Origin: Solwaraspora sp. WMMD406
GTDB lineage: Bacteria > Actinomycetota > Actinomycetes > Mycobacteriales > Micromonosporaceae
Length of the DNA stretch: 64,000 nt
Assembly: GCF_029626025.1 (NCBI RefSeq)
Contig: NZ_JARUBF010000001.1
Span: 4,030,001-4,094,000 of the forward strand
Reading direction: 5' to 3'
Position 1 is the first letter of the stretch, and each line of letters opens with the position of its first letter. A program made the position numbers and the translations under genes. Positions 1 through 64,000 of this stretch are shown in pieces. Under the pieces are notes generated by a model. That model made no database searches. It was not told where the DNA came from and worked only from the letters and a program-made list of their open reading frames with translations.

Positions 1-1595
1 TGGTCCCTGTCCCTCGAGTGAGGTGCCGTGGAGATCGAGCTGCTCCCCGCGCACGCGGGGATGGTCCCCCGCTCGGCGACCCGCTGGCCGTGTCGATCAC
101 CTGCTCCCCGCGCACGCGGGGATGGTCCCATGATGATCCAGTCCCTGTGTCGTCTCATCGACCTGCTCCCCGCGCACGCGGGGATGGTCCCGTTCCGCCG
201 GTTTCGCGGCCCTGTTCGTAGGCCTGCTCCCCGCGCACGCGGGGATGGTCCCGCGAGTGAGGCGTCACGTTAGCGGTAGCGGGCCTGCTCCCCGCGCACG
301 CGGGGATGGTCCCACTGTGCCGACGAGGTACTCCATGTACAGCTCCTGCTCCCCGCGCACGCGGGGATGGCCCCTCGATGTCGGCGCCGCACGTCTGGCA
401 GCGGCCCTGCTCCCCGCGCACGCGGGGATGGTCCCTGGCCGAACTGCTGCCCCGGGGCAACCCTGACCTGCTCCCCGCGCACGCGGGGATGGTCCCACCT
501 CCCGTGGCCGCCGGAGCGTCCAGCGGCCCTGCTCCCCGCGCACGCGGGGATGGTCCCGCTGACCGTCGTCCGCCGCAAAACTCAAGATCCTGCTCCCCGC
601 GCACGCGGGGATGGTCCCGGCCGCGTCCGCGCCCCCGCGACGGCCAGCTCCTGCTCCCCGCGCACGCGAGGATGGTCCCTCCAGGGAGTCACACGTCAGC
701 GTCGGGCTTCCCTGCTCCCCGCGCACGCGGGGATGGTCCCTGATCGCGGAGCTTGACGCGTCGGCAACGATGCTGCTCCCCGCGCACGCGGGGATGGTCC
801 CCCCCGTTGACTCCGGAACTGATCGCGGAGCTTCTGCTCCCCGCGCACGCGGGGATGGTCCCTTCCGGTCCGCCTCGGTCTCTGGCTTCCCGTCCTGCTC
901 CCCGCGCACGCGGGGATGGTCCCGGGCCGCGTACCTGCGCGGCTACGAAACGGGCCTGCTCCTCGCGCACGCGGGGAAGGTCCCGGAGACCCCAATGGAC
1001 GTAACGATCCCCGCAGCTGCTCCCCGCGCACGCGGGGATGGTCCGCAAGCCGCGTCGGCGACCGGTCAGAGTGTGCTCTGCTCCCCGCGCACGCGGGGAT
1101 GGTCCCCGCGCTGCGGCACTCGGCGGTGTGGGCATGCCCTGCTCCCCGCGCACGCGGGGATGGTCCCGCCCCTGATCCGATGGACCCTCGCGCAACCCTC
1201 TGCTCCCCGCGCACGCGGGGATGGTCCCGCCCTGGCAAAGCCGCGAGCCTCGGCGTCGGCCTGCTCCCCGCGCACGCGGGGATGGTCCCCGCCACCGTCG
1301 CCTGTCGTCAATCGGTCACGCCTGCTCCCCGCGCACGCGGGGGTGGTCCCGACCGGGTCCGACGCCTCGTAGGCGTCTCCGGCTGCTCCCCGCGCACGCG
1401 GGGATGGTCCCTGATCGAGGGTGCCGGCGAGCAACTGCGCCCCCTGCTCCCCGCGCACGCGGGGGATAGTCCCAGCCAGCCGGTCAGCCGGATGACGCAG
1501 CTTGACTGCTCCCCGCGCACGCGGGGATGGTCCCCGCCCGGCGACCTCTCGGTCGTTGTGGACATACTGCTCCCTGCGTACGCGGGGATGTTTCC
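1..1595 (+). CRISPR. CRISPR array 1 (type I-E), 26 complete repeats, left end outside window
   Basis: 29-bp repeats recur every 61 bp with 32-bp spacers. The first complete repeat is 40-68, the last is 1567-1595, and bases 1-7 are the tail of one more. The consensus starts CTGCTCCCCG, has CGCACGCGGGG in the middle and ends ATGGTCCC; CCCCGCG/CGCGGGG forms the hairpin expected for Cas6e. The repeat polarity matches type I-E repeats ending GGGGAT plus a short tail, so transcription is left to right and the leader lies before base 1. Repeats decay to the right, as at a trailer end: an extra G near 1464 and several changes in the last repeat. Single variants occur near 371, 667, 960 and 1043. The last repeat carries CGTACG like arrays 2 and 3, whereas the others carry CGCACG. 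Confidence 0.98.
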
Positions 1596-1634
1596 GCTCG
1601 TACCCAGCTGGCCGCCGTCGATGATCGCTTGTAC

Positions 1635-2309
1635 CTACTGCTGCGGTAGCAGTTGCAGGAAGCAGTAGCCATCCGAGTACTGCGTTCCTGCGTACGTGCC
1701 GATCACCCGGATGCAGTGGTCGCGCTGCCAGAGGTCCACGTCGCCGGTGCTGAGGACGAAGCGGTGCTTGGCCCAACCTCGGGCCTGATCGCGCACCACG
1801 CCGGTGTCCTGAGCCTTGATTCCGTCATGACGCCAGCCCGGCGCGAGGATCTCACTGCCCGAGTCGTACATGCTGACCTCGGTGATGGTCTGTCCCACCG
1901 CGCAGTAATAGATCATCGTCCAAAAGGTGTAGAGCGGGTCGCCGGCCGCCGAACTCCGCGAGTCCCAGCCTCTGGCGTACCAGCAGCCGTCAACGAGCGT
2001 GCCGAAGCGGTCGGGGCTGCGGCCGGCGTCGGCGTTGGCCCGCGCGACGGCGTCCGCCGCGACGACCTCGACGGAGACGGCGGACTCCGTCGGGAGCATC
2101 CGCCGGTCGAACACCGCCCGGTCTGCTGCCGACAAGCTGCGGTACGCCGCCGCCGGGTCTTCGGCGTCCAGCACCCGCGCCACGACGCTGCCGGAGAAAC
2201 CGCCGGTGGGTGCGCCGGACGCTGGATGTGCGGTGCAAAGTGTCAACGTGACAACGGCAAGAGCCGCGATGACGGAACTTCGACCAGCGGTCAGACTCCT
2301 GATGCTCAT
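1635..2309 (-). CDS. Secreted protein of unknown function, 224 aa
   Basis: I do not recognise a family. The start at 2309 is chosen because it begins an export signal: MSIRSL, a hydrophobic stretch (about residues 14-30) and an ASGA cleavage-like site near residue 32. The mature part has four cysteines (in CWYARGW, YYCAVGQ, DHCIRV and GYCF), compatible with two disulfides, and is rich in Trp and Tyr. The C-terminus ends LLPQQ only about 40 bp from the trailer end of CRISPR array 1. It reads toward the array and away from cas3. Nothing ties it to CRISPR function; it is probably an ordinary secreted protein that became a neighbour. Confidence 0.75.
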   Translation of the reverse strand: MSIRSLTAGRSSVIAALAVVTLTLCTAHPASGAPTGGFSGSVVARVLDAEDPAAAYRSLSAADRAVFDRRMLPTESAVSVEVVAADAVARANADAGRSPDRFGTLVDGCWYARGWDSRSSAAGDPLYTFWTMIYYCAVGQTITEVSMYDSGSEILAPGWRHDGIKAQDTGVVRDQARGWAKHRFVLSTGDVDLWQRDHCIRVIGTYAGTQYSDGYCFLQLLPQQ

Positions 2310-2430
2310 CGACGCCTCTCCTCTACCGATAGTGGGGGAGCGGCGCATCTGTGAGTCCCGGTAGCGCCAATCCTGCGCCGCAGACCATTCCACGCTACGT
2401 CCCATCCGACCCGTCCACAATGGGCCGCAC

Positions 2431-5286
2431 TCAGGGATTCGTCAGCTGATCCACCTTGGTGACGGTCAGGCCGTTGTCGTTGTCGTAGTGCAGGTCGAAG
2501 CCGGCGATCCGGGTGCGCCCGGTGTCGTCGATGTCGAGCACGAGCTGTTCCGAAAGCCAGTGCGACTGCTCCCAGGCGCGGAAGTAGTTGCGGGCTTCGA
2601 GTTCGTCGATCACCGTGTCGATGCTGCCCGTCATCGCCTTCGGCATGGCCAGGGTGCAGCGGGCGATCGTGCGGGCCAGCCGGCCGTCCGGAACCATCTC
2701 GGTCGGCACCTCCCGGCCTTGGTCATCCGGCAGCCAACCCGGGATGTGCAGCCGGCCGTCTCGGCGTACCAGGAGAATCACCTCCAGGCTCTCGGCGGAG
2801 TCGGCGCGGACGTGACCACGGCCGCGTGCGTCGTTACCGCCCGCGTCGGCGTCGCCGATGTGCGCGTTGAGCCAGCCGAGCAGGGAATCGCCGTTGGCCG
2901 CCACCGGACTGATTCGGAAGGTGTCGGCCTTCGCCTGGTGCTGTTGGCGCTTCTTCTCGGCGGCTTCGTCAGCCTCCCGTAGCGCGGGATGCCACTCGGC
3001 CGGCCCGACCAGCGCGGGAGCGTAGGCGGTCTGCACCAGCGTCGGGATGTCCTCCGGCAGACGTACCGGCACGTCACCGTCCAGATGCGGCCACAGCACC
3101 CCGGCGGCCCGCCACAACGCGGACCGGCCGTAGACGATCCGGGACCCCTGCACCGGCTCCGGCGGGCTGGTCGACCAGTCGGCACCGGTGACGAAGCAGC
3201 GCGCCGCGTTCAGATGCGCCGGACGGGTCCGGTGATGCCGGTGCAGCCGGCCCATCCGCTGCAGCAGCAGGTCGACCGGGGCAAGGTCGGTAACCAAAAG
3301 GTCGAAGTCGATGTCCAGGGAGACCTCCACGACCTGGCTGGCGACCACGACGTACCGCTGCGGCCGGTCGGCCGCCCGGCTCGGCGGACCGAACGTGTCC
3401 AGCAGCCACCGGTCCTTCGCCGCCCGATCCGGAGCCAGGAAGCGGGAATGCGCCACGAACACCGGAATGTCGCCGCCGAAGCGTTGCCGCAGTGCCGCCG
3501 CCGTCTCCTGGACCCGCCGTACGGTGTTGCGGACCACCAGCGCGCAGCCACCCGGCCGGATCTCCGCGTCGAGCAGATCCGCCAGATGATCGACATCGTC
3601 GTCGAGTCGGCTCACCCGCACCGACACCGCCCGGCCCGAGGACGCCGTCGTCGTCACCACCGGAACGCGGTCCGCGCCGGACGCGCTGATCACCGGGTAG
3701 CCGATGTCACCGGCCAGGCACGCGTACGGATCTGGTCCGGTGGGTTGCGGGGGGCGCGGACGTCCGCGTTTGGTCGGTTGCGCGAGCCGGCCGTCGTCGT
3801 AGGCCTGCATCATCTCCCGCCGTCGCTGGGCCGGCAGCGTCGCGGACAGCACGATCACCGGCACCCGGTACGCCGCCAGCCACTGCAACGCCCGGTCCAG
3901 GAACTGACTCATGTGCACGTCGTAGGCGTGCGCCTCGTCGATGACGACGACCTTGCCGGCCAGGCCGAGATGGCGCAGCACGATGTAGCGCGCCTTCAAC
4001 GCCATGAACAGCAGCTGGTCGATGGTGCCGATCACGAAGTCGGACAGCAGGATCTTCTTCCGGGACGCCAACCACCGGTGGACGGCCAGATCGACGCCCG
4101 CTTCGTCCATCCCGATCGAGCTGGGACGTCGGTTCATCCGCAGAGCACCGTACTCGTCGTTGAAGCTCGACTTGCCGTGCGCGAGCGCGACTCCGTACGC
4201 GCCCCGTCCGGTGTCAACATCCGGTAGCCGCTCCAGCCAGGACAGGCCGCGCGACAGCATCGCGTCGCTGGTCGCCCGGGTCGGCAGGGCGATGAAGCAG
4301 CCCGACGCGCCGAACCGGGCGGCGAGGATCTCCACGGCGGCCAGCGCGGCCTCGGTCTTGCCGTCACCCATCGGCGCCTCGACGATCATCAGACCCGGTG
4401 TCGTCATCTGCCGGGCCCGCGCGATGACGGCCTGTTGCACCGGGTACGCCGACGCGCCGGCCGGCAGACCGAACCGTGTCGCGATCATCTCGTCGGGGGA
4501 GTGGGTGGTCTCGGTGGGACGCCACGGCGACGGCAGATCGAGTTCGTCCCAGGCCCGGCTGACCCGGTCGACGTCGGCGGCGTAGGTCGTCGGGAACCAC
4601 TCCTGGTTGCTGGCGATCCAGTCGGCGACCACGACGATGCCGGTCAGCAGCGCCTGCACCGGCTGCGGCAGTGCCACGTACCGCCAGGCGGTCAACCGGT
4701 CTCGGGCATCGAGCCGGTCGGTCATCCAGTCCAGCAGCTCCCGCTGCACCTGCGGCCACGTCCCGGTGCCGAGCAGGAACGGCCGGCGGCGGGCATCGTC
4801 GAGATCACTGTTCGACGGCGGTACGCCGTGATGGCCACCGACGACGATGGCGAAGGTGCTCGCCGCGTTCGGTGCCCAGCCGAAGGTGTCGACGAGCCAG
4901 TCCTGCAGCAGGATGTGTCCGGCGAGCGCGTGCGGAGCGCATTGCCGATCCGCCTTGACCCGGGCGTCGAAGGTCAGCCCGTGTCGCTTCATCCGGTCGG
5001 CGAGTCGGGGCACCTGGCAGGCGAACGCGGGTGTGCACTTGCCGATGTCATGCAGGCCGGCCAGCCAGGCGACCAGCAGCCGTCCGTCGGTGTCGCCGCC
5101 CGGAAGCGCGGAGCTGATCCGCCGCCGTACGGCGTCGTTGAGCCAGTGGTCCCACAACAGTTCGGCTACCGCCGCCGCGTCGGCGAGGTGCCGCCACAGC
5201 GGCAGCCACCCCGGACCGTGCTCGCTGGTCTTGCCCCAAGCCGACGACGCGGCGTCGCTCAACTCGACTGTCCGAGATGTAGTCAC
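2431..5286 (-). CDS. cas3: CRISPR-associated nuclease/helicase Cas3 (type I-E)
   Basis: 951 aa. Cas3 is recruited by target-bound Cascade, then unwinds and degrades invader DNA. The N-terminal HD nuclease shows H33, the HD pair H79-D80 in LHDIGKC, and H152-H153 in GGHHG. The superfamily 2 helicase has Walker A EAPMGDGKT (303-311), DEAH box at 450-453 and SATLP motif III. A C-terminal Cas3 domain follows. The start is a GTG at 5286, since the upstream ATG at 5295 is out of frame. It is divergent from the Cascade operon across a 302-bp gap, so cas3 and Cascade can be regulated separately. All key motifs are intact, so the enzyme should be active. Confidence 0.97.
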   Translation of the reverse strand: MTTSRTVELSDAASSAWGKTSEHGPGWLPLWRHLADAAAVAELLWDHWLNDAVRRRISSALPGGDTDGRLLVAWLAGLHDIGKCTPAFACQVPRLADRMKRHGLTFDARVKADRQCAPHALAGHILLQDWLVDTFGWAPNAASTFAIVVGGHHGVPPSNSDLDDARRRPFLLGTGTWPQVQRELLDWMTDRLDARDRLTAWRYVALPQPVQALLTGIVVVADWIASNQEWFPTTYAADVDRVSRAWDELDLPSPWRPTETTHSPDEMIATRFGLPAGASAYPVQQAVIARARQMTTPGLMIVEAPMGDGKTEAALAAVEILAARFGASGCFIALPTRATSDAMLSRGLSWLERLPDVDTGRGAYGVALAHGKSSFNDEYGALRMNRRPSSIGMDEAGVDLAVHRWLASRKKILLSDFVIGTIDQLLFMALKARYIVLRHLGLAGKVVVIDEAHAYDVHMSQFLDRALQWLAAYRVPVIVLSATLPAQRRREMMQAYDDGRLAQPTKRGRPRPPQPTGPDPYACLAGDIGYPVISASGADRVPVVTTTASSGRAVSVRVSRLDDDVDHLADLLDAEIRPGGCALVVRNTVRRVQETAAALRQRFGGDIPVFVAHSRFLAPDRAAKDRWLLDTFGPPSRAADRPQRYVVVASQVVEVSLDIDFDLLVTDLAPVDLLLQRMGRLHRHHRTRPAHLNAARCFVTGADWSTSPPEPVQGSRIVYGRSALWRAAGVLWPHLDGDVPVRLPEDIPTLVQTAYAPALVGPAEWHPALREADEAAEKKRQQHQAKADTFRISPVAANGDSLLGWLNAHIGDADAGGNDARGRGHVRADSAESLEVILLVRRDGRLHIPGWLPDDQGREVPTEMVPDGRLARTIARCTLAMPKAMTGSIDTVIDELEARNYFRAWEQSHWLSEQLVLDIDDTGRTRIAGFDLHYDNDNGLTVTKVDQLTNP

Positions 5287-5426
5287 GGCCGTTCATTAAA
5301 GCAGCGGTACGACGACCCGCTGTCGCCGATGTCGACGGGAGAACTCCACCGATCGGCCGACCAGCTGTCGGACAAGCGACCATTTTGTGCGCCCTGCTGT
5401 CCTGAATCGCTTTCACGACGAGTGGA

Positions 5427-5442
5427 GATTAGCAATCTAATC
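5427..5442. promoter_or_regulatory. Perfect palindrome, candidate operator of the cas locus
   Basis: GATTAG-CAAT-CTAATC is a 6-bp perfect inverted repeat with a 4-bp centre, AT-rich in a GC-rich genome, midway between cas3 and cas8e. It could bind a dimeric regulator. The function is inferred from position and symmetry only. Confidence 0.4.
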
Positions 5443-5508
5443 GATGAATGTTCCCTGCTCAGGGGCTTTGGCTGCCTCCAATGCGACGGCGACTCGCATT
5501 TAGAAGAT

Positions 5509-5521
5509 CAAGTTCAACTTG
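5509..5521. promoter_or_regulatory. Second palindrome 68 bp before cas8e
   Basis: CAAGTT-C-AACTTG is a perfect 13-bp palindrome placed where a repressor or activator could control the Cascade operon. It differs in sequence from the 5427 site, so two regulators, or one regulator and a chance symmetry, are possible. Confidence 0.35.
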
Positions 5522-5588
5522 TCGGAGGCGGGAAGTATGGTCCCGATCCATGTCGGCACGTGGTGCCGGACGACGATGGGAACCCCCA

Positions 5589-7238
5589 ATGTCCTTTGAT
5601 CTTGTGCATCGGCCGTGGCTGCTGGTGCAGCAGCTCGACGGTCGGGTAGTGGAAGTGTCGCTGGCCGACGCCTTCCGGCAGGCGCACACCCTGCGGCGGA
5701 TCGCCGGCGACGTGCCCACACAGGAGTTTGCCCTGCTGCGGCTGCTGCTTGCCGTACTGCACTGTGCCATCGACGGGCCGGACACCGACCGGTGGGCCGA
5801 GCTGTGGCAGGCCCCCGAGCTGCCCGCCGACGACATCGTCCGCTACCTCGACACCCGCCGTGACCGGTTCGACCTGCTGCACCCGACGACCCCGTTCTAC
5901 CAAGTCGCCGACCTGCGAACCAGCAAGGACGAGGTCTTCGGCCTGGAACGGCTGATCGCCGACGTGCCGAGCGGATCACCGCTGTTCACCGCGCGATCCG
6001 GTGCCGCGCTACGCCGGATCACCCCCGCCGAAGCCGCCCGCTGGCTGGTGCACGCCCACGCGTACGACGTCTCCGGCATCAAGTCCGGGGCGGCCGGTGA
6101 CAACCGCGTCAAAGGCGGAAAGGTGTATCCACTCGGGATAGGATTCGCCGGCTCCCTCGGTGGCGTCTTCGTCGAAGGTGACACCCTGCGCGAAACGCTG
6201 CTGCTCAACCTGGTGTCGTACGACCTGCCCGCCCTGCGCGTCGACGCCGATGACGCGCCCGCCTGGGAGCTGGACCCACTCGGACCCGCCGAACAGGACG
6301 ATCTTCGGCCACGGGGACTGCTGCGCCTCTACACCTGGCAGTCCCGGCGCATCCGCCTCTTCGGCGACGCGGACGGCATCACCGGTGTCGTGCTGGCCTA
6401 CGGCGACCGGCTCAGCCCGCGTGACCTGCACCAACGTGAGCCGCTGACGGCCTGGCGACGCAGCCCCGCCCAAGAAAAGCTGCACAAGACCGTACCCGTG
6501 TATCTGCCCAGCACGCACACCCCCGGCCGCGCCATCTGGCGCGGACTCGGCGCGATGCTGCCCGGCACCGCCGGCCGAGGCCGAGGCGGCGAACCGGCGG
6601 CCAACCTCGACCCCATGATCCTGGAATGGATCAGCGCCGCCGCCAACCAGCGGCTGCTCGACCGCCGACACATTCGGCTCCGCGCGATCGGAGCCGTCTA
6701 CGGCACCCAACAGTCAGTCATCGACGACATCGTCGACGACGCGGTAACCATGCCGGTGCGGGCCATCACCGAGCCGGAAGCCGCCGCCGAGGTGCAGGCC
6801 GCCGCACACGACGCCGACCAGGGCGTACGGGCGCTCGTCGCACTCGCCCGCGACCTGCTGCGCGCCGCCGGTGTCCGCGACGACAGACGGACCGACGGTG
6901 TCCGCGACGAAACGACCGCCGAGGCGTACGGCGCCCTCGACCAGCGGTTCCGCGACTGGCTCCGGGACCTCACCGACGGCGTCGACCTGGCCGCTGCCCG
7001 AACCGCCTGGCAGACGCAGGTCGCCACCACGCTGCGGCGACTCGCAGAGCGGATGGTCGCCGACGCCGGACCTGCCGCCTGGGCCGGACGCGACATCGAC
7101 GGCACCCTGCTCAACAGCTCCCGAGCCGAGGTCTGGTTCCGGATCCAGCTGGCGAAAGCGCTGCCGCTGGCCAACCAGACCCGGCAGAGCACAGCCGGAT
7201 CCACCAACCCGACGCAGGAGGAAGCGGCCCTGACATGA
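5589..7238 (+). CDS. cas8e: Cascade large subunit Cas8e (Cse1/CasA)
   Basis: 549 aa, near the usual 500-560. Cas8e recognises the PAM, helps open the target duplex and recruits Cas3. The start at 5589 gives MSFDLVHRPWLLVQ, matching the family's typical FDL..PWI/L opening; earlier in-frame starts would add a low-complexity arginine-rich tail. It is the first gene of the seven-gene cas operon, and its TGA overlaps the cse2 ATG (ATGA). No truncation is seen. Assignment rests on the N-terminal motif, length and operon position, because this family diverges strongly in sequence. Confidence 0.95.
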   Translation: MSFDLVHRPWLLVQQLDGRVVEVSLADAFRQAHTLRRIAGDVPTQEFALLRLLLAVLHCAIDGPDTDRWAELWQAPELPADDIVRYLDTRRDRFDLLHPTTPFYQVADLRTSKDEVFGLERLIADVPSGSPLFTARSGAALRRITPAEAARWLVHAHAYDVSGIKSGAAGDNRVKGGKVYPLGIGFAGSLGGVFVEGDTLRETLLLNLVSYDLPALRVDADDAPAWELDPLGPAEQDDLRPRGLLRLYTWQSRRIRLFGDADGITGVVLAYGDRLSPRDLHQREPLTAWRRSPAQEKLHKTVPVYLPSTHTPGRAIWRGLGAMLPGTAGRGRGGEPAANLDPMILEWISAAANQRLLDRRHIRLRAIGAVYGTQQSVIDDIVDDAVTMPVRAITEPEAAAEVQAAAHDADQGVRALVALARDLLRAAGVRDDRRTDGVRDETTAEAYGALDQRFRDWLRDLTDGVDLAAARTAWQTQVATTLRRLAERMVADAGPAAWAGRDIDGTLLNSSRAEVWFRIQLAKALPLANQTRQSTAGSTNPTQEEAALT

Positions 7239-7867
7239 GCCAGACCAGTACACCCACCCGGGCTTCCGCCCGACTACGCACCCCCTTCGGTAACGACGTT
7301 GCCGCGACAGTCGTTCGACTCCAGACCGGTTACCTCAAGGAGTTGCCCGCCGCCATCGCCTCCCTCGCCCGGCTCCGCGCCGCCGCCGGCACCCTCGCCG
7401 GATCCCGGCTCGACATCCTCAGCGACACCGCCGTGGACACCAAGTTCTTGTCGCCGCGCGTCGAAGACGACCCGGAGCCGGTCGAGCACGCCAAACACGC
7501 CGCCCTCACCCTCTACGCCGTGCACCAGCAGTCCAACCGCGAGCGTGGCATGCACCGCGACGGGTTCGGGTTCGGCCAGGCGGTGGCGCTGCTCGCCAAA
7601 GAAAGCAGCAGCCCGGACGCCGTACGTCGCCGATTCGTCGCCGTGGGCACGGCCGTGACGTTCACCGAAGCGCTGCACCACTGCCGAGGCCTGGTGCGGC
7701 TGCTGCGCGACAAACGCATCGCCCTCGACTACGGCCTGTTCGCCGACGACCTCCGCACCTTCCAGACGCCCGGCGGGCCGGACACGGTCCGCTCCCGATG
7801 GGGCCGCGAATACCACCGCATCCACACCGACAAAGCAGACAGCAACCTCTCGGAGGACCAGCCATGA
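7235..7867 (+). CDS. cse2: Cascade small subunit Cse2 (CasB)
   Basis: 210 aa, typical for actinobacterial Cse2. Two copies bind along the belly of Cascade and stabilise the displaced strand. It is an alpha-helical, arginine-rich protein with the family-like segment DGFGFGQAVALLAK (near residues 105-118) and a C-terminal RFRRV-like stretch (RRRFVAVGTAV). The ATG overlaps the cas8e stop by ATGA and its own stop overlaps the cas7e start, so the genes are translationally coupled. Confidence 0.93.
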   Translation: MSQTSTPTRASARLRTPFGNDVAATVVRLQTGYLKELPAAIASLARLRAAAGTLAGSRLDILSDTAVDTKFLSPRVEDDPEPVEHAKHAALTLYAVHQQSNRERGMHRDGFGFGQAVALLAKESSSPDAVRRRFVAVGTAVTFTEALHHCRGLVRLLRDKRIALDYGLFADDLRTFQTPGGPDTVRSRWGREYHRIHTDKADSNLSEDQP

Positions 7868-9006
7868 CCCGCACCCTGATCGACATCCACATCCTGCAGA
7901 CCGTCCCGCCGAGCAACCTCAACCGGGACGACACCGGATCCCCCAAGACCGCCATCTACGGCGGGAAGCGCCGCGCCCGGGTCTCCAGCCAGGCGTGGAA
8001 GCGCGCCACCCGCAACGAGTTCGACAAGCTGCTCGACCGCGCCGAACTGGGGGAGCGGACCAAGCGGCTCGGTGAATCACTCGGCGAACTGATCGCCGCA
8101 CAGGCACCGGACCTCGCCGAGCAAAAGCTCGACCTCGCCACCAAGGCGCTGACCGCGCTCGGACTGGTCAAGGCCGGCAAAGCCAAGGCGGGTAAGAGCA
8201 AGAGCGACGACGGCACTATCCCCGCCGCCGAGTCCGACTACCTCGTGTTCCTCAGCCACCGGCAACTCGACGCGATCGCCGCCCACGCTGTCGCCGCCCA
8301 CCGCGACGGCAAAGAACCAGACGGCAAGACGCTCAAGAAGCTGGCGAACCAAGAGCACTCCATCGACATCGCGCTGTTCGGCCGGATGCTCGCCGACCTG
8401 TCCGATGTCAACGTCGACGCCGCCGTCCAGGTCGCCCACGCCATCAGCGTGCACGCCGTCAACAACGAGTTCGACTACTACACGGCGGTCGACGACCGCA
8501 AAGACGACGCCAACGAACAGGGTGCCGGCATGATCGGCACCGTCGAATTCAACTCGTCCACCCTCTACCGGTACGCCACCCTCGACGTCGACCGGCTCAA
8601 CGACAACCTCGGCGACCAGACCGCCACCAGGCGAGCCGTCGACGCCTTCCTCACCGCGTTCGCCAAGAGCATGCCGACCGGCAAACAGAACACCTTCGCC
8701 AACCGGACCCTGCCCGACGCCGTGATCGTCCGCCTCCGCGACACCCAGCCGATCAACTTCGTCGGCGCGTACGAGAAGGTTGTCGAGTACGACGCAGCCA
8801 CCGGACGCGTCAGCGAAGCCGCAGAGCGGCTCGCCGATTACGCCGCAGCCGTCGAAGACACCTACGGCGAGCAGCCGATCCGGGCCTGGGTCAGCCGCGT
8901 CGGCGACCACACCAAGGCCCTCGACACCCTCGGCGACGTCGTGCCCTTCGCCGACCTCGTGACCGCCGTCGCCGACGAGGTCGCCGTCCGGCTCGGCAAA
9001 GAATGA
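7864..9006 (+). CDS. cas7e: Cascade backbone protein Cas7e (Cse4/CasC)
   Basis: 380 aa. Six copies form the crRNA-binding backbone of Cascade. Family hallmarks are visible: IDIHILQTVPPSNLNRDD at the N-terminus, KTAIYGGKRRARVSSQAWKRA (about residues 29-49), the IDIALFGRM segment and the C-terminal NFVGAYEKVV. The start at 7864 overlaps the cse2 stop by ATGA. A lysine-rich stretch with AGKAKAGKSK near residues 105-115 is a hydrophilic insert in a loop. All expected regions are present. Confidence 0.97.
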   Translation: MTRTLIDIHILQTVPPSNLNRDDTGSPKTAIYGGKRRARVSSQAWKRATRNEFDKLLDRAELGERTKRLGESLGELIAAQAPDLAEQKLDLATKALTALGLVKAGKAKAGKSKSDDGTIPAAESDYLVFLSHRQLDAIAAHAVAAHRDGKEPDGKTLKKLANQEHSIDIALFGRMLADLSDVNVDAAVQVAHAISVHAVNNEFDYYTAVDDRKDDANEQGAGMIGTVEFNSSTLYRYATLDVDRLNDNLGDQTATRRAVDAFLTAFAKSMPTGKQNTFANRTLPDAVIVRLRDTQPINFVGAYEKVVEYDAATGRVSEAAERLADYAAAVEDTYGEQPIRAWVSRVGDHTKALDTLGDVVPFADLVTAVADEVAVRLGKE

Positions 9007-9701
9007 TGGACACGCTACTGCTGCGGCTCGCCGGACCACTGCAAGCGTGGGGAGCCAGCAGCCGATTCGTCCACCGAGGCACCGAGATCGCCCCCACCAA
9101 GAGCGGCGTCATCGGCATGCTCGCCGCAGCCAAAGGAATCCGGCGCACCGAACCACTGACCGAACTGCTCGGCCTCAGCTTCGCCGTACGCCTTGACCAG
9201 CCCGGCACCGTCGTCCGCGACTTCCAGACCGCACGCCGCCTCGACGGCCAAGCCCTGCCCCTGTCGTACCGCAACTACCTCAGCGACGCCGCCTTCGTCG
9301 CGGCCGTCGGCGGCGACGCTGACCTGGTCACCGGGCTGCACGACGCGCTCCGCCGGCCACAGTTCCCGCTTTACCTCGGCCGGCGGTCCTGCCCACCCGT
9401 GCTGCCGGTCAGCCTCGGCGTCCACCCCGGCACCCCGGTCGACGTCCTACGGCAACACAGGTGGGAAGCGTCCGACTGGCACCGCAAGTCCCACCGGGCG
9501 GCCACCGTACGGCTGGAGATTCTCCGCGACGCCGACCCCGCCGACCCGGTCACCGAGACGCTGCGCGACGAACCGGTCAGCTTCGACCCCACCTACCGCC
9601 AGCACGGCTGGCGCCTCGTCGTCCGGGAACACGTCGAGCTGCCGCACCCCGACCTCGGGGCGGCTCGCATCCCCAGCCACGACCCCATTGCAATCCTGTG
9701 A
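9003..9701 (+). CDS. cas5e: Cascade subunit Cas5e (CasD)
   Basis: 232 aa. Cas5e caps the 5' handle of the crRNA and contacts Cas8e. It begins MMDTLLLRLAGPLQAWGASSRF, the standard Cas5e signature with RLxGPLQAWG and the RF..R motif, followed by PTKSGVIGMLAAAKGI. Two adjacent in-frame ATGs (9003 and 9006) are possible starts; the first overlaps the cas7e stop. A 7-bp gap separates it from cas6e. Confidence 0.96.
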   Translation: MMDTLLLRLAGPLQAWGASSRFVHRGTEIAPTKSGVIGMLAAAKGIRRTEPLTELLGLSFAVRLDQPGTVVRDFQTARRLDGQALPLSYRNYLSDAAFVAAVGGDADLVTGLHDALRRPQFPLYLGRRSCPPVLPVSLGVHPGTPVDVLRQHRWEASDWHRKSHRAATVRLEILRDADPADPVTETLRDEPVSFDPTYRQHGWRLVVREHVELPHPDLGAARIPSHDPIAIL

Positions 9702-9708
9702 GGCTGAC

Positions 9709-10389
9709 ATGTACCTGACCCGATTTCGCTTCAACCGGGCACGCCGTGACAGCCGACGACTCCTCGGCTCGCCGCAGGTCATGCACGCGGCAGTCATGGC
9801 CAGCTTCCCGCAGCACACCGACCACACCCGCGACCACGCCCGCGCCCTGTGGCGACTCGACACCACCGACAACCAGCCGGTGCTCTACATCGTCAGCCCC
9901 GGCCGACCAGACCTCACCCACCTCGTCGAGCAGGCCGGCTGGCCCACCACCGACGAGAAATGGCTGACCCGACCGTACGGTGGCTTCCTCGACCAGCTCG
10001 CACCCGGCCAGCAATGGGCGTTCCGCCTCACCGCCAACCCGGTCCACAACGGCCGGCCCAAAGACCCCACGGCCGACACCAAGCGGTACGGGCACGTCAC
10101 CGTGGCACAGCAGACGCAGTGGCTGCTGCAACGAGCGGAACGTCACGGATTCGCGGTCGTGGCCGGAGCCAGCGGAGAACCCAACCTCATGCTGCACCAC
10201 CAGAGCACCCACAGCTTCGGCCGACGCGGGGGAGACCGCCCCGTCACCCTGCGGACCGCCACCTACGACGGCGTACTCGAAGTGGTCGACCCCGACGCGC
10301 TGCGGCGCATGCTGACCGCCGGAATCGGACACGCCAAGGCGTACGGCTGCGGGTTGATGACCCTCGCCCCCGCCAACGCCGCCCGATGA
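9709..10389 (+). CDS. cas6e: CRISPR RNA endoribonuclease Cas6e (Cse3/CasE)
   Basis: 226 aa. Cas6e cuts pre-crRNA at the base of the repeat hairpin and stays on the 3' handle. H26 in QVMHAAVM matches the catalytic histidine position known in Thermus Cse3. The glycine-rich loop GIGHAKAYGCGL near the C-terminus is the RNA-binding RAMP signature. Its substrate here is the CCCCGCG-YA-CGCGGGG hairpin of the arrays. The stop overlaps the cas1 start (ATGA). Confidence 0.96.
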   Translation: MYLTRFRFNRARRDSRRLLGSPQVMHAAVMASFPQHTDHTRDHARALWRLDTTDNQPVLYIVSPGRPDLTHLVEQAGWPTTDEKWLTRPYGGFLDQLAPGQQWAFRLTANPVHNGRPKDPTADTKRYGHVTVAQQTQWLLQRAERHGFAVVAGASGEPNLMLHHQSTHSFGRRGGDRPVTLRTATYDGVLEVVDPDALRRMLTAGIGHAKAYGCGLMTLAPANAAR

Positions 10390-11351
10390 AGATCCCCGGC
10401 GTACCGCCACCGGAGCTGCCCGACCTGGTCCGCGCGCAGGACCGGATCAGCTTCCTCTACCGCGACCGGTGCGTCATCCACCGCGACAGCAACGCGATCA
10501 CCGCCACCGACGCCAAGGGGACGGTGCACATTCCCGCCGCCAGCCTCGGAGTCCTGCTACTCGGGCCGGGTACCTCGGTCAGTCACCAGGCGATAGCGCT
10601 GCTCGCCGACAACGGTGCCACCGTGGTCTGGGTCGGCGAGCACGGCGTCCGCTACTACGCCCACGGCCGGTCGCTGGCCCGATCCAGCCGGCTGCTCATC
10701 GCGCAGGCCGCCGCCGTCTCCCACCGGGACCGGCGGCTCGCCGTCGCCCGCGCCATGTACGACATGCGCTTCCCCGACGAGGACACCGGCAAGCTGACCA
10801 TGCAACAGCTGCGGGGGAGGGAAGGGGCGAGAGTCCGGCGGACCTACCGCGAGCATGCCCGGCGGACCAAGGTGACCTGGACCCACCGGGACTACGACCC
10901 GGACAACTTCACCGGCTCCGACCCGATCAATCAGGCGCTGTCCGCCGCGCACGTCTGCCTGTACGGCGTCGTCCACGCCGTCATCGTCGCGCTCGGCGCG
11001 GCACCCGGCCTCGGCTTCATCCACACCGGGCACGAGCGATCGTTCGTCTACGACATCGCCGACCTGTACAAAGCCGAGATCACCATCCCGACCGCGTTCG
11101 ACGTCGTCGCCAATGGATCCGTCGACGTCCCCGGCGACACCCGGCGAGCCGTCCGGGACAAGATCTTCGAACTCGATCTTCTCGACCGGTGCGCGGGAGA
11201 CATTCGTAGGCTGCTCCTACCCAGATCAGAGGTTGACGGCGACGGTTGGGGACATGACTTCGCCGACGACGTCGTCAACCTGTGGGACGAGTCCGGAGCG
11301 GAAATGCCGAGCGGGATCAACTACGCGGACGAGTACGAGGTCGACTTCTGA
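10386..11351 (+). CDS. cas1: CRISPR integrase Cas1 (type I-E)
   Basis: 321 aa. With Cas2 it captures prespacers and inserts them at the leader-repeat junction. The N-terminal beta domain is followed by the helical catalytic domain with INQALSAAHVCLYGVVHAVI, and then the metal-binding segment GFIHTGHERSFVYDIADLYK, which holds the family's His and Asp ligands. The length is typical of Cas1e. ATG overlaps the cas6e stop, and its TGA shares bases with the cas2 ATG (TGATG), so expression is tightly coupled. Confidence 0.97.
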   Translation: MKIPGVPPPELPDLVRAQDRISFLYRDRCVIHRDSNAITATDAKGTVHIPAASLGVLLLGPGTSVSHQAIALLADNGATVVWVGEHGVRYYAHGRSLARSSRLLIAQAAAVSHRDRRLAVARAMYDMRFPDEDTGKLTMQQLRGREGARVRRTYREHARRTKVTWTHRDYDPDNFTGSDPINQALSAAHVCLYGVVHAVIVALGAAPGLGFIHTGHERSFVYDIADLYKAEITIPTAFDVVANGSVDVPGDTRRAVRDKIFELDLLDRCAGDIRRLLLPRSEVDGDGWGHDFADDVVNLWDESGAEMPSGINYADEYEVDF

Positions 11352-11752
11352 TGGTCGTCATCGTCCTCACCGCCTGCCCTGCCGGTCTACGTGGGCACCT
11401 CACACAGTGGCTGCTGGAGATATCGGCCGGGGTGTACGTCGGACACGTCACCGCGCGGGTCCGTGACCGACTCTGGGGCAGAGTCGTCGAACTCGCCGGA
11501 CCAGGCAGGGCACTGATGGTCTATCAGGTACGTGGCGAGCAGCGGCTCTCCTTCAAGGTGCACGACCATCACTGGCAACCGGTCGACTTCGACGGCATCA
11601 TGCTCATGCGTCGACCGGCGGACCCAGCTGCCGTGTCCGTCGGGCCGCCGCCCTCAGGCTGGAGCAAGGCGTCCAAGCGGCGACGGTTCGGCCGACGCGG
11701 CTCCACCCCGTCGTCGCAACCGACCGGCCAGGAGCAGAACCAAAGTGAATGA
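11351..11752 (+). CDS. cas2: CRISPR adaptation protein Cas2 (type I-E) with C-terminal extension
   Basis: 133 aa. Residues 1-88 match Cas2e: MVVIVLTACPAGLRGHLTQWL, then EISAGVYVGH and the MVYQV..EQRLSFKVHDHHW block. Cas2 is the structural dimer of the Cas1-Cas2 integrase. Residues 89-133 are a proline-, serine- and basic-rich tail, probably disordered, longer than in most Cas2e. The stop lies only 40 bp before the first repeat, so the tail is encoded in DNA that may also serve as the CRISPR leader. Confidence 0.95.
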   Translation: MVVIVLTACPAGLRGHLTQWLLEISAGVYVGHVTARVRDRLWGRVVELAGPGRALMVYQVRGEQRLSFKVHDHHWQPVDFDGIMLMRRPADPAAVSVGPPPSGWSKASKRRRFGRRGSTPSSQPTGQEQNQSE

Positions 11753-11792
11753 AAACCGCGCTGTGAGCCCGTAAATCCGCAGGTCAACAAGT
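11753..11792 (+). promoter_or_regulatory. Leader of array 2 (minimal, 40 bp)
   Basis: This is the only non-coding DNA between cas2 and the first repeat. It is relatively AT-rich and ends GTCAACAAGT at the leader-repeat junction. Leaders are usually longer (60 bp or more), so the functional leader probably extends into the 3' part of cas2. Confidence 0.6.
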
Positions 11793-12919
11793 CTGCTCCC
11801 CGCGTACGCGGGGATGGTCCCCCGGAACGGACCGCCCGTGAGGACCGTATCGCCTGCTCCCCGCGTACGCGGGGATGGTCCCGGGACCCGGCAGGGTGAT
11901 GTATCCGAACTCGACTGCTCCCCGCGTACGCGGGGATGGTCCCGCGCGGCTGAGCAGGACCGGCGGGACAAGGTCCTGCTCCCCGCGTACGCGGGGATGG
12001 TCCCTCGAACGCGAAGTTCTTCAAGGACGAGGGACACTGCTCCCCGCGTACGCGGGGATGGTCCCAGTCCGCCTGGGCGGACGACCACCTCGTTGTCCTG
12101 CTCCCCGCGTACGCGGGGATGGTCCTGGTTCCAACGCCAGGACGTCGTGATCGACGTCCTGCTCCCCGCGTACGCGGGGATGGTCCCAGGGCCATCGCGT
12201 CCGCCTCCGACCCGTCGTTCTGCTCCCCGCGTACGCGGGGATGGTCCCTGGTGGCCCGGCGACGACGTCGGGTACGACCTCTGCTCCCCGCGTACGCGGG
12301 GATGGTCCCTCGTGAACGACGTACGGTGTGTCGGGGCCGAGCTGCTCCCCGCGTACGCGGGGATGGTCCCTCGTCGACGCCCGGCAGATGCTGGCCGCGA
12401 CCCTGCTCCCCGCGTACGCGGGGATGGTCCCGAAACGACGCTGGTCGACGGTCTGGACTACACCTGCTCCCCGCGTACGCGGGGATGGTCCCCGGCCGTG
12501 CCGGCCGGCGCGATCCGGATCGCGCTGCTCCCCGCGTACGCGGGGATGGTCCCGTGCTGCAGCGGGACACCGGGTCTGTGTGGCACTGCTCCCCGCGTAC
12601 GCGGGGATGGTCCCTCGTCCTCACGGTCGAACTTGATGTCGAACATCTGCTCCCCGCGTACGCGGGGATGGTCCCTCGTGAACGACGTACGGTGTGTCGG
12701 GGCCGAGCTGCTCCCCGCGTACGCGGGGATGGTCCCGCCGTCTCGATCCGGCGTTTGAACTGGTCGACCTGCTCCCCGCGTACGCGGGGATGGTCCCGGC
12801 AGCGGGGCGGTCGCCGTGCCGAGGTCCAGCTGCTCCCCGCGTACGCGGGGATGGTCCCAGCGCGGGACAGACCGTCGACCTGGCGACGTTCTGCTCCCCG
12901 CGTACGCGGGGATGGTCCC
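11793..12919 (+). CRISPR. CRISPR array 2 (type I-E), 19 repeats, 18 spacers
   Basis: 29-bp repeats at exactly 61-bp intervals, with CGTACG in the hairpin centre instead of the CGCACG of array 1. The repeats are essentially identical from first to last, with only one terminal-base change near 12126. The array is leader-proximal, adjoining cas2, so its spacers should be the youngest. The last repeat (12891-12919) is perfect and is followed at once by IS110-related DNA rather than by a decayed trailer. One spacer is present twice (12310-12341 and 12676-12707). Confidence 0.98.
12310..12707 (+). repeat. Duplicated spacer in array 2, six units apart
   Basis: The 32-bp spacers at 12310-12341 and 12676-12707 are identical (they begin TCGTGAACGACGTACGG). 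The distance is 366 bp, exactly six repeat-spacer units. It could come from recombination between repeats or from independent acquisition of the same prespacer; the five intervening spacers are not themselves duplicated. Confidence 0.95.
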
Positions 12920-12958
12920 AAGTTGACTTAGGGCCGGGGGGTGTCCCTATGGGTTCTG

Positions 12959-14164
12959 TCAAGCAGCGAGGCGGGGTTCGTCCGCCGGTTTGGGCTGGTA
13001 TGGCCGTTGGGTGCGGAGCATGGCGTGGAGGACGTCGACGCGGCGGCGGGCGAGGCAGATGAGGGCGGCGTTGTGTTTCTTGCCCTCAGCGCGTTTGCGG
13101 TCGTAGTAGGCGCGGCTGAGCGGGTCGGCGAGAGCGGCGAACGCGGACAGGAAGAACGCGCGTTTCAGCTGCTTGTTGCCGCCCTTGGGTGGGTGTTCGC
13201 CACGGATGCTGGTGCCGGAGCGGCGGGTGACCGGGGCCAGGCCGGCGTAGGCGGCCAGGTGGCCGGGGGTGGGGAACGAGGTGCCGTCGCCGACTTCGAG
13301 CAGGATGCGGGCCGCGGTCCTGACGCCGATGCCGGGCATCGAGGTCAGGACCGGGGCAAGAGGGTGCGCATCAAGCATCCCTTCGACCTGTTCGGCGACC
13401 TGGTCGCGTTGGCGCAGCAGGTCACGCAGGTTGTCGGCGAGTCGGGGAAGGACGGTCTCGGCGGCGGTGGTGCCGGGAACCACGACGGTCTGCGCGTCGA
13501 GCGCGGTGAAGATCTGGTCGACCAGGCGGGCGCCCATGCGTGGCGCGCGGGCCTTGACGATCTCGGTGAGTTTCGCCCGGCCTGCCTTGCGGATGCCGGT
13601 GGGTCCGCCGCACCGCGAGATGGCTTCCAGGACGGCGGGGTGCTGCAGTTTCGGGCCGAGGACGCGTTCCAGGGGTGGGTGGATCTGGGTGAGCAGGCCC
13701 CGGATGCGGTTGGCGACGCGGGTGACCTCGCCGGCGAGGTCGTCGTCGTAGCCGACCATCACCTCCAGCTCGGCCAGGGCGTCGTCGCCGGTGTCGACCC
13801 GGCGCAGGGTGTGGGGCAGGGTGCGGGCGGCGTCGGCGATGACGTAGGCGTCGCGGGCGTCGGTCTTCGCGGTGCCGGGGTGCAGGTCGGCCAGGCGGCG
13901 CATGACCAGACCGGGCAGGTAGGCGACCTGGTGGCCGCAGGCGCGGGCGACCGCGACGGGCAGCGCGCCGATCGAGGCGGGCTGGTCGACCACGGCCAGG
14001 ATCTGGCCGTGCCGGGCGAGTTTGTCGAACAGTTTCCGCAGCCCGGTTTCGGTGTTGGGCAGCGTCGCGTCGTGCAGCCGCTTGCCGTCGCGGTTCAACG
14101 CGACCGCGTGGTGTCCTTCCTTGCCGACGTCGAGTCCGATGAAGACGCCGAACCCGTCGTGCAC
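12959..14164 (-). CDS. IS110-family transposase (DEDD recombinase), element 1
   Basis: 401 aa, normal for IS110. The N-terminal RuvC-like DEDD domain starts VFIGLDVGKEGHHAVAL, with KTDARDAYVIADAAR supplying later acidic residues. The C-terminal Transposase_20 domain has MPGIGVRTAARILLEVGD and AYAGLAPVTRRSG with the serine region. The GTG at 14164 is preferred because GAGGAGG sits 7 bases upstream; the longer reading frame to 14350 has no such support. It inserts in or beside the CRISPR array, ending 40 bp after the last repeat of array 2. No inverted repeats are obvious, as usual for IS110. Confidence 0.93.
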   Translation of the reverse strand: MHDGFGVFIGLDVGKEGHHAVALNRDGKRLHDATLPNTETGLRKLFDKLARHGQILAVVDQPASIGALPVAVARACGHQVAYLPGLVMRRLADLHPGTAKTDARDAYVIADAARTLPHTLRRVDTGDDALAELEVMVGYDDDLAGEVTRVANRIRGLLTQIHPPLERVLGPKLQHPAVLEAISRCGGPTGIRKAGRAKLTEIVKARAPRMGARLVDQIFTALDAQTVVVPGTTAAETVLPRLADNLRDLLRQRDQVAEQVEGMLDAHPLAPVLTSMPGIGVRTAARILLEVGDGTSFPTPGHLAAYAGLAPVTRRSGTSIRGEHPPKGGNKQLKRAFFLSAFAALADPLSRAYYDRKRAEGKKHNAALICLARRRVDVLHAMLRTQRPYQPKPADEPRLAA

Positions 14165-14436
14165 AGCTTGCCTCCTCACGGCGATGGCCTGGCTCGGCCG
14201 CTGGTCATAGCGTCGGACTGCCGGCATCCACGTTACGGAGAGACCTACCCCACGACGGGGTGGCCGGGTCCCTATCAGCGGTCCGCCGACGCCACCCGGC
14301 TCGGCGACAACACCCCCCGGATCATGCGTACGACAGGGGCATTCAGTCATACCGAGCCGGGCGACCGAGCAGTCCCCGGCTGGGGACGATCAAAAAGACC
14401 TCCGATCTCCGGAAGCGTCAAGTCGTCGGTTCGCCG
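14165..14436. other. Non-coding DNA upstream of IS110 transposase 1
   Basis: This stretch lies between transposase 1 and the methyltransferase stop. IS110-group elements carry a structured bridge RNA in the non-coding end next to the transposase start, so this is where one would be expected. I did not fold it and see no diagnostic motif by eye. Confidence 0.3.
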
Positions 14437-15072
14437 TCAGGTGATGAACTGGAAGATCTTGCCGGTCTCCAGCGGCTGTGGGGTGCCGGTGAAGCGGTGA
14501 ACGCCGACGGAGAACAGCACGTCGTCGGGTGCGGTGAAAGCCTGTTCGGCGAACCCTGCGTCGGCCAGCCACCTTCGGACCGCCGGTGTCAGGTCGGGTG
14601 CTCGTCGTGTCCTGGTCCAGATCACTGTGGCGTCGGCAGCGCAGATCTGCGGCAGCGCGTGAATGGTGGTGTGGGCGTCGGCGTCGCTGATGTTGCCCAG
14701 GACGCCTGCCATGATGACCAGGTCGGCGGGCACCGCCTGCCGGTATGAGGCGAGGTCACCGGCGTCGGCCTGCCCGACGGTCACCGTGTCGAGGCCTTCG
14801 GCGATTGCTCGGGTCCGGGCCGCGGCGACGTTGCGCGGTTCGTACTCGAGCAGCGTGGCGCTGACTCGCACGGCGTCCTGGCGCGACGCCAGCACGGTGA
14901 GAATGTCGTGACCTTGGCCGGCGCACATGCTGAGCACGGACACCGGTTCGCCAGGTCGCTCATCGAGCCACGCGGCGATGTGCTGCTGGACCAGCTTCAG
15001 TCGGCGTGCCAGGGGCGAGCCGGGGTCGGTGTAAGGGCTGTGCCAGGCGTACCAGTCCTTGCCGTCGTTCAT
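14437..15072 (-). CDS. Class I SAM-dependent methyltransferase between two IS110 elements
   Basis: 211 aa. It begins MNDGKDWYAWHSPY and has the SAM-binding motif I region VSVLSMCAGQGHDIL (about residues 43-57), an acidic motif II end in LLEYEPRN and motif IV-like ADLVIMAGVLGNI. The substrate is unknown. ATG 15072 is preferred; a GTG at 15096 would overlap transposase 2. Only 20 bp separate its start from the stop of transposase 2, and both read leftwards, so it may be co-transcribed with that transposase. It lies inside the block that splits the CRISPR arrays, so it could be an IS passenger or a captured gene. Confidence 0.8.
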   Translation of the reverse strand: MNDGKDWYAWHSPYTDPGSPLARRLKLVQQHIAAWLDERPGEPVSVLSMCAGQGHDILTVLASRQDAVRVSATLLEYEPRNVAAARTRAIAEGLDTVTVGQADAGDLASYRQAVPADLVIMAGVLGNISDADAHTTIHALPQICAADATVIWTRTRRAPDLTPAVRRWLADAGFAEQAFTAPDDVLFSVGVHRFTGTPQPLETGKIFQFIT

Positions 15073-15092
15073 GGGCGCCGAGTTTGCCAGTG

Positions 15093-16334
15093 TCACTGCG
15101 CAGCGGCGGGTGCGGGCATGCCGATCGTGGGGAAGGCCTTGCCGGGGTGGTAGAGCTGTCCTGTTGCGAGGCAGTGGTGCAGGCAGCCGAGGAGCCGGTT
15201 GAACAGGTGGCGTAGTGCGGCGGGATGTCGGTCGCCGTGGTCGCGGCGGCGCTGGTAGTGCTGTTTGGCGGGTTCGGCGTGGGTAGCGGCGACGAAGGCC
15301 CACAGATATCCGGCGGCGGCGAGCCGATCGTTCTTCACCTTGCGGTGGGTGATGGAGATGCTGCGCCCGGACGCGCGGGTGACCGGGGCCGCGCCGGCGT
15401 AGGCCTTCAGAGCGCGGGCATCGGCGAACCGGGCGCGGTCGTCGCCGATCTCGGCCAGAACGCGGGCACCGGTCACGTCGGCCAGACCGGGGAAGCTTGT
15501 CACGATCGCGTGGTCCGGGTGCTGGCGGAACGCTTCGCTGGCGGCCTCGGCAAGCGAATCAACACTGGCGCATTCGACGTTCAGCGTCGCGAGCAGTGCC
15601 AGCGCCTGGATGCCCATGGCTTCCTCCACGACGTCCGGCTGACGCAGTTGCGGACGGCGCAGCGCCTGCTGCAGCTCGGCGGCCAGGTCCTCGACGCCAC
15701 GCCGTCGGCCGCCGCGGCGTAGGGCGGCGGCGATCCGAGTTGTGGACAGCTTCGCCGCAGCTGCGGGCGTGGATGCGGCGGCCAGCACCGCACGGGCGTC
15801 CGCGCTGGTCAGGTTGCCCTTCCTGCCGTTGAACGCGGCGAGGAACGTGGGGAAGTACTCCCGCAGCAGTGACCGCAGCTCGTTCGAGGCCCGGGTTCGC
15901 CGCCAGGTGGCGTCCTGGTGGGCCCGGGCCAGCACCGCGACCGCCTGAACCAGTTCGCTGTCGTGCGGCAGCGGCCGGTGAGCGTGGGCGTCGGTGCGCA
16001 GGATGTTGGCCAGCACCACCGCGTCGGCGTGGTCGGACTTCTTGCGTGACACCGAGTGCCGCTCCCGGTAGCGGGCCACCGCCATCGGGTTGATCGAGTA
16101 CACCCGCCGCCCACTTACGCGCAGCGCCGCGACCAGCAGGCCACGCGGGGTCTCGATCGCCACCGGGATCGGCTCCTCGGCGCTGTCACCGGCGGCGGCC
16201 AGCATCTCGACCAGCGTGGTGAATCCGTCCACGTCGTCGCCGATGCGACCCTTGGCAACCAGGCGACCGTGCTCGTCGACCAGGGCAATATCGTGATGCC
16301 GTTCTGACCAGTCGATGCCGCAGTACACCGCCAA
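15093..16334 (-). CDS. IS110-family transposase (DEDD recombinase), element 2
   Basis: 413 aa. The DEDD domain opens YCGIDWSERHHDIALVDEHG, followed by IETPRGLLV and KKSDHADAVVLANILR. The C-terminal Transposase_20 domain shows SFPGLADVTGARVLAEIGD and AYAGAAPVTRASGRS. The start is probably TTG 16334 or GTG 16328, behind GGAGTAGGAG. It is only distantly similar to the transposase at 12959, so these are different elements and not the two ends of one. The gene looks intact. Confidence 0.93.
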   Translation of the reverse strand: MAVYCGIDWSERHHDIALVDEHGRLVAKGRIGDDVDGFTTLVEMLAAAGDSAEEPIPVAIETPRGLLVAALRVSGRRVYSINPMAVARYRERHSVSRKKSDHADAVVLANILRTDAHAHRPLPHDSELVQAVAVLARAHQDATWRRTRASNELRSLLREYFPTFLAAFNGRKGNLTSADARAVLAAASTPAAAAKLSTTRIAAALRRGGRRRGVEDLAAELQQALRRPQLRQPDVVEEAMGIQALALLATLNVECASVDSLAEAASEAFRQHPDHAIVTSFPGLADVTGARVLAEIGDDRARFADARALKAYAGAAPVTRASGRSISITHRKVKNDRLAAAGYLWAFVAATHAEPAKQHYQRRRDHGDRHPAALRHLFNRLLGCLHHCLATGQLYHPGKAFPTIGMPAPAAAQ

Positions 16335-16767
16335 CTCCTACTCCTCCCTCGCCTGCCCATCGGGCATGCAACCCTGGCGGAAACGCGCGGCGCCCTAATG
16401 ACGAGGCTCTGTGGCCTACCCTCCGATGAGCCGTTCGCGATCCCAGCGACCCGCACGGTCCCGGTCTTCGCAGTAAGAGCTCGTCGGCTCCCGGTATGCG
16501 AGGTGTTCGCCGTGCGGGCGGGCTGCAACCACGATCAACATCCTGCCCAAGGTCACGAGGTGGTCCGGCACCGCCGAGATCCGCCGGTCTTGCACGAGAC
16601 CTGACACGGTCCAGAGGTGTGCAGGCGTGAACTCAGCGAGCCGGACCACCACACGAACGACTCGCCGAGCCCACGCTGCCGATCTTTTTGGAGACCTCAA
16701 GGGCCGGGTAACGGGCAGGCATCCCGTGGTCCACGGCGGGCCGTTCGGGATTCATTAGGTAACGGGG
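16335..16767. other. 433-bp non-coding stretch between IS110 element 2 and array 3
   Basis: No convincing gene. It contains whatever remains of the left end of IS110 element 2, possibly including its bridge RNA, and the DNA abutting the first repeat of array 3. The last 40 bp before that repeat do not resemble the leader next to cas2. Confidence 0.4.
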
Positions 16768-19700
16768 CTGCTCCCCGCGTACGCGGGGATGGTCCGACCG
16801 GGCGACCGACCAGACCACGGGGGAGTACTGCTCCCCGCGTACGCGGGGATGGTCCCCCCAGGCCGCCGAGCGCCAGACAGGTGAGGTCCTGCTCCCCGCG
16901 TACGCGGGGATGGTCCCCGGGCAGCGGCGAACAGCAGGAACGGCGCCACCTGCTCCCCGCGTACGCGGGGATGGTCCCTCGTCGATCGGGTTCGGGTAGC
17001 GATGCCACACCTGCTCCCCGCGTACGCGGGGATGGTCCCCGGTCCATGCCGTCGCCGGCCCGGTCCGCCATCTGCTCCCCGCGTACGCGGGGATGGTCCC
17101 GCGGCCGTCGAAGACATCTGCGCGAAGTCGCCCTGCTCCCCGCGTACGCGGGGATGGTCCCATGCTGACCGCGCGCGCGACCGCCGAGGTGTGCTGCTCC
17201 CCGCGTACGCGGGGATGGTCCCGACCCCGACCCGACAACACGGGCGGTGATCTGCTGCTCCCCGCGTACGCGGGGATGGTCCCCGCCGCTCCAGGCCGCG
17301 CTCCAACTCCTCGGCCTGCTCCCCGCGTACGCGGGGATGGTCCCTCGACGTACGCCAGCCGGGGCGCGCCCGCCAACTGCTCCCCGCGTACGCGGGGATG
17401 GTCCCGGGCAGCTGCGGGAGACGCGGGCGTGGACGGACTGCTCCCCGCGTACGCGGGGATGGTCCCCGGGACAAGGCCAGCGACGGGACGATCGGCGACT
17501 GCTCCCCGCGTACGCGGGGATGGTCCCGGCCGACAGGTCGTCGACCTCGATGTACGGCACTGCTCCCCGCGTACGCGGGGATGGTCCCACGGCCGACGCG
17601 GCGGAGGTCCTGACGGTCCGCTGCTCCCCGCGTACGCGGGGATGGTCCCTGGTGCTGGTCGACCGCGACCGCTGGGACACCCTGCTCCCCGCGTACGCGG
17701 GGATGGTCCCGGGGGCAGGGTGCGCGTGTGGGATCGGGCCGACTGCTCCCCGCGTACGCGGGGATGGTCCCGAGATCGGCGCCTACTCGGGCAAACGCTG
17801 GATCTGCTCCCCGCGTACGCGGGGATGGTCCCCCGAACGGGCGGCGGTCGTCGTCGCCGCGCGGCTGCTCCCCGCGTACGCGGGGATGGTCCCGGGGCGC
17901 GACTGATCCTCGCGGATCTGGTCGACTGCTCCCCGCGTACGCGGGGATGGTCCCCGCCCGAGCGGCGCGGCGGTCGGCGCGACGAACTGCTCCCCGCGTA
18001 CGCGGGGATGGTCCCCTCCATGGCCCGTACTGATGGCCGAGGTGGTACTGCTCCCCGCGTACGCGGGGATGGTCCCATGGCCGCTTCCGGCTCAAGCCGC
18101 AATTGGTTCTGCTCCCCGCGTACGCGGGGATGGTCCCACGGCGACCAGGCCGACCAGCGCCAGAATGACCTGCTCCCCGCGTACGCGGGGATGGTCCCGA
18201 AGATGACGGTACGTCCCTGGGCTGTGACTCCTGCTCCCCGCGTACGCGGGGATGGTCCCAGCCGGATCTACCTTCCGGTGGCCGGGTTCTGCTGCTCCCC
18301 GCGTACGCGGGGATGGTCCCCCGATGCCGGCGCACGTACGCGGCCGCCTCGTCTGCTCCCCGCGTACGCGGGGATGGTCCCGCGAACAGGTCGCCGCCGC
18401 GAAGAAGAAGGAACTGCTCCCCGCGTACGCGGGGATGGTCCCCGGTCCCCGCGCGGGGACGGCGAACCTCAGACCTGCTCCCCGCGTACGCGGGGATGGT
18501 CCGGCGTCGACGTACCAGTCGACCATGGTCACTCCCTGCTCCCCGCGTACGCGGGGATGGTCCCCGGCAGACCTGCGACCGCTTCGAGACCGTCACCTGC
18601 TCCCCGCGTACGCGGGGATGGTCCCATCATCGACGAGGCGCTGTTTTACACGCCTGACTGCTCCCCGCGTACGCGGGGATGGTCCCGGCTGGTTGGCTAC
18701 CGAGCCGGCCTACCCCGGCTGCTCCCCGCGTACGCGGGGATGGTCCCCAGCATCATCACCACCCCGGCAGCGGCACCGTCTGCTCCCCGCGTACGCGGGG
18801 ATGGTCCTCCACCAACCGCATCACACTCGCCGATTTCGTTCTGCTCCCCGCGTACGCGGGGATGGTCCCTGGGCGACCGGGTCGGCCCTGTCGAGCAGGG
18901 CCTGCTCCCCGCGTACGCGGGGATGGTCCCGATCCACAGGGTGTCGTCGTTGGGCTTCACGCCTGCTCCCCGCGTACGCGGGGATGGTCCCTCGTCGGCC
19001 ATCCCCAGATGCAGCGTCTTGCCCTGCTCCCCGCGTACGCGGGGATGGTCCCGTGGAGAGCCGCAGCGCGCATCTGCTGGTGTACTGCTCCCCGCGTACG
19101 CGGGGATGGTCCCGGGACCCGGTGGCCACCGGTGGCGGCCGCCCCCTGCTCCCCGCGTACGCGGGGATGGTCCCAGGACGTCGACGAGCTGACCATCGAC
19201 ACGAACCTGCTCCCCGCGTACGCGGGGATGGTCCCCCGCTGTACGCGCTGGCGATCAAGGCGCTCGGCTGCTCCCCGCGTACGCGGGGATGGTCCCGGGC
19301 TGGCGTCGCCGGTCAGCGACGGCAGGAACTGCTCCCCGCGTACGCGGGGATGGTCCCGACAGGTTGTTCCAGCCGGAGATGACCCGGTTCTGCTCCCCGC
19401 GTACGCGGGGATGGTCCCCCAATATCGGGATAACGTCCCGCTGAGCGGGTCTGCTCCCCGCGTACGCGGGGATGGTCCCTGCGACTCCTCCGGAGCCACC
19501 TGGATCGTCTTCTGCTCCCCGCGTACGCGGGGATGGTCCCCGGCCGCCGGACATGTCACCAGCGGCGCACGCCTGCTCCCCGCGTACGCGGGGATGGTCC
19601 CCCCCAGCCAGGAGGCGACCATGGCGGCAATCCCTGCTCCCCGCGTACGCGGGGATGGTCCCTGGTCGGCGTCTTGGATGCCGTCTCCGCCCTCCTGCTC

Positions 19701-21063
19701 CCCGCGTACGCGGGGATGGTCCCGTACCGCACCTCCACAGAATCACGCCACACGACTGCTCCCCGCGTACGCGGGGATGGTCCCGATCTCCTTCTGCCTG
19801 CCCCGGCGTGTTCGCTCTGCTCCCCGCGTACGCGGGGATGGTCCCCCCGGCCCGGCCGGCCACCCGGCGACCGCCCGCTGCTCCCCGCGTACGCGGGGAT
19901 GGTCCCTCGCGGGACATCTCCGCGAGGCGCAGGAACCCCTGCTCCCCGCGTACGCGGGGATGGTCCGTCGGCCGGGCAGGCCAAGTGGGACATCGTCGGC
20001 TGCTCCCCGCGTACGCGGGGATGGTCCCTCCTCGGGAGCGGGTTCGCCGCCGGCGCCGTCCTGCTCCCCGCGTACGCGGGGATGGTCCCTTCAGCGGGAA
20101 CGCCAACCGCAGCGAGGCCGCCTGCTCCCCGCGTACGCGGGGATGGTCCCACGGCGGCGATCCTGAGCGCGGGTCGCGGCCGCTGCTCCCCGCGTACGCG
20201 GGGATGGTCCCTCTCGGCGGCCAGCACCAAGTGCCGGGCGGGACTGCTCCCCGCGTACGCGGGGATGGTCCCCACCCAAGCGGCGACCACAAGAGACCAC
20301 GACGCTGCTCCCCGCGTACGCGGGGATGGTCCCACGTGCAATCTGTCAGTGCCGAGGGCGTTCGTCTGCTCCCCGCGTACGCGGGGATGGTCCCCGGAGG
20401 ACGACATGCCGCTCAGCAGCACCGAGCTGCTCCCCGCGTACGCGGGGATGGTCCCGCGCTCTCCCGGTAGGCGTCGATCCACTGCGACTGCTCCCCGCGT
20501 ACGCGGGGATGGTCCCGAGCGTTGGAGCAGGCGATCGACGACGCCAAGCTGCTCCCCGCGTACGCGGGGATGGTCCCCAGTAGGTCGTGGCGCTGCTGCG
20601 GTTGGGGTACTGCTCCCCGCGTACGCGGGGATGGTCCCCACCGGGCCAGCGTGTACACGCCGAACCGGTACTGCTCCCCGCGTACGCGGGGATGGTCCCG
20701 CGGGCAAGATCGGCCTGATGGCGTCGGCGGACTGCTTCCCGCGTACGCGGGGATGGTCCTGCTTCGCCGTGGTCGATCGCGGAGATACGGCCCTGCTCCC
20801 CGCGTACGCGGGGATGGTCCCTACAGCAGCAGCCGGCATCGGTTCCCCTGCAGCTGCTCCCCGCGTACGCGGGGATGGTCCCGTCTTGCTGGCGATAAGA
20901 ACGCCCGTATCGTCCTGCTCCCCGCGTACGCGGGGATGGTCCCAGTTCGGCTGGATGGATCCCAACGACACCGACCTGCTCCCCGCGTAGCGGGGATGGT
21001 CCCAGCCGGTGCCGGACCTGCCGATGAGACGAGAGCTGCTCCCCGCGTACGCGGGGATGGTCC

Positions 21064-21279
21064 TCCAGGACTTCCACATGGACACGCGGGGGTGGTCTGC
21101 TCCCCGCGTACGCGGGGATGGTCCCGGTGGCTGCGGCTGTTTCGGGGTCATCACCGACTGCTCCCCGCGTACGCGGGGATGGTCCTCCAGGACTTCCACA
21201 TGGACACGCGGGGGTGGTCTGCTCCCCGCGTACGCGGGGATGGTCCCGGTGGCTGCGGCTGTTTCGGGGTCATCACCGA
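21064..21279 (+). repeat. Two-spacer block duplicated in tandem in array 3
   Basis: The spacer pair at 21064-21157 (first begins TCCAGGACTTCC, second GGTGGCTGCGGC) is repeated identically at 21186-21279, 122 bp downstream, including a shared atypical junction base. Copying of a two-unit segment by recombination is the simplest explanation. Confidence 0.95.
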
Positions 21280-23265
21280 CTGCTCCCCGCGTACGCGGGG
21301 ATGGTCCCGTGGGAATGCAGCAGCTTACCGAGTATTGGCACTGCTCCCCGCGTACGCGGGGATGGTCCCTCGCTGGCCCCGGCGGCGGTGCACTCGGTCG
21401 GCTGCTCCCCGCGTACGCGGGGATGGTCCCAGGTCGCCATCCCTGACGGACTGGAAGGGCACCTGCTCCCCGCGTACGCGGGGATGGTCCCGCGGGCAGG
21501 CCGGTGTCCGCGCCCACGTCGGTCTGCTCCCCGCGTACGCGGGGATGGTCCCGGCGGGTCGTCAATCAAGGACCAGGTCAGCCGCTGCTCCCCGCGTACG
21601 CGGGGATGGTCCCGAGCCCGGAGTGGGCCTGTTCCATTGCGTGGGCTGCTCCCCGCGTACGCGGGGATGGTCCCCTGCGCGGGCGGAACCTGGGCGACGT
21701 CACCGCCTGCTCCCCGCGTACGCGGGGATGGTCCCTACGCCGGCGGGCGGGCGGGCAGCCGGTACGCCTGCTCCCCGCGTACGCGGGGATGGTCCCCGGG
21801 TCGCGAGACTGGCGCACCTTGACGTCGGCTGCTCCCCGCGTACGCGGGGATGGTCCCTGTCGAAGCGGGGCGTCGACCTGGGCGACCACCTGCTCCCCGC
21901 GTACGCGGGGATGGTCCCTGGCCCGGCCGTGGGACGCCAGCTCGGGGTTCCTGCTCCCCGCGTACGCGGGGATGGTCCCTCGTCTCGCGCCGGCCGGGCC
22001 ACCCGGCCGGCCTGCTCCCCGCGTACGCGGGGATGGTCCCGGCGACCCGGTCGGCGGCGATCTCCCACCCGGCTGCTCCCCGCGTACGCGGGGATGGTCC
22101 CGTCACCATGGTCCGGCCCGGCTCGACCTGGTGCTGCTCCCCGCGTACGCGGGGATGGTCCCCGTCATCTCCCGAATTGCGCGCTCCAGCGGATCTGCTC
22201 CCCGCGTACGCGGGGATGGTCCCTCGACCGCGCCCCGCTTCTTCCCGAAGGAGTGCTGCTCCCCGCGTACGCGGGGATGGTCCGCCGGCCGCCACGAAGG
22301 TCGCCGACGAGGTGATCTGCTCCCCGCGTACGCGGGGATGGTCCCCCCAGAGTGGTCTTGCCGCAATCGGTGGGTCCGAGCACTGCTCCCCGCGTACGCG
22401 GGGATGGTCCCACAGGAACGCCTGCTGCAGGATCCCGGTGAACCTGCTCCCCGCGTACGCGGGGATGGTCCCACCTGCCGCAGATGCGGATCGTCGATGT
22501 CGGGCTGCTCCCCGCGTACGCGGGGATGGTCCCCGGTCCCGCCGATGGTTCCGGAAACGTTGAACCTGCTCCCCGCGTACGCGGGGATGGTCCAGGAGCG
22601 ATCATTATGAACACGGAACCGCGCGCTGCTCCCCGTGTACGCGGGGATGGTCCCAACCCCTGCGACATGGCGGGCTGCGACCGCACCTGCTCCCCGCGTA
22701 CGCGGGGATGGTCCCTGGGACAGGTACTGTGTCACGCCATCCGCCGCCTGCTCCCCGCGTACGCGGGGATGGTCCTCGCTGGGTATGCCGGCTCGACAGC
22801 CAGCCAGCCTGCTCCCCGCGTACGCGGGGATGGTCCCGTCGGAGCGACTCGCTGCTCCCAGTCGACGAACTGCTCCCCGCGTACGCGGGGATGGTCCCTC
22901 GTCTCCGCCCACGCGCCCCACGTGGCTCACCTGCTCCCCGCGTACGCGGGGATGGTCCCAGCCTCCGCCCTGTCGGCACTCGCCGCACCTCCTGCTCCCC
23001 GCGTACGCGGGGATGGTCCCTGGCCGCGCGCTCCGGAGTTGTGAAGCAGGTCCTGCTCCCCGCGTACGCGGGGATGGTCCACTCTTGGCCGGCCTGTCCG
23101 CCGAACTGGTCGACCTGCTCCCCGCGTACGCGGGGATGGTCCCGCGGCGACGTCTACGGGCACGCCCAGTTCGACCTGCTCCCCGCGTACGCGGGGATGG
23201 TCCCGTCAACGGCCGGGTCACGCCGCCCCGCCTGTCCTGCTCCCCGCGTACGCGGGGATGGTCCC

Positions 23266-23358
23266 GCGCCCGCCTCCGCCTCGCAGCAGCCCGCGAACTG
23301 CTCCCCGCGTACGCGGGGATGGTCCCGCGCCCGCCTCCGCCTCGCAGCAGCCCGCGAA
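23266..23358 (+). repeat. Adjacent duplicated spacer in array 3 (GCGCCCGCC...)
   Basis: The spacers 23266-23297 and 23327-23358 are identical neighbours, so one repeat-spacer unit has been duplicated. Confidence 0.95.
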
Positions 23359-23813
23359 CTGCTCCCCGCGTACGCGGGGATGGTCCCGTGCCGGGGTCAC
23401 CCTGCCCGGTCTCGACGTACTGCTCCCCGCGTACGCGGGGATGGTCCCGGAATTCTGGAAGTCGGAAGCAATCGCCATACTGCTCCCCGCGTACGCGGGG
23501 ATGGTCCCCACACCAGGCCCCGGTCGGGGTCGTAGTCCCGCTGCTCCCCGCGTACGCGGGGATGGTCCCGCAGCTGGTGTGGGACCGGGACCCGGCCACA
23601 TCTGCTCCCCGCGTACGCGGGGATGGTCCCTGCTGCGCGGCGGCGAGCCGGTCGATTCTGGCCTGCTCCCCGCGTACGCGGGGATGGTCCCTGGGCGGCT
23701 CCGACGCGCCCCCGGAGGCGGTGCTGCTCCCCGCGTACGCGGGGATGGTCCCTACGGCGCCGCCACGACCAGCTCGTCGACGACCTGCTCCCCGCGTACG
23801 CGGGGATGGTCCC

Positions 23814-23906
23814 GCACGGCGTAGCGTCGCGTAGGAGCCGCCCGCCTGCTCCCCGCGTACGCGGGGATGGTCCCGCACGGCGTAGCGTCGCGTAGGAGCC
23901 GCCCGC
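23814..23906 (+). repeat. Adjacent duplicated spacer in array 3 (GCACGGCGTAG...)
   Basis: The spacers 23814-23845 and 23875-23906 are identical neighbours, a second single-unit duplication near the old end of the array. Confidence 0.95.
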
Positions 23907-24179
23907 CTGCTCCCCGCGTACGCGGGGATGGTCCCAGGTGCGATGCCTGACTGTACGCCCATAGTGGCTGCTCCCCGCGTACGCGGGGATGGTCCCGAGC
24001 GGTCGTACCCCGACGTCGACTACCACGTCTGCTCCCCGCGTACGCGGGGATGGTCCCGCCGGCACGGGGTCCGCCGTCACTACGCCGCCCTGCTCCCCGC
24101 GTACGCGGGGATGGTCCCTACGGCCGATCGCCGATCGCGGAGGGCTGGCGCTGCTCCCCGCGTACGCGGGGATGGTCCC

Positions 24180-24394
24180 GCCACCGCCACCAGCCGGGAA
24201 TCCCGCTCGGTCTGCTCCCCGCGTACGCGGGGATGGTCCCAGGGCGATACGCGCCCCGAGCGGAAGTTGGTCCTGCTCCCCGCGTACGCGGGGATGGTCC
24301 CGCATGCGCCTAGCTGACTGGGCGAGGTACGAGCTGCTCCCCGCGTACGCGGGGATGGTCCCGCCACCGCCACCAGCCGGGAATCCCGCTCGGT
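24180..24394 (+). repeat. Spacer duplicated three units apart in array 3
   Basis: The spacers 24180-24211 and 24363-24394 are identical (they begin GCCACCGCCACC) and are separated by 183 bp, exactly three units. The two spacers in between are unique. Confidence 0.95.
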
Positions 24395-24925
24395 CTGCTC
24401 CCCGCGTACGCGGGGATGGTCCCAACGGCGAGGGTCGTGGGAGTGCAGGGTGGGGCTGCTCCCCGCGTACGCGGGGATGGTCCCCCGGCCACCTGCACCA
24501 CGACGGTCCCCAACTGCTGCTCCCCGCGTACGCGGGGATGGTCCCGGGATGTCGACCTCGGCGGGCCGACCCGAGCGCTGCTCCCCGCGTACGCGTGGAT
24601 GGTCCCCGACCACCCCGACCACCCGCCGCTGTCCACTCCTGCTCCCCGCGTACGCGGGGATGGTCCTGAACTGGTCTGGACACAGACAGCGGTGACCAAC
24701 TGCTTCCCGCGTACGCGGGGATGGTCCCTTGTACGGCGACGTGCTGGACATCGGCCGGGACTGCTCCCCGCGTACGCGGGGATGGTCCCTCGCGGTAGGT
24801 GAGGGCGGGGCGGAGCCGGGACTGCTCCCCGCGTAGGCGGGGGTGGTCCGGTTGCGATCCTTACCGGATCCGGGGACCCGGTTTGCTCCCCGCGTACGCG
24901 GGGATGTCCCAGGCCGTACGGCTGG

Positions 24926-25051
24926 TCAGTTGGACCAGGTGAAGCCGGCGACGGTCCAGACAGTCTGGGCCTGGGCGAGGTTGACCACGACTGCCACGGC
25001 GACGGCGGCGAGGAGCGCGGTGGCGGCTCTGGCCATGCTTCGCAGGTTCAT
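24926..25051 (-). CDS. Small secreted or membrane peptide, 41 aa
   Basis: A short ORF starts at ATG 25051 with AGGAG seven bases upstream and ends 16 bp from the trailer of array 3. A basic N-terminus (MNLRSMAR) is followed by about 20 hydrophobic residues (AATALLAAVAVAVVV) and a short aromatic tail, QTVWTVAGFTWSN. This fits a signal-anchored micropeptide or a very short exported peptide. I do not know a family. Support is the ribosome binding site and the signal-like composition only. Confidence 0.5.
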   Translation of the reverse strand: MNLRSMARAATALLAAVAVAVVVNLAQAQTVWTVAGFTWSN

Positions 25052-25127
25052 GACGGACTCCTGTCCGGACGATGATTGCTCTGTAGTGGACAGCGTACGC
25101 CGCGTCGTCGGCGCGGTCACCGGTTCG

Positions 25128-26150
25128 TCACGCGGTCGCCGTACCGATGGTGTCCGGGATGTCGTCGCCGTCCGGTGACGTGCCGGAGCGGGTGGTGTTC
25201 CGTACGCCGGCGAGCAGGTCGGCGGTGAGGTGGGCCTGGACGCCGGGTTGCGCGTTGCCGTCGAATCGGGCGATGACCGCTTTGACGTGTTCCTCCGCGA
25301 TCCGGGCGAGGCCGTCGTAGACGGCGGCGAACACTTGCCGGGCGGGTTCCCGCAGCCAGCCCGCCGGCAGCAGCGACAACGGCAGCTGCGGGTCGAGGGT
25401 GGGGAAGCGGCGGTAGGTGTCCATGACCTCGGTGCGGGCCCGGACCGCTTCCGTGCCGCTGACCTGCCCGGACCGAATCCGGTCCAGGAGCGGGCTCCAT
25501 CGTTGGAGGAAGTCCTCGTACTGTTTGCCGATGGCGGCGATGTCCCAGGCGTCGATCGGGTCGCGGCTGCTGATGGCGTCGAATTCGACCCGGTGGCCAC
25601 GGAACACGGTGACGGTGCCGAGGGTGAGTTGGGTCAGGTGCGCCCGGACCAGCGGTGCCAGTTCGTACGGTGAGATCCACAGTCCGTCGTACAGCGGTGC
25701 GTAGCCGAGCCAGCGGAGTCGGCCGCGTAGCGCGCGGCGCTGGGCGCTGCGTTCCTGCGGCAGGGAGAAGGCGATCAGGGTCCAGCGTTCGTCCCACGAC
25801 GGTGTCGTGGCGGTCGAGGCGACGATCCAGCTGCCGCCGACGGACAGGCTGTGGGCGGCCTGCTGGCTGAGCCGGTAGGAGCTGTTGCGTCCGTGTCGGC
25901 TGCCGTCGAGGATGCCGCGTCGGGCGAGTCGGCTGATCGCCGTACGGGCGCCGGTGGGGCTGACGTCGGCTTCGGCAAGCAGCGCGACGATCGCCGCCGA
26001 CGGGACCGAGGCGCGGGATCGCAGGGTGTAGTCGGCGAGCAGGGTGACCGCGAGCCCTTGTGGTGAGTTCCCGTTTTGTCGTCGGGGCAGCCGTACGGCG
26101 TTCTCCTCGTCGTCGGGGTAGATCTCCTCGATGGTGAACGGGTGTGGCAC
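25128..26150 (-). CDS. PaaX-family transcriptional regulator
   Basis: 340 aa. The N-terminal winged-helix half (about residues 30-100) reads SPQGLAVTLLADYTLRSRASVPSAAI, with VSPTGARTAISRLARRGIL as the recognition helix region. The PaaX central and C-terminal domains follow (WTLIAFSLPQERSAQRRALRGRLRWLGYAPLYDGLWISP). PaaX proteins repress phenylacetate or related aromatic catabolism and respond to CoA thioesters, but no such pathway is nearby, so the target is unknown. Start is GTG 26150. It is divergent from the esterase gene across 330 bp and could regulate it. Confidence 0.88.
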   Translation of the reverse strand: MPHPFTIEEIYPDDEENAVRLPRRQNGNSPQGLAVTLLADYTLRSRASVPSAAIVALLAEADVSPTGARTAISRLARRGILDGSRHGRNSSYRLSQQAAHSLSVGGSWIVASTATTPSWDERWTLIAFSLPQERSAQRRALRGRLRWLGYAPLYDGLWISPYELAPLVRAHLTQLTLGTVTVFRGHRVEFDAISSRDPIDAWDIAAIGKQYEDFLQRWSPLLDRIRSGQVSGTEAVRARTEVMDTYRRFPTLDPQLPLSLLPAGWLREPARQVFAAVYDGLARIAEEHVKAVIARFDGNAQPGVQAHLTADLLAGVRNTTRSGTSPDGDDIPDTIGTATA

Positions 26151-26480
26151 AAGGGCTCCCGGGCTCGGCTCGGGGGAGGGCGGTACCGACTGTAGACGGC
26201 GTCCTCGCGGCCCGGATCGGGTGCGCTCCCGCCACCACCCGCATCATAGAACAATCTCGATTGACACTTGTCGGACCGAGGGGAACACTATGTGCCATAC
26301 ATTGCCGCGCGGGCAGGGCATGGGCACGACGAGCGGACAGCACATCCGGGCCGGGCAGCCCAGACACCGCACCGCAATCCGTAGTGGGCACGGCGTGACC
26401 GACGTGGGGATCCGGGCAGCCCCGCGCCGGCACGCACGCGGCCGACTTCGCCCGCGAGGGCGAGTGAAGGAGTCTTCCGG
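26151..26480. promoter_or_regulatory. Divergent region between PaaX-like regulator and esterase
   Basis: 330 bp without a gene. A TTGACA at 26261-26266 is a plausible -35 for the plus strand, with a poor -10 (AACACT, 17 bp on). The esterase ATG at 26481 has GAAGGAG about 10 bases upstream. No operator symmetry stands out. Confidence 0.3.
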
Positions 26481-27839
26481 ATGAGAATCAGACGCAAACT
26501 GCTGGCCGGCATGGCCGTGTCACTGGTGACGGCCGGCCTCGTCATCCCCGCGTTGCAACCGGCGTACGCGGCGTCGTTGGTCGAGGTGACCAACTTCGGC
26601 AACAACCCGGGCAACATGAGGATGCACATCTACGTGCCGGACAATCGTCCGGCCAACCCGGCGATCGTGGTGGCCATGCACGGCTGCGGCGGCACCGGTC
26701 CCGCCTTCTACTCGGGCAGCGAGTTCGCCTCCCAGGCCGACCGGTACGGGTTCATCGTCATCTACCCGAGCGCGACCCAGCAGGCCGGTTTCGGCAACTG
26801 CTTCGACACCTGGTCGGACGCGGCCAAGCGGCGCGGCGGCGGCAGCGACCCGGTCTCGATCGTGTCGATGGTCAACTACGCCCAGCAGCAGTACCGGGGT
26901 GACCCCAACCGGGTCTACGCCACCGGCAGTTCGTCCGGCGGCATGATGACCAACCACATGCTGGCCGTCTACCCGGACGTGTTCAAGGCCGGCGCGGCGT
27001 TCATGGGTGTGCCCTACAACTGTTTCGCCAACGCCGCCGACTACCCACCGGGCAGCAGCCAGTGCACCGGCGGCAACATGAACCGGATCCCGCAGCAGTG
27101 GGGTGACGCGGTCCGTCAGCAGGCGTACCCGGGTTACTCCGGCACCCGGCCCCGGGTGCAGCTGTGGCACGGCACCAACGACACCCTGGTGCCGTACAAC
27201 CTGCTGCAGGAGAGCATCGAGCAATGGACCAACGTGTTCGGGCTGAGCCAGACACCGACCTCCACCGACACGCCGCAGCCCGGCTGGAACCGCCGCCGCT
27301 ACGCCGACAACAGCGGCACCGTCCAGGTGGAGGCGTACGCCATCCAGGGTGCGGGGCACAGCCTGCCCAGCGGTGGCATGGCCGCCGCCGCCGTGCAGTT
27401 CTTCGGCCTGACCAGCCAGCCCAGCCCGACGACGGCACCGCCGACCACGGCACCGCCCACCACGGCGCCGCCCACGACCGCGCCACCCACGACCGCGCCG
27501 CCGACCACACCGCCGCCGTCCGGTGCGTGCCGGGTCTCGGTCGCCCTCGACGCGTGGAACAACGGGCTGGTCACCAACCTCACCGTCACCAACACCGGCT
27601 CCAGCACCATCAACGGTTGGTCGCTGGTCTTCACCCTGCCGGGCGGCCAGAACATCATCTCGGGCTGGAACGCCGCCTACTCGCCGTCGTCCGGGCAGGT
27701 GACGGCCAGGAACGCTTTCTACAACGGCACCATCCCGCCCGGTGGTACGACGTCGCTCGGCTTCCAGGCCACCCACACCGGCAATTCCGCCAGGCCGACC
27801 TCGTACACCCTCAACGGCGCGGCCTGCACGATCGCCTGA
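26481..27839 (+). CDS. Secreted CE1/PHB-depolymerase-type esterase with CBM2 cellulose-binding domain
   Basis: 452 aa. A signal peptide (MRIRRKLLAG..., ending PAYA around residue 30) is followed by an alpha/beta hydrolase of the PHB depolymerase/acetylxylan or feruloyl esterase type. It shows the oxyanion-side segment MHGCGG (66-71), nucleophile elbow GSSSG with S151, and a late GAGHS providing the histidine. A PTTAPPTTAP linker (about 312-347) leads to a CBM2 domain (about 349-452) with conserved tryptophans (AWNNG, INGWSLVFTLPGGQNI, SGWNA). It probably removes ester substituents from plant cell-wall polysaccharide outside the cell; xylan acetate or feruloyl esters are more likely than polyhydroxybutyrate given the CBM2. 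Confidence 0.9.
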   Translation: MRIRRKLLAGMAVSLVTAGLVIPALQPAYAASLVEVTNFGNNPGNMRMHIYVPDNRPANPAIVVAMHGCGGTGPAFYSGSEFASQADRYGFIVIYPSATQQAGFGNCFDTWSDAAKRRGGGSDPVSIVSMVNYAQQQYRGDPNRVYATGSSSGGMMTNHMLAVYPDVFKAGAAFMGVPYNCFANAADYPPGSSQCTGGNMNRIPQQWGDAVRQQAYPGYSGTRPRVQLWHGTNDTLVPYNLLQESIEQWTNVFGLSQTPTSTDTPQPGWNRRRYADNSGTVQVEAYAIQGAGHSLPSGGMAAAAVQFFGLTSQPSPTTAPPTTAPPTTAPPTTAPPTTAPPTTPPPSGACRVSVALDAWNNGLVTNLTVTNTGSSTINGWSLVFTLPGGQNIISGWNAAYSPSSGQVTARNAFYNGTIPPGGTTSLGFQATHTGNSARPTSYTLNGAACTIA

Positions 27840-27929
27840 CCGACAGCGGTCGCCCGATCGGCAGCTGATCCGGTCGACATGCGACCTCGTCGACCATCGT
27901 GCGCCCCGGTGGCTGGTTTAGACCGTGTG

Positions 27930-28425
27930 TCAGTAGGGGTTGTTGCTGGTCAACAGGTTAAGTCGGTCGGCGCGGCGGTAGCAGATCAGAGCGCATGCCA
28001 GGTGGAGGAATCCGAGGTAGTGGGAAGCCTTGCGGTCGTAGCGGCGGACCAGCCGTCGGAACCGGGTCATCCATTCGAGGCAGCGTTCGATGACGTAGCG
28101 GTGCCGGCCCAGCCGCTTCGACGACTCGATGCCCTTGCGCGCGATCCGTGCGACGATGCCGCGTTCGCGCAGGAGGTCGCGGCATTCGGGGTAGTCGTAG
28201 CCCTTGTCGCCGTGGAGTTTGCCCGGTCGTCTACGCGGCCGGCCGACCGGTTGACGCACTGGTGTGACGCCGTCGACCATGTCCTCGAGCATCCGGTGGT
28301 CGTTGAGGTTCGCGGCGGAGACGCCCACGTGCAGCGGCAACCCGCCCCGGTCGCTCATGGCGTGGATCTTGGAGCCGGGCTTGCCCCGGTCCACCGGGCT
28401 GGGCCCGGTCAGGTCCCCCTTTTCA
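27930..28425 (-). CDS. IS5-type transposase, second frame (OrfB, reached by frameshift)
   Basis: The continuing frame reads KGDLTGPSPVDRGKPGSKIHAMSDRGGLPLH-like DDE core sequence, then LHGDKGYDYPECRDLL with the second aspartate and RHRYVIERCLEWMTRFRRLVRRYDR with the catalytic glutamate. An OrfA-OrfB fusion across the slippery run gives the full DDE transposase. The left coordinate includes the stop; the right is the approximate slip site, because no independent start is evident. Confidence 0.85.
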
Positions 28426-28762
28426 CCGCGCGTACGTGCATGCTGTCGACACTCACCCTCGACCAGTCGATCCGCCCGGCCGCGCCGAGGACATCGAGCG
28501 TCGCCCGGTGCAGGGCGGTCATCACCCCGGCCTCGACCCATTCGGCGAACCGGCGGTGCGCGGTTCGCCAGTGGACCGGGAACGAGGCGGGCAGCTTGCG
28601 CCACGAGCAGCCGGACTCCAGTACGTACAGGATCGCCGCGAGCATCGCCCGGTCATCGGTCCGCCGCCGGCCGCCGCCCTGGTGCCTTTCCGGGTGCGGC
28701 GGCAGCAACGGCAGCGCGAGGTGCCACAACGCGTCGGGGCAGTACTTCTCCACGTCATCCAC
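28409..28762 (-). CDS. IS5-type transposase, first frame (OrfA)
   Basis: 117 aa. The N-terminal DUF4096-like part reads LWHLALPLLPPHPERHQGGGRRRTDDRAMLAAILYVLESGCSWRKLP, then the start of the catalytic domain with RIDWSRVSVDSMHVRAVKRGT. The first catalytic aspartate is in VSVDSM. The frame ends just after a run read as AAAAGGGGG on the coding strand (28415-28423), where ribosomes are expected to slip into OrfB. Confidence 0.9.
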   Translation of the reverse strand: MDDVEKYCPDALWHLALPLLPPHPERHQGGGRRRTDDRAMLAAILYVLESGCSWRKLPASFPVHWRTAHRRFAEWVEAGVMTALHRATLDVLGAAGRIDWSRVSVDSMHVRAVKRGT

Positions 28763-28814
28763 ACCACGTCAACGAATGACCTTGAACTTCAACAACCCCA
28801 AACGACACACGGTC

Positions 28815-30218
28815 TTAGCCGCCGGGGCGCACCCGTCGCTGCACCGGTCGGAACCGGGCGCGCAGGCCGGCGGGGGCGAGCCGGCCGGCGAACACCGGTA
28901 CGGCCGAGTCGGCGTTCGGCGAGTCGATGGTGAAGCGTTGCGCCAGGCGCGCGGTGACGAGGGTCAGCTGCCGCATCGTCGACGCCGATCCCAGACAGAC
29001 CCGTGGGCCGGCGCCGAACGGCAGGTACGTCCGGCCCGGTGCCGGCCGCCCGGACAGCCAGCGGTCGGGGTCGAATTCGTCTGGCCGGTCCGGCCACCAT
29101 CGGGGATCGCGGTGGATCAGATAGACGTTGAGGAGCACCTCGTCACCGGGGTGCACCGTCCACGGGCCGAGAGCGGTGGTGCTCCGGGCGGTGCGGGTCA
29201 TCAGCCAGGCCGGCGGATGCAGTCGCAGCACCTCCGAGACGACGGCCTCGGCCAACGGCTGCCGGGCCGCCGGACGACCGTCGTCGTCAGCCGCCGCGTC
29301 CGCCTCGTCGCGCAGGTCGGAGGCGAGCCGGGGCCGGCGGGCGAGTTCGCGCACCATCGAGGCGAGCGCGGCCGCCGGTACGCCGTGCCCGCCGACCAGG
29401 ACGGCGCGCAGCGTCGACACCACGGCCCGGTCGGGCATCGCCGGGTCGGCGGCGAGCAGGTGGTCCAGCAGGTCGCCGCCGGGTGTGCGGGGTCCGGCGG
29501 CACGTCGCCGTCGGACGAGTTCGGTCAGGGCGTCGACGGTCCGCCGGTGGACGCGGAAGAAGCGGCGGTGGCGGGGCAGCGGCAGCCAGGCGGGCAGCGC
29601 GTACGTGGTCGTCTCGAACGCCGCGGTGGCGTCGATGCCGTCGGCGAGCAGCCCCGGCACGTCGGAGTCCGTGGTGTCCTCGGGGCCGAAGCAGTAGTCG
29701 GCGATCAGCCGGGCGGTGAACCGGCGCATCGTGTCGAGGACGTCGATCTCGTCGCCGCCGGCGGCGACGAGCACTCGGTCCAGGATTTCGACGGTACGGG
29801 TGTCGGCGGCCGCCGCGGCGTGCCGGTTGAGCCCCGGCCACACCGTACGGCGGGCCGTCATCCAGTCGCCGGCCCGCGCGGCGGCCCGGTCGAGGTCAGG
29901 GTTGGCGTCGAACGGGGCCTGCTCGGTGAGGAAGTCGTGATCGGTGCGGGTCAGGACGTCGTGGGCCAGGTCGGGGTCGATGACGCACACCGTACGGTCG
30001 TCGAAGGAGAACACGTCGCCGTGTTCGTGGTGGCAGCGGCGCAGGAACCCGATCCGGTCGGTTTCGTAGGCGCGGGTGTTGCCGGTCAGCCAGTGTCCGC
30101 GCGGACCGGGCGGCCGTCGACCGTTCCCGCCGCGACCCGCCACACCGCGACCCGCCACACCGCGACCCGCCACACCGCGACCTGCCACACCGCCACCCGC
30201 CATGCCGTGACCCGCCAT
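28815..30218 (-). CDS. Cytochrome P450 next to aromatic RiPP precursor
   Basis: 467 aa. ExxR helix EVLRLHP and heme motif FGAGPRVCLG with ligand C408 identify a P450. The I-helix segment reads LVGGHGVPAAAL, lacking the usual acidic-threonine pair, which suggests a reaction other than ordinary hydroxylation, such as radical aryl coupling. The start at 30218 has GGAGG five bases upstream. Residues 9-30 are a glycine-rich VAGRG repeat encoded by four 15-bp tandem copies (about 30131-30190). It is the last gene of the RiPP-type operon, separated from the peptide B gene by a strong hairpin, and is the best candidate to crosslink the Tyr/Trp core of that peptide. An IS5-type element abuts its stop codon. 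Confidence 0.9.
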   Translation of the reverse strand: MAGHGMAGGGVAGRGVAGRGVAGRGVAGRGGNGRRPPGPRGHWLTGNTRAYETDRIGFLRRCHHEHGDVFSFDDRTVCVIDPDLAHDVLTRTDHDFLTEQAPFDANPDLDRAAARAGDWMTARRTVWPGLNRHAAAAADTRTVEILDRVLVAAGGDEIDVLDTMRRFTARLIADYCFGPEDTTDSDVPGLLADGIDATAAFETTTYALPAWLPLPRHRRFFRVHRRTVDALTELVRRRRAAGPRTPGGDLLDHLLAADPAMPDRAVVSTLRAVLVGGHGVPAAALASMVRELARRPRLASDLRDEADAAADDDGRPAARQPLAEAVVSEVLRLHPPAWLMTRTARSTTALGPWTVHPGDEVLLNVYLIHRDPRWWPDRPDEFDPDRWLSGRPAPGRTYLPFGAGPRVCLGSASTMRQLTLVTARLAQRFTIDSPNADSAVPVFAGRLAPAGLRARFRPVQRRVRPGG

Positions 30219-30234
30219 CCTGGCCTCCAAACGC

Positions 30235-30266
30235 ATCACAGGATCCCGTGGTCGGGATCCTGTGAT
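30235..30266 (-). terminator. Strong intercistronic hairpin after peptide B gene
   Basis: ATCACAGGATCCCG, a 4-base loop and CGGGATCCTGTGAT form a perfect 14-bp stem between the peptide stop (30319) and the P450 start (30218). No U-tract follows in the transcript direction, so it is more likely a partial terminator or 3'-end stabiliser than a full stop. Such hairpins in RiPP operons raise precursor output relative to enzymes. Confidence 0.75.
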
Positions 30267-30318
30267 CCGAGTCGGTCCACTGTCATCGGTGGACGTCGTC
30301 GCTGGTGTCGGTGTCGGT

Positions 30319-30408
30319 CTACTCGTAGTGGTAGGGCCAGTAGATGTAGCGTCCACTGACGCGCTTCTTGCCCACCAGACGAGCTGCCAGGTGTCGGAGC
30401 GTCCGCAT
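30319..30408 (-). CDS. Putative RiPP precursor peptide B, 29 aa, aromatic C-terminus
   Basis: A short gene, ATG 30408 to TAG, preceded by GAGGTGA with five bases to the start. The N-terminal part is basic and leader-like (MRTLRHLAARLVGKK); the C-terminus is GRYIYWPYHYE with four tyrosines, one tryptophan and one histidine. It is followed directly by a stable hairpin and then a P450. Cittilin derives from a similar-sized precursor with a YIYY core crosslinked by a P450, so YIYW (residues 21-24) with a PYHYE follower is a plausible core here; the biarylitides and atropopeptides show that P450s also join Tyr, His and Trp. No product is known; the role is inferred from sequence and context. Confidence 0.78.
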   Translation of the reverse strand: MRTLRHLAARLVGKKRVSGRYIYWPYHYE

Positions 30409-30502
30409 GGCGATCACCTCTTTCATCGGTCGAGGCGAATACTTCTCATGATCGTGGCACGTCGTTCATCTTTACGCAATGCCATGAAGTCGGCACTTCT
30501 GG

Positions 30503-31714
30503 TTACAACACTGTGTCGTCCGACCAGTGCACCGGCAATGCCAGTGGGCCGCGCACGATCGTGCCGGTGCGCCACCGCACCCCGTCCGGGTCGAGCAGCC
30601 GCAGACCCGGCACCCGCGCCGTCAGCGTGCCGATCACCTCTTCGAGTTCCATCGTGGACAGCCACGCGCCCAGGCAGCGGTGCGGACCGTGGCCGAAGGC
30701 CAGATGCCGGGCGGCCGGCCGCCGATCCGGATCGAACGTGTCCGGATCCGGGTACACCGTCGCGTCACGATTGGCCGACACCGCCGAGGTGAACACCGCC
30801 TCACCGGCCCGGATGGTGACCCCACCCAGTTCGACGTCCTCGGTCGCCACCCGAGGCAGGCCGCTGCCGCCGTTGAGCGGCACGAACCGCAGCAGCTCCC
30901 GCACCACGTCCGGGACACGCTGCGGCGACCGGCACAGCAGATCCCAGAACCGCCGGTGCCGCAGCAGCAGATATGTCGAGCTGGCCAGATGGCTGGCGGT
31001 GGTCTCGAACCCGGCCGCGAGCAGGGTCACGCCGAACGAGACCAGTTCCCGTTCGGTCATCGTCGCGCCGTCGTCGGTGGCCCGCACCAGCACACCGAGC
31101 AGGTCGTCGGTGGCGCTCCGGCGGCGGTGGGCGATGAGTTCGCCGAGGTAGTCCTCCAGTTGGGCGGCGATCGCCCGGAACCGGTCGGCCGGCATCGCGC
31201 CGGGGGCGAGCAGCGCCTCGGTCCACACCCGGAACCGGTCGCGGTCGGCCAGCGGCACCCCGAGCACGTGGCAGAGCACGGTCATCGGCACCGGCAGGGC
31301 GACCGTGGTGCACAGGTCCGCCGGGGTCGGCCCGGCGAGCAGCGCGTCGACGCGTTCGGCGGCCACCTGCCGGACGTACGGGCGCAGCAGCTCCACCCGC
31401 CACTGGGCGAACGCGGTGGCGGCGATCCGCCGCAGCCGGCTGTGTTCGGGGCGGTCCAAGTCCAGGATGGTGGTGGCGACCGGCGGTGCCTCGGTCTGTC
31501 GTGGCACGTCCGGCCGGCAGGCGGCGGCCCGGCTGAACCGGGGATCGGCCAGCACCGTCGTCACGTCGGCGTAGCGGGTGGCCAGCCAGGCGTCGCCGCC
31601 GTACGGCAGCCGGACCCGCGACACCGGGCACTGCGCCCGCAGCCGCGCCAGCCGGGGGTCGAGCCCCAGTTCGTCGAAGTCCCGGAACGGGTAGGGCGGC
31701 GGCGGGTCGGTCAC
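30503..31714 (-). CDS. Cytochrome P450 (canonical bacterial type)
   Basis: 403 aa, normal for a soluble bacterial P450. I-helix LLAAGFETTASHL holds the acid-threonine pair for oxygen activation, the ExxR is in VRELLRFVP, and the heme motif is FGHGPHRCLGAWLS with C347. The GTG start at 31714 lies 3 bases after the stop of the DUF5825-like gene, so it is part of the radical SAM operon. Redox partners are not encoded nearby. It could hydroxylate or crosslink either peptide; the operon position just before peptide B gives no preference. The 94-bp gap to the peptide B gene shows no clear promoter. Confidence 0.93.
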   Translation of the reverse strand: MTDPPPPYPFRDFDELGLDPRLARLRAQCPVSRVRLPYGGDAWLATRYADVTTVLADPRFSRAAACRPDVPRQTEAPPVATTILDLDRPEHSRLRRIAATAFAQWRVELLRPYVRQVAAERVDALLAGPTPADLCTTVALPVPMTVLCHVLGVPLADRDRFRVWTEALLAPGAMPADRFRAIAAQLEDYLGELIAHRRRSATDDLLGVLVRATDDGATMTERELVSFGVTLLAAGFETTASHLASSTYLLLRHRRFWDLLCRSPQRVPDVVRELLRFVPLNGGSGLPRVATEDVELGGVTIRAGEAVFTSAVSANRDATVYPDPDTFDPDRRPAARHLAFGHGPHRCLGAWLSTMELEEVIGTLTARVPGLRLLDPDGVRWRTGTIVRGPLALPVHWSDDTVL

Positions 31715-31717
31715 GGC

Positions 31718-32284
31718 TCACACCGCCACGTACGGCACCGGCCAGTGCCGCATCCGGTACGGCAGGATCAGGACGGCGTCGCCGGCCGCGACGGCGAGTC
31801 CTGCCTCGACCGCGACCGCCGCCGCTTCGGCGTCGCCGGTGACCGGGCCGCTGGTGGAAAGGCCGCCTGCGGGCAGGTCCCCGGCGAGGCGCAGGAACGC
31901 GTCGAAGCCGTCGGTGATCACCATCCGGCTCTGCTCCACTCCCGGTCGGACATCCTTGACCACCACCAGAGAAGGTCCGCGCCGGTAGTAGAAGCTGCCG
32001 TAGCGGTACGCCAGCCCCCACTCGGCGGCGTACGCCCGGCTGCGCTGGTCGGCCGCGTCCGACGGCGCGACCAGATGGACGTGGGTCTCCAACGGGAACA
32101 GCGGCCGGCCGCGCAGCGTCCACCGCAGCCGTACGGCGTGGCTGGTGACCTCGCGCAGGAATCGCAGCTGGGCCAGATCTTGCTCGGGGGATTCGCCGAA
32201 CTCCAGCGGCTCGGGCAGGGTGACGGTCCGCAGCGACCAGGCGGGCAGGTCGAGGCGGTCGATCGGAGTCGTCGCCGTGGTCAT
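31718..32284 (-). CDS. DUF5825-like partner of the radical SAM protein
   Basis: 188 aa. It resembles, from memory, the small proteins (DUF5825) that accompany RiPP C-methyltransferase radical SAM enzymes in actinobacteria; their biochemical role is not established. Features are WTLRGRPLFPLETHVHLVAPS, an aromatic stretch YAAEWGLAYRYGSFYYRRGPSL and a C-terminal PYRMRHWPVPYV. The stop of the radical SAM gene is two bases before its ATG at 32284, implying coupled translation and probably a complex. No signal peptide or membrane segment is visible. Confidence 0.6.
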   Translation of the reverse strand: MTTATTPIDRLDLPAWSLRTVTLPEPLEFGESPEQDLAQLRFLREVTSHAVRLRWTLRGRPLFPLETHVHLVAPSDAADQRSRAYAAEWGLAYRYGSFYYRRGPSLVVVKDVRPGVEQSRMVITDGFDAFLRLAGDLPAGGLSTSGPVTGDAEAAAVAVEAGLAVAAGDAVLILPYRMRHWPVPYVAV

Positions 32285-32286
32285 CT

Positions 32287-34149
32287 TCAGGCCACCTTGA
32301 TCGGTTCGACGGCGGTCGCCAGGGTGATCCAGCGCCCGTTTTCCTCGAAGACCAGGCCGGCGGCGTCGAGTTCGGCCAGCCACTCGGTGATCCGCCCGGT
32401 GAGCCAGGAGGCGCGCCGGTCGGCTGTGCGCGGTGTCGCGTCGTCGGTGAGCCGGCCGACCAGCGCCGACACCGTACGACCGGGTTGCAGCTCGGCGTAG
32501 GCGCGGCGCAGCAGCGGGTCGGTGATCCGGTGTTCGCGCTGCGGCCAGCCGACCCGCCGGTCCTCGATCACGATCTCGTCGGCGGTCAGGCCGGTGACCA
32601 GCTCCAACGCGCTGGCCGGGTAGCTGTCGGCCCAGCGTTTGAGCAGTTCGTTGAGGGGTTCGGCGTCCTGGTCGCTCAGCCCGGCGGGGTCGGTGTCGAA
32701 CAGGTAGACCATGTCTTGGACGGCCGCCTCGGGCAGGTCGTAGACGTGCTGGTAGAGCCGGGCCGGCCGGCGCTGCGGGAAGCCGAGCGCCGGGTTCTCG
32801 AAGTACGGGCTGAACCGTTCGAGCAGGATCCGGGACGCCCCGGCGGGTGGCTGCAGGTGCGCCAGCCGGGGGAGTTGACGCAGCACCGCCTCGTAGTCGG
32901 CGAGGCGTTCACCGGGGAAGCCGTACAGCCAGTTCCAGGACACCGTCAGGCTGGCCGATTCGCAGTCGCGCAGCGTACGGACGTTGTGGATGCCGGAAAC
33001 GCCTTTGTCCATCAGTTTGAGCACCGGGGAGACCAGCGACTCGATGCCTGGTTGCACGTGGGCGACGCCGGCCGACCGCAGCGCGGTGATCTCGGCGGGC
33101 CGCAGGTTGGACTTGACCTCGTAGTGCAGCCGCAGGTCCAGGTCGAGCGCCGCGATCCGGGGCAGGAAGTCGCTGTAGTACCGGTTGTCGATGATGTTGT
33201 CCACCATGATCACGTCGAGGGTCTGGTGGCGGCCGATCAGATCGGTCAGCTCGTCGACCACTCGCGCCGGGGACTTGGCCCGGAACGTCATCGCGGTGCC
33301 GTTGAGGCCGCAGAAGGTGCAGTGGTGCTTCTCGCCCCACCAGCAGCCCCGGGCGCTCTCCAGGACCAGCTTCGGTTCGATGTAGCCGTCGATGGTGGAC
33401 TCGGCGAACTGGGCGAACCAGTCGTCGAACAGCGGGGTGGGGATGTGCGCGGGGGCCAGCAGCGAGCCTTGCGGGTTGTGCCGGGCCTCGCCGTCGTGTC
33501 GCCAGGACAGCCCGGGGACGCTGGCGAAGTCGGTCCGGCCGTCGAGGGCGTCGAGCAGCCGGGGGAAGGCGACCTCGCCTTCGCCTCGGACGACGAAGTC
33601 GACGAACGGGTAGTTGCGGTGCAGGGCTATGCCCATCGCGCCGTCGCAGTTGCCGCCGCCGAAGGCGATCCGTACGTCGGGGGCGAGCTGGCGGATCCGG
33701 CGGGCCACCGCGAGGCTCGGCACGTTCTGCATGAACGTGGTGGTGAAGCCGACCAGGGTCGGTCCGGTGGCGAGGATCTCGTCGGCGGCCAGCCGGACGA
33801 AGGCGTCGGCGTACCGGCGCATCGCCGTCGGCGTGGCGATGCCGGTGCCGTACTCGGCGGCGTAGCGGCGCAGCGTGTCGACGCCGAACTCGGGGTCGTC
33901 GTGCAGCACTCCGGCGAACACCCAGTCACCGAGACCGTCGAAGAGGCCGACCTCGGCGACCTCGGTGTAGTCGGCGGGCGTCAGTTCCCCGTCGCTGTGT
34001 TCCATCAGGAACTCCGCCCAGCGCAGGCTGCCGTGGTAGGCCGCCGGTTCGGGGCGGCCGGCCGCGCGGGTGGCGGCCTTGAGCAGCCCGATCGGCAGCG
34101 ACGGTGACTCGATGGCCTGCCAGGGCATCGCGACCAGACACACCGACAT
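32287..34149 (-). CDS. B12-binding radical SAM RiPP maturase (C-methyltransferase type)
   Basis: 620 aa. The N-terminal half is a cobalamin-binding-like Rossmann domain (PTLVGFTTTFMQNVPSLAVARRI to FVDFVVRGEGEVAFPRLL, about residues 130-200). The cluster-binding cysteines are C269, C277 and C280 (C-x7-C-x2-C in GCWWGEKHHCTFC), the unusual spacing of the RiPP maturation radical SAM protein 1 family rather than the common CxxxCxxC. These enzymes are thought to C-methylate peptide residues. ATG 34149 has GGAGG six bases upstream. It follows the peptide A gene and its hairpin, which makes peptide A its likely substrate. Confidence 0.88.
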   Translation of the reverse strand: MSVCLVAMPWQAIESPSLPIGLLKAATRAAGRPEPAAYHGSLRWAEFLMEHSDGELTPADYTEVAEVGLFDGLGDWVFAGVLHDDPEFGVDTLRRYAAEYGTGIATPTAMRRYADAFVRLAADEILATGPTLVGFTTTFMQNVPSLAVARRIRQLAPDVRIAFGGGNCDGAMGIALHRNYPFVDFVVRGEGEVAFPRLLDALDGRTDFASVPGLSWRHDGEARHNPQGSLLAPAHIPTPLFDDWFAQFAESTIDGYIEPKLVLESARGCWWGEKHHCTFCGLNGTAMTFRAKSPARVVDELTDLIGRHQTLDVIMVDNIIDNRYYSDFLPRIAALDLDLRLHYEVKSNLRPAEITALRSAGVAHVQPGIESLVSPVLKLMDKGVSGIHNVRTLRDCESASLTVSWNWLYGFPGERLADYEAVLRQLPRLAHLQPPAGASRILLERFSPYFENPALGFPQRRPARLYQHVYDLPEAAVQDMVYLFDTDPAGLSDQDAEPLNELLKRWADSYPASALELVTGLTADEIVIEDRRVGWPQREHRITDPLLRRAYAELQPGRTVSALVGRLTDDATPRTADRRASWLTGRITEWLAELDAAGLVFEENGRWITLATAVEPIKVA

Positions 34150-34227
34150 CGGAGGCCTCCAAAGCGGTACGGGTTGTTCCACGCCGGTACGGGTGGTGTG
34201 GCGCATCACGGACGCCGGGGAGGAAGC

Positions 34228-34255
34228 GCCGGATGGGGCTGACACCCCACCCGGC
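34228..34255 (-). terminator. Hairpin after peptide A gene
   Basis: GCCGGATGGGG, a 6-base loop and CCCCACCCGGC pair over ten base pairs with one A/C mismatch, starting 5 bases after the peptide A stop. As with the hairpin behind peptide B, it can act as a partial terminator or mRNA stabiliser so that more precursor than enzyme is made. Confidence 0.65.
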
Positions 34256-34260
34256 ACCTG

Positions 34261-34344
34261 TCACTTCTCGGCCTTGCGGGTCGGAACCAGGTACTTGCAG
34301 GTGCCGTGCGTCGGCTTCTTCAGGCCGACCTTCTTGATCGTCAC
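34261..34344 (-). CDS. Putative RiPP precursor peptide A, 27 aa, single cysteine
   Basis: GTG 34344 to TGA, with GGAGG eight bases upstream; another GTG at 34353 overlaps that ribosome binding site and is disfavoured. The peptide is strongly basic, with KKPTHGTCKYLVPTRK in the second half: one Cys, one Tyr, one His and two Pro. It starts 5 bases after the diiron oxygenase stop, so it is translated with it, and lies directly before the radical SAM gene. The context is that of a RiPP precursor. The modified residues cannot be told from the sequence; the Thr-His-Gly-Thr-Cys-Lys-Tyr stretch is the natural place to look. Confidence 0.7.
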   Translation of the reverse strand: MTIKKVGLKKPTHGTCKYLVPTRKAEK

Positions 34345-34349
34345 GTCGT

Positions 34350-35102
34350 TCACCTCCCTTCCACGTCGACTCCGCCGGCCCGCAGGCGGGCCCGGTGGCG
34401 GCGGAGGAACCAGTGCCGGACCCGGTCGGGCTCGCGGCCGGTCAGTTCGGCCAGGGAGACCGAGATCGTGTCCAGGTAGGTCAACCGCATGCCGATCTCG
34501 TGCCACTGCGGCCCGTACTCGTGCCACAGCTCGCGCCCCCGGCCCTTGGTGGCCTCCCGGGCCAGGTAGTTGAGTCCGATCGCGACGTGCTGGATCTCGT
34601 CGCGGCGGACGTGGTGGTAGAGCCGGCCGAGCGGGTCGCCGGCGAAGACCTCGCGCAGCAGGATGAACTCGTCGGCGGCGAAGCCTTCCAGCATCGTGTG
34701 CACCAGCGCCCGACCCATGTGCGGCAGCCTTGTCAGCGCCTGGTCCAGCGGCTCCATCAACTCGGCGGCCTCCGGTTCCGGCTCGCCGCCGACCAGCTTG
34801 GCGTACTGGTAGAAGGCGTCGGCGTGGCGGGCCTCATCGGCGGTGGCCAGCGCCAGACTGAACCGCAGCGGGGCGTCCTCGGTCTGCGCGGCGAGGGTGG
34901 CCGCCGCGACCAGGCCGGCCTGTTCGGCGTAGTAGCCGCGTGAGGCCATCCGCCAGGCCATCTCGGCCCGGTCCCAGCCCGGGTTCGCCGGCCCACGGCC
35001 GATGATGTCCGCAGCGCGCCACGGGGTCTTGTCCCGGGTCACCCCGAAGACGCGGTACGCCAATTCGTCCCGATCAAGATCGTCGGCATCGATGAGAGTC
35101 AT
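34350..35102 (-). CDS. Ferritin-like diiron oxygenase
   Basis: 250 aa. A four-helix diiron protein with ligands visible as E60, E90 and H93 (DEARH), E139, E169 and H172 (DEIQH), the E/ExxH/E/ExxH pattern of ribonucleotide-reductase-like oxygenases. Such enzymes perform N-oxygenation, desaturation, hydroxylation or C-C cleavage in natural product pathways. The start at 35102 has GGGGAG about seven bases upstream. It is the first gene of the minus-strand operon, transcribed divergently from the MFS gene. The substrate is unknown; peptide A, encoded 5 bases downstream, is the obvious candidate. The sequence does not match the heme-oxygenase-like diiron type with certainty. Confidence 0.85.
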   Translation of the reverse strand: MTLIDADDLDRDELAYRVFGVTRDKTPWRAADIIGRGPANPGWDRAEMAWRMASRGYYAEQAGLVAAATLAAQTEDAPLRFSLALATADEARHADAFYQYAKLVGGEPEPEAAELMEPLDQALTRLPHMGRALVHTMLEGFAADEFILLREVFAGDPLGRLYHHVRRDEIQHVAIGLNYLAREATKGRGRELWHEYGPQWHEIGMRLTYLDTISVSLAELTGREPDRVRHWFLRRHRARLRAGGVDVEGR

Positions 35103-35167
35103 GGTGAACTCCCCAATGGTGCTCGTCGTCCGCAATCATTCGCGGGGCCGGAGGAGGGGTGAGTGCG

Positions 35168-35230
35168 GATCGCCTGTTGCTCATCACGGCGATCGTCCGT
35201 TGCTCATCCATCGATCGCCCGTTGCTCATC
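35168..35230. promoter_or_regulatory. Three 18-bp direct repeats, candidate activator sites
   Basis: The units are 35168-35185, 35191-35208 and 35213-35230, with consensus GATCGYCYGTTGCTCATC and only one or two differences. Start-to-start distances are 23 and 22 bp, about two helical turns, so a protein would bind all three on the same DNA face. They lie between the divergent diiron oxygenase and MFS operons. SARP-type activators use direct repeats at 11- or 22-bp periods, but no such regulator gene is in the window. Confidence 0.6.
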
Positions 35231-35255
35231 GCAGCGCTGGCCGCGCCGTCGCGCG

Positions 35256-35268
35256 GTGACAATGTCAC
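35256..35268. promoter_or_regulatory. Palindrome GTGAC-AAT-GTCAC in the same divergent region
   Basis: A perfect 5-bp inverted repeat with a 3-bp centre, 26 bp after the direct repeats. It could be an operator for a second, dimeric regulator. The rest of the 333-bp region (35103-35435) holds no convincing gene. Confidence 0.3.
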
Positions 35269-35435
35269 GATGGTAAATGACCTCCGGCGGCAGGGCAAGC
35301 ATTTCCGGTGGTGTTCGATCCCGTGGCCGGCGGCGATGAAGTAGGCCAAGCGCATTTACCGTAGTCGACGTCGCTTCCGTCGAGAGTCGGCCTGTGGGAA
35401 GGTGACTCGACCCCGACGAGCCGAGGAGTGATGCC

Positions 35436-36710
35436 GTGCGCGGCCGTTTCGCCACGTCGATCGCGGTGGACCGGGCGCTGCGTCCGGCCGTGGCCGCCCA
35501 GGCGGCCAGCGTCGTCGGCACCCACGTCGCCGCGCTGGCCCTGCCGACCGTGGCCGTACTCGTCCTGCACGCCTCGCCGGTCGCGGCGGCCACCCTGTTC
35601 GCCCTGGAGTACGGCGCCCAGGCGATCGCCGCGCCCCTGCTCGGCGTGGTGGTCGACCGGGTCACCGACCGGCGGCGGCTGCTGGTCCTCGCCAGCGCCG
35701 GTACGGCTGTCGCGGTGCTCGCCGTACCCGTCGCCCACCTGGCCGGGGTCCTTTCCCTGCCGCTGCTCTACGCCGTCGCCGCCCTGTCCGGGATCCTCGG
35801 CGGGCTGGTCACCATCGGGGTGCAGGCGACCGTGCCGCAACTGGTCGCACCCGAGCGCCTCGTCGGCGCCAACGCCGCCCTGGCTGGAGCCCAGTCGGCC
35901 GGGCAGATCGCCGGTCCGGCGCTGGCCGGCTGGCTGGTGCAGACCCTCGGCGGGGCCCTGGCGATGTCGGCCAACGCGGTTGGCCAGGCGTTGGCCGCGC
36001 TCGGTTTCGCCGCGTTGCGCCCCCGGCCGGTGGCCCCGTCCGCGACGCCGGCGGGGGCGACGCGGCAGCGTCCGTTGCGCGACCTGCGCGACGGTGTCGC
36101 TGCCCTGCGCGGCCGGCCCGTGCTGGTCCGGATCGCGGTCACGGCGGCGGCGCTCAACCTCGGCGGCTCGGCGATCGGCGGCCTGTACGTGCTGTACGCG
36201 TACCGGATCCTGCAGGTCTCGCCGTGGCTGCTCGGCCTCACGTTCGCGGTCAACAGCGTGGCCGCCGTGGTGGCGGTGCTGACCGCCGGCCGGGTGGTCG
36301 CCCGGCTGGGTCACACCCGGGTGGTGCCGGTTTTCGCGCCGGCCGCCGGTGCCGCGCTGATGCTGATCCCGCTGGCGTCGGTGACCCCGCCGGTGGTGAC
36401 GCTGATCTGCTACGAGGCGGTCTTCGGCTACTGCGCGACGGTCTGGCTGATCGCCTCGGTGTCTCTGCAGCAGTCGCTCGTCCCGGCGCGTCTGCTGGGC
36501 CGGGTGCTCGCGCTCAGCCGGTCGTTGGCGGTGATCGCGGTGCCGGTCGGCGCACTCGCGGCCGGTGTCCTGGCGCAGGTCTGGGGGGTGTTGCCGGCGC
36601 TGACCGGGTTCGCCGCCGTCGCTTTCCTGGGTACGGTCGCAGCGGTCTCCCGTACAGTGGCGGCACCCCGGGCCGATCAGCCGGAAGCTTCAGATCAAAC
36701 ACTTCCGTAG
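35436..36710 (+). CDS. MFS exporter of the RiPP-type cluster
   Basis: 424 aa with about 12 hydrophobic segments, of the EntS-like MFS_3 type: HVAALALPTVAVLVLHASPVAAATLFALEYGAQAIAAPLLGVVVDRVTDRRRLLV shows the conserved first loop between helices 2 and 3. Start is GTG 35436, with GAGGAG seven bases upstream. It is the first gene on the plus side of the cluster and probably exports the product or gives self-resistance. Transcription is divergent from the diiron/radical SAM operon through the direct-repeat region. Confidence 0.9.
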   Translation: MRGRFATSIAVDRALRPAVAAQAASVVGTHVAALALPTVAVLVLHASPVAAATLFALEYGAQAIAAPLLGVVVDRVTDRRRLLVLASAGTAVAVLAVPVAHLAGVLSLPLLYAVAALSGILGGLVTIGVQATVPQLVAPERLVGANAALAGAQSAGQIAGPALAGWLVQTLGGALAMSANAVGQALAALGFAALRPRPVAPSATPAGATRQRPLRDLRDGVAALRGRPVLVRIAVTAAALNLGGSAIGGLYVLYAYRILQVSPWLLGLTFAVNSVAAVVAVLTAGRVVARLGHTRVVPVFAPAAGAALMLIPLASVTPPVVTLICYEAVFGYCATVWLIASVSLQQSLVPARLLGRVLALSRSLAVIAVPVGALAAGVLAQVWGVLPALTGFAAVAFLGTVAAVSRTVAAPRADQPEASDQTLP

Positions 36711-36716
36711 CATCGA

Positions 36717-36745
36717 TTGACTTCGACGCCAATTTCTGCTATTTC
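36717..36745 (+). promoter_or_regulatory. Possible promoter after the MFS gene
   Basis: TTGACT and TATTTC are separated by 17 bp, 7 bp after the MFS stop. It would give a long leader before the E1 alpha gene. Weaker than the site at 36784. Confidence 0.35.
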
Positions 36746-36783
36746 CCGGGGTCTCGTCCTCGGGATCATCCTTTTACTAGCTG

Positions 36784-36814
36784 TTCACACAACGGCGGTC
36801 GGCGTAATTATAAT
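36784..36814 (+). promoter_or_regulatory. Probable promoter of the E1 alpha/E1 beta/aminotransferase operon
   Basis: A perfect TATAAT at 36809-36814, rare in such GC-rich DNA, with TTCACA 19 bp upstream (a long spacer). A transcript would start near 36821, about 63 bases before the E1 alpha ATG. Confidence 0.5.
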
Positions 36815-36883
36815 GACGGCATTCGGGTGGCCCGGCCGCCCGGCTAATGGCGACGGCTGCCTGAGGGGGCGGGACCGCGAAGA

Positions 36884-37975
36884 ATGGACCTGTCGAGCGC
36901 GTACCGAGAGATGGTCCGGATCAGGATGTTCGAGGAACGGGTCCTGGAGTGCGCCGCCGCCGGGCTGGTCCCGGGTTCGGTGCACCCCTACACCGGGCAG
37001 GAGGCGGTCGCCGTCGGGGTGCTGGCCGCCCGGCGGCCCGACGAGTGGGTGGCCAGCTTCTACCGCTGCCACGGACACGCGTTGGCCGCCGGGGTGTCCG
37101 CGACCGGTCTGCTGCGCGAGATCCTCGGCCGGGCCGGCGGAGTCTGCGGCGGCAAGGCCGGATCGATGCACATCGCCGACCGTTCCCGGCATCTGCTGGG
37201 TGCCAGTTCCATCGTGGCCGCGCAGCTGCCGATCGCGGCCGGCGCGGCGATGGCGGAGAAGGCCGCCGGGGCCGGACGGGCGGTCATCGCGTTCTGCGGC
37301 GACGGCGCGTTCGGCGCCGGGGTCACCTACGAGACGCTCACCGTGGCCGCCCTGCACGGACTGCCGCTGCTGCTGGTCTGCGAGGAGAACGGCTGGCAGG
37401 ACCACACCCGCAGCGACCTGGTCCGACACCGCACGCCCGCGTTGATCGCCCAGGGCCTGGGCCTGGACTGCGCCGAGGTCGACGGCAACGACGTGACCGC
37501 CGTGCACGACGCCGCCGACACGGCGCTGCGCCGCTGCCGGGCCGGGGTGCCGCAGGTCGTGGTCGCCCACACCTACCTGCGGCACTTCCACGCCCAACTC
37601 GGATCGCAGCCACCGGCGGAGTACCGGCCGGCGGACGAACGGGACCACTGGTTCGCCCGGGATCCGCTGGTCCTGGCCGAGTCGGCGCTGGCTGACTCGG
37701 TCCTGGCCGAGTCGGCGCTGGCCGCGTCCGGGCCCGCCGACCCGACTGTGGCCGCGTCCGGGCCCGCCGACCCGACTCGCGGCGCGGCGGCGGCGATCCG
37801 CGCCGACGTCGCGCGGGAGATGGCCGACGTGTTCGCCGACGCGCTCGGCGCCGACCCGCCCGACCCGGCGACCGCCACGACAGCCGTCACCACGGTGGCG
37901 TGGCCCGAGCACGCCGTCCGGCCGGAACCCGGCGGATCGCCACAGCGGGCCGCGTCGCCGGAGCCGGTCGGATGA
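36884..37975 (+). CDS. Thiamine-diphosphate-dependent 2-oxoacid dehydrogenase E1 alpha-like subunit
   Basis: 363 aa. The E1 alpha fold is shown by MVRIRMFEERVLECAAAGLVPG, SFYRCHGHALAAG, GGKAGSMHIAD and the thiamine diphosphate motif GDGAFGAG...EENGW (GDG 139-141, N169). The C-terminus has an odd linker (about residues 265-305) made of repeated LAESALA and VAASGPADPT units. Its stop overlaps the E1 beta start. No E2 acyltransferase or E3 gene is present, so it probably does not run a normal dehydrogenase complex; decarboxylation or carboligation of a 2-oxo acid feeding the aminotransferase is a more likely role. The substrate is unknown. Confidence 0.88.
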   Translation: MDLSSAYREMVRIRMFEERVLECAAAGLVPGSVHPYTGQEAVAVGVLAARRPDEWVASFYRCHGHALAAGVSATGLLREILGRAGGVCGGKAGSMHIADRSRHLLGASSIVAAQLPIAAGAAMAEKAAGAGRAVIAFCGDGAFGAGVTYETLTVAALHGLPLLLVCEENGWQDHTRSDLVRHRTPALIAQGLGLDCAEVDGNDVTAVHDAADTALRRCRAGVPQVVVAHTYLRHFHAQLGSQPPAEYRPADERDHWFARDPLVLAESALADSVLAESALAASGPADPTVAASGPADPTRGAAAAIRADVAREMADVFADALGADPPDPATATTAVTTVAWPEHAVRPEPGGSPQRAASPEPVG

Positions 37976-39003
37976 GCCGGCGGCACCCCTCGGTCGCGGC
38001 CGTACGCGGCGCGCTCGCCGACCAACCCGAGCTCAGCATGTTCTGCACCTACCAGCAGCCCGACCTGATCGAACTCTTCGGTGCCGAGCGGATGGTCCGC
38101 CTGCCGATCGCCGAGAACGCGATGCTCGGCATGGCGGTCGGGATGGCGCTGCTCGGCCGGCGGGTCCTGGTCAGCATCGCCCGGGCCGCGTTCCTGTTCA
38201 GCGCCTTCGACCAGCTGATCAACGAAGCCACCAAATGGCGGTACATGTCCGACGGACAGTTCACCGTACCGATCGTCATCCGTGGCCTGACCCAGGGCGG
38301 CGAACACCTGGGCGCCCAGCACGAACACGCCGCGCACGGCATGCTCAGCCAGATTCCCGGGCTGGTGGTCGCCGTACCCGGGTCACCCAACGCCGCCGCC
38401 GGACTGCTGCGTACCGCGCTGGTCCACCCCGACCCGGTCGTCGTGCTGGAATCGCCCCGGCTGTACGGCCCCGACTGGGCGGAGCTGCCCGAGCCGGAGC
38501 CGAACGCCGACCCGCTGCCGTTCGGCGTCGCCGGACAGGCCCGACCCGGTGGCGGCCTCACCCTGGTCGGCATCGGCAACACCGTCGCCACCTGCCTGCG
38601 GGCCGCCGCCACCCTGGACCGGGACGGGCTGCGCGTCCAGGTGGTGGACCTGCGTACCGCCGCACCGCTGGACCTCGACGGGGTCGCCGGCCTGGTCGAC
38701 GGCGCGGGCCCGGTCGTGCTGGTCGACGAGGCACCGGCCGGTGCCAGCGTGATGTCCGCGCTCGGCCTGCACCTGGTCCGTGCCGGCGTGGTCGCGCCGG
38801 ACCGCCTCGACGTCCTCGCCGGCGCGCCGGTACCGGCGCCGGTGAGTCCACCGCTGGTCGCCGCTCTGCTTCCGGACGAGCGGCGGGTCGTCACCGCCGC
38901 CCGCGCGCTGCTGGACCGGCACCGACCAGGGCGGGTCGCGGCCGGTGCGGGTGCCGGCACCGCACCGGCCACCGTGAACCCCGCCACCGAGGAGCCGAGA
39001 TGA
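37972..39003 (+). CDS. Thiamine-diphosphate-dependent dehydrogenase E1 beta-like subunit
   Basis: 343 aa. The pyrimidine-binding transketolase-like domain includes RMVRLPIAENAMLGMAVGMALLGRRVLVSIARAAFLFSAFDQLINEATKWRYMS, with the conserved glutamate in IAEN. The C-terminal transketolase domain starts near GGGLTLVGIGNTVATCLRAA. It forms the heterotetramer with the E1 alpha-like protein; the genes overlap by four bases. The stop overlaps the aminotransferase ATG. The last 25 residues are an Ala/Gly/Pro-rich tail. Confidence 0.87.
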   Translation: MSRRHPSVAAVRGALADQPELSMFCTYQQPDLIELFGAERMVRLPIAENAMLGMAVGMALLGRRVLVSIARAAFLFSAFDQLINEATKWRYMSDGQFTVPIVIRGLTQGGEHLGAQHEHAAHGMLSQIPGLVVAVPGSPNAAAGLLRTALVHPDPVVVLESPRLYGPDWAELPEPEPNADPLPFGVAGQARPGGGLTLVGIGNTVATCLRAAATLDRDGLRVQVVDLRTAAPLDLDGVAGLVDGAGPVVLVDEAPAGASVMSALGLHLVRAGVVAPDRLDVLAGAPVPAPVSPPLVAALLPDERRVVTAARALLDRHRPGRVAAGAGAGTAPATVNPATEEPR

Positions 39004-40340
39004 TCGATCCGTCCACATACCACGCCTGGCACGGCATCGTCCCGATGGGGGAGTTCCTGGCCGAGTCCGACCCGGGCATGTTCCTGGTCGGTGGTGAAGG
39101 CAGCCACGTGATCGACCGGGCCGGCCGGCGCTACCTGGACGCCCGGTCCTCGATGTGGAACGTCACGCTCGGCTACTCCTGCGAGCCGGTCAAGGCAGCC
39201 ATCCGCCGGCAGCTCGGCGACCTGCCCTCCGGCACGGTGATGCGCTACGAACACCCGCCGCAGATCACCGTCGACTACGCGGCCGCGCTCGCCGCCTGGC
39301 TCCCGCCGACGCTGCGGCACATCCGGTTCGGCAACACCGGCAGCCAGATGACCGAGGCGGCGGCGATGCTGTCCCGCTTCCACCGCCGGATGACCGGGGA
39401 GACCGGCCGCGAGTACGTCGTCGCCGTACACGGCAGCTACCACGGCACCGGGCCGCTGGCGACCGCGCTGACCGGGGAACAGATCCTGCACGAGTGGTCG
39501 GCCCCGCTCGACGACCGTACGGTGCACGTCGCGGCGGCACCGGCCGACGGCTGCGACGACAGCTGCGGCGGCCGCCGTGACGACGACTGCGTACGGCCGC
39601 TCGCGGAGGTCGTCGACCGGCTCGGACCCCAGCGGGTGACCGCTGTCATCGTCGAGCCGGTGATGGGCAACTACCTCCACGCCGCCAGCACCCACCAGTT
39701 GGAGTCGTTGATCCGCTACTGCCGGGGGCACGGCGTCCACGTCATCGTCGACGAGGTCACCACCGGAGCCGGCCGGGTGGCTGCGATGACGGTGAGCGGC
39801 CGGCTGGCGCTGGAACCGGACATGATCGTGCTGGGCAAGGGGCTGAGCGCCGGCTACTTCCCGTTGACCGCGCTCGCGGTGGCCGATCCGATCTTCGACG
39901 CGTTGGCCACGCCGCCGGTCCGGCTCGGCTTCCCCAACGGCTCCACCACCGACGGCCATCCGCTCGGCGCGGCCGCCGGGCTGGCCGTCCTGGAGATCCT
40001 GACCGCCGACGGCTTCCTCGACGGGGTCCGCGAGCGCGGCCGCCAGCTGCGCGACACGCTCCTGGACACCCTCGCCGACGATCCGCACGTCGGCGACGTC
40101 CGTGGCGAGGGGATGCTGCTCGGTCTGGAGTTGCGCTACCGCGACGGTACGCCGTGGACGCTGCGCGACGTCTACCGGCTGCGGCTGGCCTGCCGGGACA
40201 ACGGGCTGCTCGTCAGCTACGCGGACGGGGTGATGCCGTTGCTGCCACCGTTGACGATCAGTGTCGACGAGTGCGCCGAACTGGCCACGGTCCTCGGCAA
40301 GACGATCACCGCGTACGCCGCCGAGCATCTGACGAGCTAG
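39000..40340 (+). CDS. Class III PLP-dependent aminotransferase
   Basis: 446 aa. PLP phosphate-binding GNTGS (111-115), the D251 that contacts the pyridine nitrogen in IVDEVTTGAGR, and the Schiff-base lysine K280 in VLGKGLSAGYFP are all present. The family transfers amino groups to aldehydes, ketones or omega-positions. ATG 39000 overlaps the E1 beta stop, so its substrate is probably the product of the E1 pair. An insertion near residues 184-198 with three cysteines and several Asp residues (DGCDDSCGGRRDDDC) is unusual and might bind metal. The daptide RiPPs also use a class III aminotransferase, but their other genes are absent here. Confidence 0.92.
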   Translation: MIDPSTYHAWHGIVPMGEFLAESDPGMFLVGGEGSHVIDRAGRRYLDARSSMWNVTLGYSCEPVKAAIRRQLGDLPSGTVMRYEHPPQITVDYAAALAAWLPPTLRHIRFGNTGSQMTEAAAMLSRFHRRMTGETGREYVVAVHGSYHGTGPLATALTGEQILHEWSAPLDDRTVHVAAAPADGCDDSCGGRRDDDCVRPLAEVVDRLGPQRVTAVIVEPVMGNYLHAASTHQLESLIRYCRGHGVHVIVDEVTTGAGRVAAMTVSGRLALEPDMIVLGKGLSAGYFPLTALAVADPIFDALATPPVRLGFPNGSTTDGHPLGAAAGLAVLEILTADGFLDGVRERGRQLRDTLLDTLADDPHVGDVRGEGMLLGLELRYRDGTPWTLRDVYRLRLACRDNGLLVSYADGVMPLLPPLTISVDECAELATVLGKTITAYAAEHLTS

Positions 40341-40375
40341 CCTGTCGCGCTAGCCTGTCGCGCCGGCCTGTCGCG
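40337..40375. repeat. Three 13-bp tandem repeats at the end of the aminotransferase gene
   Basis: CTAGCCTGTCGCG occurs twice, then CCGGCCTGTCGCG, followed by part of a fourth copy. The array starts within the stop codon of the aminotransferase and lies between convergent genes. No function is evident. Confidence 0.7.
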
Positions 40376-40384
40376 CCGGCCGGG

Positions 40385-41074
40385 TCAGCCGTCGCGCCGA
40401 CCGGTCTTGGTGTCGACAAGCGGCACCCGTGCCGGCTCGTCGATCGCCCAGCGGCGGGCCAGCGCGGTGGCGCCGACGACGGCGGCGACGACGAGTCCGA
40501 TCTCGACGGCGACGATGGCGGGCACCAGGCTGTACCCGGTCGACCAGGCGAAGGCGATGGTGATCGGGGTGACCCCGACGCCGGCGAGCGGCATGAGGAT
40601 CAGCATCCGGTTGGCGGTGGTGCGGACCCTCGGCAGGTGGCGTAGCCGGGTCCGTACGGCGATGACCGCGCCGGCGACCAGCAGCGCGGCGGGGATTCCG
40701 TAGTACACGACGATCGCCAGGAGCAGTGGCACCGCGAACGTACGCGGCAGGTCGACCAGGTGTACCGCCACGGGGTAGATGACCATCATCGCCAGGTAGC
40801 CGGCGACGGCGCCGACCACGGAACCGGCGAGCGCGGTGCGCACGACGCGGCCGTACTCGGCCGGGAGCCGGACGACACCGGCCTCGTCGGCCAGGCGTCG
40901 GGCGAATCCGGCGACGTCGGCGCCGAGCAGCTGGGCCGGGGTGATGCCGTCGACGGCCGCCGACTCCAGATCCAGTCGCAGGTCGGCGGCGAGCGTCGCC
41001 CGGTCGGCGCGGGTCACGCCGTACGCCCGCCAGGCGGAATCGGCGGCGGCGATCGTGTCGTCGATGGTGTCCAC
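40385..41074 (-). CDS. Membrane protein with N-terminal HAAS/permease-prefix-like domain
   Basis: 229 aa. The soluble N-terminus (about residues 1-80) resembles the short helical domain found in proteins paired with PadR regulators (HAAS type): DLRLDLESAAVDGITPAQLLGADVAGFARRLADEAG. About four to five transmembrane helices follow (from AGSVVGAVAGYLAMMVIYPVAV on). The GTG 41074 start has GAGGAG six bases upstream and is 2 bases from the PadR stop. The pair probably senses membrane or cell-wall signals; the exact function of this family is not known. Confidence 0.7.
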   Translation of the reverse strand: MDTIDDTIAAADSAWRAYGVTRADRATLAADLRLDLESAAVDGITPAQLLGADVAGFARRLADEAGVVRLPAEYGRVVRTALAGSVVGAVAGYLAMMVIYPVAVHLVDLPRTFAVPLLLAIVVYYGIPAALLVAGAVIAVRTRLRHLPRVRTTANRMLILMPLAGVGVTPITIAFAWSTGYSLVPAIVAVEIGLVVAAVVGATALARRWAIDEPARVPLVDTKTGRRDG

Positions 41075-41076
41075 GG

Positions 41077-41454
41077 TCAACTCCTCGGGCGGTCGTGGGC
41101 GGCATCGGTGAGGGTGGCGTCGACGATGCCGACGAACTGGGTCCACTGTCGTCGCCAGGCCAGCAGCCGCTGGTGGCCGGTCTCGGTGAGCGCGTAGACC
41201 TTGCGGGCCGGACCGCTGGGGCTGGGCTGCAGCTCGTCGACGACCAGGCCGAGTCGGCGCATCCGGGTCAGCAGGGGATAGATAGTGCCGTAGCCAACGT
41301 CGGGGAAGCCGGCGGCGGCGAATCGGCGGACAAGTTCGTACCCGTGGGCGGACTCCTTGGCCAGCAGGGCGAGTAGGCACATGTCGAGAGCGCCACGCAG
41401 CAGCTGGGTCCGCCGATCGCTCTCCTCCGCCGGGTCCAGCCCTTTCACTATCAT
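41077..41454 (-). CDS. PadR-family transcriptional regulator
   Basis: 125 aa. Winged-helix PadR domain: LRGALDMCLLALLAKESAHGYELVRRFAAAGFPDVGYGTIYPLLTRMRRLGLVVDE, then RKVYALTETGHQRLLAWRRQW. The typical PadR N-terminus and the Y-TIYPLL-R recognition helix are intact. It is co-transcribed with the membrane protein and probably autoregulates the pair; ATGATAGTG repeats around its start (41453-41468) may be part of its operator. Nothing links it to the neighbouring RiPP-type genes. Confidence 0.93.
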   Translation of the reverse strand: MIVKGLDPAEESDRRTQLLRGALDMCLLALLAKESAHGYELVRRFAAAGFPDVGYGTIYPLLTRMRRLGLVVDELQPSPSGPARKVYALTETGHQRLLAWRRQWTQFVGIVDATLTDAAHDRPRS

Positions 41455-41540
41455 GCGTCACATGATAGTGCGGCAATCAGGTCACGTCAACTACTAGGCG
41501 ACGCCGAATAGCAGCCTGCCCCGGAGCCACCGGAAACGAA

Positions 41541-41605
41541 CGGGGGTGGCCGGTCGGCCACCCCCGTGACGACGCGCCGCCGGGACCGCAGGCCCCGGCG
41601 GCGCG
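41541..41605 (-). terminator. Double hairpin after the S8 protease gene
   Basis: CGGGGGTGGCCG/CGGCCACCCCCG (41541-41566) and CGCGCCGCCGGG/CCCGGCGGCGCG (41573-41605) are two adjacent perfect 12-bp stems. They lie directly downstream of the protease stop (41613) in its transcript direction and before the PadR promoter. No U-run follows, as is common in GC-rich actinobacteria. Confidence 0.75.
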
Positions 41606-41612
41606 CGATGGT

Positions 41613-43307
41613 TCAGCGTCGCATCGGCGTGGTGACCGCCGCGTACGCGTCGACGATGCCGAACCCGTAGAAGCCGTTGAATCCGCTACCGCCCACGCAG
41701 TAGGCGTCCCACTCGGGGGAGCGGCCCTCGTTGGCGTACGACACCAGCCGTGGCTCCGGGCAGGCCTGCTTGGCGGCCGTCCGGTACAGCTGCGCCTCCA
41801 CCTTGTTCGGATCCATGGTCAACCCGCCGCGTCGGCGGTCCGGCTTGCCGTACTTGCTGACGATCAGCGCGGCCACCCCGGAGACGTGCGGCGACGCCAT
41901 CGAGGTGCCCTGGAGATAGGTGTAGTAGGCGCAGACACCGGCCGACGTGCACTCCTTGGCGACGAACGCCTCCGCGCCCGGCACGATGTTGCCGTCGGCG
42001 TCGACCGCGCCCTCCTCCTGCAGCACGTGCAGCGGGTACGCCGACAGGATGGTGTTGTCGTAGGTCCGGTGGGTCGGGGTGCCGAACCCGTCGCGGAACC
42101 AGCCACCCGGCGCCGCCACCGAGATCTGCTCGGTGCCGTAGTTGGAGTAGTCGGCCTTGGCCTTCGACGGGCCCAGAGCCGACACACCGATCACGTGCGG
42201 GCCCTCCACCGGCAGATCCCAGCAGGTGGCGTTGTCGATCGGACGCAGCCGCGGCGTACCGCCGTAGTTGGGGCTCGACGCGTCGTCGCGCGGCGCGCCC
42301 AGGTCCTCGTGGTTGTTGCCCAACGAGCCGATCAGGGTGACGTCGCGCCGGTGCGCGTAGCGCAGCGCCCGGTTCATCGCGACGATCGTGGCCCGCTGCG
42401 ACGCCTGCTCCTCCGCGGAGTCGGCCGGGTTGTTCAGGCAGTTGTAGAGCCACGGGTCGACGTAGAAGGACATGTTGACCACGTCCAGACCGGCGTCACC
42501 GGCGTAGACCAGGGCGTTGACGACCGAGTCGAGGAAGAAGTAGCCGGAGTCCTGGCCGCCCTTGAGCGCCACCAGCGTGACCTTGGGGGCGACACCGGAC
42601 AGTCCGAAACCGTCGGCGGCGGCGGCGATCGTGCCGGCGACGTGCGTGCCGTGTCCGCTGTCGTCGCGGTCCACCGGGTCGAGGCAGCCGGCCACCTCGC
42701 ACGGACCGTCGATGTCTTCGATGTCGGGGGCGAAGTTGCGCGACAACGAGTAGCTGAAGTTGGCCGCCAGGTCCGGGTGCTGGCCGTCGATGCCGGTGTC
42801 CAGCACACCGACGCTGACCCGCCGGTCGCCCGGCTCGACCGAGCGGGACTGGTCGGCCCGCATCATCGTCAGGCCCCACAGTTTGGTGTCGAGCGGATCC
42901 ATCGCGGTGCCGCGCGCGCCGGCCGCGCCGGCGGACCGACCGCCGACGATCCGGTGTTCCTGCTCGACGGCGTCGAACCGGGCCCGGGGCGCGTAGCCGA
43001 TGGCCCGCTTCTCGGCGGCACCGAGCAGCTCGGCCGCCTCGGCGACCCGGGCGGCGAAGTCCGCCTGGTCACTGACGACCTGGAACATGCCGACACTGGC
43101 GGTGCTGTCGACCACCGTGCCGCCTGCGGCCTCGATCGCGGCGACGGCGGCGACCGTACTGGTGCCCTCCTCGGCGACCACTGTGAACTCGGTGCTGTCG
43201 GCGGAGGCGTCGGGGGCGGCCATGGCCGGTCCGGCCGGTACGGCGCCCAACAGGGCCAGCGCCGTCGCGGTCGCGACGGCTCCGGCGGTGAAGCGTCTGC
43301 TCACCAC
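41613..43307 (-). CDS. Secreted S8 subtilisin-like serine protease
   Basis: 564 aa. Signal peptide MVSRRFTAGAVATATALALLG ending near PAMA (30), an I9-like prodomain (about 40-110) and the catalytic domain with D170 (VGVLDTGID), H219 (DDSGHGTHVAGT), N330 as oxyanion residue and S468 (QGTSMASPHVSG). All triad residues are present. Paired cysteines (C203/C208, C289, C361, C452/C458) suggest disulfides. It is an extracellular protease, perhaps for nutrition or development. It is divergent from the NACHT gene across 380 bp, but being exported it is unlikely to work with that cytosolic NTPase. Confidence 0.95.
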   Translation of the reverse strand: MVSRRFTAGAVATATALALLGAVPAGPAMAAPDASADSTEFTVVAEEGTSTVAAVAAIEAAGGTVVDSTASVGMFQVVSDQADFAARVAEAAELLGAAEKRAIGYAPRARFDAVEQEHRIVGGRSAGAAGARGTAMDPLDTKLWGLTMMRADQSRSVEPGDRRVSVGVLDTGIDGQHPDLAANFSYSLSRNFAPDIEDIDGPCEVAGCLDPVDRDDSGHGTHVAGTIAAAADGFGLSGVAPKVTLVALKGGQDSGYFFLDSVVNALVYAGDAGLDVVNMSFYVDPWLYNCLNNPADSAEEQASQRATIVAMNRALRYAHRRDVTLIGSLGNNHEDLGAPRDDASSPNYGGTPRLRPIDNATCWDLPVEGPHVIGVSALGPSKAKADYSNYGTEQISVAAPGGWFRDGFGTPTHRTYDNTILSAYPLHVLQEEGAVDADGNIVPGAEAFVAKECTSAGVCAYYTYLQGTSMASPHVSGVAALIVSKYGKPDRRRGGLTMDPNKVEAQLYRTAAKQACPEPRLVSYANEGRSPEWDAYCVGGSGFNGFYGFGIVDAYAAVTTPMRR

Positions 43308-43687
43308 ATCATCCCTTCAAGGCATGGGTACGTCGTGCGGGGATTCGGCGCCACTGTGCTCAGCGGCGTCCGGGGTAATCTACCGCCGCGAATCCCGGAT
43401 GTGGGTCCATCGTGAGCGGGGAATTGATCACGCGCGTGGCGGGCGGTCCGCCGAGGTGCCGGTCCCACCGCGTCCCCGTGCTCCTCCCCTCGGGTAAGAC
43501 ATCAAGCAATGGCGATATTTGCTGGTCCCTGCATTTCTCGATGCGGATTCAGTGGCATTGGCTCTGATGGGTACGCTGTCCCGGTAGGTCTCGATGGTGC
43601 GAAAAAATACATCGTGGACTTCGTCGTACGTGTGATGTGGCGATCCTGGTCGGACATCGATTCGGCACACATGTGAGGTGGGATCCG
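43308..43687. other. Divergent region between the S8 protease and NACHT genes
   Basis: 380 bp with no supported gene. It is more AT-rich toward the NACHT side (about 43490-43660), which would suit a promoter. I find no good -35/-10 pair or clear palindrome. Confidence 0.3.
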
Positions 43688-43768
43688 GTGGACTCGCTGC
43701 GGTGGTTGGCGGGCGCGACGGCGGCTGTCGGCGGCTGCGTCAACTGTGGCAGCAGCACCGCCCGATGA
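43688..43768 (+). CDS. Possible 26-aa ORF coupled to the NACHT gene
   Basis: GTG 43688 has GAGGTGGG about five bases upstream and reads MDSLRWLAGATAAVGG, then a CVNC pair, ending in TGA that overlaps the NACHT ATG at 43765 as ATGA. It may be a leader peptide for translational coupling or a micropeptide with a short hydrophobic stretch. The alternative is that the NACHT gene itself begins further upstream (GTG 43678) in the other frame. Confidence 0.35.
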   Translation: MDSLRWLAGATAAVGGCVNCGSSTAR

Positions 43769-46578
43769 GCGGCGTCCCTCGCGACCCGGTGGAACTGGCG
43801 TCGACGTCGCCGACGACCGAGGTACGCGACACCGGGCACGCGACCGCCAACGGTGCGGGATCCAACGCCAACAGCGGTACGCAGATCACTAACACCACCA
43901 CTAACACCACCACGACCAAGACCACCAAGACCGTCAGTCTGGTGGCGGTCGTACAGGCCTCCGGGCCGGATCATTTCGATCCCCGTGATCCCCTCGACCG
44001 GACCGCCGATCGCCTGGCGCGCGCCGTCGACGCCGCGTTGAAAGACGAGCAGCTGACCAATTCGATGCCGGTGTGGCTCCGCGCGGCGCACGACCCGGAT
44101 GCCGCCACCCATCACCGGTATGTCTACGGATCGGACGATGTCGCGCAACGCTGGGCGCGAGGTTTCAGCTCGGATGACCTCGACGCCCTGTGCGCAGAGT
44201 TCGAGCAATTGCCGAAACGCCGGCTCGTGCTGCTCGGCGGGGCGGGAGCGGGCAAGACCTCGGTGCTGGTGAAGCTCGCCTACGTGCTTCTGCGGCGGCG
44301 GGCCGAGTCGGGCCAGACCCTGCCGTCGCCACCTGTCCCGGTGCTTTTTCCGCTGAGCGTCCGCGACCTCGACCACGGTGATCTCGCCGAGTGGCTGGCG
44401 CGGGACCTGGTCAGGCGCTACGGGTCGGCGCTGGCGCGACGGGGGCGCGACGGCCTACGGATCGCCCGGGACCTGATCCGTTCCGGCCGGGTCCTGCCGA
44501 TGCTGGACGCTCTGGACGCGCTCGACGAATCCGCGTCAGCCGTGGTGGACCACCTCAACCGCACCAACCTGGCGGTCGTCATCTCGGCACGATCCGAAGA
44601 GTTCCGCTCGGCGGTCACCGGGACCAAGGGCGAGGGCTGGAACCGCAAGCCCGTCGACGGCGCGGCGGTGCTCGAACTGGAGCCGGTCTCGCCCGGTACG
44701 GCAATCGAGTTCGTCCGCCAGGCCACGCCGAACGCCCAGTACCACAAGTGGGACGCCGTCGCCGCCCACCTGGACGCCTGTCCGGACGGGCCGCTGGCCA
44801 GAGCGCTTTCCGCCCCGTACGCGGTCCTGCTGGCCCGGCAGGGCTACGCCGACCGCGACGCCGATCCCGGCGAGTTGCTGGACGTCGACCGGTTCCCTGA
44901 CGCGGACAGCGTCTTCCAGCACCTGCTCGGTGCCCTGCTGACGCAGAGCCCGTTCGGCCGCTACGACCCGAAGCGGACCGCACGATACTGGTCTCATTTC
45001 GAGTTCCTCGCGGCCCACAACGAACGGCTCGGCACCGACCGGCTGGCCTGGTGGACCCTGATCACGACCACGCCGCGCCTGGTCGTCGTCGCCGTGTTCG
45101 GCGGTGCCGGATTCCTGGTGACCGTGCTGGCGGTGGTGCTCGGCGCGGCCGTCGCCGGTGCATGGGAAGGGTTCTCGGCGCGCGATTCGCAGCAGTTCCT
45201 GGAGCGGGCCGGCTGGGCGGCGGCGGATGTCGTACCGGCGGGGATGACGCTCGGTGTGGTCGTCGGTGCCGTCACGGCGGCCCTGGGCGGGATAGCCGTT
45301 CGGAAACCGGCCGTGCCGATGCCGTCCCGGCTCGCTCTGCGCTTTCCGGGGGTGGCGTCGATCCGGTCGATCGCCGCCGGCGCGGGGATCGGAACGGCGG
45401 CGGCCACCATCTTCGTCGTCATCGCGGTGATCCTGTTCGGGTACGGCACCGCGCGCGATCTCGCCGCCGCGGTCTATTCCGTGGCGGGAGCCGCGATGCT
45501 GGCCCTGTTGCCCCGACTCCACACGGTGACCGACACGACGCAGGCCATCCTTCCGTCCAAGGTGCTCCACACCGACCGTTTGGCTGCCTTGTGGAACATG
45601 TCCATCAGCGCTGTGCTGACCGGCGTCGCGGCGGCGCTCACCGTCGATCTCGCGATCCGTCCCGATGACCATCCGCCGACCGTCGCGGTGGCGTTGACCT
45701 TCGGGCTCGGCGCCGTCGTCGCCCGGGGCGCCGGCACCGCCTGGCTCCAGTCCCTGGTCGCCCGGACCTGGCTGGTGATCACCGGGCGACTGCCGTGGCG
45801 GCTGATGACGTTCCTCGACCGGGCGTACCGGCCGAAGGGGCGAGTGCACCGGGTCGACCCCGCCGACTCGATCGTCCTGCGCAGGGTCGGCGGCGTGTAC
45901 CGGTTCACGCACACGCTGTTGCAGGACTTCCTCGCCGCTCGCTACCGTGCTCGGTCCGCCTCGGTCCGACCCCGCAGCTGGCTGCCGTGGGGTGCCGCCG
46001 CCCTGTTCGTCGCCGGGTGCATCGTCGCCGCCGTACTACCAGGCGTGGTCGCGATGCGCGAGCCGCGTACGGTGGTCTGCGACCCGCCGTCGACGGCAGC
46101 GGCGCGGTCGTCACCCCCGGACGTCGGTGCGCCGGCCGAACCGGACCTCGGGGGATCGGTCGAGCTGGCCCGGACCGGTTGCGTGCTGCGGGAGTCGACC
46201 GATGTCTTCCGCAACCACCTCGACAAGATCGACCTCGACACGGGTGAACCGGGGCGCGGCGGTAGCGCCATCCTGCTCGGTCCCGCCCGCAGCGGCGGGA
46301 CGGCCGACACCATCATCGAGTACCAGCGGATCCGTACGGTGGTCGACGGGCAGGCGTTCGTGCACATCGACGCCGGCACTCCCGTCGACCACCGGTACTG
46401 CCGGGCCGCGCTCGGGCAGCCGCACCGACGGGTCACCAGCGTCCGACACGAGATGCTGAAGCCGGGGGACACCCTCTGCGTCGTCACCGATCAGGACCGG
46501 ATCGCGATGATCCGCGTCGTCGATCCGCCCGCCGGATCCCGCCCACGGCTCGTCTTCGACTTCACCCTGTGGCACTGA
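43765..46578 (+). CDS. Membrane-associated NACHT-domain NTPase
   Basis: 937 aa from ATG 43765. The N-terminus is a low-complexity Thr/Asn-rich stretch (about 36-56). The NACHT module has Walker A GGAGAGKT (158-165), Walker B with the doubled acidic pattern VLPMLDALDALDES (243-254) and sensor VVISARSEEFR. About eight hydrophobic helices follow (roughly 400-620), then TLLQDFLAARY, a NACHT-family end motif, another membrane helix near 755 and an extracytoplasmic C-terminal domain. NACHT proteins are STAND switches; bacterial ones can give phage defence, but the membrane-spanning form here may instead relay surface signals. No effector domain is recognised. Confidence 0.85.
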   Translation: MSGVPRDPVELASTSPTTEVRDTGHATANGAGSNANSGTQITNTTTNTTTTKTTKTVSLVAVVQASGPDHFDPRDPLDRTADRLARAVDAALKDEQLTNSMPVWLRAAHDPDAATHHRYVYGSDDVAQRWARGFSSDDLDALCAEFEQLPKRRLVLLGGAGAGKTSVLVKLAYVLLRRRAESGQTLPSPPVPVLFPLSVRDLDHGDLAEWLARDLVRRYGSALARRGRDGLRIARDLIRSGRVLPMLDALDALDESASAVVDHLNRTNLAVVISARSEEFRSAVTGTKGEGWNRKPVDGAAVLELEPVSPGTAIEFVRQATPNAQYHKWDAVAAHLDACPDGPLARALSAPYAVLLARQGYADRDADPGELLDVDRFPDADSVFQHLLGALLTQSPFGRYDPKRTARYWSHFEFLAAHNERLGTDRLAWWTLITTTPRLVVVAVFGGAGFLVTVLAVVLGAAVAGAWEGFSARDSQQFLERAGWAAADVVPAGMTLGVVVGAVTAALGGIAVRKPAVPMPSRLALRFPGVASIRSIAAGAGIGTAAATIFVVIAVILFGYGTARDLAAAVYSVAGAAMLALLPRLHTVTDTTQAILPSKVLHTDRLAALWNMSISAVLTGVAAALTVDLAIRPDDHPPTVAVALTFGLGAVVARGAGTAWLQSLVARTWLVITGRLPWRLMTFLDRAYRPKGRVHRVDPADSIVLRRVGGVYRFTHTLLQDFLAARYRARSASVRPRSWLPWGAAALFVAGCIVAAVLPGVVAMREPRTVVCDPPSTAAARSSPPDVGAPAEPDLGGSVELARTGCVLRESTDVFRNHLDKIDLDTGEPGRGGSAILLGPARSGGTADTIIEYQRIRTVVDGQAFVHIDAGTPVDHRYCRAALGQPHRRVTSVRHEMLKPGDTLCVVTDQDRIAMIRVVDPPAGSRPRLVFDFTLWH

Positions 46579-46582
46579 CGTC

Positions 46583-48217
46583 TCACCCTGTGGCGCTGAC
46601 GTCGGACTCCTGGCCGACCCGGATGGCGAGGCGGTCCAGGTAGGTCAGTTGCAGTGCGACGAACGCCGCCAGGAACAGCAGCAGGAGCGGCACCGGTAGG
46701 AGCAGACCGAAGCCGAGGCCGTCTGCCTCGGCCCGTGCGCCGCTGAACAGCCGGAAGACACTGACCGTGGCCGGCATGCCGCTCGGACCCTGGGCCACCA
46801 GCCACGGCCAGAGCAGCTGACCGGCGTTGAACAGCCAGGTCAGCAGACCCGCCAGGGCGAGCATCGGCAGTGCCGGCAGCAGCATCGTGCGGGTGAATCC
46901 GCCGCCGGCCTGCCAACGGGCGTGTTGACCGCGACCGAGCAGGGCGAACGCGACAAGCGTCGGAATCGACACCCAGCCCGGCGGGATCAGACTGATCATG
47001 CTGTCCAGCAGGCCGAGGTCGCGCGCCCGGACATAGGATTCGATCGCCAGCGGGCCGGTGCCGACGAACAACCACGGTGCGAACGGCAGCAGCAGGAGTT
47101 CGCTGTGGCGACCGAGTGGGCGCAGCCCGCCGATGGCGAATCCGGCGAGCGCGGCGATCCCCACCGAGACGACGGACGCCACCAACGTCGGCAGCCATGT
47201 CGCGATCACGGTCTCTGCCGGGCTCCCCCCGCCGAACGGGCCGTCGGACTGGAACTGGAAGATCCGGCGCAGCCAGGGGAAGGCGATCCAGACGCCGGCG
47301 GCGACCAGGACGGTCAGTGCGACGGCCAGCCCGATGCGGGCCGGTACCCGGCCGGCGGCCCGCTGGGTGGTGTCGACGGCCTGCCGGGTGGGATCGACCT
47401 CGATCCGGGCCCGGGTGATCAGCAGCAGCCCGACCGCTGCGACGCCGAGCAGCATCAACGGGGCGAGCAGCAGCACCACGGAAGCCGAGCCCCGGCCGAT
47501 CTCGAACCGCATCAAGCTGAGCGTGACGATCTCGGTCAACGGAGTCCAGGAGCCGTCCCGGCGGGCGCCCAGGACCACCGCGGCGTCGAAGATCTGCAGT
47601 ACGGTCGCCAGGATGCCGATCGCCAGCACCCCGGCGACGGTCAGCGCGGCGGACAGTCTGGCCCGCCAGGGCGAGCCGCCCCGCAGCGCGGCCAGGAACA
47701 GGGTGGTGGCGACCGCGACGACCAGTCCGGCACTGGTGACCGCCGTCAGCCAGAACATGGTGGCGTACGGGTGCTCGACGACCGTGGCGACGTCGAGTCG
47801 GTCCGTCCGCCAGCCGATGAGGAGCCCGACCGGTGCGTAGCAGGCCACCGGTAGCACCAGCAGTACCCGGGTGGCCGACCGGGCGGCCCGGCCGGCCCGG
47901 TCGGCGAGCAGGGCCAGCAGCGGGGCGACGACCAGCCCGACCAGCAGCGGCACCAGGGCGAGCAACGCGGTGAGCCACAGCGAGCCGACGAATCCGTCGT
48001 CGAACGCGGCCTGGTAGTTGTCGAGACCGACACCCTCGGCCGGCCCGATCAGGTTGTCGCGGGTCGTCGACCGGTACACGGCCAGCGCCGACGGCAGCAC
48101 ATAGGACCCGAGCAGGGCGAGTACGGCGGGCAGGAGCAGTCCGATGCCGAGTCCGATCCGCAGACCTCGATCGAGCCCGGTTCCGGTGGTCGGCGCGGGT
48201 GGGATCGTACTGGCCAT
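46583..48217 (-). CDS. ABC transporter permease, two permease domains fused
   Basis: 544 aa. The protein contains two binding-protein-dependent permease modules: residues 1-290 resemble MalF-type sugar permeases (LGLLLPAVLALLGSYVLPSALAVYRST, DNYQAAFDD) and residues 300-544 resemble the MalG-type partner (WIAFPWLRRIF, VSVGIAALAGFAIG). The fused format replaces the usual heterodimer. ATG 48217 has GAGGAG six bases upstream. No ATPase or solute-binding gene is adjacent, so it must use components encoded elsewhere, or it is an orphan. The substrate is unknown; sugars are likely from the family. Confidence 0.82.
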   Translation of the reverse strand: MASTIPPAPTTGTGLDRGLRIGLGIGLLLPAVLALLGSYVLPSALAVYRSTTRDNLIGPAEGVGLDNYQAAFDDGFVGSLWLTALLALVPLLVGLVVAPLLALLADRAGRAARSATRVLLVLPVACYAPVGLLIGWRTDRLDVATVVEHPYATMFWLTAVTSAGLVVAVATTLFLAALRGGSPWRARLSAALTVAGVLAIGILATVLQIFDAAVVLGARRDGSWTPLTEIVTLSLMRFEIGRGSASVVLLLAPLMLLGVAAVGLLLITRARIEVDPTRQAVDTTQRAAGRVPARIGLAVALTVLVAAGVWIAFPWLRRIFQFQSDGPFGGGSPAETVIATWLPTLVASVVSVGIAALAGFAIGGLRPLGRHSELLLLPFAPWLFVGTGPLAIESYVRARDLGLLDSMISLIPPGWVSIPTLVAFALLGRGQHARWQAGGGFTRTMLLPALPMLALAGLLTWLFNAGQLLWPWLVAQGPSGMPATVSVFRLFSGARAEADGLGFGLLLPVPLLLLFLAAFVALQLTYLDRLAIRVGQESDVSATG

Positions 48218-48465
48218 GGTGGGCTCCTCGGGCATCGACGCCACACGTTGTCGACGCCGACGATAGACCGTGCACTCCACCCGGTCCGCCCCGATGTGTC
48301 CGCGCCGCACACCGTGTCGGATCGCGGCGGCGGCCGGCCGGACCGATCGATCCGGCCGCCGACCGGTGACTCGATCCGGCCGACCACCGGTGACGCCGTG
48401 GGCCGGCCCGGCCGACCACCGGTGGGGTGGCCGGGCCGGGCCGGCATCGGTACGGCGGGCGACGG

Positions 48466-50154
48466 CTACTGGGTCAGGTCGGCGACCTCCTCGGCGGTGA
48501 GCCTGCCGCGCGAAGCGGTCGCCGTGGCGGCGCGGGCGGCGGCGCTCGGCGCGGCCGTCGGCGGATTCGGCGGCCGCTGCCAGTGCCAGTCGCTGACCGC
48601 CTGGTAGGCGGCGACCACCGACAACAGCCGGTCCTCGGCGTACGGCAGGCCACCGAGGATGGTGCCGATCGGTACGCCGCCGCCGGTGAAGCCGATCGGG
48701 AAGGCGATCTCCGGCAGTCCGACGATGTCGAACGGCACCGGGCTGGTCTGCACCACCACGTCGCACGAGCCGAAGATCTGGTCGAGGACGCGCTCCAGCA
48801 GCAGCAGCTTGGCCCGCTGGCCGGTGACCCAGCCGTTGGCGCCCAGCAGCGCCCCCTGCAGCCAGCTGGTCACCGACACGCCGAAGCCCCGCAGGTCGGA
48901 GCGCAGGTACGGCATGAACGGCTCACTGCGTTCGGGCAGCCGTACGTTGTTGAACGAGCCGCCGGTGAGCAGGTTCCACTCCTCGGGGAACGGCACCTCG
49001 ACGAGCGTGCACTCGGGGATCTCCGCCATCGCGGCGAGGAACGCCCGCCGCGCCACCGCCGTTTCCGAGGAGCCGTCGGCGTAGCCGGGCAGCACGCCGA
49101 TCCGGGTTTTCCACCGCATCCGCAAGGTGCCGCCGTCGTAACGGGGGGTGGCCGCGTTGATCAGGTTCGGCACCGGGGGCAGGCCCTGGCTGCGGGGGTC
49201 GGCCGGGTCGGGGCCGGCCATCGCCATCAGCATGATGGCCGCGTCCTTGGCGTCGCGGGCCAGCGGACCGGGATGGTCCCGGGTGTAGGTGAGCGGGATG
49301 ATCCCGGCCAGCGACACCCGGCCCATCGTCGGCTTGATCCCGGTGAGGTTCTGCGCGTTGGACGGCGCGGTGATCGATCCGCCGGTCTGGGTGCCGATGC
49401 CGGAGGTGGCCATCCGGCCGGCGACCGCGGTGGCCGTACCGGTCGACGATCCGCCCGGGTTGGTAGACGGGTTCGTCGGGGTCCAGGCGTTGACCGTGGT
49501 GACCTGCCCGTTGGGCAACGTGGCCCGGGTGGTCGCCAGCGGACCCATCTGGGTCTTGCCGAGCACGATGCCGCCCTGGACGGTGAGCTTGGCGACGGAC
49601 GTGGCGTCGTACGGCGGGACGAAGTCCTGGAACAGGTACGAGTTGGCGGTGGTCGGCACACCCTCGGTGAAGTAGTTGTCCTTGATCGCCAGCGGGATGC
49701 CGTGCAGCGGTCCCCGGTACGGCCGGTTCGCCCACTGCCGGGCGGCCTTGACCGCCTGTTCGGCGAGGACCACGTTGAACGCCTGGTACGTCGAGTCGTA
49801 GGCGGCGATCCGGTCCAGGTAGGCCTGGAGCAGTTCGACCGGGGCGATCTTGTTGTGCCGGATCATCCAGGCCGCTTCGGAGATCGTCCACTCCGTCGGG
49901 TCGGCCATCGCCGATTCGCGCGGCTTGGTGTAGGCGCCACCCCGGTCGAGTTCCGGGTTGAACTTGACCGCCGGCGCGCTGATCGGGCTGGGTGCGGCCG
50001 ACGCGGTTCCGGCGAGGCCGGGCAGGGCCATGGTGCCGACGGTGGCGGTCGCGGCGAGTGCGGCCGTACGGGCTAGGAAGGCGCGGCGGTCGATCATCCG
50101 GTCCAGCGGCTGCTGGAGGTCGGTGGAGGTGTCTGTCACGGCGTCCTCTGTCAT
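48466..50154 (-). CDS. Tat-exported amidase
   Basis: 562 aa. The N-terminus has a twin-arginine motif (IDRRAFLARTAALAATATVG) and a hydrophobic region ending near TASA. The amidase signature Ser-cisSer-Lys triad is visible: catalytic Lys in PLAIKDNYF, and the GGSSTGTATAVAGRMATSGIGTQTGGSI region with both serines. It hydrolyses an amide outside the membrane; the substrate is unknown. The start at 50154 overlaps the stop of the 101-aa gene (ATGA). The last 45 residues are an Ala/Pro-rich tail without homology I recognise. Confidence 0.9.
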   Translation of the reverse strand: MTEDAVTDTSTDLQQPLDRMIDRRAFLARTAALAATATVGTMALPGLAGTASAAPSPISAPAVKFNPELDRGGAYTKPRESAMADPTEWTISEAAWMIRHNKIAPVELLQAYLDRIAAYDSTYQAFNVVLAEQAVKAARQWANRPYRGPLHGIPLAIKDNYFTEGVPTTANSYLFQDFVPPYDATSVAKLTVQGGIVLGKTQMGPLATTRATLPNGQVTTVNAWTPTNPSTNPGGSSTGTATAVAGRMATSGIGTQTGGSITAPSNAQNLTGIKPTMGRVSLAGIIPLTYTRDHPGPLARDAKDAAIMLMAMAGPDPADPRSQGLPPVPNLINAATPRYDGGTLRMRWKTRIGVLPGYADGSSETAVARRAFLAAMAEIPECTLVEVPFPEEWNLLTGGSFNNVRLPERSEPFMPYLRSDLRGFGVSVTSWLQGALLGANGWVTGQRAKLLLLERVLDQIFGSCDVVVQTSPVPFDIVGLPEIAFPIGFTGGGVPIGTILGGLPYAEDRLLSVVAAYQAVSDWHWQRPPNPPTAAPSAAARAATATASRGRLTAEEVADLTQ

Positions 50155-50456
50155 TGGGGCTTGCGCCATTCGGTGCTGATGGACGGGTAGAGGATCGGCG
50201 CGGGCTGCTGCGACAGCGCCATCGCGGTCGCCGGGTCGGCCGCCCCAGGGGTGGGCATCTGGTACGCGGCCAGGGCGGGGACGGTGCTGCGCATGAAGGA
50301 GCGCAGCGAGGCGAGCACGGAGTCGCGGCCCGGGCTGCCGGTGACCGGGTCGGCGGTGGTGCCCGCCGGTAGTTGATCGAGATCGATGCCGAGTGAGGCG
50401 AGCTGCGCGACGATCAACGTGTTCAGCTCGTCGTCGGTCGGGGGAGTGGGGGCCAT
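50151..50456 (-). CDS. Small conserved-looking protein coupled to the amidase, 101 aa
   Basis: ATG 50456 has GGAGG six bases upstream. The product has an acidic N-terminus (MAPTPPTDDELNTLIVAQL), a serine/proline-rich middle and RSFMRSTVPALAAYQMPTP; no signal or membrane segment. The stop overlaps the amidase start, so the two are made together. A role as helper or maturation factor of the amidase is possible but only inferred. Confidence 0.7.
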   Translation of the reverse strand: MAPTPPTDDELNTLIVAQLASLGIDLDQLPAGTTADPVTGSPGRDSVLASLRSFMRSTVPALAAYQMPTPGAADPATAMALSQQPAPILYPSISTEWRKPQ

Positions 50457-50571
50457 GAACAACCTCCTGGCTGCGAAGCGATGGCCCACAATTTCCGGTC
50501 GGTTCGTGTCGACGGCGTGTCGCGACGATCACGTGATCATGAATCTGCCCAGGTCACAGCCGGTTTTGCGG

Positions 50572-51405
50572 TCATTCTGTCGGCAGTGATCCGGATTTCC
50601 GCTCGGTGGCGTCGCGCAGCGCGTCATGGCTTTGGTCGACGGTGACCTGGATTCCGGCGAGCAACACGTCTAGTCCGTTTTGGAATGTCTCGCGGGCTTC
50701 CTGCTCCAGGTACGGCACGGACTCGTCGTCGACCTGGAACGCACCCGCACGTTCCAGCCGGGTGAGCGTCGGGAAGTGGTCGGCGAAGTCCGGAGCGACC
50801 TCGGTGAGCATCGCCGACCGGGCGAGCCACCACTCGTCGTCGGTGCTGCCGGTGACCTGCCGGGCGAGTCGGCTCTGCGAGACGGTCAGCGCCACGCCGC
50901 GTACGAAGTGGATCACCGTACCGATGGTGCGCCACAGCACCCTCGCCGGCAGGCCGGTCGGACCGAGGATCCGCGCGGCCGTCTCCAGCAGCGCGTACTC
51001 GTGCGGACCGAGCACCGGCCGGGCCGACGACACCTGCAACACCCACGGGTGCCGCAGGTAACAAGCCCAGAGGTCATCGGCCCAGGCGGTCAACGCCGCA
51101 CGCCACCCGTCGACCGTCGGGTAGTCGGTGGGTAGCTCGGCGTGCACCTGGTCGTACATCAGATCGAGCAGTTCGCTCTTGCCCGGCACGTACGTGTACA
51201 GCGCCATGCCGCTGCGTCCGAGCCGCTGGCCGACCGCGCGCATCGACAGCGCGCCGATCCCCTCGGCGTCGGCCAGGGCGATCGCCGCCTCCACGATCGC
51301 CTCGACGCTCAGACCGGGTCGCGGGCCGGGCCGGTTACCTGACCCTGCGTCGCCCTCGTCCGCCGTGGACCGGCCCGCCGTGGACCGACGCCACAACAGC
51401 TCCAT
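50572..51405 (-). CDS. TetR-family transcriptional regulator
   Basis: 277 aa from ATG 51405 (an earlier start at 51444 is possible). The N-terminal helix-turn-helix reads LSVEAIVEAAIALADAEGIGALSMRAVGQRLGRSGMALYTYVPGKSELLDLMYDQV, a classic TetR domain. The longer C-terminal ligand domain resembles the TetR_C type of regulators of drug or lipid genes. It lies 115 bp upstream of the amidase pair on the same strand and is a likely regulator of it. Confidence 0.92.
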   Translation of the reverse strand: MELLWRRSTAGRSTADEGDAGSGNRPGPRPGLSVEAIVEAAIALADAEGIGALSMRAVGQRLGRSGMALYTYVPGKSELLDLMYDQVHAELPTDYPTVDGWRAALTAWADDLWACYLRHPWVLQVSSARPVLGPHEYALLETAARILGPTGLPARVLWRTIGTVIHFVRGVALTVSQSRLARQVTGSTDDEWWLARSAMLTEVAPDFADHFPTLTRLERAGAFQVDDESVPYLEQEARETFQNGLDVLLAGIQVTVDQSHDALRDATERKSGSLPTE

Positions 51406-51519
51406 CGACCGGCGCGGGTCGCCCTGAGCAGCGAAAACCACCACCTCTGCAGCTCCTCGCGGCGTGCCGTGCCCTGCTTTCCGTCGGGTGAGACTACCTG
51501 GTGATCCCGGACATTTCCG

Positions 51520-54213
51520 CTAGCGGAGCCGGGACTCCACCTGATGACACCCGGGTGGGTCGTCCGGCCGCGCCCGACCGCAGAAGAAGATCTCCTGCGG
51601 CTCCTGGTCGACCTCCGGCACGCTCGGCACGTACATCAGGGACAGCCGTTTCTCCACCGGCTCACCGGTGTCGGCCGAAAACCGCACCGGCCCGGTCACC
51701 CCGGGGTACGGGGCACCGGCGTTCTGCCGCAGCACCTCGGTGAAGACCGCCACCGGGCTCACCGCGCGCGGATCCCACGGCCGCGCCGCGATGCTCAACC
51801 GCGCCGCCAACTGCTCCAGCGCGCCGATCAACATCATCGACGCGTCGTACGCCAGCGCCACCCGCTCGCCGACCGGCGGACCGGACCCGTCGACGCACCG
51901 CCGCTCGACGAGCAGATCGGGCTTGCGGACCAGATCCAGGAACCGGCGCCGGGACTCGTCGTCGACCGCGTCGGCCACCAGCCGGGTGCACATCGCCAAC
52001 GCCGCCTTCGACACGTACGTCACCGGCAGGTTGCCCGGTGCGTTCGCCCGCAACTGGTGATTGGCCAGGTAACGGTTGACCGAGTCGTCGGCGACCAGGT
52101 GCAGCGGCGGGTTGTTCTGGCAACCCCGCAACGCCTCCAGAAACTCGTCGAACTCGGAGTAGCGGCCGGCGAAGAAGAGCATCCCGGCGTACCCGCACTC
52201 GTGGCTGAGGGAGTCCCCGGCCCGGAACTGACGCGCGGTCGCCCGGTCGCCCAACTGACCGGCCACCCCGGTGACCAGGGTGTTGACATACAGATCGTCG
52301 GCGAGCGGACTGTTGTCACCGGTGGTGTAGTAGACGTGCGCCTCGTCGACACCCAACACGTCCGTGGCGTACGACGACACCAGTTTCGCCTGGTCGGCGT
52401 TTGGTGCCACCATCTGCAGATACAGCCGCGAGTTGCGGTGCAGCCCGTCGGCCGACAGGGTAGGGGCGATCGCCGGCAGGCCCACCTCGTTGAGTCGTCG
52501 CAGCGCCCGCGCCGTGGTGGTCCGACTCTCCACCAGCCCGATCACGCCGACCACCGTCGGATCCCGACGGGCCAGATCGGCCAGCAGTTCGACGGTGTCC
52601 TCCGCGCGGTGCATCTGCTTGCCGCCGTTGGCGACCACGATCCGCAGCAGGGCCTGCCCGTCGGTGCTCGCCGACGCCTTCATCCGGGCGTACTGGGCGA
52701 CCGCCATGCCCTCCAGCTCCTCCCGCTCCGACACGTAGGAGACCTCCCGCGGACCGGTCCGCTGCCCGGTCATGATCCCCAGGTAGACCAGGGTCATCAG
52801 CGGTCGACGCCGGTGGCTGCTCTCCCAGACCTGCGTCACCTCGCGGTTCTGCCGGAAGATGCGCTCCTGGACCGCGCGCAGCGCCACCTGACCGGGATCC
52901 TGGTTGAACACGTACGCCAGGTCGTCGCTGTAGCCTATGCACTCGCCGCCGATCAGCCGCAGCGCGATCTCGCCCTGCCCGGGGCGTGGCCAACAGCCCG
53001 GACCCCAGCGGCCACTGGCCCAGAAGCCGACGCCGGCGAGCAGCGCCAGGACCACCGCGGCGGCGACCGTCCGGCGCGCCCACCACGGCGGGGCCGGCGG
53101 CTCCAGATCCGGTACGGCCGGATGCCCGTACCGTTCCTGGTGTTCCGGTCCGGCCTCCAGCGGCAGGAACCAGGCGTCGGCGCGTCGCAGCCGGCGCTGC
53201 TCGGGCAGGGCGTCGAGCCACTCGTCGAGCCCGATGCTCGCCTCGGCCAGCCGAAACGTCGGACCTGCCGGATCGGCCGGATCGGCCACCGGGTGAGCGG
53301 GCGCGGCGCGGGCCACGACCAGCAGCGGATCCCATCTGCCGGTCTCGTTGCGGACGTCGTTGACCAGCCGCAGCAGCGCGTGGCCGGCGTTGCCTACCCC
53401 GACGTTGTCCAGCAGCAGGACCGGGTAGGCGGTCCGGCGCCAGCCGATGGGTGACCAGACGCGCCGGGCGTACGTCGCCCGCAGGTCCTCCAGGAACGCG
53501 TGCACCAGCAGCTTGCGGACCTGCTCGGGCTGTTCGCCGGTGCGCCGGTCGGTGGTCAGCCGTTCGGCGAACCCGGTGAACGTGCCGCTTTGCCGGGGCG
53601 CCAGGTACTGCTGGCGCATGAACCAGCGGTAGCGGCTGCCGACCACCGGCAGTCGACCCGACAGCGCGACCCGGAACACCACGTCCGGCACGGCGCGCAG
53701 CACCAGCCAGAGCACGAAGCGGTACGCCGCGGCGAAGGCTGTCTCCGCGTCCGTGGCACCCCGGCCGCTGTCGGCCGCCGGCCGCCGCCGTTGTTCCCGC
53801 AGCATGTCGGTGATCCGGGACCGCCGGTCGGCGACCTCCACGTCGGTCAGCCGTTGATCCATCAGCCAGCGGGCCAGCGGGTAGTGACGGAAGACGAACG
53901 GCTGCCCGCCGAAGGCGTCGAGGGCGAGCTGGTGGTGCATCGCGTCGAGCAGCGGCCGGATTCCCTGCTGATCGGGGAAGGCCGCCGCGTCGAGGTCGAT
54001 GTGCGGGACCCGTCGGCGGGTCGGCCGGCGCAATCGTCGCAGCAGGCCGTCCCGGACGTCGGTGTCGACATCACCGACCGAGATGATCAACGGAAGCTGG
54101 TGTTCGCCGCGTCGGGGCCGGCGCAGCAACCGGCCGACGACACCCAGCAGCTCGGCCATCCCTCGGGAGGCGAACCGGTCCCGTGCCCGGTTCGGCCCGG
54201 AACCATCCGTCAC
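51520..54213 (-). CDS. Membrane fusion of NTPase-like domain and ABC-type substrate-binding domain
   Basis: 897 aa. The cytosolic half (about 1-375) has a P-loop-NTPase-like layout: LPLIISVGDVDTDVRDGLL where Walker A would be, but without GxxxxGKS/T, and a Walker-B-like YPVLLLDNVGVG. One transmembrane helix (near 382-402, TVAAAVVLALLAGVGFWASG) follows, then an extracytoplasmic type I periplasmic-binding domain (about 420-880) like Leu/Ile/Val-binding proteins (VVGVIGLVESRTTTARALRRLNEVGLPAIAPTLSADGL). This suggests a ligand sensor that signals inward, not a transporter. The start is GTG 54213. No permease or ATPase of an amino-acid transporter is adjacent. Confidence 0.8.
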   Translation of the reverse strand: MTDGSGPNRARDRFASRGMAELLGVVGRLLRRPRRGEHQLPLIISVGDVDTDVRDGLLRRLRRPTRRRVPHIDLDAAAFPDQQGIRPLLDAMHHQLALDAFGGQPFVFRHYPLARWLMDQRLTDVEVADRRSRITDMLREQRRRPAADSGRGATDAETAFAAAYRFVLWLVLRAVPDVVFRVALSGRLPVVGSRYRWFMRQQYLAPRQSGTFTGFAERLTTDRRTGEQPEQVRKLLVHAFLEDLRATYARRVWSPIGWRRTAYPVLLLDNVGVGNAGHALLRLVNDVRNETGRWDPLLVVARAAPAHPVADPADPAGPTFRLAEASIGLDEWLDALPEQRRLRRADAWFLPLEAGPEHQERYGHPAVPDLEPPAPPWWARRTVAAAVVLALLAGVGFWASGRWGPGCWPRPGQGEIALRLIGGECIGYSDDLAYVFNQDPGQVALRAVQERIFRQNREVTQVWESSHRRRPLMTLVYLGIMTGQRTGPREVSYVSEREELEGMAVAQYARMKASASTDGQALLRIVVANGGKQMHRAEDTVELLADLARRDPTVVGVIGLVESRTTTARALRRLNEVGLPAIAPTLSADGLHRNSRLYLQMVAPNADQAKLVSSYATDVLGVDEAHVYYTTGDNSPLADDLYVNTLVTGVAGQLGDRATARQFRAGDSLSHECGYAGMLFFAGRYSEFDEFLEALRGCQNNPPLHLVADDSVNRYLANHQLRANAPGNLPVTYVSKAALAMCTRLVADAVDDESRRRFLDLVRKPDLLVERRCVDGSGPPVGERVALAYDASMMLIGALEQLAARLSIAARPWDPRAVSPVAVFTEVLRQNAGAPYPGVTGPVRFSADTGEPVEKRLSLMYVPSVPEVDQEPQEIFFCGRARPDDPPGCHQVESRLR

Positions 54214-54354
54214 CGCGTCACCCCGATCGCCATGTCGTACCCCGCTTCCCGCGCCGCCGTCACGATGTCGTCACAGTGTCGTTCATGCTCGCCACAGTGG
54301 AGGCCATGATCAGCGACCGGTCCGGTGCCGCTCGGCGCGGGACACGATCCGGAA

Positions 54355-55473
54355 ATGTCTGTCAGTACTATCTCTGGCATGTCACGTCGACCGCAGGTCG
54401 CGGAGCACGCGTCCACCCAGGAGATCGACCGTTCAGACCCGAACGGGACTCGCCTCGACGCCGATCAGGGCCCGGCCGCCAGGACCACGGGTCGCCGTCG
54501 ACGCGCGTTGCGGATCGTACTGGCCGTCGTCGTCGTGTTCGCCGTCCTGGCCGGCGGTGGCCTGCTCGCCGGTGGCTTCTACCTGCGCTCCATCGAGTCG
54601 GACATCGAGCGGGTACAGGCGTTCGACGCGGTACCGGAGGAGTCCCGTCCGGAGAAGGTCACCACGGCGACCAACATCCTCATCCTCGGTAGCGATTCCC
54701 GGGATCCGGACAGTTCGTCGGGCTCCCGCAGTGACACGATCATCCTGGCGCACCTCGCGGCCGACCGGCAGAGCGCCCAGCTTGTCTCCATCCCCCGGGA
54801 CACCTGGGTCTTCGTCCCACCGAACCGCGACGGCAGCCTCGGCGGCCGGGAGGCGAAGATCAACGCCGCGTACGCCTGGGGCGGCATCCCGCTGATGGTG
54901 CAGACCGTCGAGGAGTTCACCGGCGTACGGATCGACAACGTGGCACTTGTCGACTTCGCCGGCTTCCGGGCGATCATCGACGCGCTGGGCGGCGTCGAGA
55001 TCGACGTGGAACAGGCGTTCACCTCCACGCACTCGCTCAACCCCGACGGACGACGGTCGTTCGCGGCCGGGCCGCAGACCATGGACGGCGCGGCGGCACT
55101 GGACTACGCCCGGGAACGGTACGCGTTCGCCGACGGCGACTTCGCCCGGATCCGCCACCAGCAGCAGGTCATCAAGGCGATCCTGGAAAAGGCCGCGTCC
55201 GGTGGGGTGTTGACCAACCCGGCCACCCTCAACTCGTTCATCCGGGCCACCGCCGACGCGGTGGCCGTCGACGAGACGCTGTCCCTGTTCGACACGGGGG
55301 CGGAACTGCGCCACCTGCGCGGTGACGACCTCACCTTCGTGACCAGCCCGACCACGGGTACCGGCCGGGTGGGTGACGAAAGCGTCGTCTTCGCCGACAC
55401 CGAGGCCGCCGCCACCTTCTACGACGCGGTCCGTCGCGACGCCGTGACGGAGATCCTCGCCGCCGCCGGGTGA
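54355..55473 (+). CDS. LytR-CpsA-Psr (LCP) family glycopolymer ligase
   Basis: 372 aa from ATG 54355; ATG 54325 and ATG 54379 are alternatives and no ribosome binding site decides. A basic cytosolic segment precedes one transmembrane helix (LRIVLAVVVVFAVLAGGGLLAGG). The LCP domain has NILILGSDSRDPD, SRSDTIILAHLAADRQSAQLVSIPRDTWV with the conserved Arg/Asp, KINAAYAWGGI and the late LDYARERYAFADGDFARIRHQQQVI. LCP enzymes transfer lipid-linked glycopolymers to peptidoglycan. It opens the polysaccharide locus, 24 bp before the glycosylphosphotransferase. Confidence 0.94.
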   Translation: MSVSTISGMSRRPQVAEHASTQEIDRSDPNGTRLDADQGPAARTTGRRRRALRIVLAVVVVFAVLAGGGLLAGGFYLRSIESDIERVQAFDAVPEESRPEKVTTATNILILGSDSRDPDSSSGSRSDTIILAHLAADRQSAQLVSIPRDTWVFVPPNRDGSLGGREAKINAAYAWGGIPLMVQTVEEFTGVRIDNVALVDFAGFRAIIDALGGVEIDVEQAFTSTHSLNPDGRRSFAAGPQTMDGAAALDYARERYAFADGDFARIRHQQQVIKAILEKAASGGVLTNPATLNSFIRATADAVAVDETLSLFDTGAELRHLRGDDLTFVTSPTTGTGRVGDESVVFADTEAAATFYDAVRRDAVTEILAAAG

Positions 55474-55497
55474 CCTCGGCCACGTGACGACAGTCGA

Positions 55498-57177
55498 GTG
55501 AACGCGGCGGCGGGTACCACGACCACATCCGGATCCAGCTCCGACTCACAAGGCCAGGGAGAGGCCGTGGACACGTCGCCGTCGTCGGCGGCCGGCCGGG
55601 AGGCGACCGTCGAGTTACCGCTGCTCGGCCCGGCCGAGCCGGCCGACTCAGCCGGTCCGGGCGCGGTCGATCCGGTGACGTCGTTCGTCCCGCGACCCCG
55701 GACGGTGCGCCCGCCGCCTTCCGAGACCGCCACGAGCGCCGACCCGGCGGGACCCCCGCGCGGCGCAGACGTCGCCGTCCCCGAGTTCGACCAGCACACC
55801 GGCCCCACCACGGTGTTGCCGTACGCTGGCTCCCGGGCGTCGACCCGTACCCGACCGTTGCGGGCCTGGATGATCACCGCGCCGGCGGACGTGCTGGCCC
55901 TGCTCGCCCCGCTGGCGGTGTCGACCGATCAGTGGCCGGGCACCCTGGCCATGGCCGTCCTGACCGTCACCGTGTTCGCCTTCGGCGGCCTCTACCAGCC
56001 ACGCCGGCACGTCAGCATCCTCGACGAACTGCCGGTTCTGGCCGGTCGGCTGCTCGCCTGCGCCGGCGTCGTGGCGATCGTCGCCGGGGCACGGCACGAT
56101 TCGGTCGCCCACGTCGCCGACCTGACCCGCGCGATCGCCATCTCGGCCGTATTGCTGATCCTCGGTCGGGCCGTCACCCGCACAGTCGTCGTCTTCGCCC
56201 GCCGGCGCCGGTGGGTCGAACACAACGCGGTCGTTCTCGGCAGCGGCCCGGTGGCCGTCGAACTCGGCCGGCTGATGCGCCGCCATCCCAGTTACGGCCT
56301 GCGCTTCGCCGGCTGCGTTGACTCTCCGGCCCGGCGGGGCTCCGGCACCTCGGCGCCGTTGCTGGGCACCTTCGACGACCTCGACACGGTGATCGACCTG
56401 GTCGACTGCGACGTGCTGATCATCGCCGAACCGGACTGTCCGGAGGCCGAGCTGATGGAACTGCTGCGCCGGCCGGCGTGCGCCAGCCGCGACCTGTGGG
56501 CCGTCGCCCGGCTCTGGGGCTCCCGCTCGCCGGGCCGCCCACACGATCACATCGGTGCCATCCCGCTCGTCCACGTGCCGCACGTCAGCCTCTCCGGGCC
56601 ACGGTGGGCCCTCAAACGTGCCTCCGACGTCGTGTTCGCCTCCGTCGCGTTGCTGCTACTCAGTCCGGTCCTGCTGCTGTGCGCGCTGGCGACTCTCGCC
56701 GACGGCGGTCGGGGCGTCTTCTTCCGCCAGGAACGCATCGGCCAGTTCGGCAGACGATTCGACGTCATCAAGTTCCGCACCATGCGGCCCGCCAACGACC
56801 AGGAGTCCAGGACGCTCTGGTCCATCGCCGACGACCACCGGGTCAGCCTGATCGGTCGGTTCATGCGGCGGACCTCACTGGACGAACTGCCCCAGCTGTG
56901 GAACATCCTGCGAGGCGACATGACGGTGGTCGGGCCCCGCCCGGAACGGCCCTACTTCGTGGAGAAGTTCTCCGCCGAGCACCCCGACTACGCCATGCGG
57001 CACCGCGTCCCGGTCGGCCTGACCGGGCTCGCCCAGGTCAGCGGATCGCGCGGCGACACACCGATCTCCGACCGGGCCAGATTCGACAACTACTACATCG
57101 AGAACTGGTCGCTGTGGCTCGACGTCAAGGTGGTGCTGCGAACCGTCGCGGAGGTCTTCCGCGGCAGCGGCCGATAG
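55498..57177 (+). CDS. Polyprenyl glycosylphosphotransferase (initiating sugar transferase)
   Basis: 559 aa. Four to five N-terminal helices (about 120-235, from WMITAPADVLALLAPLAV), a CoA-binding-like middle domain (NAVVLGSGPVAVELGRLMRR), and the C-terminal sugar transferase domain with ALKRASDVVFASVALLLLSPVLL, FFRQERIGQFGRRFDVIKFRTM, RRTSLDELPQLWNILRGDMTVVGPRPERP and GLAQVSGSRGDT. It puts the first sugar phosphate on undecaprenyl phosphate. The start may be GTG 55498 or GTG 55567; the latter sits behind AGGGAGAGG and would remove 23 low-complexity residues. It commits the locus to a surface polysaccharide. Confidence 0.95.
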   Translation: MNAAAGTTTTSGSSSDSQGQGEAVDTSPSSAAGREATVELPLLGPAEPADSAGPGAVDPVTSFVPRPRTVRPPPSETATSADPAGPPRGADVAVPEFDQHTGPTTVLPYAGSRASTRTRPLRAWMITAPADVLALLAPLAVSTDQWPGTLAMAVLTVTVFAFGGLYQPRRHVSILDELPVLAGRLLACAGVVAIVAGARHDSVAHVADLTRAIAISAVLLILGRAVTRTVVVFARRRRWVEHNAVVLGSGPVAVELGRLMRRHPSYGLRFAGCVDSPARRGSGTSAPLLGTFDDLDTVIDLVDCDVLIIAEPDCPEAELMELLRRPACASRDLWAVARLWGSRSPGRPHDHIGAIPLVHVPHVSLSGPRWALKRASDVVFASVALLLLSPVLLLCALATLADGGRGVFFRQERIGQFGRRFDVIKFRTMRPANDQESRTLWSIADDHRVSLIGRFMRRTSLDELPQLWNILRGDMTVVGPRPERPYFVEKFSAEHPDYAMRHRVPVGLTGLAQVSGSRGDTPISDRARFDNYYIENWSLWLDVKVVLRTVAEVFRGSGR

Positions 57178-57196
57178 CTGACCGACGCCATCCCCG

Positions 57197-58483
57197 TCAG
57201 GCCGGGCGCAGCAGCGGCAGCATCGTCGGCTGGTAGCCGTCGAGGTAGGCGGCCGGATCCGCGCCCAGCACCTCGCCGAGCAGGGTGCCGAACACGTCAC
57301 GGAAATCAACAGTGGCCTTCAGGTCACCGTCGTCGAGGTCGGTCAGCGACGGCTGCTCGCCGTACCGGCCGCCGGCGACCCGGTGCCCCAGCAGCAGGAC
57401 CGGCCCGGCGGTGCCGTGATCGGTGCCGTCCGAGGCGTTTGCCCGGACCCGGCGGCCGAACTCGCTGTAGACCACGACGGTGACCCGGCGACCGGCGGGG
57501 GTGCGCGACATCGCGTCGACGAATCCGGTGAGCGCCCGGTCCAGCTGCCGCAGTAGCATCTCCTGCCCGGCGCGTTCCCGCGCGTGGGTGTCGAACCCGC
57601 CCAGGCTCACCGAGTAGACCCGCGTCGCGACGCCCAGCGTGACGCACCGCGCGACCAGACTGAGCTGGGTCGCCAACGCACTGGCGCCGCCGGTGCCGGT
57701 GGCGGCGAGCACCGCCGGGTCGTCGTCGGTGCCGGCGGCCGCGAGCGGGTCGGTCAACTCCTGGGCCGAACGGACCGTCGCCGCCATGTCGACCAGATCC
57801 TGGTACGCCGCCGCCGCCCGGGCCTGCATCGGCGGCTCCCCGGGCTCGCCCGCCCCGAGCGTGGCGACCACCCGGGGATCGATCCAGTCCGGCACGTCGA
57901 GGCCCCGGTAGCTGACACAGGCGCCGATCCGGTTGCGCCCGACGAGCAGCGGCGGCAGCACCGGTTCGAAACTGACCGCCGTGTTCACCGGCGCGTCGGT
58001 GCCGTCCAACCAGCGACCCACCCAACCGGTGGTGGCCGGCCGCGTCGGCGACGCGGTCTGCCAGATGTCCATCGAGCGGAAATGACTGCGGTCCGGTCGG
58101 GGATAGCCCACGCCCAGAACGAGCGCCAGCCGCTGACGACGCCACAGCTGGTGCAGTCCGGTCAGCATCGGGTTGAGGCCGAGCTCGGCGTCGAGCGGTA
58201 GCACCGACTCGGGGGAGTAGGCCAGCTCCGGCCGGGCCGAGTGATAGGCCCGATCGGCGTACGGCACCACGGTGTTGAGTCCGTCGTTGCCACCGTAGAG
58301 CGTGACCAGCACCAGGACGTCACCGTGGCCGGTGTCGGCGGCGCCACCGCCACCGCCTCCGGGGGCGGGCCCGGCGCCGCGCAGCAGGTCGGCCAGGGCG
58401 ATCCCGCCGGCACCGGCGGCCAGCGCGCTCGCCCCGGTCACCCCGGAGGCGACCAGGAACCGGCGTCGGGTCAGCGCGTCCAT
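57197..58483 (-). CDS. Tat-exported DUF1501 protein
   Basis: 428 aa. Signal with LTRRRFLVASGVTGASALAAG (Tat motif), then the DUF1501 core: DVLVLVTLYGGNDGLNTVVPYAD, RSHFRSMDIWQTASP and RRVTVVVYSEFGRRVRANASDGTDHGTAGPVLLLG, which is related to the alkaline phosphatase/sulfatase fold. The biochemical role is unknown. It ends 20 bp from the convergent glycosylphosphotransferase and follows DUF1800 by 3 bp, so the two form the well-known DUF1800-DUF1501 pair. Confidence 0.94.
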   Translation of the reverse strand: MDALTRRRFLVASGVTGASALAAGAGGIALADLLRGAGPAPGGGGGGAADTGHGDVLVLVTLYGGNDGLNTVVPYADRAYHSARPELAYSPESVLPLDAELGLNPMLTGLHQLWRRQRLALVLGVGYPRPDRSHFRSMDIWQTASPTRPATTGWVGRWLDGTDAPVNTAVSFEPVLPPLLVGRNRIGACVSYRGLDVPDWIDPRVVATLGAGEPGEPPMQARAAAAYQDLVDMAATVRSAQELTDPLAAAGTDDDPAVLAATGTGGASALATQLSLVARCVTLGVATRVYSVSLGGFDTHARERAGQEMLLRQLDRALTGFVDAMSRTPAGRRVTVVVYSEFGRRVRANASDGTDHGTAGPVLLLGHRVAGGRYGEQPSLTDLDDGDLKATVDFRDVFGTLLGEVLGADPAAYLDGYQPTMLPLLRPA

Positions 58484-58486
58484 CGC

Positions 58487-59755
58487 TCAGGTCACCAGGT
58501 ATTCCGGGCTGGCCAGACCGAGGGTCAGCAGCATTCGGGCGTTGCGGACATCGCGCAGCACCGCGTACGTACGGTCGGTCCACCCGTCGACGCACAGCAG
58601 GTAGGCCACATCCGCCGGACTCAGCGGTCCGGGTTCGATCAGGCTGACCATCTTGCCGGCGAGACTCAGCCGGACCTGGGCCGCCGCCGAGGTCAACCAG
58701 GCCGCGCCGGCCGGCCAACCGCCGACGCTGGGCGGGTTGAACGGCCGCTGACCGAGCCCGCTGAGGCCGTTGAGGATCTCCGGCAGCATGTCGGGGGGAA
58801 TCGCCGCCGGCCGGACACCGAGCTGACGCAGCCCGCCGACGAACCACTCGATGGGCTGCTTGACCAGGCTGCCCCGGGTGGCGGTGAACGCCTCGTCGGT
58901 GAACAGGGCACCCAGCATCGCCATCGGATCCGGGAAGGCGTCGGCCATCCGTTCCCGGGTCGCCTCCGGGACCGGTTCCTGCGACGACGCGTACCGGAAC
59001 CACAGCCGGGACGCGACGAACCGAGGGCACGCCGGACGACTCAGCAGCAGATCGACCAGACCGGCCGCGCCGAACGGCCCGGTCACCCCCAGGATCGTCT
59101 TGTCGCCGCCGTCGTGGCGCGGCGGGTCGAACGCGGTGGTCCGGGCGGCCAGGTCGATCCGCCACCCGGTCAACGCCCGACCGGCCTGCTTGACGTCGGC
59201 CTCGGTGTACTGCCCGATGCCGAGCAGGAACAGCTCGAACAGCTCGCGGGCGAGGTTCTCGTTGGGCGCTTCGCGGGTGTTGAGCTGCCCGTCGAGCCAA
59301 TGCACCAGCGCCGGGTCGCGCACCATTCGTCGGGACAGGTCGGCGATGTCGCGAGCCGCCCGGATCGTCTGGTGCTGGGTCAGCATCAACTGCGGACTCT
59401 TCACCTTGGTCACGGCGGTCGCCCAGTGCCCGTGCCAGAAGAAGATCAGCTTCTCGACGGCCTGATGCCGGGCCACCGCCATCCGGTCCAGCCACCACCG
59501 GCTGAGCCGCTCCAGCTGCGCCTGCCGCCGCTGGTCGGCCTCGCGGCGCTGGTCGTCGCTGGGGTTCGACCACTCGGCGTACGGGTCCGAGCCCAGATCC
59601 GGCACGGGAGCGCTGGTCGCTCCGATGTCGGGACCGGTCGGTGCCAACACGGTGGACACCGTCGCCTGGTAGCCGGCCTGCCGTGCCGAGGTCAGCTCGG
59701 CGGCGGTCGGACCGAACCCGACCCGGCGCAGCAGGAGCGCGACGTCGCCGGTCAT
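58487..59755 (-). CDS. DUF1800 protein
   Basis: 422 aa. DUF1800 features are VALLLRRVGFGPTAAEL at the N-terminus, MRVARHQAVEKLIFFWHGHWAT-like sequence in the middle (WLDRMAVARHQAVEKLIFFWHGH), NENLARELFELFLLGIGQYTEADV and FNPPSVGGWPAGAAWL near the C-terminus. ATG 59755 is used; GTG 59764 is possible. The function is unknown; the pair with DUF1501 is found in many actinobacteria and planctomycetes. It is divergent from the glycosyltransferase cluster. Confidence 0.94.
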   Translation of the reverse strand: MTGDVALLLRRVGFGPTAAELTSARQAGYQATVSTVLAPTGPDIGATSAPVPDLGSDPYAEWSNPSDDQRREADQRRQAQLERLSRWWLDRMAVARHQAVEKLIFFWHGHWATAVTKVKSPQLMLTQHQTIRAARDIADLSRRMVRDPALVHWLDGQLNTREAPNENLARELFELFLLGIGQYTEADVKQAGRALTGWRIDLAARTTAFDPPRHDGGDKTILGVTGPFGAAGLVDLLLSRPACPRFVASRLWFRYASSQEPVPEATRERMADAFPDPMAMLGALFTDEAFTATRGSLVKQPIEWFVGGLRQLGVRPAAIPPDMLPEILNGLSGLGQRPFNPPSVGGWPAGAAWLTSAAAQVRLSLAGKMVSLIEPGPLSPADVAYLLCVDGWTDRTYAVLRDVRNARMLLTLGLASPEYLVT

Positions 59756-59917
59756 GCTCGTCACCCTATCGAACCTGGGCGATCACGTCGGAGTCCGCGA
59801 TCTCGGCGCAGGTGCGCATCGTCGCCGGCCGCGGTCCACACCGGAAACGACGGTGCGGTAGCATCGCTCGCCGGCAGGCCCGCCGGGCAGGTGAGTTTCG
59901 CGGGAGACACACTCCAG

Positions 59918-61006
59918 ATGACACAGCTGGCGGACCGTCGGGTCGCGCTCGTACACGAGTGGGTCGGTGCCACCGGCGGCTCCGAACAGGTGTTCCGGCA
60001 CATCGCCGCCGCCCTGCCGCACGCCGACCGCTTCGTACTCTGGAAAGACCCTGACGTCACCGACGCGGGCCTCCGGGAGTCGTGGCTGGCCCGGACCCCA
60101 CTGCGGCACAGCAAGACCCTCGCGCTGCCGGTCATGCCGCTGGTCTGGCGCACCCTGACCCGGCGACGCTACGACGTGGTCGTGTCGTCCAGCCACGCGT
60201 TCGCGCACACCGTACGGCTTGGCGCGGCCGGACACACCCGGCATCTCAGCTACGTCCACTCGCCGGCCCGTTACGTCTGGAGCCCCGACTTCGACGGCCG
60301 TGGCTCCGGGCCGCTGCTCGCCCTGCCCCGGCGCGCGCTGCGGACCGCCGACGTACGGCTCAGCCGCCACGTGGACAGCTACGCGGCGAACTCTCACGAG
60401 GTACGGGCCCGGATCCGGCGGTTCTGGCGGCGCGACGCGGTGGTCATCCACCCGCCGGTCGACGTCGATTATTTCGCGGCGGCCCCACCCGCCGACACCG
60501 GGCAGTCCCGTGACTACCTGCTCGGGGTGGGACGGTGGATTCCGTACAAGAGGTTTGATCTGATCATCTCGATCGCCGCCGCCGCCGGACTACCGGTGAT
60601 CATCGCCGGCTCCGGTCCCGAGGAGCACCACCTGCGCCGCCACGCCGACCGGGTCGGTGCCCGGGTCACCTTCGAGGTCCGCCCCGACCGCGAACGGCTG
60701 CGCCAGCTCTACTGGGGAGCGCGGGCCCTGCTCTTCCCGGTGCACGAAGACTTCGGCATCATCCCGGTCGAAGCCCAGGCCTGCGGTACGCCGGTCCTCG
60801 GGCTGGCGCGCGGCGGGCTGCTGGAGACGGTCGTCGACACCGAGACCGGCTTCCTCGTCGACTCCACCGGGCCCGAGGACTACCTGCCGGCGCTGCACCG
60901 GATCGGCCAGCTCGACCAGGGCCGGATCCAGGCACACGCGAAGGCGTTCTCCGCTGCCGAGTTCACCGCCAAGCTCGGCGCCTGGATCGACGATGCGTGC
61001 CCCTGA
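59918..61006 (+). CDS. GT4-family glycosyltransferase
   Basis: 362 aa. N-terminal acceptor domain VALVHEWVGATGGSEQVFRHIAAALPHADRF; donor domain with DYLLGVGRWIPYKRFDLII, IIAGSGPEEHHLRR and the EX7E region HEDFGIIPVEAQACGTPVLG. It transfers a sugar from a nucleotide donor in the retaining mode. No signal or membrane segment. It starts the plus-strand glycosyltransferase run; the next gene begins 14 bases inside its 3' end. Confidence 0.92.
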   Translation: MTQLADRRVALVHEWVGATGGSEQVFRHIAAALPHADRFVLWKDPDVTDAGLRESWLARTPLRHSKTLALPVMPLVWRTLTRRRYDVVVSSSHAFAHTVRLGAAGHTRHLSYVHSPARYVWSPDFDGRGSGPLLALPRRALRTADVRLSRHVDSYAANSHEVRARIRRFWRRDAVVIHPPVDVDYFAAAPPADTGQSRDYLLGVGRWIPYKRFDLIISIAAAAGLPVIIAGSGPEEHHLRRHADRVGARVTFEVRPDRERLRQLYWGARALLFPVHEDFGIIPVEAQACGTPVLGLARGGLLETVVDTETGFLVDSTGPEDYLPALHRIGQLDQGRIQAHAKAFSAAEFTAKLGAWIDDACP

Positions 61007-62192
61007 CCGGCCAGCCACCCTGCGGGTGCTGCACGTCGACCACACCGCCCACCCCGGTGGTGCCGAACTCGCCCTGCTCCGGTTGCTGTCGCGGCCCCAC
61101 GACTGGCAGGCGTCGCTGATCGTGCCACGGCCCGGCGGCGCCTTCGCCGACCTCGACGACCTCGACGATCCCGACCACCAGATACGGGTCGACCGCAGCC
61201 TGCCCGGTCTGCCGACCGGCGGCACCCGCAGCCGCAGCCCGCTACTGGTCGCGCGCTACCTGGCGGCGCTCCGCGCCGGAGCACGGCGACTCCGGGACAG
61301 CCCGTCGTGGGCCGAAGCCGACGTGGTGCACGCCAACACCGCCGCCGCCGCCATCATGTGCGCGCTCGCCGATCCGCGTCGCCGGATCCCCCTCGTCGTG
61401 CACCTGCGGGACCTGGTCACCCCGGACAGCCTGGGCCGGTTCGGCTACACCGCGTTCCGTCCCGTGTTGCGCCGCGCAGACGGCGTCATCGCCAACTCGC
61501 GGACCACGCTGCGTTCCGCCGCCGGCCTGTATCCCGGCCAGGCCCTCAGCGCCGTGCTGCAAAGCCCGATCGGCATCACGGCCCGGCGGACCGCACCCCA
61601 TGTCGCGCCGACCGTCACCACCGTCGGGATGATCGGGCGACTGCAACGCTGGAAGGGCCAACACGTCTTCCTCACCGCATTCGCCCGCGCCTTCGCCGGC
61701 ACCGGGGTACGGGCGCACCTCGCCGGGGCACCGCTGTTCGACGAGGCCGGGTACGCCGACGAACTCCGTCGACTCGCCCACACCCTGGGCATCGCCGACC
61801 AGGTCAGCTTCCTCGGCCACGTCGACGACGTCCCCGGATTCCTCGACTCGGTCGACATCCTGGTCCACGCCTCCACCCGTCCGGAGCCGCTGGGCCAGTC
61901 CGTCGTCCAAGCCCTGGCCCACGCCACACCGGTGGTCGCCACCGCCGGCGGCGGCCCCGGGGAATGGATCCGGCCCGGGATCAACGGCGAACTGGTCCCG
62001 CCGGGGGACGCCGAAGCGCTCGCCGGAGCACTGCGTACGCTGGCCGAATCGGCCGACCGCCGGCGGACCATCGCCACCGGGGCGGCCCGCACCCCCGGCG
62101 TCGCCACCGACGACGAGTGCGTCCACGCTCACGGCGACTTCTTCGCACAGGTACGGCGGGCCCGGTCCGACCGGGGAAGGCGGAACGGATGA
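60993..62192 (+). CDS. GT4-family glycosyltransferase
   Basis: 399 aa. LRVLHVDHTAHPGGAELALLRLL at the N-terminus, VVHANTAAAAIMCALAD, then VGMIGRLQRWKGQHVFLTAFARAF and the EX7E-like STRPEPLGQSVVQALAHATPVVATAGGGPGEWI. The start overlaps the previous gene by 14 bases and its stop overlaps the next start (ATGA). With its neighbours it probably builds the repeat unit of a surface polysaccharide. Confidence 0.92.
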   Translation: MRAPDRPATLRVLHVDHTAHPGGAELALLRLLSRPHDWQASLIVPRPGGAFADLDDLDDPDHQIRVDRSLPGLPTGGTRSRSPLLVARYLAALRAGARRLRDSPSWAEADVVHANTAAAAIMCALADPRRRIPLVVHLRDLVTPDSLGRFGYTAFRPVLRRADGVIANSRTTLRSAAGLYPGQALSAVLQSPIGITARRTAPHVAPTVTTVGMIGRLQRWKGQHVFLTAFARAFAGTGVRAHLAGAPLFDEAGYADELRRLAHTLGIADQVSFLGHVDDVPGFLDSVDILVHASTRPEPLGQSVVQALAHATPVVATAGGGPGEWIRPGINGELVPPGDAEALAGALRTLAESADRRRTIATGAARTPGVATDDECVHAHGDFFAQVRRARSDRGRRNG

Positions 62193-63385
62193 GCGAAGCC
62201 CCTCGGCCACTACGGGTGGCGTACGTGCTGCTCGCCCCACCCCACTACAGCGAAACCTTCATCACCTGCGAGATCGCCGCGGTACGGGCCGCCGGGGCGC
62301 GGGTCGGTGTCTTCGCCGCCCGGCGCGGCGACGGTGGTCGCCGCGCCGACGTCGCCGACGTCGCCGTCACCGCGCTGCGCCGACCGGCCCGGCTGGTTCG
62401 GCACACCCACCGGCTCGGACTGTCCTACGGTGCCCGCGCGGTGCTGGCCGCCAGCTACGCCGACCGGCTGCGTCGCGACGTGGCCGCCTTCGCGCCGGAC
62501 GTCGTGCACGCCCACTTCGTCAACCTGCCGACCGCGGTGGCGACCCTGCTCGCCCGTGACCTGGGCCGGCCGGTGACCGCCACCGCGCACGCCGCCGACT
62601 TCCTGCTGGAACGCAACCGGTTGGCGCTGCGCCGCCGCCTGACCCGGCTGGATCACCTCTTCGTCGTCTCCGCCGCCGCCGCCCGGCAGATCGGCGCGCG
62701 CGGGGTGAACATGTCGTCGGTCCCGCACAGCGTGGTCCGGGCCGCGTTCGACGGCCAGCTGCTCGACCCGCCACCCCGGCGCACCGAGCCGCCCTTCCGG
62801 ATCGTGACCGTGGCCCGGCTGGTGGCCAAGAAAGGCATCCGGCTCTGTCTTGACGCCGTGGCCCGGCTGATCGACTCCGGTCTGCCGGTCCGGTACGACA
62901 TCTACGGCGACGGCCCGCTGCGCGCCGAGCTGACCCAGTACGCCGCGCACCTGCGGCTCACCGACGTGGTCACCTTCCACGGAGCGGTGTCCCACCAGAC
63001 CGCCACCGGGGCGCTGGCCGGAGCCGACGTCGCCGTACTCGCGTGCCGGCCCGGACCGGACGGCGACCTCGACGGCATCCCGGTGTTCCTGATGGAAGCC
63101 GGCAGCCGGGGAGTTCCGGTGGTCAGCACCCTGATCTCCGGTATCCCGGAGCTCGTCGGCGACGACGGTGGCTGGCTGGTGGCCCCGGACGACGCGCATG
63201 CTCTCGCCACCGCCGTCCGGCAGGTCGTCGACGACCCGGCCGACGCCGCCCACCGGGTCAAGGCCCTGCGGGACCGGATCGACCGCGAGTTCAGCCCCAC
63301 GTTGCAGGCCCGACGGCTGCTGACCACCTGGCACCACCTCGCCGGACGGACCGACCGACCGGAGGCCACCGGCCGATGGGACTGA
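62189..63385 (+). CDS. GT4-family glycosyltransferase
   Basis: 398 aa. YVLLAPPHYSETFITCEIAAVRAAG is the pattern of exopolysaccharide glycosyltransferases with SETF; VVHAHFVNLPTAVA and HAADFLLERNRLALRRRL in the acceptor half; IVTVARLVAKKGIRLCLDAVARL and DGIPVFLMEAGSRGVPVVSTLISGIPELV in the donor half. It is translationally coupled upstream by ATGA and overlaps the next gene by ten bases. Confidence 0.93.
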   Translation: MSEAPRPLRVAYVLLAPPHYSETFITCEIAAVRAAGARVGVFAARRGDGGRRADVADVAVTALRRPARLVRHTHRLGLSYGARAVLAASYADRLRRDVAAFAPDVVHAHFVNLPTAVATLLARDLGRPVTATAHAADFLLERNRLALRRRLTRLDHLFVVSAAAARQIGARGVNMSSVPHSVVRAAFDGQLLDPPPRRTEPPFRIVTVARLVAKKGIRLCLDAVARLIDSGLPVRYDIYGDGPLRAELTQYAAHLRLTDVVTFHGAVSHQTATGALAGADVAVLACRPGPDGDLDGIPVFLMEAGSRGVPVVSTLISGIPELVGDDGGWLVAPDDAHALATAVRQVVDDPADAAHRVKALRDRIDREFSPTLQARRLLTTWHHLAGRTDRPEATGRWD

Positions 63386-64000
63386 CCGTCGTCTCGACCT
63401 ACTTCCCGCTGCCGGCCGACCGGGGCGACCCGGTCCGGGTCATGATGATCCTGCGGGCGATCGCCCGGGTCCAGCCGTACACGCTGCGGGTGGTCCGCCG
63501 CGTCGACACCACCGACGAGCGGGTCGACCAGCTGCGACGACTACTACCCCGGGTACGGGTGATCGACTACCGGGCCACCCCGTACCGGTTCGGCCGGCTC
63601 GGCCCGCTCGGCCGCTACCCGGAGGCGTTCGCCGCCGGGCTGCCGCCCTGGATCCGGACCCGCTACAGCCGGCCGCTGCACGACGACCTCGCCGCCGAGC
63701 CGGTCGCCGTCCCCGGCTCGGCGATCGCCATCGGCGAGGCCGCCGGCGCCTACCTGGCCGGCACCCGACTGCGCTGGCATTGGGACAAAGCCAACGTGCT
63801 GGCCGCCAGCAGCCGGCAGGACGTCACCGAGGCACCCGGGCTCGCGCACCGGCTCCGGGCCCGCTACCTGGCCGACGTCTCCACCCGGTTCGAGGCCCGG
63901 GCCCTGGCACGGTGCGCCACCGTCTCGGTCACCAGCGCCGAGGAAGCCGACCGGCTACACCACCACCATCGGCGGTCCGCCGACTTCACTCTGGCCAGCT
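63376..64000 (+). CDS. Glycosyltransferase, 3' end cut by the window
   Basis: 208 residues visible and open to the edge. It begins MGLTVVSTYFPLPADRGDPVRVMMILRAIARVQPYTLRVVRR, the usual start of sugar transferases of the TupA/GT4 stasis-like group that read PLPADRGD, and continues with RLRARYLADVSTRFEARALARCATVSVTSAEEADRL, typical of a GT4 acceptor domain end. The donor domain is outside the window. ATG 63376 overlaps the previous gene. Confidence 0.82.
   Translation, partial: MGLTVVSTYFPLPADRGDPVRVMMILRAIARVQPYTLRVVRRVDTTDERVDQLRRLLPRVRVIDYRATPYRFGRLGPLGRYPEAFAAGLPPWIRTRYSRPLHDDLAAEPVAVPGSAIAIGEAAGAYLAGTRLRWHWDKANVLAASSRQDVTEAPGLAHRLRARYLADVSTRFEARALARCATVSVTSAEEADRLHHHHRRSADFTLAS

Follow-up and report, generated by a model that had tools for sequence, protein, structure and literature searches.

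A pair of a B12-dependent radical SAM enzyme and a DUF5825 protein has been reported to C-methylate in the case of the clavusporins (PMC12257519). The only role described for DUF5825 is that of a partner to radical SAM enzymes of the TIGR03975 type. PoyC, the C-beta methyltransferase of polytheonamide, is a B12-type enzyme with a Cx7Cx2C motif, according to the excerpts of PMC11285071. Among the RiPPs cross-linked by a P450, the defining passages give the atropopeptides a KSLK-type leader motif and Trp at core position 2 (PMC11450843) and the biarylitides a five-residue precursor (PMC13417212).

The window analyzed here, 64,000 nucleotides of Solwaraspora sp. WMMD406, contains genes that form two units and not one pathway. 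The minus strand carries, from 28815 to 35102, P450A, peptide B, P450B, DUF5825, the radical SAM gene, peptide A and the diiron gene; the divergent plus-strand operon (35436-40340) encodes an MFS protein, E1-alpha, E1-beta and a class III aminotransferase (AT). Unit 1 comprises the diiron protein, peptide A, the B12-radical SAM enzyme, DUF5825 and P450B together with the divergent MFS, E1-alpha, E1-beta and AT; unit 2 is peptide B plus P450A. Like the clavusporin module, unit 1 has a TIGR03975-type radical SAM enzyme and DUF5825 beside a short precursor; compared with the passages naming that pair, it differs in having a diiron protein, an E1 pair, a class III aminotransferase and a GxC[KR]Y core (PMC12257519). 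The radical SAM enzyme resembles PoyC-type enzymes in its Cx7Cx2C motif and B12 type, whereas the short non-proteusin precursor and the other partners set unit 1 apart from the PoyC systems as excerpted (PMC11285071). In the titles and abstract openings of the open-licence PMC literature found, the gene set of unit 1, a peptide combined with radical SAM and iron enzymes, a ThDP pair and usually an AT, is not described.

Peptide A and the enzymes encoded beside it

The original prediction of two short minus-strand ORFs with Shine-Dalgarno sequences was correct in both positions; no known-family model matched either peptide. Peptide A (MTIKKVGLKKPTHGTCKYLVPTRKAEK; 34261..34344, minus strand), a putative precursor, has its best start at GTG 34344 behind the Shine-Dalgarno sequence GGGAGG, giving 27 aa. 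It is basic and short. A peptide A-like ORF is located 3′ of the diiron gene in all 16 loci read, with one or two copies per locus (17 intact and two degenerate copies; tandem duplicates in L039, L058 and L059), and a GxCKY peptide is found in 14/14 loci of the host family. The conserved stretches are an N-terminal [KT]IKKVx[IL]K and T-H-G-x-C-[KR]-Y, followed by a variable tail. Arg replaces the core Lys in one locus only (L040/L042, Actinopolyspora). Because the pattern used to select the copies already requires G, C, Y, I and V, most of the 6 invariant columns out of 19 are built in. Excluding the two degenerate copies (L058, L059), pN/pS is 0.67 over the 17 copies, a value that is anchored on the core and weak alone, 0.42 within the seven core codons and 0.35 for the genus plus L038. 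What supports peptide A independently is where its ORF lies, together with the Shine-Dalgarno sequence and the spared reading frame.

The radical SAM protein (32287..34149, minus strand) carries a CX7CX2C motif and scores 579.1 bits against the RiPP C-methyltransferase family TIGR03975 (curated cut-off 281.85), being the sole protein above this cut-off among four matches in the genome. Its Radical_SAM domain is over the Pfam cut-off (34.4 vs. 29.5) and its B12-binding domain match under it (29.1 vs. 32.1); TokK is its only relative of solved structure found by phmmer. The motif of type CWWGEKHHCTFC is present in 15 of the 16 loci, and the frame is broken in L044 (Streptacidiphilus). A short precursor next to the radical SAM gene, a feature expected of B12-radical SAM/DUF5825 systems, was found in 16/16 loci. 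Eight of 18 places with radical SAM relatives outside these loci were fetched. The two closest of these relatives (52-53% identity) come with short ORFs in which an IKKVVVR or LKKVAVR stretch is joined to a different core, which fits a division of peptide A into leader and core; at the remaining six of the eight loci an IKKV-type leader is absent.

DUF5825 (31718..32284, minus strand; Pfam 70.3 bits, cut-off 25), the proposed partner of the radical SAM enzyme, adjoins it in 14/14 host-family loci; its structure model has a moderate pLDDT of 72 and gave no structural match at E ≤ 0.001. P450B (30503..31714, minus strand; Pfam p450) is a putative accessory tailoring enzyme that adjoins DUF5825 in 7/14 host-family loci and in L044. 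The predicted diiron protein (250 aa; 34350..35102, minus strand) matches no Pfam family at cut-off. Its AlphaFold2 model (pLDDT 82) has long helices, and Foldseek matches at 13-20% identity are the R2-like ligand-binding oxidase (best, E 9e-4), aldehyde-deformylating oxygenase and PaaA. Residues E58, E88xxH91, E137/E143 and E167xxH170 are conserved; the ligand residues are invariant across nine aligned sequences and the motifs occur in 15/16 loci. The modelled four-helix fold with E, ExxH, E and ExxH is that of ferritin-like diiron oxygenases/oxidases, with metal binding predicted. Rather than six catalysts as expected, the minus strand encodes a pair of P450s, a single radical SAM enzyme (TIGR03975) and a diiron protein, plus DUF5825.

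The E1 pair and its linkage to peptide A

The divergent operon of exporter, E1 pair and class III aminotransferase is present as predicted. It starts with the predicted MFS exporter (35436..36710, plus strand; Pfam MFS_1), found in 14/14 host-family loci, and continues with E1-alpha (36884..37975, plus strand; Pfam E1_dh), E1-beta (37972..39003, plus strand; Pfam Transket_pyr and Transketolase_C) and AT (39000..40340, plus strand; Pfam Aminotran_3). Both E1 proteins have the folds and motifs of the pyruvate dehydrogenase type: GDG..N, ThDP-binding by motif, is kept in E1-alpha and the PIAE glutamate in E1-beta, each in 14/14 loci. In contrast to a 2-oxo acid dehydrogenase, no E2 or E3 was found by Pfam among the genes scanned at 24-44 kb of the window, again as predicted, and a GE(D/E)V..GGVF-type loop is deleted in 14/14 E1-beta orthologues, while it is kept in 3/3 other E1-beta-like proteins of the genome. 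The deletion had raised the suspicion that the ThDP-activating Glu was lost, which was rejected because the PIAE glutamate, presumably that residue according to our residue count, is present throughout. AT is found in 13/14 host-family loci and absent from L064. It shares the class III fold with the daptide aminotransferases, whose model NF041821 is its best-scoring NCBIfam model; at 241 bits against a cut-off of 450 it is not a member of the daptide family, and neither the precursor nor the other genes typical of daptides match. A tRNA-Gly called by ARAGORN at 40802-40900 was rejected, having no Rfam match.

Close relatives of the diiron protein, taken at E ≤ 1e-114, occur in 14 of 354 genomes of the host family; the E1-beta clade, taken at E ≤ 1e-75, occurs in the identical 14, and the two genes always lie within about 11 kb of each other. 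Initially 16/354 genomes had a diiron match; G334 and G349 (E about 1e-37) were set aside, and their loci (L066 and L065) contain no other cluster gene, L066 starting at a contig end. Two layouts exist, divergent in 10/14 and convergent with the MFS gene moved in 4/14, and the genes are adjacent in both, showing that the linkage survived rearrangement. The 14 carriers fall in 4 genera, which points to few independent events. Across the loci, the cluster proteins have correlated pairwise identities (0.85-0.99), which also reflects shared ancestry; the lowest correlations are those of E1-beta (0.85-0.88, against diiron protein, radical SAM, DUF5825 and MFS). The E1-beta clade is absent from 187 other sampled genomes of the class (E ≤ 1e-45), where the best matches have 37-39% identity. 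Identical records were counted once (L041/L061, L043/L060, L040/L042).

In the host family, peptide A travels with E1 (14/14) and usually with AT (13/14), as one part of the neighbourhood check had asked; peptide B does not. The case named beforehand as refuting, the minus-strand operon lacking E1 and AT, does not occur within the family as far as E1 is concerned, and does occur outside it: at L040/L042 and L044, with 19-21 kb read, the peptide unit is kept and E1/AT were not found. E1/AT are therefore an extension within the family and not a universal part.

Peptide B and P450A

Peptide B (MRTLRHLAARLVGKKRVSGRYIYWPYHYE; 30319..30408, minus strand) has its best start at ATG 30408, giving 29 aa. 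P450A (28815..30218, minus strand) is the probable cross-linking P450 for peptide B, with a weak match to the RiPP P450 model ApyO (131 bits, cut-off 525). Orthologues of P450A with 66-70% identity were found at 15 other places in 151 relatives, and a peptide B-like ORF lies upstream in 16/16 close places including the window; five of the 21 P450A-like places, with 36-40% identity, were excluded from this count. One of these five, L099, has a weak aromatic-tailed ORF. The 15 related cluster loci contain no homologue of peptide B (best E 0.14). P450A and peptide B are more than 500 kb away from the diiron gene in four other relatives that have both (G001, G004, G005, G042), and are present in G002 and G006, both of which lack the diiron gene; in the window, an IS element borders P450A. 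The single tight minus-strand operon of the original prediction is therefore not conserved as one: the peptide A locus and peptide B/P450A recur separately, and the latter are an independent unit.

With two genes, a short aromatic-ended precursor and a P450, unit 2 resembles the P450 cross-linked RiPPs (atropopeptides, biarylitides, micitide) and is a separate pathway of an ordinary kind. Peptide B itself was rejected as an atropopeptide, having neither the KSLK leader motif nor Trp at core position 2 in the sense of the passages defining that class (PMC11450843), and as a biarylitide, being 29 aa long as opposed to the five-residue precursor given in the defining passage (PMC13417212).

Proposed pathway and alternatives

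The identical 14 genomes and the adjacency in two layouts make a peptide joined with 2-oxo-acid chemistry the best reading. This part of the one-pathway proposal stands for E1-alpha/beta with peptide A, radical SAM and diiron protein, and falls for peptide B and P450A. We give a probability of about 60% to unit 1 being a RiPP-type pathway into which E1/AT were recruited as a family-specific add-on. Computed are the gene content, peptide conservation, E1 linkage, intact cofactor motifs and the independence of peptide B/P450A; the reactions, their order, the modified residues and the target of E1/AT, be it the peptide or a partner molecule, are those we infer. Radical SAM and iron enzymes probably modify peptide A. 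In the precursor, [KT]IKKVx[IL]K would serve as recognition leader and T-H-G-x-C-[KR]-Y as the modified core, with the variable tail trimmed off. The radical SAM enzyme with DUF5825 would C-methylate the core, the diiron protein would oxidize it and P450B, where present, might oxidize it further. The stand-alone E1-alpha/beta would decarboxylate a 2-oxo acid and most likely transfer the resulting unit by acyloin-type C-C bond formation, AT would convert the ketone to an amine and the MFS protein would export the product. A bolder and rather unlikely version has the ThDP enzyme with its deleted active-site loop form the C-C bond on an oxidized peptide residue, for instance an aldehyde from the conserved Lys, with AT aminating the new ketone. 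The Arg core of L040/L042, which lacks E1/AT, is one hint in this direction; L044, with Lys and equally lacking E1/AT, counters it.

Two independent pathways, a peptide RiPP and a small-molecule E1/AT route to an amino alcohol or amino ketone, could also be neighbours under shared regulation. The outside loci that keep the peptide unit alone, the low identity correlations of E1-beta and the loss of AT in L064 are in line with this, but in 354 family genomes the E1-beta clade never occurs separately from the peptide unit, the 187 other class genomes hold no E1-beta match above 39% identity, and the linkage is kept across two layouts; we consider it possible at best. PQQ and mycofactocin are redox cofactors derived from peptides, and on their model peptide A could yield a small redox cofactor or carrier for the neighbouring enzymes and not an exported antibiotic-like peptide. 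The very short conserved core with its variable tail, the low copy number and the fact that no dedicated protease was seen in the cluster would suit such a role, which is nevertheless improbable given the MFS exporter in every family locus, the narrow, patchy distribution (14/354 genomes; four loci in a species-level scan) and that no dependent dehydrogenase family was identified.

That peptide A is a small regulator or structural peptide is very improbable: it is basic, short and outside known families, yet it sits between the diiron gene and a RiPP-type radical SAM gene in 16/16 loci, is duplicated in tandem and has a conserved Cys-Lys/Arg-Tyr core. A single hybrid product to which the two peptides, the two P450s and E1/AT all contribute, as originally proposed, has adjacency in this one window in its favour; it is largely refuted by the 15 related loci that lack peptide B, by the distant or diiron-free locations of P450A/peptide B and by the IS element.

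If the peptide is what E1/AT act upon, the known ways of modifying ribosomal peptides would be widened by ThDP chemistry and transamination. Whether or not this is so, the conserved GxC[KR]Y peptides constitute a precursor family that is open to testing, its 17 intact copies lying beside co-expressible enzyme genes. The locus also teaches that short ORFs lying side by side in one apparent operon may serve different pathways.

Linkage of the E1 and aminotransferase genes to the diiron operon

Unit 1 comprises the minus-strand genes for the diiron protein (34350-35102), peptide A (a short ORF, 34261-34344), a radical SAM protein (32287-34149, TIGR03975), a DUF5825 protein (31718-32284) and P450B (30503-31714), together with the plus-strand genes for an MFS protein (35436-36710), E1-alpha (36884-37975), E1-beta (37972-39003) and an aminotransferase (39000-40340). 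The diiron profile was searched over 354 Micromonosporaceae genomes and matched 16 of them (E <= 1e-30), 14 at E <= 1e-114; the remaining two matches (about 1e-37) had no other cluster gene in their examined stretch. An independent search with the E1-beta of the window found 14 of the 354 genomes at E <= 1e-75, and this set is identical to the 14 genomes with the close diiron protein. The diiron and E1 genes lie within about 11 kb of each other in each of these 14. Ten of the 14 loci are arranged divergently, as in the window; in the other four (L057, L058, L059, L064) the E1-alpha/E1-beta/aminotransferase genes are convergent to the diiron operon, and the MFS gene is relocated behind DUF5825 or P450B. 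P450B is present in seven of the 14. The aminotransferase is absent from L064; the sole relative in genome G373 (47%) is located elsewhere in the genome. Pairwise identities of the cluster proteins correlate (0.85-0.99), to which shared descent contributes too.

A large LuxR-type regulator (AAA_16 plus GerE; L058 10234-13722) adjoins the diiron gene in the four convergent loci. The diiron/MFS spacer of the window contains three direct repeats of about 23 bp (35168-35236, GATGAGCAAC...); the search with GAxGAGCAAC found them in the window only, with no match in nine related spacers. The tRNA-Gly (ccc) called by ARAGORN at 40802-40900 is probably false, being unusually long and lacking an Rfam match.

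A search of 396 genomes of the phylum with the diiron profile gave, at E <= 1e-25, no match but the protein of the window itself, and 187 other genomes of the class sampled for the E1-beta clade contained no close member (best 39% identity). A pattern-limited scan of a species-level genome collection gave four loci, two in Micromonospora, one in Actinopolyspora xinjiangensis (L042, the same record as L040) and one, with broken frames, in Streptacidiphilus sp. 4-A2 (L044). Both latter loci encode the diiron protein, peptide, radical SAM, DUF5825, an MFS protein and an SDR, joined in Actinopolyspora by a flavin amine oxidase and in Streptacidiphilus by P450B, with NRPS and asparagine-synthase genes alongside. 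E1 and aminotransferase genes were not found in the examined stretches of either, and the Actinopolyspora genome has no aminotransferase relative at E <= 1e-40. The case named at the outset as refuting a single cluster, a minus-strand operon without these genes, does occur at these two loci, outside the family, as far as the examined stretches show. Distant diiron relatives (36-37%) at L065 9729 and L066 388 lie directly upstream of a putative NRPS condensation domain, judged by sequence alone.

Peptide A and its radical SAM protein

A short ORF with a Shine-Dalgarno sequence follows the diiron gene at 16/16 loci, for example MKIKKVGLKKVTHGTCKYIADLKKATK (L039, with a tandem sister), MKITVVKVKAPTHGVCKYLVPLNRPQTESQK (L057), MTIKKVVLKEVTAGVCKYVVPTRK (L044) and MAIKRVEIKNRTRGVCRYVIRTSVSKTKTSS (L040). 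The second peptide copies of L058 and L059 have a core without Cys and Tyr. Invariant columns number 6/19 in frame 0, 4/18 in frame 1 and 2/18 in frame 2, and pN/pS is 0.67 (17 copies), 0.42 for the core and 0.35 for the genus plus L038, in copies picked by a pattern that already demands most invariant columns.

The radical SAM protein scores 579 bits against TIGR03975 (cut-off 281.85), the sole match in the genome above the cut-off, and the DUF5825 protein 70.3 bits (cut-off 25). CX7CX2C is found at 15/16 loci; the same motif has been reported for PoyC (PMC11285071). For clavusporins, C-methylation of amino acids by a B12-radical SAM/DUF5825 pair has been reported (PMC12257519).

Eight outside loci with radical SAM proteins of 44-53% identity were compared; none had a diiron match and four had DUF5825. 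Short ORFs at the two closest carry IKKVVVR or LKKVAVR, with cores that differ from peptide A. Because these loci keep the IKKV-type stretch and change the core, we read peptide A, on the basis of two loci, as a putative leader with an exchangeable core. Five others have different short ORFs: MRKRVIKNDPISG at L129, and at L130, L131, L133 and L134 a common family, MQKD[IV]I.NDPL.GDEE.RKP..GI[ST][IV]TVPF, which is a candidate for another kind of precursor. At L132, no obvious short ORF was seen beside the radical SAM gene.

Diiron protein, E1 pair and aminotransferase

The diiron protein reached no family model at cut-off. It keeps E, ExxH, E and ExxH, and its predicted structure (pLDDT 82) is most like R2-like oxidases and aldehyde-deformylating oxygenases (13-20% identity). 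GDG..N in E1-alpha and PIAE in E1-beta are kept in 14/14 loci; the PIAE glutamate is the likely ThDP-activating residue. A GE(D/E)V..GGVF-type loop is missing from all 14 E1-beta proteins and present at that place in 3/3 other E1-beta-like proteins of the window's genome, one of which reads GADV. The best model for the aminotransferase is the daptide aminotransferase, although its 241 bits are below the cut-off of 450, and general class III models follow closely. The reactions of unit 1 and their order are putative; searches of the open-access literature found no paper whose title or abstract start describes its gene set.

Peptide B and P450A as a separate pair

Peptide B (30319-30408) and P450A (28815-30218), both on the minus strand, form unit 2. 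Of 150 other relatives, 14 carry P450A (66-70% identity), at 15 places in all; two places in G001 look identical. A peptide of the LRHxAARLxGxxxVSGRYPYWFYNYE kind precedes it at 16/16 places, window included. Five other cluster-bearing relatives were in this search. In four of them (G001, G004, G005, G042) more than 500 kb separates P450A from the diiron gene (in G001, one copy is on another contig), and the fifth, G026, lacks P450A. G002 and G006 have P450A and no diiron gene. As far as gene neighbourhoods tell, unit 2 is separate from unit 1. Of the single cluster proposed to join both peptides with the E1 and aminotransferase genes, the diiron/E1-beta association thus stands, and the P450A/peptide B pair, which recurs apart, drops out.

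Near its N-terminus, P450A has a GVAGR repeat that is encoded by about six copies of a 15-bp tandem repeat (30130-30217); repeats at 37673-37777 in E1-alpha resemble them.

P450A is bordered by an IS5-type element (27899-28832) with a DDE transposase split over two frames (27930-28604 and 28409-28762) and 39-nt inverted ends (27915-27953/28782-28820). At its right end the element runs over the P450A stop, and the P450A C-terminus still aligns with orthologues. Since this element borders P450A, it may account for the juxtaposition of unit 2 with unit 1 in the window.
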